From Thermodesulfovibrio sp. (GTDB taxonomy: Bacteria > Nitrospirota > Thermodesulfovibrionia > Thermodesulfovibrionales > UBA6898): DNA of 32,500 nt. The notes beneath the pieces are model-generated. The model worked only from the letters and a program-made list of their open reading frames with translations, was not told the origin of the DNA and ran no database searches. The stretch is from assembly GCA_013824615.1 (NCBI GenBank), contig PNOC01000042.1, forward strand, positions 1-32,500. The letters run 5' to 3'. Shown here piece after piece: positions 1 through 32,500 of this stretch. How positions within the stretch are numbered: the first letter of the stretch is position 1; each line of letters starts with the position of its first letter. Made by a program: the position numbers and the translations under genes.

Positions 1-7
1 ATCAATC

Positions 8-78
8 GTCATGCTCCGACTTGATCGGGGCATCCATGGGCCTCAAGACTGGATTCCCCGGTCAAGCCGTGGAATGAC
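8..78. repeat. Imperfect inverted-repeat element (REP/MITE-like)
   Basis: Two 28-nt arms, 8-35 and 51-78, are imperfect reverse complements (22 of 28 positions match by my alignment) around a 15-nt spacer. Both outer ends carry GTCAT. Cores are GATCGGGG on the left and CCCCGGTC on the right. It is non-coding and lies upstream of the first gene. Related palindromic intergenic repeats are common in Nitrospirota and deltaproteobacterial genomes. Genome copy number cannot be seen here. A weaker related sequence lies at 24038-24081. Confidence 0.55.
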
Positions 79-169
79 AAAACATAAGGCTCTGGGCATG
101 ACTGTATTGGAACAGTCCTTAAACTAGCGCCATTAGGATGTGTCCCTATTTATGTCCAAAGGAGAAATT

Positions 170-838
170 GTGAAGGAAAAAATACTATTTGCATGGTCGA
201 GCGGGAAGGACAGTGCCCGTGCGCTGCATGAGATCAGGCAGGCTGGACAATATGATGTGGCAAGTCTGCTGACCACCGTGACCGAGGGATACGAGAGGAT
301 CAGCATGCACGGCGTCAGGGTTGCGCTTGTTGAACAACAGGCAGAGGCCATTGGGCTTCTGCTTGAGAAGGTATATATCCCGATTGCATCATCGAATGAA
401 AACTATGAAACAGCCATGCGGGATACCCTGCTCAGATATAAAGCTCAGGGAGTGACCGGCGTTGCCTTCGGGGATCTCTTTCTTGAGGACCTGAAGGTTT
501 ACCGCGAGAAGAAGCTTGCTGAGGCCGGCATGGCAGCGGTCTTTCCCCTCTGGAAGCGTGATACCAGGGAGCTTGCCCGTTCGTTCATGGCGCAGGGGTT
601 CAGGGCTATTATCACGTGTGTTGACTCGCAGGTTCTCGGCGGAGAATTTTCAGGCAGGCTCTATGATGAGCAGTTTCTCTCAGACCTTCCGCCGCATGTT
701 GACCCCTGCGGCGAAAACGGCGAGTTCCACTCTTTTGTCTTTGACGGACCTCTGTTCAGCAAGCCGGTACGGTTCGAAAAAGGCGAGATAGTTGTCAGGG
801 ATAACCGGTATCACTTCTGCGAACTCCTGCCGGCCTGA
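170..838 (+). CDS. DUF71/Dph6-type ATP pyrophosphatase (diphthine-ammonia ligase-like)
   Basis: A 222-residue protein of the adenine-nucleotide alpha hydrolase (PP-loop) fold. The PP-loop SSGKDS is at residues 10-15. A GVAFGDLFLEDLK stretch lies mid-protein and a GENGEFHSFVFDGP motif near the C-terminus, both hallmarks of the DUF71/Dph6 family. Archaeal and eukaryotic members amidate diphthine on EF-2 using ATP and ammonia. Bacteria lack diphthamide, so the substrate here is unknown; one bacterial DUF71 subgroup has been proposed to act in cobamide salvage, which I cannot test here. I chose the GTG at 170 because AAAGGAG sits five bases upstream and the protein then starts just before the PP-loop, as usual in the family. 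Upstream in-frame starts at GTG 140 and ATG 152 lack a good ribosome site. It seems monocistronic. Confidence 0.85.
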   Translation: MKEKILFAWSSGKDSARALHEIRQAGQYDVASLLTTVTEGYERISMHGVRVALVEQQAEAIGLLLEKVYIPIASSNENYETAMRDTLLRYKAQGVTGVAFGDLFLEDLKVYREKKLAEAGMAAVFPLWKRDTRELARSFMAQGFRAIITCVDSQVLGGEFSGRLYDEQFLSDLPPHVDPCGENGEFHSFVFDGPLFSKPVRFEKGEIVVRDNRYHFCELLPA

Positions 839-1056
839 TAAACACAATTACCATCTTGACAAGGCCCAATCCTGATGTTTAAATACTATTGCAATTCCTG
901 ACCAATTCTTATTTTTCCTGGAGCATGATTTAAAAGGGAGGACCTTTTTCTGATGAGCATACTATTGCCTGTACGACTCGCTTTACTTCTTTATACCTTT
1001 TGCCCTCGATACATTGCATATGATCTAAGACATAATGAACTACTGACGAGGGCCTT
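839..1056. other. Intergenic region, no feature recognised
   Basis: This 218-base AT-richer gap separates the pyrophosphatase gene from the giant secreted-protein gene. I see no stem-loop with a T-run and no promoter with acceptable -35/-10 spacing. The only clear signal is GAGGG at 1047-1051, a plausible ribosome site for the ATG at 1057. Confidence 0.4.
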
Positions 1057-4000
1057 ATGTTGAAAAGGGTATGTGCGCTCAGTCTGCTGCTGACTGTTTT
1101 CCTGGCAAATTCTGCCTATGCTGCTGAGCAGCGCTTTGCGCTGCTGATTGATTCTGATAATCACAGCAACACCGGCTGCCAGGTCGCGACAGCGAACGGT
1201 TCTGCTGCGGGCATCGAAAAGGTTCTTACTACCATTGTATCAACCACCACAACAACGGCAACCGTTGCCCGCGTCGAGTTGCAGGTCTGCAACGGAGGGT
1301 CGCTGAGTCAGCCCTCGATAATTAGTAACGGCGGCTGGCCAATTGGATTAGGGCTCGGTACGTCCGGGCTGGCTGTGATTGAGACTTCAGTTCCGCTGTC
1401 ATATCTCACACCGACTGCCGGCTCATTGCGCATACTGGCGACAAGTCAGAACGCGGCTGGCGGAGCCGATGCAACTGCAGCATTTCTGGCCGCTGTCGGT
1501 CCACGAGACGTACCATACGCCGTGCCCGTCTCTCCATGGGTGCTGGGGTTGATGGCATCGGCCTTGCTCTTCATTGGCCTTTGGCATCTGCGCGGTGGTC
1601 CGTTGGTTCGTATGCTTGGCTTGATCCTGGTGCTGGTAATCGGGGCCAGTATTGCCCTGGCTGCCACGGTTATTCTTGACGGCAATCCCGGAGACTGGTC
1701 CGGCATTGCGCCGGCGGTTACTGATCCACAAGGCGATGCTCTAATGAATGCCGACATCGTCGCGGTTTTTTATCAGGGCGACCAGACCAATCTTTATTTT
1801 CGTATTGATGCTGATCTGCGGCTGGATGACAGCGCCAACCAGGCTCCGCAAGTCAGTGCCGGACTGAACCAGACCGTGACGTTAAACAGCAACGGCACAT
1901 TGCTGCTGAATCTGTCGGGCAGCATCAGTGACGACGGATTGCCGACACCTGCTGCCTTGACAAGCCTATGGAGCGTGGTCACAGGCCCTGGTCTGCCTGT
2001 GCCATTGTCTTTCGGGGACCCTGCATTGCCGTCTGCGCAGGTGGGTTTTGCCGCACCGGGCAGCTATGTTTTGCGTCTTACCGCGAGCGACGGCGCTTTG
2101 AGTACGAGTCGTGATGTCACCATTACCGTCAGTGCGGCTGCCAATGTCTCTCCGACCTTGATAAATCCAGGGAACCGAACGATGAACTTGGGTGACGTGC
2201 TTAAACTGACGCTGACCACGAACGACAGCAATGTACGAGATACCCTCACCTATTCGCTGCCGCTGGCACCCGTCGGCGCGCAAATGAATCCGGCCGGCGG
2301 CCCTCACTTGCAGTTTGAGCCGCCGGGTCCCGGCAATTTCAATTTCACCGCTCGGGTAGCTGACCAGAATGGCCTGAGTGACCAGAAGAGTTTTACGGTA
2401 ACCGTGCTCGCCGGCAACCACGCACCACAGTTGGTGCAGCCTGCAGACGCTACGCTGCGCGCCGGCACTGCATTCAGTAGAATGCTGGCAGCGACCGATC
2501 CAGATGGGGATAGTCCTCTGGTTTACAACCTTCTCAGCGCGCCAGGCGGAATGAGTGTGTCAGGGGCGACGCTCACGTGGACGCCAACGCTTGCGCAATT
2601 GGGAATCCATACGATAAAGGTGAGCGTGCAAGACCCAGGCGGCGCGTTTGATGCCAAGATGTTCACGCTGAACGTGACCAGCAACGTTGCTCCGAATGCG
2701 AAGGACGACAGTTATATCGTGAAGGCGGGTTCCATTCTCTCCGTCAACGCCGCTAACGGGGTGCTCATTAATGATGCCGATGCTGACGGCGATACGCTGA
2801 CAGCTGCGCGACTCACCGATCCCGGTGCCGGGATGCTCACCTCGTTCAATGGTGATGGCAGCTTCAGCTATCAGGCTCCGGCAACGGTGCCGGGCGATCC
2901 GCTGACCGTGGGCAAGCTTTGGAACGCTAATCACACGTGGTCGTATGGCGCACATGAACTCGTTGCTGATTTGAACGGCGATGGCTATCCGGACGTCATC
3001 AGCCATAACCTCAATGCGGACATCCGGGCCTTGTCAGGCCTCGACGGCAGCCAACTGTGGGCGCTCGATAACACGGGCGCGACCGATTGCGACTGGCAGA
3101 CCGGGTATCCGATGCATCATCGCGTTCTGGCCGATATTGACGACAGCGGCCATCCCGCCTACGTATACACAATCAGGTGTGCGCGCTCGGGCAGCGCATG
3201 GCACGACAACATCATCGCCTACGATCACCTGGGCAAGGTGAAATGGGTGTCGCCACCGCTGTCGAAGCCTCATCCGGATAATTCGCGCGGCGCACCGACG
3301 GTACCGCCGGGAGGATTAACACCGGGCGGCCTGACTTGGCAGCGCGGGCTCAGCGTTGGCCGTCTGACTGCAGCCGGAGCTCCGGTGCTGCTGATGCGCG
3401 CGGAAATCCCCCACAACGATGCTTACACCTACTACTACGATACGTCCAACGTCGGCCACTACGCCGGCTGCCGCGCGGTGACCGGGCTTGTCGCGGATGA
3501 AAACGTCGCCTGCCGGGCAACGTTCATAATCAGTGGTACCGACGGCAGTGTCTTGCAGACGCTGGTCGTGCGCAACCCGGCGGCAACCGCCAGCCGTCCC
3601 GGTGGCCCCAACGCCCTGTGGGAAATGCCGCCGACCGCGATGGACATCGACGGTGATGGGCGCGTGGATCTGGTGTCCGGCACCGAGGTATGGATGCAGA
3701 ACGCTGGGGGCGGTTTTGATTTCGCCTGGCAGCTGGTGAATGCAGTCAATGACACCGCGGTTGCGGATCTCGACGGCGGCGGCAAGGCCGAGATTATCCA
3801 TCTGAGAAGTAGTGGCGAACCCGACGTCAACAATAGCGGAATCTTCATTTACAGCCATGACGGCCAGCTTAAGCGTCGTATCCCGCTACAGGCGTACTGG
3901 TTCACCCCGTTGACGATTGCTGACGTCGATGGCGATGGCCGATCTGATATCGTTCTTGGGGCCGATGGAACAATGTACGCGTTTCGTGACGACGGCCGGC

Positions 4001-7000
4001 CGATCTGGGCATACAAGGTTCCAGAGGAATTGCCCGCCAATCCGGCGCTCGCCTCTATTTACGTCCTGCCGGCGGAGAGTTTCCGCGTGGCCAATGCGGC
4101 ACCCCAGGTATATGATCTGGATGGCGACGGTGTGGCTGAGGTCGTGTTTGCCGCGTACAGTCGTATCATGATACTCAACGGGCGTACCGGTCTGCGCAAG
4201 GTTGACCCGTTCTGGACGTTCAATTCAAGCTATAACGATGTCTCGGCTTTGATGCTGATCGATGCTGATAACGATGGTCACGTCGACATCATGCAGAACG
4301 CGGTTTTCCATTTCAACTGCTTCAATCCTGTTGCAGCGCCGGAGTGTGCCGGCGTGGTTGGTCCCATCGTCTTGAGCGGCGGAAGCAGCAACTGGCTTCC
4401 TGGACCGAAGACGTTTCCGAATGTTCAATATCGCTCGACGGCCATCGACAGCAACGCTCGCGTATTGCACGACACGAAGGTGTCCCGCGTGTTCCGAGTT
4501 CCCGAGCAGCAGGGTGCGGTGCGCGATCCGCGTCTCGCACAGGCAACGAGTTTCACCTACGCCGCGAGCGATGGCGCAGCCACGTCTGCGCCGGCCAAAG
4601 TCATCATAGATATCGTTCCCGACAATCAGCCGCCGGTGTTCACCTCCAGCCCGCCAAAGAGCCTGTTGGAAGTTAGCGGACTTGACGGATGGCCGGCGCC
4701 GAATTATTATGATGTTGCGGCGTATGACCCCGATGCCGGAGACACGATTACCTTTTCGCTCAAAACAGCGCCATACTGGGTGAGCATTGATAGCGCGAGC
4801 GGACGTGTCCGGTTCGAATCGAGTTGCGCCGCGGGTTACCCCGCGTTCTGCAATTGGGGTTGGACAACGGTTATCGTGACAGCAACCGATTCGCGTGGTG
4901 CGAGTACCGATCAGATGTTCATCGTCAATCTGACCAATCAGTCCCGTGTGGTACCCAATGTGGTCGGAATGTCCTTTGACGCTGCGAACACAGCACTCAT
5001 TGCTCAGGACTTGCAGGGAGTGCAGTGGACAGAGTCTTTCTCTGCCCAGCCTCCGGGAACCGTGCTTGCGCAGGACGCGGCGGCCGGTTCCGTCGTCGGG
5101 CGCTTTGATGACATTCGGCTGACCCTGTCGAAAGGGCCCTCCCCGGTGTTGGTGCCGAACGTGGTCGGACTTAGCGAGATAACTGCGCAAACGAAGTTGT
5201 CGAACGCGGGGTTCACCGTCACGCTGAGTCGCACCTTTTCGCAGACGGTGCCGCGCGGACTGGTCATCACCCAAACGCCGAGCGCTGGGAGCGAGGTTGT
5301 TCCGGCAGCAGCACAGATTGTCATTTCTTCAGGCAGTGGGCTTGAATTGCGTCTTGCGCAGGGCGCGGTTGCGGCAGGCGGCATTATCGGTTTCACGGTA
5401 CTCGCATTCAACGCCGATGGCAGCGGCGCATTGACGCCACCGGTGACGATGGCAGTTGCCGTGGCAGGCGGTGCGCTGGGTGCGCTGCCCACGGTGTCGG
5501 GCGCCAATATCGTGACGGACATCAGTACGCTGGGCGGCTTTGAGTTGATTGCCACAGAGACCGGCGGAGGTGGCCGATCTGCCCGGGTGTCGTTCGCCGT
5601 GCTGTTGGCGCCTGCCGCCGGCTTCTCGCCGCAAAAGCCAATCCAGGATTTATTGCAAGTCTTGGCGTTGATGGAGACGCAGCGGCAAACTCTCGATGCG
5701 GCGCGTCTCGCCAACGATGACGTGACGATGCGGAGCACGCTGCGCGCCATGGTGACGACATGGAAAGGCTGGGAGCATAAATTCCTCGCACAGACGCCGC
5801 TGTTGATCACTCCTGACAAGCTGCCGATGACCCCGGCGCAACTCGTCGCGGCAGGGCATGGTCCGAGTGCTGAAGATCTCCTTGACCGCGCTGCGCTGGA
5901 ATCACTGACGCAGGCCATGCGCACGGTTGTTGATCAGTACGGAGGCAGCAGCGTGCCAATCAACGCGGTGCGGACGGCATTAATGGACGCCGCCGCCGCT
6001 GTTAAACCACTCGCTCTTACTGCGCCCTCACTGCATGGCGTGGTCAGCAATCTCGATCACACGACGTACCTCGCCACCCGTGCGCTTCCGCAGAGTCTAT
6101 CACTGCTCATGAGAGAAATTGATCGAACGTTGACGGCAACACCTTTGTTGGCGGCCAGTGCCTCCGCAAGTCGGTCATTTTCCGGTAGTGGCAACATCAC
6201 CGAGCTGCGTGCTGATCCTACGGTCCATACGAATGCTTTTTCCGGCAGCCTCACCGACTTGACTGCTACCACCTCGATCCATATGGATTTGGTGAAGGAC
6301 TACTACGGCCCCATTATCTGGAAGGTGGTGTCTTCGGCCGCCACGCTGGCCGCACAAGGCTTGCTGCGCGAGGCCGGCATCACCGGTGAAACGGCACTGG
6401 CGGGCATGGTTACCGGCGCTTCGCAATCGTTCCATATTTTCGAGGCGCCAGGTACCTTCATCGAACAAATCGGCGCCTCCGAATTGCCGGAGGAAACGCA
6501 GGTGTGGATTGTCGGACCGAGTGCGATTGAGTCGGCCATTGAACAAATCAGAGGCCTCATCAAGGGTTTTTCGGCGCTCAAGGATTTGAGCAGTTTGAAC
6601 TCGCAGTTAGCTGCCTCGAACGCAACTGAGGCGCAGAATCTGTTAAAGGGGAACTTAACCAAGATCACCGGTGGCTTCAAGGACTTTTCCGAACAACTCT
6701 ATGCGGCCACCAACAGCGTCGTCGAATGGCCCGGAGTTGCAGGCAAGGGGCAGGGTTTCTTCCTGGTGGGAAATCAGGTGGAGCGGGGTTGTATCTTTAC
6801 CTTACATCCTGAGTGTAAGCAAATCTTCTTTGGATCTGGATTTCCCGCAGCAGAAAAGTGTGATCCGAGGAGCTTCTGTACTCCTCTCGCGCTTTTGGTA
6901 ATAACCTGGACTCCGTCGACTATGGCCTTCGGTGCCGACGCAGTCCCATTTATTCCCAAGTACGAGCTTCCATGCGCGAAGGATCCCGTGTTCGGAATAT

Positions 7001-7038
7001 CACTGCCAGGGGTGCCACCCGGCTGTACCGCAGATTGA
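1057..7038 (+). CDS. Giant secreted multidomain protein: internal IPTL-like sorting signal, FG-GAP propeller, PASTA domains
   Basis: 1993 residues. Signal peptide 1-22, probable cut after AYA. Residues 156-180 carry VPVSPW, a hydrophobic stretch and LRGG, resembling an IPTL-CTERM exosortase signal. A second membrane segment (184-203) ends in ALA, followed by a DOMON/CBM9-like beta stretch (204-258). Then a PKD-like domain (about 260-358), two cadherin/Ig-like domains (to about 545), and the start of a Big_9/VCBS-type domain (548-618). Seven FG-GAP calcium motifs (DxDGDGxxD type) between 635 and 1078 suggest a seven-bladed propeller. The Big_9 end (FTYAASDG, about 1164), another cadherin-like domain and two PASTA domains (about 1297-1362 and 1365-1428) follow. 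The rest is an Ig-like stretch, a helical stretch from about 1524 and an unrecognised C-terminus with six Cys (about 1912-1991). Likely exported and surface-associated or cut; binding target unknown. Arg codons are mostly CGN, unlike the AGG/AGA-rich neighbours, suggesting transfer. Confidence 0.85.
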   Translation: MLKRVCALSLLLTVFLANSAYAAEQRFALLIDSDNHSNTGCQVATANGSAAGIEKVLTTIVSTTTTTATVARVELQVCNGGSLSQPSIISNGGWPIGLGLGTSGLAVIETSVPLSYLTPTAGSLRILATSQNAAGGADATAAFLAAVGPRDVPYAVPVSPWVLGLMASALLFIGLWHLRGGPLVRMLGLILVLVIGASIALAATVILDGNPGDWSGIAPAVTDPQGDALMNADIVAVFYQGDQTNLYFRIDADLRLDDSANQAPQVSAGLNQTVTLNSNGTLLLNLSGSISDDGLPTPAALTSLWSVVTGPGLPVPLSFGDPALPSAQVGFAAPGSYVLRLTASDGALSTSRDVTITVSAAANVSPTLINPGNRTMNLGDVLKLTLTTNDSNVRDTLTYSLPLAPVGAQMNPAGGPHLQFEPPGPGNFNFTARVADQNGLSDQKSFTVTVLAGNHAPQLVQPADATLRAGTAFSRMLAATDPDGDSPLVYNLLSAPGGMSVSGATLTWTPTLAQLGIHTIKVSVQDPGGAFDAKMFTLNVTSNVAPNAKDDSYIVKAGSILSVNAANGVLINDADADGDTLTAARLTDPGAGMLTSFNGDGSFSYQAPATVPGDPLTVGKLWNANHTWSYGAHELVADLNGDGYPDVISHNLNADIRALSGLDGSQLWALDNTGATDCDWQTGYPMHHRVLADIDDSGHPAYVYTIRCARSGSAWHDNIIAYDHLGKVKWVSPPLSKPHPDNSRGAPTVPPGGLTPGGLTWQRGLSVGRLTAAGAPVLLMRAEIPHNDAYTYYYDTSNVGHYAGCRAVTGLVADENVACRATFIISGTDGSVLQTLVVRNPAATASRPGGPNALWEMPPTAMDIDGDGRVDLVSGTEVWMQNAGGGFDFAWQLVNAVNDTAVADLDGGGKAEIIHLRSSGEPDVNNSGIFIYSHDGQLKRRIPLQAYWFTPLTIADVDGDGRSDIVLGADGTMYAFRDDGRPIWAYKVPEELPANPALASIYVLPAESFRVANAAPQVYDLDGDGVAEVVFAAYSRIMILNGRTGLRKVDPFWTFNSSYNDVSALMLIDADNDGHVDIMQNAVFHFNCFNPVAAPECAGVVGPIVLSGGSSNWLPGPKTFPNVQYRSTAIDSNARVLHDTKVSRVFRVPEQQGAVRDPRLAQATSFTYAASDGAATSAPAKVIIDIVPDNQPPVFTSSPPKSLLEVSGLDGWPAPNYYDVAAYDPDAGDTITFSLKTAPYWVSIDSASGRVRFESSCAAGYPAFCNWGWTTVIVTATDSRGASTDQMFIVNLTNQSRVVPNVVGMSFDAANTALIAQDLQGVQWTESFSAQPPGTVLAQDAAAGSVVGRFDDIRLTLSKGPSPVLVPNVVGLSEITAQTKLSNAGFTVTLSRTFSQTVPRGLVITQTPSAGSEVVPAAAQIVISSGSGLELRLAQGAVAAGGIIGFTVLAFNADGSGALTPPVTMAVAVAGGALGALPTVSGANIVTDISTLGGFELIATETGGGGRSARVSFAVLLAPAAGFSPQKPIQDLLQVLALMETQRQTLDAARLANDDVTMRSTLRAMVTTWKGWEHKFLAQTPLLITPDKLPMTPAQLVAAGHGPSAEDLLDRAALESLTQAMRTVVDQYGGSSVPINAVRTALMDAAAAVKPLALTAPSLHGVVSNLDHTTYLATRALPQSLSLLMREIDRTLTATPLLAASASASRSFSGSGNITELRADPTVHTNAFSGSLTDLTATTSIHMDLVKDYYGPIIWKVVSSAATLAAQGLLREAGITGETALAGMVTGASQSFHIFEAPGTFIEQIGASELPEETQVWIVGPSAIESAIEQIRGLIKGFSALKDLSSLNSQLAASNATEAQNLLKGNLTKITGGFKDFSEQLYAATNSVVEWPGVAGKGQGFFLVGNQVERGCIFTLHPECKQIFFGSGFPAAEKCDPRSFCTPLALLVITWTPSTMAFGADAVPFIPKYELPCAKDPVFGISLPGVPPGCTAD

Positions 7039-7086
7039 TAGGTGATGCGCGCTGACAGCCGTTATCCCCAATTCCGCTGCATCTGT

Positions 7087-7100
7087 TATAATGCAGCATG
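7087..7100 (+). promoter_or_regulatory. Consensus -10 box abutting the mgtC-like start codon (possible leaderless mRNA)
   Basis: A perfect TATAAT lies at 7087-7092, only five bases before the ATG at 7098. Transcription from it would start at or next to the A of the start codon. No Shine-Dalgarno sequence precedes the ATG. I find no good -35 at 16-18 bp: CTGACA at 7052-7057 is 29 bp away. The promoter is therefore suggested by position and the perfect hexamer only. Confidence 0.4.
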
Positions 7101-7769
7101 ATACCAACCTATGAAATAATCTTCAAGCTGCTCCTGGGCACCCTGCTTGGCGGGATTATAGGGTTTGAGCGCCAGACACACGGCCGGCCGGCCGGGTTTA
7201 GGACGCAGCTCCTGGTCTGCGTGGCATGCGTGCTGATCATGATGATCTCTGAAAGCTATTACAGCAAGGACCTCGCGAACCCGAATTTCACAAGAATCGA
7301 CCCGACGCGTCTTGCTGCCGGAGCCATGACCGGAGTCGGTTTTCTGGGGGCAGGGGTGATACTCAAGACCGGCGTGTCGATCCAGGGCCTGACGACCGCA
7401 GCCTGCATCTGGATCGTCTCTGCCATCGGACTGGCGATTGGTGCCGGGCAGTATGTGGCCGGCATAGCTGGCTTCATAATAACTTTTTTCTCCCTCTGGG
7501 TCCTTCGGCTGTTTGAATCCAGGATCCCGACGATGATCTACAAATACGTCACCCTGGTCACGGATGAACGGGGTGATGAACAGGCGATCGCGGATCTTTT
7601 TAAAGAGAGAGGCTTTAAGATCATCAAGATGGATTACAAAATCAAGGTCCCCGAAAAGGAGAAGACCTATGTCTTTACCGTCACGGCCAAAGACGGGGTC
7701 AGGATGAGGGACATCATCGACGATGTCACCGGGCTTGCCGGTTCCAAGAAATTAGAGATCTCGAGCTGA
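7098..7769 (+). CDS. MgtC/SapB family inner-membrane protein
   Basis: 223 residues. The N-terminal two thirds are hydrophobic with the family signatures GFERQTHGRPAGFRT (about 22-36) and GVGFLGAGVILK in the third membrane region. About four to five transmembrane helices end near residue 145. A soluble C-terminal domain of about 75 residues resembles the ACT-like domain of long MgtC proteins. MgtC proteins help bacteria cope with low Mg2+ and, in pathogens, inhibit the F1Fo ATPase. Many environmental homologues have no assigned role, so the family is sure but the function is not. The 3' end overlaps the convergent Nudix gene by 18 bases. The start has a -10 box but no ribosome site close upstream. 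Confidence 0.9.
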   Translation: MIPTYEIIFKLLLGTLLGGIIGFERQTHGRPAGFRTQLLVCVACVLIMMISESYYSKDLANPNFTRIDPTRLAAGAMTGVGFLGAGVILKTGVSIQGLTTAACIWIVSAIGLAIGAGQYVAGIAGFIITFFSLWVLRLFESRIPTMIYKYVTLVTDERGDEQAIADLFKERGFKIIKMDYKIKVPEKEKTYVFTVTAKDGVRMRDIIDDVTGLAGSKKLEISS

Positions 7770-8360
7770 TTGTTTATTCAAAAAATCCTTTGCCAGTCTG
7801 ATCATGCCGTGCACCTTAAGATCGATGTAATTCCCTTCCTGTTCAAGCCGGGCGATCTCGGAATCAAGGTCCTTCATCGGTATCCTGATTGGCTCCATAT
7901 TTTCAGCCTCATCCCGCTTGCCGATGCCGACAAACGACATCCCTGAGGCGACAAATACATCCAGAATCTCGGATGACGATCCGGACGAGGCAGGTCCGGA
8001 GATCAGGAAATCCATCTTCCCTGCCGCGTATCCTGTCTCCTCGATCAGTTCGCGTCGCGCAGAAGCCTCCGGCGTCTCCCCAATATCGATCAGTCCGGCC
8101 GGCAGTTCTATGACATAGCCGTCAACCGGTGGCCGGTACTGCCGTATCAGAATGACCTCTTCATTGTCCGTAAACGGTACGATGACAACCACCCCGCTGC
8201 AGCCGATCCGCTCGATCGTCTCCCAGTTCCTGACCTTCTGCCCATCTTCAGGCTGTCCGGCTTCAGATCCTGCGGTATGATCTCTCTCGTCAATGTATTC
8301 GACAAGGACACTGCGCAGATAGCTTCCTTCCCAAAGCGTTTTTCTGTTGACTACTTTCAT
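7752..8360 (-). CDS. Nudix hydrolase, ADP-ribose pyrophosphatase-like
   Basis: 202 residues. The Nudix box begins at G89, with E95 and RELIEE at 103-108, giving the Mg2+-binding glutamates. The preceding LIRQYRPPVDGYVIELPAGL is typical of the NudF/ADP-ribose pyrophosphatase branch, which hydrolyses ADP-ribose to AMP and ribose 5-phosphate. The last box position is Tyr rather than an aliphatic residue, a minor deviation. The ATG at 8360 lies nine bases after the stop of the CbiO fusion gene, so it is probably the last gene of the cbiQ-cbiO transcript. A functional link to metal transport is not evident. Substrate within the family is inferred, not proved. Confidence 0.88.
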   Translation of the reverse strand: MKVVNRKTLWEGSYLRSVLVEYIDERDHTAGSEAGQPEDGQKVRNWETIERIGCSGVVVIVPFTDNEEVILIRQYRPPVDGYVIELPAGLIDIGETPEASARRELIEETGYAAGKMDFLISGPASSGSSSEILDVFVASGMSFVGIGKRDEAENMEPIRIPMKDLDSEIARLEQEGNYIDLKVHGMIRLAKDFLNKQSARDL

Positions 8361-8369
8361 GGTTCCGGG

Positions 8370-8570
8370 TTATTTGCAGGCCTCGGCAGCGCGCTGGAAG
8401 AGCGCATCCATGTCTGCTGTTTTTTGGGCTATCTCCTTGAGGATAGCGGCGAGTTCCGGTTTGCCGGCAGCCGCAGCCTTGTTCCCCCATTCGCCATAGG
8501 TCGCGGCATGTTCCCGGTTATGCTCGAGCCAGTGCCCGATCAGATGGTTCAGTTTGTCGGTTTCTTTCAT
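8370..8570 (-). CDS. Possible independently translated 66-aa helical protein within the CbiO fusion
   Basis: The ATG at 8568-8570 is preceded by AGAGGAGGA and a three-base gap (CTC), the best ribosome site in this operon. It reads in frame with the C-terminal extension of CbiO, giving MKETDKLNHLIGHWLEHN and on to residue 66. The product has no membrane segment and looks like two or three amphipathic helices, with His at 9, 13, 17 and 21, which could bind metal. Small proteins of this look occur beside cobalt/nickel ECF genes as far as I recall; I do not know a function. It is either a separate product of the same frame or the relic of a stand-alone gene. Confidence 0.55.
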   Translation of the reverse strand: MKETDKLNHLIGHWLEHNREHAATYGEWGNKAAAAGKPELAAILKEIAQKTADMDALFQRAAEACK

Positions 8571-9329
8571 GAGTCCTCCTCTTTTGCGGTTATTAGTGCG
8601 TCCCTGGAGGGACAACGGCAATTCCAGGTGATTCTCTTCCATCAGCGCCCGGTCAGAAAGAATCTGCTCTGAAGGGCCGTCGGCCATTACTTTTCCATTT
8701 TTTATTACTATGCACCGATCGCAGACATCGAGTATAAGATCAAGATCGTGCGAGGCGATTATCTTGGTATGCTCAAAATCATTCAGTAAATTAATAAGAG
8801 AGCGCCGGGCCCGGGGATCAAGGCTCGAGGCAGGCTCATCCATGACAAGGATGTCCGGCTGCATGGCTATGACCGAGGCAATAGCCACTGCGCTCTTCTG
8901 TCCGCCCGAAAGGTGGTGAGGCGCTTTATGCATCAGGGCCAGGCCTCCGACTCTTTCGAGCGATGCCTCGACCCGCTCTTTGACCCTGTCGGCGGCGAGC
9001 CCCAGGTTCAGGGGGCCAAAGGCCACGTCGTCAAATACCGTTGGCATGAAAAGCTGGTCATCAGGGTTCTGGAATACCATCCCGACCTTCTTTCTTATCT
9101 CCCTGCGCGTCTCTTTCGTCATCTGGTCGTCGCCTATATCGATAGTTCCCTTTGTGGCCAGCAGACAGCCGTTCATATGCAGCAGGAGTGTCGACTTCCC
9201 GGCACCGTTGGCGCCGACAATCCCGACCGATTCCCCGTGCGTGATCCTGAAAGAGAGGCCGCTGAGCGGCTCAGTCCCGTCAGGATACTGAAAATAGACA
9301 TCCCTGAATTCTACGATATGATGGCTCAT
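8370..9329 (-). CDS. cbiO: CbiO-type ECF transporter ATPase fused to a 66-aa helical domain
   Basis: 319 residues. ABC ATPase core: Walker A GANGAGKST (39-47), Q-loop near Q87, signature LSGGQK (140-145), Walker B with E165, and H-loop H194. This is the ATP-hydrolysing subunit of energy-coupling-factor cobalt/nickel importers. The core ends near residue 252, normal for CbiO, and an extra His/Glu/Lys-rich helical domain (254-319) follows. The join is suspicious: a double stop (TAATAA, complement of 8590-8595) sits in another frame just before the join. It is followed by AGAGGAGGA and an in-frame ATG at 8570. Separate genes fused by an indel, or a sequence error, would explain this. The start overlaps the cbiQ stop by four bases. 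No S component (CbiM/NikM) is present in the window. Confidence 0.92.
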   Translation of the reverse strand: MSHHIVEFRDVYFQYPDGTEPLSGLSFRITHGESVGIVGANGAGKSTLLLHMNGCLLATKGTIDIGDDQMTKETRREIRKKVGMVFQNPDDQLFMPTVFDDVAFGPLNLGLAADRVKERVEASLERVGGLALMHKAPHHLSGGQKSAVAIASVIAMQPDILVMDEPASSLDPRARRSLINLLNDFEHTKIIASHDLDLILDVCDRCIVIKNGKVMADGPSEQILSDRALMEENHLELPLSLQGRTNNRKRGGLMKETDKLNHLIGHWLEHNREHAATYGEWGNKAAAAGKPELAAILKEIAQKTADMDALFQRAAEACK

Positions 9330-10138
9330 GGCCGGAGGGTCCGCGTTGCCACTGTCCCGATTATCATAGCAATATTATAATGTCTCAGGAACAGAAAAAC
9401 CGATACGGCCATGACAGCAAAAAAAATATCACCGGGAGAGAGTCTGTATGTTCTGGCGGCTACCAGGCTGCCGCTGAACCCCCTGGAGAGCATCGCCTGG
9501 TAAATCCGTTCAGAGCGGGCCATCGTACGGATAAACAGCATGGAGACAAGACTGGTGAAGGTTTTCATATCCCTGCCCCGTTTCCCGAAGGAGCGGATGT
9601 CCCGGGCCCTGACGATCTTCATTGCCTCCTCCATCAGCACAAAGATATAACGATAAAGGAACATCAGCTGGGCCACGAAGACCTCGGGCAATCCGAGCCT
9701 GCTCAGGGCATGGCAAACGCCCGGGAACGAGGTGGTTGCTATCAGGAGCAGCCCTGCACTAATCGTCAGCAGAAACTTTGTCATCACCGAGGCAAAGGAT
9801 ATCCATCCGCCGGAAACCGGGAGGCCGAAGAGCTGCAGGAGCGGCACCCGGTCGAGAAATGGATTGAAGATGCCGATACATAATGCAAAAGGGGAGACGA
9901 GCAGGATCTTCTTCAAAATAAAACCGGCTGGAATCTCTCCTGCTATCAGAAGGACGATAGGAAAAAACAGCAACGGCACAAGTCCCGAAAGGTCATATTT
10001 GGGGAACGAGATGACGGTGAATATATAGGCAAAGGTGACAATCAGTTTTGCCCGGGGGTCAAGCCGGTGGATAGGGGTGTTCTGATACGAGAGCGCATCA
10101 AGATACCCGAGGCTGAAGTATTCTCTGTCAAAGGCCAT
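9326..10138 (-). CDS. cbiQ: CbiQ-type ECF transporter transmembrane (T) component
   Basis: 270 residues from the chosen start. Early YLDALSYQNTPIHRLDPRAK is the N-terminal CbiQ signature. Several membrane helices follow (FILKKILLVSPFALCIGIF, FLLTISAGLLLIATTSF, VFVAQLMFLYRYIFVLM), then the cytosolic coupling region with MKIVRARDIRSFG and QAMLSRGFSG, which contacts the ATPases, and a last helix near the C-terminus. It couples CbiO ATP hydrolysis to a substrate-binding S component for Co2+ or Ni2+ uptake. I prefer the ATG at 10138 to the longer frame from 10198, because family proteins start shortly before the YLD motif. The upstream ribosome site is weak (GGGGAT). The stop overlaps the CbiO start (ATGA), implying coupled translation. 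No CbiM/N or NikM lies nearby. Confidence 0.9.
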   Translation of the reverse strand: MAFDREYFSLGYLDALSYQNTPIHRLDPRAKLIVTFAYIFTVISFPKYDLSGLVPLLFFPIVLLIAGEIPAGFILKKILLVSPFALCIGIFNPFLDRVPLLQLFGLPVSGGWISFASVMTKFLLTISAGLLLIATTSFPGVCHALSRLGLPEVFVAQLMFLYRYIFVLMEEAMKIVRARDIRSFGKRGRDMKTFTSLVSMLFIRTMARSERIYQAMLSRGFSGSLVAARTYRLSPGDIFFAVMAVSVFLFLRHYNIAMIIGTVATRTLRP

Positions 10139-10187
10139 GATAACGTTTATCCCCGGACCCGGGCAACATTCTCCTGCTGCAGAAATT

Positions 10188-10252
10188 AAAAAAGCCACAA
10201 AGGCCTCTTGACGGATTACTATCCCTTAAGAAAAAGCCTTCGTGGCCTTGTG
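10188..10252 (-). terminator. Two tandem hairpin-plus-T-run terminators after msrAB
   Basis: On the minus strand, downstream of the msrAB stop, AAGGCC-ACGAA-GGCTTT runs into a T-rich stretch. About 40 bases later AGGCC-TTTGT-GGCTT is followed by TTTT. Both have 5-6 bp stems with one G-T pair and five-base loops. The two are similar in sequence and could also pair with each other (CACAAAGGCC at 10196-10205 with GGCCTTGTG at 10244-10252). They probably separate msrAB from the cbiQ operon. Confidence 0.5.
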
Positions 10253-10298
10253 TTCTGATTCATGCTACCACAGTCATGCAGCGTTATGCAATCCAGAA

Positions 10299-11435
10299 CT
10301 ATTTATTAAAAAGCTTCAGATATTTTCCGTATCCTTCTTTTTCGAGATCTTCTTTCGGGATGAAGCGGAGCGCCGCAGAGTTCATGCAGTATCTCTTGCC
10401 TGCCGGCCCGGGTCCGTCATCGAAGAGATGGCCGAGGTGAGAATCCCCGTGTTTACTTTTTACTTCAGTCCTTGTCATGAAGAGGCTGTTGTCCTCTTTA
10501 TTGATCAGGTTGTCGGGTTCGAGTGCCTCCTTGAAGCTCGGCCAGCCGGTGCCTGAGTCAAATTTATCAAGGGAACTGAAGAGCGGCTCTCCTGATACAA
10601 CATCAACATAAATTCCGTCTTTTTTGTTGTCCCAGTATTTGTTGTTGAACGGAGGTTCGGTGCTGCACTGCTGGGTCACCTCAAATTGAAGCGGGGTGAG
10701 CTTTTTTTTAAGTTCTTCTTTTGAGGGCTTCGCGACAACCCCGGAGGTCTGCTGTCCCTCTTTGACCTTCTGCTCCTTCTGCCTCTCCGGCCAGGTTTTT
10801 TCGATAAACTGCTCCCGTCCGGAGCCTGATTTGTAGAGCTTGTATCTGACAGGGTTTTTCTGGTCATAGTCCTGATGATACTCTTCTGCCGGGTAGAACT
10901 CGGCTGCCGGAAGTATCGCGGTGACGACCGGCCGGTTGAACTTCCCTGATTTATCCAGTTCTGCCTTCGACTTCTCCGCCTGTTTTTTCTGCTCCTCACT
11001 ATGATAATAGACGGCAGTCTTATACTGAGACCCACGGTCAGCAAACTGTCCGCCTGCGTCAGTGGGATCAATATTTTTCCAGAATGCCTCAAGGAGTTGT
11101 TCATATGAAACTTCGCCCGGGTCATATGTTACTTCAACTGCCTCAAGGTGCCCTGTTGTGCCTTCAGATACCTCTTCGTACGTCGGCTTATGCTTGCTGC
11201 CGCCGGTGTATCCAGCTACCACCTCTTTCACCCCTGCAAGCTTCTTGAAGGGAGGGGTCATGCACCAGAAACATCCTCCTGCAAACGTCGCCTTTTGGTA
11301 ATTGCCGGCTGCACTTGTCATCTGCTTGTCCATCCCTTCCTTTTTTTGCCCATTCCTCTCTGTGCCTGCATAGAGCAGGATTGCAAACCCAATAACTGCT
11401 GCTATTGCTGCGCCTATGATTATCAGTTTTTTCAT
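10299..11435 (-). CDS. msrAB: Membrane-anchored MsrA-MsrB fusion, peptide methionine sulfoxide reductase
   Basis: 378 residues. An N-terminal hydrophobic segment (4-24) acts as a signal anchor or signal peptide, placing the enzyme outside the cytoplasm. MsrA domain: catalytic GGCFWC near residues 53-58, VVAGYTGG, and [11 protein letters not shown] Lys/Glu-rich linker (about 210-240) leads to Msr[22 protein letters not shown], and [11 protein letters not shown] with the catalytic Cys. MsrA reduces methionine-S-sulfoxide and MsrB the R form, so one polypeptide repairs both in oxidised envelope proteins. I see no pair of CxxC zinc motifs in the MsrB part, so it is the zinc-free type. It appears monocistronic, ending before the paired hairpins at 10188-10252. 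Confidence 0.95.
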
Positions 11436-11542
11436 AATGAAATGATAGCTCGCATTGTTGAAGAAAATATGAAAGGCAGGCGGGTCATGCTTTGACTCAT
11501 CCTCACCCTGAGAGGGGAGTGCTGCAAACAGGTGTTCATCTA

Positions 11543-11559
11543 CAGGGGAATTGCCCCTG
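11543..11559. other. Hairpin downstream of the exporter adaptor gene
   Basis: CAGGGG, loop AATTG, CCCCTG forms a perfect 6-bp stem 17 bases after the stop of the HlyD-type gene (minus strand). No T-run follows on the minus strand, so it is at best a weak or factor-assisted transcript end, or an mRNA 3'-end stabiliser. Confidence 0.3.
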
Positions 11560-11576
11560 CTGGATATAGAACAGAA

Positions 11577-12785
11577 CTATTTCCTCTGCCGTAACCTTAC
11601 CCGCACCCCATCCCTGACCGTATCATCAGGATGGGTGATCACTTTTTCTCCTTCAGCAATACCCTTTAATACCTCTGCGGCTGCTCCGTTGCGGTGGCCG
11701 ATTGTCACCTGCTTCAGCCTTGCCCTGCCGGCTTCGTTCAGAAAGATCGCCCACCCGTCACCTTTTCTGAAAAGCGCACTGACCGGCACCTGGAGCACAT
11801 CCTTCTGCTCCCAGATGACAAACTTTGCCTCTACCCGGTAGCCGTCTCCCAGGCGCTGCATCTCCTCCGGGACTGAGGTGATATCGGCGATAACCAGAAC
11901 ACGTTGTTCCTCGACACCGAGGCTTGAGACCTTGGTGAAGGCTGCGGGCTCCACATTGCGCACTATTCCCGCGAGCGGTGTGTTGCCGCCCCAGCGCTCA
12001 AAGAGTACGGTTGTCCCCGGTTTAATTGAGACTGCATCAGCTGACAGCACCTCGATCTTTACCTCAATCTGTCCGGGGTCTCCGATATCGAGCAGGGGAT
12101 CCCCCGCATTTACCACCGCCTCACTCTCACGCTGCAGTTTCAAGACCCGGCCCTCGACAGGACTGCTTACGATGGCTATTCTGCGGCGGTCAACTGCACG
12201 GTCAGCTGCAGAGTTGCCGAGCGCAGCAAGGGTCCTTGAGTGTTCAAGCCGGGCGGTTTTTACCCCTGCAACAGCGGCAAGGTGATTGGCTGCAGCTTTC
12301 TTTGAGTCTGCCTCTGCCTGCTCAAAGACATCCCTGGCAATATAACCGGCTGCATGCAGTTCTCTCTGGCGTTCAAAATTCTTACGGGCATAGACAGTTG
12401 CGGCCTCTGCGGCCCGTTCCTGCTCCTCGGCGGTTTTTATGGCGGACTGGGCTACCGTGGCCGCTGCCTCAGCCATAGCACGACTCCTGGGGTCGAGCGC
12501 GCTGGACTGAACAGGTTCAATCACCGCCACCTGCTGTCCTTTTTTCACAATGTCGCCTACCTTCAGCACGATCCTTCTCAGGGACCCCGAGACAGGGGAG
12601 GAAATAACAAATCTGTCGCTGACCCTTGTTTTTCCTTCTTCCTCGATCGTTACTGTCATCGCTGCGCGGGATGCCTGTGCCACATCCACCGGAACGGGCT
12701 TCGGGAGAAAGCCATAGATGACGGCAAGGATAACTGCTGTCACTACCGTGATGATAAATATCCTTCTGCGTGTCGTTGCCTGCAT
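11577..12785 (-). CDS. HlyD/MacA-type periplasmic adaptor of an ABC exporter
   Basis: 402 residues. One N-terminal membrane anchor (about 9-26) is followed by a barrel-sandwich half (VISSPVSGSLRRIVLKVGD, VKKGQQVAVIEP). A long Ala-rich coiled-coil hairpin (about 100-190) comes next, then the second half of the lipoyl-like domain (IVSSPVEGRVLKL, VNAGDPLLDIGD). Beta-barrel and membrane-proximal domains follow (VPVSALFRKGDGWAIFL, EGEKVITHPDD). Such adaptors bridge an inner-membrane ABC permease to an outer-membrane TolC channel; no TolC gene lies in this window. It starts ten bases after the permease stop, with AAGGAG in the permease 3' end. It is the last gene of a three-gene operon. The exported substrate cannot be told from sequence. 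Confidence 0.9.
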   Translation of the reverse strand: MQATTRRRIFIITVVTAVILAVIYGFLPKPVPVDVAQASRAAMTVTIEEEGKTRVSDRFVISSPVSGSLRRIVLKVGDIVKKGQQVAVIEPVQSSALDPRSRAMAEAAATVAQSAIKTAEEQERAAEAATVYARKNFERQRELHAAGYIARDVFEQAEADSKKAAANHLAAVAGVKTARLEHSRTLAALGNSAADRAVDRRRIAIVSSPVEGRVLKLQRESEAVVNAGDPLLDIGDPGQIEVKIEVLSADAVSIKPGTTVLFERWGGNTPLAGIVRNVEPAAFTKVSSLGVEEQRVLVIADITSVPEEMQRLGDGYRVEAKFVIWEQKDVLQVPVSALFRKGDGWAIFLNEAGRARLKQVTIGHRNGAAAEVLKGIAEGEKVITHPDDTVRDGVRVRLRQRK

Positions 12786-12795
12786 GGTATCTATT

Positions 12796-15171
12796 TTACT
12801 CCTTTGTCTTGAGGACCTCTACCAGGTCCAGGTGGTCGAGTCTGTGTCTGACAATAAGTCCTGAAAAACAGGCGGCAAGGAGCACCACCGTGGCTGCCAG
12901 CGTGTACGTATCTGTCTGGATCACCACCGGTATCCTGAAAAGGTCCGACTCCAGGGCACGGGCGATATAGGAGCAGATGCCTCTTCCGATAAGAAATCCC
13001 GGCAGAATAGATACGAGCGTCAGAAAGGCCAGCTCGCCGAGGAAGATGTAGGATATCTCCCCTCTCGTGTAACCAAGGACTCTCAGGCTTGCCAGTTCGC
13101 GGCTTCGCTCTGCCAGCGAGATCCGGGCGGTGTTGTAGACCACGCCGAAGGCAATGATTCCGCCGAGGATGCTGGCTATAAAGGTGAAGAAGAGGAGAGC
13201 CTCTGCCTGGGTCTCGTAGAAGTTCCTGATCTCGTCTTTTCGCACCACAGCGCCGGCAACACGGGGTGCCTCGACAAGTTTGCGGTAGATCTGAGCCTGG
13301 AAAAGCGGGTCTATTGAAAGATAGGCCCCTGATATGGCATTCCCTTCTCTCATGAGGCGGTTCAGGGCAGAAAGCTCCATAAAACCCATCAGCCCGATGT
13401 ACTGTTTCACAAGACCGGCAACGCGAATCTGAAGAAAAGGCCGGCTGCCTTCGAGTACCTCAACGGTCAGCATATCGCCCTCTTTGATGCCGAGCATCTT
13501 CCCCAGATAGTCAGTCAGCAGGATACCTGAGGCCGGCATATCAACCGGCTGCAGCTTCATATCCAGAAGACGGTAAAGGCGGCCTCCCCCGTCCGCCACT
13601 GATTCAGTCCCTTCGATGCTTGTGCGAAAGCTCCTGTGGCCAAACCTCAGCTGTGCCGGCACTGACCTGAAGGGTTCAGCATATTCGATGCCGCTGAACC
13701 GCTTCAGTTCGAAAAGGGCCTTTCTGGAGGTAGGTTCGACAAAGGTTGCGGTCATATCTTCCCGGTGATGGAGCCTGAACTGGACATCGACCATGAAATC
13801 GATCGCATCTTTCGAGAACATCCCGGCCACCATGACCGCAGAGGCCAGGGCTATACCGAGGACCGAGAGCAGAGTTTTGATCGGCCTGCGTTCGATGTTG
13901 CGCAGGATGATCCGGGTCGGCTGTGAAAGCGCCCTGCCCAGGCCGAGATGTTCGAGGATCGTCTTGCGGTACTGGGCAGGAGGCTCCGGTCTCATTGCCT
14001 CGGCCGGGGGCAGAAGTGCGGCCTTGCGCACCGCATAGAAGGTTCCGGCGAGTGCAGAGACAATACTGATCAGGCTGGCGCCGATAACCACCGATGGCCG
14101 CAGTTCGTGCATCAGAAAGGGAAAGCGGTAGAATTCCATATAGATCTTCCCCAGCCCTCTGCCGAGCCAGATCCCTGCGCCGGTACCTGCAGCAATGCCG
14201 GCCAGGACGATTACGATTACCATCTTCATATAGTGAATGCCGATGCTGAAATTATCATACCCAAAGGCCTTTAAGGCAGCGATCTGGTCGCGCTGGGTGC
14301 TGACGGTCCTGCTGATGACCACGTTGAGGAGAAACCCTGCCACGGCGATAAAGATCATCGGAAATATGCCTGCAGACCTCTGGAGCTGTTTGAACTCCTC
14401 GGTCAGGAAGCGGTTTGACATCTGGTCCTGCCTGCTGTATGACCCGAGGCCGCCGTATTGCTCCAGAAGGGCATCGAGCTGCCTTATGACGTCCTGTATC
14501 TGTGAGCCCGGGGCCATGGTGAGGCTTAGATCGTTGAAAGCGCCTTTCATGTTGTATGCAGTTGACAGAGGGGTGCGGGCCATCCAGAGTATGGCATATC
14601 TCTTATAATCCGGACTCAGCGCTCCGGGTCTGGACTGCAGGACGAATTCAGGGGAGAGGGCGATGCCGGTGATGATCAGGGTCTTCCATCTGCCGTTGAT
14701 GACCGCCCCGAAGCTGTCACCGGGCGAGAACTTGTGCGCTTCTGCAAAGGCCTCACTCACGACCACCTCATTGTCTTTGTCAGGATCAACCGGTCTCCCC
14801 CGCCTGATGTAGAGTTTGTTGAGCAATGGACTGCTGAAATCAGGTACTGAAACCAGCTTTGCGGTTACGGGCTCAGGGAACCCCTTGATGTCGAGCTTAA
14901 CCTGGGCCACCACCCTGGTCTCGACCTGGTTCACACCGGGGATTTCACTCACCCTGAGCCTGATGTTTTCGGGGGCCCTTTTCAGAGACGCAAAGACCTC
15001 GGCAAAACCGTAATCTTCATAGAACCGGTCCCTTGTCTGATTCAGCGACTGCATGGTGCTTATCAGCATGACATAGGTGCAGACGCCGCTGGCTATTACC
15101 AGGCAGATCGCCAGCATCTGGCCCTTCATTTTCCAGAGATCGCGCCAGAGTTTGTGGTCGAGTGCCCTCAT
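12796..15171 (-). CDS. ABC exporter permease with two FtsX domains (MacB/LolC-like superfamily)
   Basis: 791 residues and about eight membrane helices. TM1 is at 18-38, then a large extracytoplasmic MacB-PCD-type domain of about 230 residues. TM2-4 fall at about 269-287, 317-337 and 361-381 (first FtsX domain). A second N-terminal-like helix at about 432-452 is followed by another extracytoplasmic domain and a second FtsX domain with three helices to the C-terminus. This duplicated layout is typical of permeases that work with a LolD-like ATPase and a HlyD-type adaptor to move substrates from inner membrane or periplasm outward. The start lies four bases after the ATPase stop, so the genes are co-transcribed and probably co-translated. 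Substrate unknown. Confidence 0.9.
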   Translation of the reverse strand: MRALDHKLWRDLWKMKGQMLAICLVIASGVCTYVMLISTMQSLNQTRDRFYEDYGFAEVFASLKRAPENIRLRVSEIPGVNQVETRVVAQVKLDIKGFPEPVTAKLVSVPDFSSPLLNKLYIRRGRPVDPDKDNEVVVSEAFAEAHKFSPGDSFGAVINGRWKTLIITGIALSPEFVLQSRPGALSPDYKRYAILWMARTPLSTAYNMKGAFNDLSLTMAPGSQIQDVIRQLDALLEQYGGLGSYSRQDQMSNRFLTEEFKQLQRSAGIFPMIFIAVAGFLLNVVISRTVSTQRDQIAALKAFGYDNFSIGIHYMKMVIVIVLAGIAAGTGAGIWLGRGLGKIYMEFYRFPFLMHELRPSVVIGASLISIVSALAGTFYAVRKAALLPPAEAMRPEPPAQYRKTILEHLGLGRALSQPTRIILRNIERRPIKTLLSVLGIALASAVMVAGMFSKDAIDFMVDVQFRLHHREDMTATFVEPTSRKALFELKRFSGIEYAEPFRSVPAQLRFGHRSFRTSIEGTESVADGGGRLYRLLDMKLQPVDMPASGILLTDYLGKMLGIKEGDMLTVEVLEGSRPFLQIRVAGLVKQYIGLMGFMELSALNRLMREGNAISGAYLSIDPLFQAQIYRKLVEAPRVAGAVVRKDEIRNFYETQAEALLFFTFIASILGGIIAFGVVYNTARISLAERSRELASLRVLGYTRGEISYIFLGELAFLTLVSILPGFLIGRGICSYIARALESDLFRIPVVIQTDTYTLAATVVLLAACFSGLIVRHRLDHLDLVEVLKTKE

Positions 15172-15175
15172 GACT

Positions 15176-15916
15176 TTACCAGTGGAGCTCGCGCGGGGCT
15201 TTTTTGGCTGTATTGCTGCTGACGGTTGCTACAAGACCATTGCTGAGGTGGATTACACGGTCTGCCATGCCGGCTATGTCGACGTTGTGCGTAATAATGA
15301 CTGTTGTTGTCCCGAGCTCATGGTTGACGCGTTCCAGTGCCTCAAGCACTACAATGCCGGTGCTGGAATCGAGGGCTCCGGTAGGCTCGTCACAGAGCAG
15401 GACATCAGGGTTTTTTGATATCGCTCGCGCAATAGCAACCCGCTGCTGCTCCCCTCCTGAAAGCTGCGCAGGGAAATGGTCCAACCGGTCGGCCAGACCG
15501 ACTACTGCCAGCGCATCCTCTGCCTTCATCGGTCTCTGTGCAATCTCAGTTACAACCTCCACATTCTCCTTTGCCGTAAGGCTTGGGATGAGATTGTAGA
15601 ACTGAAAGACAAAACCCACGTGATACCGCCGGTATTCGGTCAGCTCCTTTTCATTTGCTGTTGTTAGGTCTTTGCCAAGATAGCTGACCTGGCCTGCTGA
15701 CGCCGTATCCAGGCCGCCCAGAATATTCAGCAATGTAGACTTGCCGCTGCCGGAAGGCCCCAGCAGAACCACCAGCTCTCCGGAGAAGAAATCAAGGTCA
15801 ATCCCCCGCAGGGCATGCACCTTCACCGCCCCCATCTCATAGACCTTTGTCAATCCTCTGGTCTGAAAGACGATGCGCGGGTCAGTCAAGGCTTTCTGCG
15901 ATAGTGTATTTTCCAT
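15176..15916 (-). CDS. LolD/MacB-type ABC exporter ATPase
   Basis: 246 residues from the chosen ATG. Walker [11 protein letters not shown]-loop in [16 protein letters not shown], signature [14 protein letters not shown], Walker [13 protein letters not shown] and H-loop ITHN are all intact. The LTAKENV and DEPTGALD contexts are those of the LolD/MacB/FtsE group, which drives FtsX-type permeases. I start at ATG 15916 because the longer frame from 15958 begins with TTG inside the promoter-palindrome region and adds a non-conserved Arg/Gly-rich stretch. It is the first gene of the operon with permease and adaptor. Its promoter carries a perfect palindrome, which suggests regulation by a dimeric repressor or activator; no regulator gene is adjacent. 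Confidence 0.92.
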
Positions 15917-15928
15917 AATCCCACTTCC

Positions 15929-15958
15929 AGTATACCGCATACGGGTACCCGTATCCAA
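15929..15958 (-). promoter_or_regulatory. Exporter operon promoter with palindromic operator in the spacer
   Basis: On the minus strand, TTGGAT (15953-15958) and TATACT (15929-15934) stand 18 bp apart. The spacer is filled by ATACGGGTACCCGTAT (15939-15954), a perfect 16-bp palindrome overlapping the edge of the -35. The predicted transcript starts about six bases before the ATG at 15916. A dimeric regulator could bind here to block or remodel the promoter. I do not recognise which family. Confidence 0.5.
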
Positions 15959-15980
15959 AGGTCATCATACTATGATCTTT

Positions 15981-16010
15981 TTGTCAGGGCTCTTCTGTTT
16001 CTGGTAAAGT
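15981..16010 (+). promoter_or_regulatory. Promoter candidate for the SpoU methyltransferase gene
   Basis: TTGTCA (15981-15986) and TAAAGT (16005-16010) are 18 bp apart, matching the sigma-70 consensus at five and four of six positions. The start codon follows ten bases after the -10, leaving room for only a few bases of leader, and no ribosome site is visible. Confidence 0.4.
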
Positions 16011-16020
16011 TAATACACTT

Positions 16021-16821
16021 ATGAAATGTCTCAGAATAACCAGTCCTGCGAATCCTCATATCAGAGAGATGCAATCAATACTCAGAAGACGGTCGGAGAC
16101 CGGAGACCGCTTTTTTCTGATTGAGGGCCCCCACCTGATCGGGATGGCCCTTGATGCAGGCGCTGCGCTCAAGGAAGTTTTTTTTACTACCCAGTTTGAC
16201 TCGAAAGAAGAAGGGGTCCGGATGCTCAATCGGCTGGCGGCCGAAGGGGTCAGGCTGGTCGAGGTCACCGGCCAGATCATGGGCCGGCTGACGGATACCG
16301 AAACTCCCCAGGGAATCGCTGCTGTGGTGAGAAATCAGGCAAAACGACTCGGCGACCTCGGGTTAAGCAGCAGGCCTTTGCTGGTCGTTCTCGACAGGGT
16401 TCAGGATCCCGGCAACCTTGGGACCATAATCAGGACCTCTGACGCAGCGTCTGCTGATGCTGTTTTGCTTCTGCCTTCCACCTGTGATCCCTTTATGCAG
16501 AAGACGATCAGGTCGACTGCGGGCAGCATCTTCAATATTCCGGTCATCCAGACGGGGCTTGATGAACTTACTGCCTTTCTTCAGGTATCGGAGGTAAAGC
16601 TGGGCATAGCATCTTCAGATGCCCGGGCCGCTCTTTTTGAAACAGATCTGAAGAGCCCTGTAGCACTCGTATTCGGGAACGAGGCCCAGGGGGTGAGCAA
16701 AGAACTTCGGGAGGTTGCGGATTTTGCCTTCAGAGTTCCGATTCCCGGCAAGGCCGAGAGTCTGAATGTTGCAACTGCTGCCGCGGTCTGTATCTATGAG
16801 GCGATCAGGCAGCGGCAATAG
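16021..16821 (+). CDS. SpoU/TrmH-family 2'-O-ribose rRNA methyltransferase
   Basis: 266 residues. An N-terminal substrate-binding domain (FFLIEGPHLIGMAL) is followed by the SPOUT knot domain with the three SpoU motifs: LDRVQDPGNLGTIIRTSDA, VALVFGNEAQGVS and the C-terminal PIPGKAESLNVATAAAV. It transfers a methyl group from AdoMet to a ribose 2'-OH in rRNA, or possibly tRNA. It resembles the RlmB/TsnR-like group with an SpoU_sub_bind domain; the target nucleotide is not deducible. It is divergent from the exporter operon and converges on the tautomerase gene with an 11-base gap and no room for a terminator. A second paralogue is at 30558. Confidence 0.9.
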   Translation: MKCLRITSPANPHIREMQSILRRRSETGDRFFLIEGPHLIGMALDAGAALKEVFFTTQFDSKEEGVRMLNRLAAEGVRLVEVTGQIMGRLTDTETPQGIAAVVRNQAKRLGDLGLSSRPLLVVLDRVQDPGNLGTIIRTSDAASADAVLLLPSTCDPFMQKTIRSTAGSIFNIPVIQTGLDELTAFLQVSEVKLGIASSDARAALFETDLKSPVALVFGNEAQGVSKELREVADFAFRVPIPGKAESLNVATAAAVCIYEAIRQRQ

Positions 16822-16832
16822 AATAAATAACC

Positions 16833-17036
16833 CTACTTCCCCTGTTTTCTTCTCTGTGTTACGGTTTCCCCTCCAATTCCCCAGTTGTCTGTATCCACCT
16901 CGTCGATCACCACAACCGTTGTTGCCGGGTTCTTCCCCATGATATCGCGAAGCAGATGGGTCACTCCCCTGATAACCTGTTCTTTCTGTTCTGCAGTAGC
17001 GCCGTCTTTGGTTATTCTGATATTGACATAGGGCAT
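16833..17036 (-). CDS. Small 4-oxalocrotonate tautomerase-family protein
   Basis: 67 residues. Pro follows the initiator Met, which after Met removal gives the N-terminal catalytic proline of the tautomerase superfamily. The fold signature NWGIGGE is present near residues 51-57. The arginines equivalent to Arg11 and Arg39 of classical 4-oxalocrotonate tautomerase are not seen: the latter aligns to Val in TTVVVID. The substrate may therefore differ from 2-hydroxymuconate. AAAAGGAG lies about ten bases upstream of the ATG. It follows the TPR gene by 25 bases and appears to be the last gene of the proA-led operon. No aromatic degradation genes are nearby. Confidence 0.85.
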   Translation of the reverse strand: MPYVNIRITKDGATAEQKEQVIRGVTHLLRDIMGKNPATTVVVIDEVDTDNWGIGGETVTQRRKQGK

Positions 17037-17061
17037 TCTGCTTTATCTCCTTTTTATGCGG

Positions 17062-19152
17062 TCAGTGTGAGGGTTTGAATTCCTCGACGAGCTTTTTGAA
17101 GTCCTCTTCACCCATTTCCTTTGTCAGGTCGGTGATCAGGCTATGCACAATATTCACATTCGGGGAGCCCAGCTTTTCGAATATATCGAGTGCAACGAGA
17201 TAATCGATGAAGGCATCGACATAGTTCTTCTTCAGCTGCATGACTCTGCCGACCATGCCGATGCTGCTGCCGATACCTGAAATATCCCCGACTTTGCGGG
17301 CGATCTCAAGTGCCTTCTGGTAGAAATCAAGCGCCTGATCATAATCGCCCCTGCTCTGGTGGACGATGCCGATCTGGTGGTAACTCTTCGAGACCCCGGC
17401 GATGTCCCCGATCTTTTCGGCGATCTCCCCCGCCTTCCTGAAGTGTTCCAGGGCATCCTGAAAATCACCCTTGTTCTGGTGGACCATGCCGATCTGATGG
17501 TAGCTCTTGGAGATGCCTGAGATGTCACCTATCTTGCCGGCAATCTCCAGGGCCCTTTCATAGAAGGTGAGCGCCTGATCGTAATCGCCCCTGCTCTGAT
17601 GGACTATGCCCATATTGTGGCAGCTCATCGCCACTTCCGATTTGTCCCCAATCCTCCCGGCAATCTGGAGTGCATTCTGATGATATTCGAGTGCCCGGTC
17701 ATTGACACCTCTGCTCTGATATATAATGCCTATCTGATTGCAGCTCCTGGCAATGCCGGCATCATCTTTCAGTTTGGTGGCAATATCGAGTGCCTTCTCC
17801 GAGAGCTCCAGGGCCCTCTCATAATCGCCCTTGAGCTTATGCAGGAGTCCCATCTGGCCATAGATCCTGAGGATGCCGTAAAAGTCGGCCGAGTTCTGTT
17901 TTATCTCAAGTGCTTTGTTGGAAAGATCCAGCGCGCGGTCATAGTCCCCGCGTTTCTGGTAGACGATGCTGATGTTCTGGTAGCTGCCCGACTCCATCGC
18001 AATGTCCCCCATCTGCCCGGCAATCTCCAGCGCCTTCTGATGGTACTCCAGGGCGAAGTCATAATCTCCCCTGTTTTGATAGACAATGCCGATCTGGTTG
18101 TAACTCCGTGAGATAGCGGCCATATCCGCTATTTTTTCGGCGATTGCGAGGGCCTTCTGGTGGTACTCGAACGCCTGGTCATAATCACCGCGCTTCTGAT
18201 GAACAATACCGGTCTGGTGGAAGCTCCTGGAGATGCCCGCCTTGTCTCCGATCTTCTCAACTATTGCAAGGGCCTTCTGATGATACTCGAACGCCTGGTC
18301 GTAGTCGCCGCGTTTCTGGTGGATAATGCCGAGCTGGTTATACCCTTTGGCCACCTCTGCCAGGTCTCCGATCTTCCTGGCCGTCTCCAGTGCCCTCTCG
18401 GATAATTCCAGCGCACGGTCATAATCTCCCTTATCCTGATATAGCAGGCCAAGCTGATTATGGCTCATCGAGATGCCAGCCTGGTCTCCAAGCCTGGTGG
18501 CAATTTCGAGTGCCTTTTCAGAAAGCTCAAAGGCCTTCTCGTAATCTCCCCTGAGCTTGTGCAGAAGGCCCATCTGGCCATAGATTCTGAGAATGCCGTA
18601 AAAGTCGGCCGAGCTCTGTTTTATCTCGAGTGCCTTACGGGACAAATCCAATGCCTGGTCATAATCACCGCGCTTCTGATGGACAATACCGATGTTCTGA
18701 TAGCTGACCGACTCCATGGCGATATCCCCTGTGCTTCCGGCCAGCTTTAGCGCCTTTTGATGGCACTCCAGTGCCAGATCATAGTCTCCCCTGTTTTGGT
18801 AGACGATGCCGATTTGATTATAGCACCGGGAGACAGTGTCCATATCCCCGATCTGTTCAGCCAGCGCAAGTGCCTTCTGATGATACGCGAACGCCTGGTC
18901 ATAGTCGCCGCGCTTCTGAAGGACTTTGCCGGTTTGATGGAAGCTCCTTGAAATACCTGCCTGGTCCCCGTTTTTTTCAGCTATCTCCAGTGCTTTCTGG
19001 TGGTATTCGAATGCCCGGTCGTAGTCACTGCGTTTCTGATGGATAATACCAAGCTGATTATAACTCTTTTCTACCTCAGCCAGATTGCCTGTTTTCTCTG
19101 CCATCTCCAGTGTCTTCTCGGACAACTCCAGCGCACGATCGTAATCAGTCAC
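17062..19152 (-). CDS. Cytoplasmic tetratricopeptide protein of about 17 forty-residue repeats
   Basis: 696 residues, almost wholly made of about 17 units of 40 residues (TPR_12/kinesin-light-chain type, core GDYDxALExxxKALEIAxKxGD and GIVHQKRG). No signal peptide, membrane segment or catalytic domain is visible, so it is probably a cytoplasmic protein-binding scaffold. Units 1-6 and 7-12 are near-copies in order; for example units 5 and 11 both contain SADFYGILRIYGQMGLLHKL. The last unit degenerates into an acidic tail. I place the start at GTG 19152, with AGGGAG six bases upstream, 13 bases after the NIF3 stop, rather than TTG 19191 inside the NIF3 gene. LGN- and kinesin-light-chain-like bacterial TPR proteins often bind partner peptides; the partner is unknown. 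Confidence 0.88.
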   Translation of the reverse strand: MTDYDRALELSEKTLEMAEKTGNLAEVEKSYNQLGIIHQKRSDYDRAFEYHQKALEIAEKNGDQAGISRSFHQTGKVLQKRGDYDQAFAYHQKALALAEQIGDMDTVSRCYNQIGIVYQNRGDYDLALECHQKALKLAGSTGDIAMESVSYQNIGIVHQKRGDYDQALDLSRKALEIKQSSADFYGILRIYGQMGLLHKLRGDYEKAFELSEKALEIATRLGDQAGISMSHNQLGLLYQDKGDYDRALELSERALETARKIGDLAEVAKGYNQLGIIHQKRGDYDQAFEYHQKALAIVEKIGDKAGISRSFHQTGIVHQKRGDYDQAFEYHQKALAIAEKIADMAAISRSYNQIGIVYQNRGDYDFALEYHQKALEIAGQMGDIAMESGSYQNISIVYQKRGDYDRALDLSNKALEIKQNSADFYGILRIYGQMGLLHKLKGDYERALELSEKALDIATKLKDDAGIARSCNQIGIIYQSRGVNDRALEYHQNALQIAGRIGDKSEVAMSCHNMGIVHQSRGDYDQALTFYERALEIAGKIGDISGISKSYHQIGMVHQNKGDFQDALEHFRKAGEIAEKIGDIAGVSKSYHQIGIVHQSRGDYDQALDFYQKALEIARKVGDISGIGSSIGMVGRVMQLKKNYVDAFIDYLVALDIFEKLGSPNVNIVHSLITDLTKEMGEEDFKKLVEEFKPSH
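17707..19146 (-). repeat. 720-bp internal tandem duplication within the TPR gene
   Basis: The coding block 19146-18427 (TPR units 1-6) is repeated as 18426-17707 (units 7-12). Matching landmarks sit exactly 720 bases apart: AAAGTCGGCCGAG at 17881 and again at 18601. The copies differ at many third positions, so the duplication is not very recent. Confidence 0.8.
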
Positions 19153-19165
19153 AGCATTCTCCCTG

Positions 19166-19927
19166 TTATAACCCGGTAGGGTGATCAACAAAGACCGTCT
19201 CTGTTGAAAACTTTCTGCTGAGCATTTCTCCTGCTGCTCTGACCCCTAAGGTCTCGGTCGCGTAGTGACCGGCGAATATAAGGTTGATCTTCAGTTCTTC
19301 GGCAAGAGTATAAGCACTATGAGAAGGTTCACCCGTCAGAAAGGTGTCGATGTCATGCTCTTCTGCATCATGGAGTGCTGACCAGCCGCCTCCGGAGACG
19401 ATGCCGATATTTTTTACCTTCCGGTTGAAATCAATGGCCTGCGACTGCACGCCGAGTTTTTTGTCAACACGCGCTTTGAAATCATTCAGAGATATTTCCC
19501 TGCTGAGGTGTCCGCGATACCCGATTCTCTTGCCGTGGTATTCTCCAAACTCCCCGGTCTTCCTGAGTCCGAGTAGACGCAAAAGCTGCACATTATTGCC
19601 ATATTCGGGATGCCAGTCCAGCGGCAGGTGACATGCGTACAGGGAAATATTATGGTCGATCAACACTTTTATCCGTTTTCTGAGGATGCCGGTAATCGAC
19701 TTGACTCCGCCCCATATCAACCCATGGTGTACCAGCAGAAAGTCCACCTGCTGTTCAGCTGCCTTTTCGAAAACAGCGTCGCAGGCATCGACCGCAAGCC
19801 CGATTTTCCTCACTTCCCGGCTGCCTTCGACCTGAAGTCCGTTGGCGCTTTCATCCCGGGGAAATTCAGACAGAGAGAGTTCGTGATTCAGAAAGGAAAC
19901 AAGTTTTTTGAGCAGCAGACTGTTCAT
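19166..19927 (-). CDS. NIF3/DUF34-family metal-binding protein
   Basis: 253 residues, the length of the short YbgI-like form. Dinuclear metal ligands: LVHHGLIWGG with H67 and H68 in the N-terminal half, and LIFAGHYATETLG with H221 and E225 in the C-terminal half. NANGLQVEG-like text near residue 29 (ESANGLQVEG) is also diagnostic. The family is often annotated GTP cyclohydrolase 1 type 2 but its cellular role is uncertain; metal handling or chaperoning has been proposed. The start at 19927 lies nine bases after the LapAB stop, with no clear ribosome site, so translation may be coupled. The TPR gene follows 13 bases downstream. Confidence 0.92.
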   Translation of the reverse strand: MNSLLLKKLVSFLNHELSLSEFPRDESANGLQVEGSREVRKIGLAVDACDAVFEKAAEQQVDFLLVHHGLIWGGVKSITGILRKRIKVLIDHNISLYACHLPLDWHPEYGNNVQLLRLLGLRKTGEFGEYHGKRIGYRGHLSREISLNDFKARVDKKLGVQSQAIDFNRKVKNIGIVSGGGWSALHDAEEHDIDTFLTGEPSHSAYTLAEELKINLIFAGHYATETLGVRAAGEMLSRKFSTETVFVDHPTGL

Positions 19928-19936
19928 GAAAGCTGC

Positions 19937-21271
19937 TTAAACGCCTGCGGCAGAGGCCATTACAGAGCAGGTCCCGTCGAGGTTCAGCAGAAACGTGTCC
20001 CATTGCCTGCAGTCAGGGCACCGGCCGGACCACTCGTCGGCATGGAACCCGCACTGGCTGCAGCAATAGGGAAGCGTGAGTGATTTTTTTACATCGATCA
20101 CCCTGAGATATTCCCTCGCAGCTTTTTCAGCCTGGTTTCTCCTCAGGAGGATATTCCCGAGCAGGTGATGCATCTCAGGATAGGACAACCCGAGGGCTTC
20201 CATTTCAGAGAGGGTCTCGAAGGCGTCGTCGATCATCTCCAGCCGGTAGAAGACCTTTCCGAGGAAAAAGCGGATAGCCAGGTCATTCGGATTTCTGGAA
20301 ATACTGTTTTTGTAGATGCTGATCAGCCGGCTGGGTTCTCCGAGGCTTATCAGCAGGTCCTCAAGCCTCGCCAGGATTATCTTGGAAGTGGTGCTTTCAT
20401 AGGATTTTTCAAGGAGATTAACTGCTTCTTCGCTCTCTCCCTCCCTGAGCATTACCTCAGCCAGTCCCAGGGTTGCAGGAATAAAATCCTTGTTCAGTCT
20501 CAGGACGGTCTTGAAAGCCTTTTTCGCTTTTTCGAGCTGGTTATTCTCGAGACTGTCCCTGCCGTACTCATATTTGTAGCCGGTCAGCCGGTCCTGTTCC
20601 TCTTTTTTTTCTTTTTCGCCCTGTACAAGTTTGATGATAGCCTTCTGGAGCAGGACCAGATCATCCCAGCGACCCTGCTTTTCGAGCATACCCCGTTTGC
20701 GATAAAGGGCGGTCAGATTGTCTTCGTCAATATCCAGAAGGTCCTCAACATATTTCAGTGCCTCTGACCAGCGTCCCTGTTTCTCAAGGACACCTTCTAT
20801 TGCAAAGAGTGTCTGGAGGTTCTGGGGGGAGACAGCCCGGGCTTTCTGATAATAGGAGGTTGCCTTCTGGAAATCCCCCCGAGAGGCAAAAATTTCACCG
20901 AGCCTCAGGAGCGCGTCAATATGGTCAGGTTCTTCAGTCAGAATGCCCTCCAGGGCCTCCCGTGCTGTTTCCTCGTTCAGTGCCAGTATTGCATTCAGTG
21001 CCTTTGCATAGAGCGCCTGGACCTTGATCTCCTGCCTCTGTCTTTTCTGGTATTGCCAGTTATCAATAAATTTCTTGGTGTCACGGATGGCGAAGACGAT
21101 CAGCATAACGAACGCCCCGACAACAATAGACAGCAGGATAAGCGCAAACTTCGGGATCTCATAGACATCGCTGAAAGGGATCTTGATGGTGGTTACTTCC
21201 TGGTTGTAGATCGCAAAGACAGCAAGACCTGCGAGAAACAGAACAAAAATAAAGATCGAGAGTTTGCCCAT
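19937..21271 (-). CDS. lapB: LapA-LapB fusion: membrane TPR protein with C-terminal zinc ribbon
   Basis: 444 residues. Two membrane helices (3-21 and 41-61) with QEVTTIKIPFSDVYEIP between them are the layout of LapA (YciS, DUF1049). A TPR array (about 85-390) and a rubredoxin-like zinc ribbon with C404, C407, C418 and C421 are the layout of LapB (YciM). In enterobacteria LapA and LapB are adjacent separate proteins. LapB recruits FtsH to degrade LpxC and so tunes lipopolysaccharide synthesis. Here both appear in one chain. About 20 residues follow the ribbon. The start shares one base with the rlmH stop (TGATG). The role in LpxC control is inferred from the family. Confidence 0.82.
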   Translation of the reverse strand: MGKLSIFIFVLFLAGLAVFAIYNQEVTTIKIPFSDVYEIPKFALILLSIVVGAFVMLIVFAIRDTKKFIDNWQYQKRQRQEIKVQALYAKALNAILALNEETAREALEGILTEEPDHIDALLRLGEIFASRGDFQKATSYYQKARAVSPQNLQTLFAIEGVLEKQGRWSEALKYVEDLLDIDEDNLTALYRKRGMLEKQGRWDDLVLLQKAIIKLVQGEKEKKEEQDRLTGYKYEYGRDSLENNQLEKAKKAFKTVLRLNKDFIPATLGLAEVMLREGESEEAVNLLEKSYESTTSKIILARLEDLLISLGEPSRLISIYKNSISRNPNDLAIRFFLGKVFYRLEMIDDAFETLSEMEALGLSYPEMHHLLGNILLRRNQAEKAAREYLRVIDVKKSLTLPYCCSQCGFHADEWSGRCPDCRQWDTFLLNLDGTCSVMASAAGV

Positions 21272-21711
21272 CAGTGGTGGTATCCCTTCCTGTTGATTAT
21301 CGAGAAAGCCCGGTAAAGCTGCTCCAGCAGAAAAATACGGGCCATCTCGTGTGTAAAGGTCATCCGTGATAAAGAAAGCTTTTCCTGTGCACCGGCCCTC
21401 ACCTTGTCTGAAACACCAAAGGCCCCTCCCATGACGAAATTAACCCGTGGAGCATGCTGGCCGATATATTCCGCGAATTGAACCGACGTCAGATTCATGC
21501 CTTTTTCATCCAGCAGAACATAAGGCATGCCGAGTTTCATAATCCTCTCACCTTCCCGTTCAGTGGTCATCACACGGTTGCTGCCTTTTTCTTCCTTGAC
21601 CTCAACAATGGCAATATCTGCATAGTGACTCACCAGCTTCAGATACTTTTCGATGCCGTCACGAATGAACTGCTCTTTTGTCTTTCCAACCCATATCAGA
21701 TTTATCTTCAT
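21271..21711 (-). CDS. rlmH: 23S rRNA (pseudouridine1915-N3) methyltransferase RlmH
   Basis: 146 residues, close to the usual 155. The SPOUT AdoMet-binding text is clear: NFVMGGAFGVSD and the C-terminal LSLSRMTFTHEMARIFLLEQLYRA with RKGYHH at the end. It methylates pseudouridine 1915 in helix 69 of 23S rRNA in assembled 70S ribosomes. I take ATG 21711 over the TTG one codon upstream. This start lies inside rsfS, overlapping its last 53 bases in another frame, and no ribosome site is evident, so it may depend on rsfS translation. Order rsfS-rlmH is conserved in many bacteria. Confidence 0.95.
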   Translation of the reverse strand: MKINLIWVGKTKEQFIRDGIEKYLKLVSHYADIAIVEVKEEKGSNRVMTTEREGERIMKLGMPYVLLDEKGMNLTSVQFAEYIGQHAPRVNFVMGGAFGVSDKVRAGAQEKLSLSRMTFTHEMARIFLLEQLYRAFSIINRKGYHH

Positions 21712-22081
21712 CAAGATCTATGGTCTTTGCATCCATCCAGAGCTTTTCAAGGTCGTAGAAGGTGCGCGTCTCTTTCTCGAAGATATGGACAATAACATCT
21801 CCGTAATCAAGCAGCACCCAATGGCCATGCTTGCGTCCCTCAATGCCTATGGGTCTTATGCCGGCCTTGCGGAGTTCGTCTTCTATATGCTCTGAGATGG
21901 CCCTGACTTGGGTCGTGCTTTCTCCTGAGCAGACCACAAAATAGTCTGCAACCACTGTCAGGCCCGTAAGCTCAAGGACAACCGGATTTTCAGCCTTTTT
22001 TTCCAGGGCTGCCTCCGCAGCCGAAACTGCCAGTTCCCTGCTATCTGCCAATACTGCCGTGCTGCTGCCTTCATTTGTCAT
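21659..22081 (-). CDS. rsfS: Ribosomal silencing factor RsfS
   Basis: 140 residues with the DUF143 core: DYFVVCSGESTTQVRAISEHI, GIEGRKHGHWVLLDYGDVIVHIF and REFYDLE-like TRTFYDLEKLW. It binds ribosomal protein uL14 and blocks joining of the subunits when nutrients are scarce. The N-terminal 15 residues (TNEGSSTAVLADSRE) are a short non-conserved extension, and the C-terminal tail after the LEKLW motif is acidic. ATG 22081 lies two bases after the nadD stop. Its 3' end overlaps rlmH. Confidence 0.95.
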   Translation of the reverse strand: MTNEGSSTAVLADSRELAVSAAEAALEKKAENPVVLELTGLTVVADYFVVCSGESTTQVRAISEHIEDELRKAGIRPIGIEGRKHGHWVLLDYGDVIVHIFEKETRTFYDLEKLWMDAKTIDLDEDKSDMGWKDKRAVHS

Positions 22082-22083
22082 AT

Positions 22084-22749
22084 TTAATTATCCGTTCTAT
22101 ATAAGCCATTAGAAATTATAAAGGATTCAACCTTCTCTGGCAACAGGTATTTTGTGCTTTGGCCTGCCTGTAAGCGTCTCCGGATGTCTGTCGAGGAGAT
22201 GGCATAGGGCATGATACGCAGCAGGACTGCTTTTCTCCCTGATAGCAGATTGACTGTTTCGCGCTCGCATCTGCCGCTGTCCAGATAGCCCAGAACATCT
22301 GCGCCGGCATCGAGGTAGGGAGACGTCTGGAGGTCTTTAAAATATCGGCCGGGCCTGGAAAGGATGATAAAGTCCACCATGGAGGTAATCTGCCCGGGCC
22401 GGCACCAGTTCGGGATATCGAGAAAGGCATCAATGCCGAGCATAAAATACAGTGTTGCACCCCGGTAGCGGGCAGCCAGCTCTTCAAGCGTCTCGACAAT
22501 ATAAGACTTCCCGGGTCTGCTGCATTCTATATCAAGCACCTCAAAGGCGGGGTTCCCTTCCGTCGCGATCTTTGCCATCTCGAATCTCTTTGCAGCCGCT
22601 GTTATATTTTCCGGCTTCAGCGGAGGATTGCCGGCAGGGATGAACAGGACCTTGTCGAGTCCGAACGCCTCCCGCGCCTCTTCAGCAGCTCTCAGGTGGC
22701 CAAAGTGGATCGGATTAAACGTCCCCCCAAAAACCCCGATCTTCACCAC
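22084..22749 (-). CDS. nadD: Nicotinate-nucleotide adenylyltransferase NadD
   Basis: 221 residues. Nucleotidyltransferase motif GGTFNPIHFGHL (9-20) with the HxGH-type signature, and C-terminal AISSTDIRRRL, which binds the ATP phosphates. It converts nicotinate mononucleotide and ATP to deamido-NAD in NAD synthesis. The start is GTG at 22749 or the adjacent GTG at 22746; GGGAG lies near the proA stop just upstream. It follows proA by six bases. Confidence 0.95.
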   Translation of the reverse strand: MVKIGVFGGTFNPIHFGHLRAAEEAREAFGLDKVLFIPAGNPPLKPENITAAAKRFEMAKIATEGNPAFEVLDIECSRPGKSYIVETLEELAARYRGATLYFMLGIDAFLDIPNWCRPGQITSMVDFIILSRPGRYFKDLQTSPYLDAGADVLGYLDSGRCERETVNLLSGRKAVLLRIMPYAISSTDIRRRLQAGQSTKYLLPEKVESFIISNGLYRTDN

Positions 22750-22755
22750 TGCCCG

Positions 22756-24012
22756 CTACTCCCTCAATTGTCCGGTGCCCAGGACGATGAACTTGGTACA
22801 GGTAAGTTCTTCGAGTCCCATCGGGCCGCGGGCGTGGATTTTGTCGGTCGAGATTCCTATTTCAGCGCCCAGACCGAACTGAAACCCGTCGTTCAAGCGA
22901 GTCGAGGCATTTATCATGACAGCCGAGGAATCGACCTCGCGGATAAAGCGCATGCCCTTTGCATAATCATTCGTGACGATGGTGTCGGTATGTGAGGAAC
23001 TGTAGGCTGCAATATGGTCCATGGCCTCATCAATATCCTTTACAATTTTTATATTCAGCACCAGGTCATTGTATTCAATATGGAAATCCTCTTCCTTTAC
23101 AGCCTCCGTACCCGGGACGATCTTCCTGGTGTCCGGGCAGCCCTTCATCGCAACGCCGGCCTTCGCAAACCTGGCGGCTATTCCGGGAAGGAAGCTCTTT
23201 GCAATTTTTTTATCGACCAGCATCGTCTCCATGGCATTGCAGGTGCCTGGTCGCTGGACCTTGGCATTAAAGCAGATATCCGAGGCCATTGCCAGATCGG
23301 CGTCACGGTCGACAAAGACATGGCAGACCCCTTTATAATGTTTCAGAACCGGTATGCGGGAATTCTCGGTTACCGCTCTGATCAGGCCTTCTCCACCGCG
23401 GGGGATGATCAGGTCAACAATGCCTTCCAGTTTCAGCAGTTCCATGATCGCCTCGCGGTCGGCGATGTCGATAAACGTGATCGCCCCTTCTGCGATGCCC
23501 TCGGCCTTTGCGGCATCTCTCAGGATCTTGACGAGCGCCCTGTTTGAATGGATAGCCTCTGATCCGCCGCGCAGGACAACGGCGTTGCCTGCCTTGAGAC
23601 AGAGACTGGTTGCATCTGCAGTGACATTCGGCCGGGATTCATAGATAATGCCGATGACGCCGATCGGCACCCGCATGCGGCCGACGCTCATGCCGTTTGG
23701 CCGCTGCCGCATCCTGATCACCTCGCCGACAGGATCAGGCAGCGCAGCCACCTCCCTGAGCCCTGCGGCCATTTCGGCGATTCTCTTGCTGTTCAGCGTG
23801 AGACGGTCGATCATAGCCTTTGAAAGACCCTTCTTCTGTGCAAAGGCAATGTCTTTGGCGTTCTCCTTCATCAGTTCCTTCGCGCGCTTCTGAATGCCAT
23901 CCGCCATCCTGACAAGAGCGGCATTTTTCTTGCCGGATGAGGCCTTTGCCAGCGACCGGGCACCTTCTCTGGCCTCTTTTGCCTTGGCCAGTACGTATGA
24001 TGGTATATTCAT
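22756..24012 (-). CDS. proA: Gamma-glutamyl phosphate reductase ProA
   Basis: 418 residues, the normal length. Aldehyde-dehydrogenase-like domains carry VLRGGSEAIHSN, IPRGGEGLI and the catalytic-Cys region FNAKVQRPGTCNAMET. It reduces gamma-glutamyl phosphate with NADPH to glutamate semialdehyde in proline synthesis. The ATG at 24012 has TGGAGGA eight bases upstream. It is the first gene of the operon running to the tautomerase. The partner kinase gene proB is not in the window. Confidence 0.97.
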   Translation of the reverse strand: MNIPSYVLAKAKEAREGARSLAKASSGKKNAALVRMADGIQKRAKELMKENAKDIAFAQKKGLSKAMIDRLTLNSKRIAEMAAGLREVAALPDPVGEVIRMRQRPNGMSVGRMRVPIGVIGIIYESRPNVTADATSLCLKAGNAVVLRGGSEAIHSNRALVKILRDAAKAEGIAEGAITFIDIADREAIMELLKLEGIVDLIIPRGGEGLIRAVTENSRIPVLKHYKGVCHVFVDRDADLAMASDICFNAKVQRPGTCNAMETMLVDKKIAKSFLPGIAARFAKAGVAMKGCPDTRKIVPGTEAVKEEDFHIEYNDLVLNIKIVKDIDEAMDHIAAYSSSHTDTIVTNDYAKGMRFIREVDSSAVMINASTRLNDGFQFGLGAEIGISTDKIHARGPMGLEELTCTKFIVLGTGQLRE

Positions 24013-24037
24013 TGTTCTTCCTCCAGAAAAATTCTCG

Positions 24038-24081
24038 TCCCCAGCGAGTTGCTGAGGAGACCCGGCAAGCGGGAATGACGA
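24038..24081. repeat. Degenerate intergenic repeat related to the element at 8-78
   Basis: The right half, read on the minus strand, is GTCATTCCCGCTTGCCGGGT and resembles the GTCATTCC...GCTTGACCGGGG arm of the element at the window start. The left half (GTCCCCAGCGAG) is only loosely complementary. It lies between proA and slt. Confidence 0.35.
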
Positions 24082-24104
24082 TAAAACTATGTTTTCTTTA
24101 GGAT

Positions 24105-24126
24105 ACAGGAGACAGTCCTGTTTTTT
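24105..24126 (+). terminator. Hairpin with T-run, plus-strand orientation
   Basis: ACAGGA, loop GACAG, TCCTGT and a run of T to 24126 form a textbook intrinsic terminator for plus-strand transcription. Both flanking genes are on the minus strand, where the hairpin is not followed by T. It could stop antisense transcripts entering slt, or act as a weak hairpin at the slt 3' end. Confidence 0.45.
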
Positions 24127-24153
24127 GAAGCTGATGGCGGCTCTTTATGGTGA

Positions 24154-26106
24154 TCAGATCTTGCCGGGAGTGATATCCCTTAATGCAACAGGAGACGCTT
24201 TTCTGTACTGAAAGTACGATGTCAGCACCTTCTTCACATAATTCCGTGTCTCGCCATAGGGGATATCCTCGACAAACTCATCGGTATTTCTATAGCTGCC
24301 TTCCTTCTGCCACTTTCTGACCGCAGCCTCGCCAGCATTGTAGGCAGCAAGTGCGGCTGCCATAGACCTGAACTCGGATGACAGAGATTTCAGGTAGAAG
24401 ATGCCGAGACTGACGTTGTTTCTGACATTATGAATCTGGGCTTCCCTGTGTATGCCGAGTTTTAGCGTCTTATCGAGGCGGTAAGCGGTCTGAGGCATTA
24501 TCTGCATCAGACCCCGCGCCCCGGCGATTGATCTGACGTCAGCGTCGAAGCGGCTTTCCTCTCTCATGACAGAGAGGGCGACCAGTGGGTCCAGATCATG
24601 GCGCTTGGCGGCGCTGATCACCTCATCCCAGAAAGCCAGAGGGTACCAGAACCTGTGCATCTTTTCGGAGTAGGGCATTTTTGTTGCCAGGCCGACCGCT
24701 TTTCTGTATTCACCGAATTCGTAGAACTTGGCCACAATATATAAAAGATCTGACTGACTTTCGACCTTTTTTGCAGAGCAGGCCAGTTCATAAACTGCGT
24801 CCTTCAGCATGTCCAGTTCTGCCAAAGTCTCAATCCTGCGCATCCACTGCTGGCCTGACGGCAACTGGGGTGGCGTCTCAGGGAAGGACGCGGGGGCAAA
24901 CACACCCTTTCCCCGAAGCTGGGACATGAAGGCATAGTAATTATTGTCGGCACGTGCAAGTTTTCCATAAAGGTTGGCGGCATCTTCGCCGAGCGCCTCC
25001 ATGCAGCGGGCCTGCCAGTAGCGGTATTTTGGTTCATCGTATTTTGCAGCAAGTTTCACAAAGAAATCTTTTGCTTTCCCGTATTCAGCCGATAGAAACC
25101 AGGTCCAGCCAATGCCCCAGAGGGCCTCTTCCTCGTCCGCGGGAAATTTCGCAAGTACATCGCCATAAAGCTTTATCGCTTCGGGATAATCACCAGCCCT
25201 GCGCCTGTCGGCTGCACCTGCCATCAAGAGACCGCCAGCTCTCTTGTCATTCCTTTCAAGAAGACTGCCCAGGGTCTTTTCAAACCCGGCCTTATCCCCT
25301 GCCCGGTACTGGGAGCGTGCCTTTGAGTAAAGGTCGTGCGCGGTTTCATATACTGCCGCAGCCTCTTTATACTCTTTCTTTTTGAATAGTGTCTGCCCAA
25401 GATTCCTGAGAATATCTTCCTTCCTCCTGCCGTCATCCATCTGCAGAGCTTTCCTTAGGTCTTTTTCGGCTTCAGTAAACTCATACCGTTTGATGAGATT
25501 CGAAGACCGCTCAAGCAGATCGGAAACTTTTATATCCGGGGGATTCAATTCTGCCAGAGCCGCACCTGCAGTTGATCCTCCCTTGATGTAGAGGTTTTTG
25601 AATACAGAGGATGCCTTTGCTGTTTCGCCCTGTTGCTTCATGGAGATGGCAAAGGCCAGTGCCATATCATCGTCATCAGGAAAGTCCCGGAGATAATTCT
25701 CATACAATGTCCGGACCGTGCCGTCCGCCGCTTCCCTGGCCTCCCTGATCTCAACGGTCCGAGCTCTTCTCAGGAGTGTTGATTCCGGATAGGTACTCAA
25801 CAGCCTCTTTATAGTATCGAGTGCCCTGGCGTGATCTCCCATCCGGTGGTAGGCATCTGCAAGATAGAGGGCTGCATAGTCGCCAAGGAGCGGAAACTCA
25901 TTCCGGGCTATTACAAGGCTTTGGACCGCATCTTCAAGCCGGCCTTTATCGAGCTCAAGCTTACCCTTCCTGAAATAACCCTTGCCGTCAAACTGCTCAG
26001 TAAATACAGGGCTGACCCCGATAAGCAGGACGAAAAAAAGCGCCATGCTGATGAAGAAAATATGTTTTTTGCTGCCGTGAATTAACTGGAAGATTCTGTT
26101 GGTCAT
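24154..26106 (-). CDS. slt: Soluble lytic murein transglycosylase (Slt70-like)
   Basis: 650 residues. A signal peptide or anchor lies at about 13-36 (HIFFISMALFFVLLIGVSPVF). A long superhelical TPR-like region with repeated YPEAIKLYGDVLAKFPADEEEA-type units follows. The C-terminal SLT domain has catalytic E517 in the context REES, RGLMQIMPQTA and LAAYNAGE. It cleaves the MurNAc-GlcNAc bond of peptidoglycan in the periplasm, forming 1,6-anhydroMurNAc, for wall recycling or insertion of envelope machines. The start ATG 26106 has AAGGAAA upstream. It is separated from proA by about 140 bases with a repeat and a hairpin, so it is probably transcribed separately. Confidence 0.95.
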   Translation of the reverse strand: MTNRIFQLIHGSKKHIFFISMALFFVLLIGVSPVFTEQFDGKGYFRKGKLELDKGRLEDAVQSLVIARNEFPLLGDYAALYLADAYHRMGDHARALDTIKRLLSTYPESTLLRRARTVEIREAREAADGTVRTLYENYLRDFPDDDDMALAFAISMKQQGETAKASSVFKNLYIKGGSTAGAALAELNPPDIKVSDLLERSSNLIKRYEFTEAEKDLRKALQMDDGRRKEDILRNLGQTLFKKKEYKEAAAVYETAHDLYSKARSQYRAGDKAGFEKTLGSLLERNDKRAGGLLMAGAADRRRAGDYPEAIKLYGDVLAKFPADEEEALWGIGWTWFLSAEYGKAKDFFVKLAAKYDEPKYRYWQARCMEALGEDAANLYGKLARADNNYYAFMSQLRGKGVFAPASFPETPPQLPSGQQWMRRIETLAELDMLKDAVYELACSAKKVESQSDLLYIVAKFYEFGEYRKAVGLATKMPYSEKMHRFWYPLAFWDEVISAAKRHDLDPLVALSVMREESRFDADVRSIAGARGLMQIMPQTAYRLDKTLKLGIHREAQIHNVRNNVSLGIFYLKSLSSEFRSMAAALAAYNAGEAAVRKWQKEGSYRNTDEFVEDIPYGETRNYVKKVLTSYFQYRKASPVALRDITPGKI

Positions 26107-26286
26107 TACCGTTTCCTTGGCCTTTTCTTATGATAACCCAAATGCGTACTTTGAGCAACTGCATCAGCAAATAAAGACAGCATGAAAAATCCATTGCCAG
26201 CACCTTCAGTTCCATGATATCCTTTAGTCGGGGACTCAAGAATATCCTAATACGCATGAGGAAAATACAACAACGTGGGGGGATCC

Positions 26287-27819
26287 ATGCTATCAAAAGT
26301 ACACAGCGCAAGCGTTATCGGCATCGAGGCATTTCCGGTTGAGGTTGAGGTCGACATTTCATCAAAGGGGCTTCCGCATTTTTCGATGGTCGGACTTCCA
26401 GACGCTGCCGTAAAAGAGAGCCGGGACAGGGTAAGGGCGGCGCTCAAGAACGTCGGTTTTAATTTTCCCCTCAAGCAGATTACCGTCAACATGGCTCCGG
26501 CAGACCTGAAAAAAGAAGGTTCCTCCTTCGACCTTCCGATTGCAGTCGGCATCATCGCCTCAGAAGGCCTGATTGCCCCGGAGTCAATTGAGGGCTATGT
26601 CTTTACCGGGGAGTTGTCGCTCGACGGCAGGATTAAGCCGGTGCGTGGGGCACTGTCGATGGCTCTTATGGTCCGCAGTGCCAACAGCAGAGGCATTATC
26701 CTGCCTGCTGAAAATGCCCAGGAGGCTGCGGTTGTCCATGGCGTCAAGGTCTTCGGGGTCAGCAACCTGCCGGAACTTATAGACTTCATCAGGGGCGAAC
26801 AGGCCATGTCTGCGGCTGTTTTTGATGTTGCAAAGGCAATGGAGATCCATTCGCTCTATGAAGATGACTTCAGCGAAGTGAAGGGGCAGGAGCATGCAAA
26901 ACGCGCGCTCGAGGTTGCTGCTGCAGGAGGACACAACATTGTGATGGTTGGTCCGCCAGGTTCAGGGAAGACAATGCTATCCAAGCGCCTTCTGACCATC
27001 CTGCCGCCGATGACCTTTGAGGAGGCGCTTGAGACGACGAGAATCCATAGCATTGCCGGACTGCTGAAGAACGAACAGGCCCTGCTTGCAACGCGGCCCT
27101 TCCGTGCGCCGCATCACACGATTTCCGATGTTGCCCTGATTGGCGGCGGACAGGTCCCCAAACCCGGAGAGGTCAGTCTTTCACACCGCGGTGTGCTGTT
27201 TCTGGACGAACTGCCGGAGTTCAAGCGGAATGTCCTGGAGGTGCTCAGACAGCCGATCGAAAACGGCGAGGTGACCGTCTCCCGCGCAGTTGCATCAGTA
27301 AATTATCCCGCGTCCTTCATGCTGGTGGCTGCCATGAACCCATGTCCCTGCGGATATCTATCCGATCCGCGCCATCAATGTTCCTGCACCCCGGGACATA
27401 TACAACGCTACAGAAGGCGCGTCTCAGGGCCACTGCTCGACAGGATCGACATTCATCTGGAGGTGCCGGCTGTCCCGTATAAAGAGTTATCGACAGATTA
27501 CTGCGGCGAGTCATCCGAGGTCATCCGTCAGCGGGTTGTCAACGCCCGGGAGATCCAGTTAAACAGGCTGCAGGGCGAGAAGATATACTGCAACGGCCAG
27601 ATGAAGACACGACATCTGAAAAAATACTGCAGGCTGAGGGAGGATGCACTGAATCTCCTTGAGACAGCGATGCTGCGCTTTGGCCTGTCAGCCCGGGCAT
27701 ATACCCGCATATTGAAACTCTCCCGCACGATTGCCGACCTGGAGGCAGCAGAAGATATCCAGCCGCATCATATCTCCGAAGCGATCCAGTACCGGACCCT
27801 GGATAGGGGTATGTTTTAG
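26287..27819 (+). CDS. comM: ComM/YifB-family AAA+ ATPase (Mg-chelatase-like)
   Basis: 510 residues, typical length. The N-terminal ChlI-like fold has FSMVGLPDAAVKESRDRVRAA and MAPADLKKEG. AAA+ core: Walker A GPPGSGKT, FRAPHHTISDVALIGGG, and Walker B HRGVLFLDELPEF. A Cys-rich NPCPCGYLSDP...CSCTP stretch and the C-terminal ARAYTRILKLSRTIADL end the protein. ComM is a hexameric helicase that extends heteroduplex during natural transformation; many non-competent bacteria also carry it. I choose ATG 26287 because GGGGGGA lies just upstream; the GTG at 26275 lies in that ribosome site. It is divergent from slt across about 180 bases in which I see no clear promoter. Confidence 0.95.
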   Translation: MLSKVHSASVIGIEAFPVEVEVDISSKGLPHFSMVGLPDAAVKESRDRVRAALKNVGFNFPLKQITVNMAPADLKKEGSSFDLPIAVGIIASEGLIAPESIEGYVFTGELSLDGRIKPVRGALSMALMVRSANSRGIILPAENAQEAAVVHGVKVFGVSNLPELIDFIRGEQAMSAAVFDVAKAMEIHSLYEDDFSEVKGQEHAKRALEVAAAGGHNIVMVGPPGSGKTMLSKRLLTILPPMTFEEALETTRIHSIAGLLKNEQALLATRPFRAPHHTISDVALIGGGQVPKPGEVSLSHRGVLFLDELPEFKRNVLEVLRQPIENGEVTVSRAVASVNYPASFMLVAAMNPCPCGYLSDPRHQCSCTPGHIQRYRRRVSGPLLDRIDIHLEVPAVPYKELSTDYCGESSEVIRQRVVNAREIQLNRLQGEKIYCNGQMKTRHLKKYCRLREDALNLLETAMLRFGLSARAYTRILKLSRTIADLEAAEDIQPHHISEAIQYRTLDRGMF

Positions 27820-27854
27820 CCCTCAGGGACTCCGGATATACAAAGGGGCAGTAT

Positions 27855-27883
27855 TGTTTTTTTCGAGCGGCCGCCCGTATATT
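27855..27883 (+). promoter_or_regulatory. Promoter candidate for icd
   Basis: TTGTTT (27855-27860) and TATATT (27878-27883) are 17 bp apart. Just downstream, TATTACGTT occurs twice (from 27883 and 27896), a 13-bp-spaced direct repeat that could bind a regulator on one face of the helix within the leader. The spacer holds a GC-rich GCGGCCGC. Confidence 0.4.
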
Positions 27884-27934
27884 ATTACGTTATAGTATTA
27901 CGTTTAAATATCACACAGGGCAGAGGAGGCAGCT

Positions 27935-29146
27935 ATGACTATTAAGGTGAAAAATCCAATTGTCGAGATGGACGGTGACGAGATGACCAGGATCATCTGG
28001 CAGTCGATCAAGGACAAACTGATACGGCCTTTTCTTGATATAGACCTGAAATATTTTGACCTCGGCATGAAACACCGGGACGATACGAACGATACGGTTA
28101 CGATCGACGCTGCCGAGGCGATTAAAACGTTCGGCATCGGCGTCAAGTGCGCAACGATCACCCCGAATGCGGCACGGGTAACAGAATATGATCTCAAGCA
28201 GCAGTGGAAGAGCCCCAACGGCACGATCCGGTCGATCCTGGACGGTACGGTCTTCAGGAAGCCGATCATCATCAAGAATATCCCTCCGGGTGTTGTTGCG
28301 TGGAAGAAGCCGATCATCATAGGCCGTCACGCCTATGGAGATATTTACAAAAACAGTGAACTGGTGATCGATGGCCCGGGAACTGCCGAGATCATCTTTA
28401 CCCCGGCCGCGGGCGGTGAAAAAAAGACTGTCCTTATCCATAATTTTAAAGGACCCGGTGTTGTCATGGGCACGCACAATACCGAGAAATCGATCAGGAG
28501 TTTTGCCCTGGCCTGCATCAATTATGCGCTCAGCGAGAAGGTCGATATCTGGTTCGGGGCCAAGGACACGATTTCCAAGCAGTACCACGGCTTTTTCAGA
28601 GATGTCTTTGCGGAAGAGGTTGAAAAGGTAAAAGATAAAATACAGGCAGCGGGTATTCAATACCGCTTCATGCTGATCGACGATGCAGTCGCCCAAGTGA
28701 TGAAGTCTTCCGGCGGCATGCTTTGGGCCTGCATGAATTATGACGGCGATGTGATGTCGGACATGGTCGCCTCAGGCTTTGGAAGCCTCGGGCTGATGAC
28801 CTCGGTGCTCGTTTCCCCTGACGGAAAATTTGAATTCGAGGCTGCCCATGGCACGGTTATGCGGCACTATTATGAACACCTTAAGGGCAACCCGACTTCA
28901 ACAAACTCTGTCGCCTCGATCTTTGCCTGGACCGGTGCGATCGCAAAGCGCGGCGAGCTCGATAACACCCCAGAGGTTGTTAACTTTGCAAGCACGCTTG
29001 AAGAGGTCGTTATCAATACGGTCGAGGACGGTATCATGACCAAGGACCTGATGCTGATCGCAGAGCCGAAGGTCGAAAAATACGCCCTGACCGAAGAGTT
29101 TATCGATGTGGTGGCTGAGAGGCTGAAGGCAAAGCTGACAGCCTGA
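27935..29146 (+). CDS. icd: NADP-dependent isocitrate dehydrogenase, eukaryotic-type homodimer
   Basis: 403 residues with the layout of human IDH1/2 and bacterial class II enzymes, not the E. coli type. Substrate contacts visible by analogy with human IDH1: S93, N95 and R99 in [13 protein letters not shown] for the next Arg, and R131 in IGRHAYGD (equivalent of Arg132). [12 protein letters not shown] and [13 protein letters not shown] mark the cofactor side. It oxidatively decarboxylates isocitrate to 2-oxoglutarate, giving NADPH; reverse carboxylation is possible in organisms with a reductive TCA cycle. A strong AGAGGAGG precedes ATG 27935. It seems monocistronic. Confidence 0.96.
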
Positions 29147-29195
29147 TCTCAAGCTTGATCTCTGGGCTTGATCTCTGGGCTTGATCTCTGGGCTT
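29145..29195. repeat. Short tandem repeat, 13-bp unit
   Basis: Three perfect copies of GATCTCTGGGCTT (29157-29195) follow one diverged 12-base copy (GATCTCAAGCTT, 29145-29156). The array begins within the icd stop codon. Its final TT supplies the first bases of the -35 box of the toxin-antitoxin promoter, so copy number could affect the region upstream of that promoter. Confidence 0.85.
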
Positions 29196-29235
29196 GACGA
29201 ATCGTGGCCAGAATTGTACAATAATATGTACAATT
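29194..29235 (+). promoter_or_regulatory. yefM-yoeB promoter and autoregulatory operator
   Basis: TTGACG (29194-29199) and TACAAT (29217-29222) are 17 bp apart. A 9-bp inverted repeat, AATTGTACA (29212-29220) and TGTACAATT (29227-29235), covers the -10. It holds two TGTACA hexamers (29215-29220 and 29227-29232) with centres 12 bp apart, the arrangement known for YefM-YoeB operators. The antitoxin and complex are expected to repress here. Confidence 0.75.
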
Positions 29236-29251
29236 AGAGGTGGAGGTTTTT

Positions 29252-29503
29252 ATGAATACCATTACCTATTCAGCTGCCCGGTCCAGCCTGGCATCGGCAA
29301 TGAAGAAAGTCTGCGAAGACCATGAGCCTGTCATTATCACCAGGCAGAAAGAAGAGTCGGTAGTGATGATCTCCCTTGAAGATTTCACGGCCCTTGAGGA
29401 GACCTCATACCTTTTGCGGGTGCCTAGAAACGCCCGACGTCTTCTGGAATCCATCGCCGAGCTTGAGCAGGGTGGAGGCGCCGAACGCACTCTCGCAGAA
29501 TGA
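29252..29503 (+). CDS. yefM: YefM/Phd-family antitoxin
   Basis: 83 residues. The N-terminus [20 protein letters not shown] and the [19 protein letters not shown] core are those of YefM. The N-terminal half dimerises and binds the TGTACA operator; the C-terminal part ([15 protein letters not shown] onward) wraps the toxin. I start at ATG 29252, with GGAGG six bases upstream; the GTG at 29240 is part of that ribosome site. The stop overlaps the toxin start by four bases (ATGA), as usual for such pairs. The antitoxin neutralises YoeB and autorepresses the operon. Confidence 0.95.
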
Positions 29504-29754
29504 GACTCATCTTTTCCGCGAATGCCTGGGAAGACTATCTCTACTGGCAGGAAACGGACAGAAATATGCTTAAACGCATTAACCGTCTTATTCACGAGAT
29601 CATGCGCGACCCTTTTACGGGGAGCGGAAAGCCGGAGCCGCTAAAACACGGACTTTCCGGCTACTGGTCCAGGCGCCTCAACGATGAACACCGCCTTGTT
29701 TACCGCCCCTCTGAGGACGCTGTTCTCATTGCCCAATTGCGCTATCACTATTGA
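29500..29754 (+). CDS. yoeB: YoeB-type ribosome-dependent mRNA interferase toxin
   Basis: 84 residues, same length as E. coli YoeB and closely similar throughout ([32 protein letters not shown]). Catalytic residues E46, R65, H83 and the C-terminal Y84 are all present, so the toxin looks active. Such toxins cut mRNA at the ribosomal A site when freed from YefM. Stop codon and convergent HD gene are 24 bases apart. Confidence 0.96.
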
Positions 29755-29778
29755 TGAGATACTGCAGGGGGGCGGTTG

Positions 29779-30354
29779 TTATTCCTCCTTGCCCTTTATC
29801 CACCAGTCGGACTTGTCCGAAAACCACCAGAGGGATGAGTCGGTATCAAGGATTGTCTCTGCCAGAGACCTGGCGGCCTCAGTCTTGAGCCTCTTGAGAG
29901 CGAAGGCGAGCCACTCGTCTGCGTAGGTATTGCCAAGGTCTTTGTATTCCTTCAGGGCGAGGATTAGCTCCAGTTGGTCGGCGTCATAGGCGAGTTGAGC
30001 TTCGAGGGTTTTACCTTCCATGAATTCGAAGATCACATCTCTGATCTCATCCCCGAACGGCAGGGTATCGGCAAGGTCGTTCACTGCTTTTTCCTCATCG
30101 ACCTTCACATATTTTTTGTTCACATAGTTCAGGTCTCCGGTTCGGGCCTCAGGCAGGTCATGGAACAGGCACATCCGCAGCAGCTTGTCCGTGTCCACAC
30201 CCTTGACCAGATGGCCCAGGGTAAATCCGATATAGACCGTCCTGAAGATATGCTCGGCCACAGACTCTGATCCGGATCCCAGGAACTGAAACCCGGTCCG
30301 CGGGGTGCGCTTCAGCATCCCGGCCTCAAACAGAAAATTTGCGATGCGTTTCAT
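29779..30354 (-). CDS. HD-domain phosphohydrolase (YfbR/HDDC2-like)
   Basis: 191 residues. HD metal ligands: H35 in SVAEHIFR, H65-D66 in CLFHDLPEA, and D126 in AYDADQLEL. The N-terminus (FLFEAGMLKRTPRTG) and overall pattern match the YfbR/HDDC2 group of 5'-deoxynucleotidases, which act on nucleoside monophosphates. The substrate is inferred by family only. It is divergent from the rlmB gene (203-base gap) and convergent with yoeB. Confidence 0.88.
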   Translation of the reverse strand: MKRIANFLFEAGMLKRTPRTGFQFLGSGSESVAEHIFRTVYIGFTLGHLVKGVDTDKLLRMCLFHDLPEARTGDLNYVNKKYVKVDEEKAVNDLADTLPFGDEIRDVIFEFMEGKTLEAQLAYDADQLELILALKEYKDLGNTYADEWLAFALKRLKTEAARSLAETILDTDSSLWWFSDKSDWWIKGKEE

Positions 30355-30516
30355 ATATTTTCTCCGGCTGTGGTTTCCAGCGTAATCTTTTTCACCCGTC
30401 TATTATATCAAAAGGCAGGGAATCAAACTGCCGGGTCAGGCAGTGTTCCAACAAGTGGTTGCTTAATTTCTCGTCCCTTATCCATAAAATGTAATATTTG
30501 TAGTATCATATCAACC

Positions 30517-30561
30517 ATGAACCTTATTGTTGCAGTTATGTATGAAAGAAGGACACATTGA
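30517..30561 (+). CDS. Possible 14-codon leader peptide overlapping the rlmB start
   Basis: ATG 30517 opens a frame of 14 codons (MNLIVAVMYERRTH) whose TGA (30559-30561) overlaps the TTG start of rlmB. A second tiny frame from ATG 30542 also overlaps it. Neither has a convincing ribosome site of its own, so this is only a candidate for translational coupling. Confidence 0.25.
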   Translation: MNLIVAVMYERRTH

Positions 30562-31715
30562 AAAAATATAGCAGTCGCGGAGGTCGTCAGGAAAGGCCCA
30601 AATCCGGAGAAGCGTCCGGAGACAGATCCCGGTCCAGTACCCGGTCAAGTTCCGGTTCAAGTTCCGGAGCGGGCTCCAGACCCAGTTCCGGATCAAGTTC
30701 AAGATCAGGGGGCAGGTTTTCGGACAGATCCGGCAGCGGCAGATCCGGCGACCGGTTTAGTGAAAAATCCGGAGAAAAATCGGGCTTCCGCTCTAATGAC
30801 AGCTTCCGGGGACGCTCAGGCGACAGGCCTGGTGCCCGTTCAGGTGACCGGTTTGCTGAAAGGACTTTTGACAGAACCGGAGACCGCCCGAGGGACGGGG
30901 CTAGAGACGGGGCAAGGGACGGACTAAGAGAGGGATTCAGGGATGGATTCAGGGAGAGGCCGCGCAGCAGTGAGCGCGACAACTGGGTATACGGACTGAA
31001 CCCGGTGCTGGAGGTGCTGCGGGCCGGCAGAGAGGTGAAGGCTATCTATATCCTTGCCGGTCGCAGAGACAAGCTTGATGAAGTAAGTCAGGCTGCTGCA
31101 GGCCGCGGTGTTATCGTTAAAAAGGCCGAGACGGACTTTTTTGACAGCAAGTTCCCGAAGGGACATCAGGGCATTGCCGCTGCGGTTGCCCCCAGACAAT
31201 ATGCGACTCTCGACGACATCATGGCCATACCTGCACAGAAAAATGAACTGCCGTTATTCCTGATCCTGGACCTTGTCGAGGACCCGAGGAATTTCGGCGC
31301 AATCCTGCGCGTAGCGGATGCCGTGGGGGTGCATGGCGTGGTTATCCAGTCCCACCGGTCGGCGACCCTGACTCCCGAGGCGGTCAAGGCCTCAGCCGGT
31401 GCAGCCGAGTATATGCCGGTTGCGATGGTCTCGAATATCAAGCATGCCATCAAGACCATGAAGGACGAAGGAATGCTGGTCGTCGGCGCAGAGGCCGGCA
31501 GCAAGAATGAATTGTGGACCACAGACCTCTCGGTCCCGCTCGCCCTGGTCATCGGGTCGGAAGGCAAGGGCTTAAGAAGGACCGTAGGCGAGGATTGCGA
31601 TATCATAGTCAGTATGCCAATGCAGGGGATGGTCAACTCCCTCAATGCCTCGGTTGCGGCTGGGGTCATATTGTTCGAGGTAATGCGCCAGAGGCTGAAT
31701 AAAAAACAGCATTAA
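30558..31715 (+). CDS. rlmB: RlmB-type SpoU rRNA methyltransferase with a long Arg/Ser/Gly-rich N-terminal tail
   Basis: 385 residues. Residues 1-140 are low complexity (Arg, Ser, Gly, Asp; repeated SGDRF and RDGARDG motifs) and predicted disordered and basic. The RlmB core starts at NWVYGLNPVLEVLRAG (142 onward). SpoU motifs: LVEDPRNFGAILRVADAVG, LALVIGSEGKGLR and NSLNASVAAGVILFE. RlmB methylates the 2'-O of G2251 in the 23S rRNA P loop; the tail probably adds RNA affinity. A TTG start is chosen because AAGGA lies five bases upstream and the frame has no better start. E. coli RlmB has about 243 residues, matching the core alone. The tRNA cluster follows. Confidence 0.9.
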   Translation: MKKYSSRGGRQERPKSGEASGDRSRSSTRSSSGSSSGAGSRPSSGSSSRSGGRFSDRSGSGRSGDRFSEKSGEKSGFRSNDSFRGRSGDRPGARSGDRFAERTFDRTGDRPRDGARDGARDGLREGFRDGFRERPRSSERDNWVYGLNPVLEVLRAGREVKAIYILAGRRDKLDEVSQAAAGRGVIVKKAETDFFDSKFPKGHQGIAAAVAPRQYATLDDIMAIPAQKNELPLFLILDLVEDPRNFGAILRVADAVGVHGVVIQSHRSATLTPEAVKASAGAAEYMPVAMVSNIKHAIKTMKDEGMLVVGAEAGSKNELWTTDLSVPLALVIGSEGKGLRRTVGEDCDIIVSMPMQGMVNSLNASVAAGVILFEVMRQRLNKKQH

Positions 31716-31757
31716 ATATTAGTTTCCAGCCCTGTAAAATATATCGGGGTCAGTTGC

Positions 31758-31834
31758 TTGCTTTTTTCTGCTTGACGGGACTATAATTTTTCCTTTATAT
31801 TAATAACTTGACAAAAACCCAGTGGAGTACTGTT
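31758..31834 (+). promoter_or_regulatory. Tandem promoter candidates for the tRNA cluster
   Basis: Upstream candidate: TTGCTT (31758-31763) and a perfect TATAAT (31782-31787), 18 bp apart. Downstream candidate: a perfect TTGACA (31808-31813), but its -10 is poor (TACTGT at 31828-31833 is 14 bp away). Tandem promoters are common before stable RNA genes. The region between rlmB and the first tRNA has no clear terminator. Confidence 0.45.
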
Positions 31835-31849
31835 GCCTTTTTAGGGAAT

Positions 31850-31925
<76 letters not shown>

Positions 31926-31956
31926 GAAGCACGGTGGCTGATTGGTTGTGAACAGG

Positions 31957-32006
31957 CAGGACCCGGACATTATAAGTATTAAAGAGGCCCCGGTTCTGTT
32001 TTATTT
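31957..32006 (+). terminator. Terminator-like hairpin between tRNA-Thr and tRNA-Tyr
   Basis: CAGGACC (31957-31963) pairs with GGTTCTG (31992-31998), seven base pairs including one G-T, with a 28-base loop, followed directly by TTTTATTT (31999-32006). It could attenuate the tRNA transcript or act in processing. A processing stem is as likely as a terminator. Confidence 0.4.
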
Positions 32007-32010
32007 AGAT

Positions 32011-32095
32011 GGAGAGGTACCCGAGTGGCCAAAGGGGACGGGCTGTAAACCCGTTGGCGTAGCCTACGGAGGTTCAAATCCTCCCCTCTCCACCA
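32011..32095 (+). tRNA. tRNA-Tyr (anticodon GTA)
   Basis: Class II tRNA: acceptor GGAGAGG/CCTCTCC, anticodon stem ACGGG/CCCGT with loop CTGTAAA, a long variable arm (GGCGTAGCC region), T stem GGAGG/CCTCC with loop TTCAAAT, and encoded CCA at 32093-32095. GTA reads TAC and TAT. Confidence 0.97.
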
Positions 32096-32113
32096 GCATC
32101 AGCGGGTAGTTTT

Positions 32114-32138
32114 CCGCGATGAGCTGCGGCCGTTTTTT
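32114..32138 (+). terminator. Weak hairpin with T-run between tRNA-Tyr and tRNA-Gly
   Basis: CCGC (32114-32117) and GCGG (32126-32129) form a four-pair stem with an 8-base loop, followed shortly by a run of six T (32133-32138). The stem is short, so this may be no more than an AT-rich spacer. Confidence 0.25.
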
Positions 32139-32163
32139 ATTAGAGGCAGTGCAATTAAGTGAT

Positions 32164-32238
32164 GCGGGAGTAGCTCAGTGGTAGAGCGTCAGCCTTCCAA
32201 GCTGAGGGTCGCGGGTTCGAATCCCGTTTCCCGCTCCA
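32164..32238 (+). tRNA. tRNA-Gly (anticodon TCC)
   Basis: Acceptor GCGGGAG/TTCCCGC with one terminal G-T pair, anticodon stem TCAGC/GCTGA with loop CTTCCAA, T arm GCGGG/CCCGT with loop TTCGAAT, and encoded CCA at 32236-32238. TCC reads GGA and GGG. Confidence 0.97.
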
Positions 32239-32336
32239 TAATTTTTGAAGATTTGATTTGTAGTGGCAGCAGGTTACCGGTGATGAGCAAGCAAATTGAT
32301 GTTCATTAGCGCGGGAATCATTGCCGAAGGTGTGAT

Positions 32337-32412
32337 GCCCATGTAGCTCAGTCGGCAGAGCACATCCTTGGTAAGGATGAGGTCACCGGTTCGATTCCGG
32401 TCATGGGCTCCA
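32337..32412 (+). tRNA. tRNA-Thr (anticodon GGT)
   Basis: Acceptor GCCCATG/CATGGGC, anticodon stem CATCC/GGATG with loop TTGGTAA, T arm ACCGG/CCGGT with loop TTCGATT, and encoded CCA at 32410-32412. GGT reads ACC and ACT, complementing the TGT tRNA-Thr at the start of the cluster. In many bacteria tuf follows this tRNA. Confidence 0.97.
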
Positions 32413-32446
32413 GTACTGTAATAACAGGGCCTGGATGATTATTTTT

Positions 32447-32500
32447 GTGGAGAGCACGGCAGCGCCGTGAGCGAAAACGCTGTCCACTGGACGAAGGAGG
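32447..32500 (+). promoter_or_regulatory. Structured leader with Shine-Dalgarno at the window end (possibly of tuf)
   Basis: Outer stem GTGGA (32447-32451) with TCCAC (32483-32487) encloses two hairpins: CACGGC-AGC-GCCGTG (32455-32469) and AGCG-AAAA-CGCT (32470-32481). This forms a possible three-way junction. AAGGAGG at 32494-32500 is a consensus ribosome site ending exactly at the window edge, so the gene it serves is not visible. Identity as the tuf leader is a guess from the Thr-Tyr-Gly-Thr tRNA order. Confidence 0.4.

Follow-up and report, generated by a model that had tools for sequence, protein, structure and literature searches.

A giant secreted protein interrupted by a transmembrane hairpin

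The window analysed here, a stretch of 32,500 nt, carries on its forward strand an open reading frame (1057-7038, ATG start) that encodes a giant secreted protein of 1993 aa. It lies on contig C42 of a 3.6 Mb genome that is 100% complete and assembled in 96 contigs. The gene is flanked on the same strand by genes for a diphthine-ammonia-ligase-like ATP pyrophosphatase (140-838) and an MgtC family protein (7098-7769), to which a functional link is not obvious. Elsewhere in the window, positions 17062-19191 of the reverse strand encode a very regular, long TPR_12-type tetratricopeptide repeat protein of 709 aa, listed with a TTG start. The features of the giant ORF are as follows:

1057..1122, + strand: signal peptide 1, MLKRVCALSLLLTVFLANSAYA, residues 1-22, with a K/R n-region, a hydrophobic core and A-Y-A in the sequence
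1123..1497, + strand: pre-hairpin piece, LIDSDNxxxTGC ... VIETSVPLS, residues 23-147, from the profile match and AF2 strands
1519..1599, + strand: IPTL-CTERM-like segment, VPVSPW plus transmembrane (TM) helix 1 plus LRGG, residues 155-181, from sequence and a weak NF033207 match
1588..1614, + strand: LRGGPLVRM, the basic turn of the hairpin, with a predicted location in the cytoplasm; 2 to 5 basic loop residues in 9/9 members
1600..1662, + strand: TM helix 2, a putative internal signal peptide, residues about 184-203, hydropathy 2.87, A-x-A↓A
1663..1821, + strand: post-hairpin piece, TVILDGNPGDWSGI ... NLYFRIDADLR, with a DGNPGDW start, residues 203-255, from hhalign and AF2 strands
1822..7035, + strand: cargo, from Pfam and NCBIfam scans and sequence

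Within the hairpin, whose topology was read from hydropathy and charge, VPVSPW occupies residues 156-161 (nt 1522-1539) and LRGG residues 178-181 (nt 1588-1599), while helix 2 ends in the junction A-L-A↓A (residues 200-203, nt 1654-1665). Counted up to the proline motif, the first soluble piece extends over residues 23-155. In the AF2 model of the module, helix 2 covers module residues 160-180, corresponding to residues 182-202 of the protein. About 1790 soluble residues follow the hairpin, about 1740 of them beyond residue 255. In this cargo, Pfam and NCBIfam scans identified a PKD domain (268-358), an Ig/cadherin-like region (454-605), FG-GAP repeats (best stretch 1020-1078) and two PASTA domains, one of them at 1364-1423. 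Neither a sorting signal nor a TM segment was seen in the sequence at the C-terminus of the cargo. An earlier note on this DNA had described the protein as a signal peptide, a short soluble piece, two hydrophobic stretches and a long second soluble region. The ORF sequence bears this anatomy out, with coordinates accurate to a residue or two.

The module is conserved in nine genomes in front of different cargos

A search with residues 1-259 as query returned two relatives with the same order of elements. Scanning 84,980 species with a profile then brought in four more from Beta- and Gammaproteobacteria, including Comamonas badia DSM 17552, and whole-genome searches contributed two further relatives (L096 and L110). 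The module was found in nine genomes of Nitrospirota, Beta- and Gammaproteobacteria; plasmid collections and a viral-contig collection held no relatives of it. In all nine the order is signal peptide, soluble piece, proline motif with TM helix, basic loop, signal-peptide-like TM helix and DGNxxDW piece. Since this order is conserved in eight genomes other than that of the window, and since eight of the nine junctions behind helix 2 read A-x-A↓A, the hairpin layout is more than chance. A domain-swap or frameshift artefact was ruled out, the ORF being open in nine genomes including that of a DSM isolate.

The proline motif is variable (IPTLSPLW, IPLLSPW, VPLSPW, IPFLSPH, VPVSPW, IPALNKTG, VPGLSGRG and IPFLTF). 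Its proline is conserved in every member, and the W-G of IPTL signals is lost in L082, L083 and L110. The cargos differ as well. L086 is a PKD/PASTA giant like that of the window, with which it shares 30% identity across an alignment of about 1,670 positions, and elsewhere the module precedes RHS repeats (L085) or a subtilisin-like protease (L084), as judged from labels read from the sequences. In L082 and L083, both from Nitrospirota, the protein stops right after the post-hairpin piece, which with its length of about 55 residues would scarcely make a separate protein. In L085, from a betaproteobacterial MAG, the module is followed, downstream of position 5350, by a long RHS/YD-repeat protein whose ORF leaves the contig; the C-terminus of such a protein would need to be free.

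The mid-protein segment compared with curated sorting-signal models

The earlier note had read VPVSPW, helix 1 and LRGG as an exosortase-type, IPTL-like sorting signal and had mentioned proteins annotated as cut in the middle by XrtH. Such a family does exist (NF033207, midcut_by_XrtH; cut-off 45 bits), and it was the sole curated family touched by the 69-aa segment of the window. The match reached 12.7 bits (E 0.095, profile positions 34-84), which is below the cut-off, and IPTL-CTERM (TIGR04174; cut-off 20.5 bits) was absent from the matches of this segment at E ≤ 10. VPVSPW is one residue shorter than P-x-L-x-x-W-G. Relatives scored 12.8-36.1 bits on NF033207, so that no module member attained 45 bits, and L085 gave no match to this model. 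The best of them, L084, came near the cut-off with 36.1 bits, and its mid-protein segment exceeded the IPTL-CTERM cut-off (28.9 against 20.5 bits). Thus, the family models suggested in the earlier note did not recognize the window's own segment at their cut-offs, while one of them did recognize a relative.

All nine module members share with NF033207 a mid-protein IPTL-like segment followed by a second TM helix; the profile alignment spans both helices and, for L083, L084 and L096, also takes in the beginning of the DGNxxDW piece, and exosortase H occurs in the same genome as the module (8/8 carriers tested, see below). In addition to the scores, the module differs from this family in that the last third of the profile (positions 120-174) matches HYDIN-like repeats ('NFGNVTVG...'), which are absent from the module. 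By its cut-off, the module is outside NF033207, yet it probably works like a member, as a variant of midcut-by-XrtH. With IPTL-CTERM and exosortase H systems it has in common the proline motif, the TM helix, the basic cluster and XrtH in the same genome, and L084 lies above the cut-off. In contrast to these systems, the signal of the module is located about 1800 residues before the C-terminus with a putative internal signal peptide behind it; in the window it occupies residues 155-181 of 1993 and is therefore not at the extreme C-terminus. No publication dealing with midcut proteins or with substrates of XrtH emerged from literature searches; the one paper on IPTL-CTERM that did (PMC8671808) concerns an S-layer protein of Methylomirabilis whose signal is C-terminal.

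Exosortase H co-occurs with the module

Outside the window, the genome encodes exosortase H (G000:C26), which scored 93.4 bits on TIGR04177 (cut-off 86 bits) and carries the Cys/Arg/His motifs GCNGLEA, NILRI and HIYIAQG. Furthermore, six IPTL-CTERM matches above the cut-off were found in this genome, e.g. VPTMNEWGMIFFMLIAGLAAVLQITRRRA at a C-terminus; the segment of the window was not among them. A search for this gene had been proposed in the earlier note, and its guess that exosortase H is the enzyme is likely right.

XrtH was counted in eight of the nine carriers, all except G843 (L110), and exceeded the TIGR04177 cut-off in 8/8 (seven first, then G627). Background frequencies were 23/396 genomes in the phylum of the window and 9/274 in the class of Comamonas badia. 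The carriers inside these samples all possess XrtH (3/3 and 2/2), corresponding to hypergeometric probabilities of 1.7e-4 and 9.6e-4 if kinship is ignored.

Two other proteins of this genome were noted. A second exosortase/archaeosortase-family protein (L002, G000:C10:47129-47506; open frame of 358 aa) has the Cys/Arg/His motifs and a long C-terminal membrane extension; its best model is XrtH at 70.7-72.7 bits, below the cut-off. L007 (G000:C32:11674-11733) combines a signal peptide, a ubiquitin-like sequence and a C-terminal IPTL-CTERM tail, and represents an exported bacterial ubiquitin-like protein.

The pieces on either side of the hairpin resemble halves of one permuted domain

Natural-order versions of the domain were found in L088, L098 and L104, and later in L078 and L111-L116. 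Compared with natural-order domains, the post-hairpin piece aligned to columns 1-45 (hhalign, E 3.6e-9) and the pre-hairpin piece to columns 54-137 (profile comparison, P 0.0029). The match of the pre-hairpin piece, the C-half, is modest when taken alone (hhalign probability 11-21%); it outscored 200/200 profiles with shuffled columns in both natural sets used, in the wider of which it was mostly confined to the IExxVP region. The natural-order invariants D6, G7, D11, W12, D36 and E116 correspond to D186, G187, D191, W192, D220 and E87 of the module. Neither Pfam nor NCBIfam gave a match to the module with its halves re-ordered, and the permutation therefore rests on the profile comparison with natural-order relatives. 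A sequence search of the PDB returned nothing meaningful.

AF2 modelled the module with a pTM of 0.78 and a pLDDT of 85 (about 91 in the post-hairpin strands), and the natural-order domain with a pTM of 0.78 and a pLDDT of 76. After rotation, the order of elements is equal in both models: the DWxGI helix, two long strands and the LxxDxDN strand, followed by further strands, the (I/V)ExxVP strand, a short helix and a strand. These pTM and pLDDT values suggest that both halves pack into one sandwich. The natural-order model aligned to PDB structures with Z 8-10 over 127-150 residues, matching CBM9 (1i82, Z 9.3), the gamma subunit of ethylbenzene dehydrogenase, EbdH gamma (2ivf, Z 9.3), and dopamine beta-hydroxylase (4zel, Z 8.1), and was therefore assigned a CBM9/DOMON-type fold. 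The module model itself gave only weak PDB rows with Foldseek and VIA, none of them significant. This is expected from a sequential aligner because the module is a predicted permutant, and it is neither evidence for permutation nor a sign of a new fold.

Altogether, profiles and models indicate that the pre-hairpin piece is the C-terminal half and the post-hairpin piece the N-terminal half of one CBM9/DOMON-type beta-sandwich, and that this domain is a circular permutant with the TM hairpin placed across its native termini. Its likeness to CBM9, EbdH gamma and dopamine beta-hydroxylase extends over both halves and, after rotation, over the order of secondary structure, with the invariants found in its natural-order relatives; it differs from them by the circular permutation and by the putatively cleavable hairpin. 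The strongest anatomical argument is provided by L082 and L083: since these proteins end in an orphan N-half, the halves probably need each other.

A self-splitting attachment module and alternative readings

We propose, with a probability of about 0.5, that the first 255 residues constitute a self-splitting surface-attachment module from which the hairpin is excised while the two halves stay clipped together. Signal peptide 1 would export the first soluble piece. The IPTL-like and the signal-peptide-like helix would form an inner-membrane hairpin with the basic turn in the cytoplasm, a topology by which export would extend to the second piece and its cargo. On the periplasmic side, the two halves would close over the hairpin into a complete domain. 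Exosortase H would cut at VPVSPW and might, in the manner of sortase-like enzymes, transfer the small piece to an acceptor in the envelope. Signal peptidase would cut at ALA↓A, and the hairpin would thereby be removed. The giant protein would then be held non-covalently by the anchored piece of roughly 14 kDa, and a C-terminal sorting signal would be turned into an N-terminal attachment that leaves the C-terminus of the cargo free. Both cleavages, the transfer to an anchor and the persistence of the clip are proposed by analogy with known exosortase and signal-peptidase biology. More tentatively, we regard the cleavable exosortase hairpin in a permuted beta-sandwich, whose chains would be joined by complementation after the XrtH and signal-peptidase cuts, as a portable N-terminal clip for unrelated cargos.

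If this is true, a machine for C-terminal sorting anchors a protein by its N-terminus with a split permuted domain as clip, the clip would serve cargos as unrelated as PKD/PASTA giants, RHS proteins and subtilisins, and the curated mid-cut model overlooks an entire architecture. The clip model makes the sharp prediction of two fragments that co-purify. The module, which is present in the cultivated Comamonas badia DSM 17552, is moreover a tractable substrate for establishing where XrtH cuts and what it attaches.

The main rival is that the hairpin stays uncut as a plain two-helix inner-membrane anchor across the native termini of the permuted CBM9-like domain, leaving one chain on the periplasmic face. 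A permuted domain closed over an intact hairpin would be stable by itself, and the loss of W-G in L082, L083 and L110 fits this reading, as do the scores of the window segment below the IPTL and mid-cut models. However, XrtH, rare in the background, accompanies the module in every carrier tested, L084 exceeds the IPTL cut-off and A-x-A↓A is kept in 8/9 members; we consider this rival unlikely.

The earlier note had suggested a possible polyprotein, i.e. one translation product split into a small anchored protein and a large released or second-signal one. The split itself gains from XrtH and the IPTL-CTERM matches in the genome, from the presence of both cleavage signals and from a concept already known as NF033207. 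That XrtH and signal peptidase yield two independent exported proteins which separate is improbable, since each piece is only part of a domain, the parts are complementary, and L082 and L083 would be left with an orphan second product about 55 residues long. Because the pieces are probably complementary halves, the picture of a small anchored and a large released product changes to one in which the small piece is anchored and holds the large piece by the clip.

Even less probable is that signal peptidase is the sole cutter, with helix 2 as internal signal peptide, helix 1 as ordinary anchor of the first piece and exosortase H uninvolved. The stronger conservation of A-x-A↓A compared with the P-motif would agree with this, but the proline retained in all members, the IPTL match of L084 and the co-occurrence with XrtH argue for participation of the exosortase, as in the clip model. 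Separate translation of the large protein from an internal start is very improbable: no clear ribosome-binding site lies upstream of ATG 1612 (residue 186), and methionine is absent there in several relatives, e.g. L083, L085 and L086, although in the window this ATG does stand just before helix 2.
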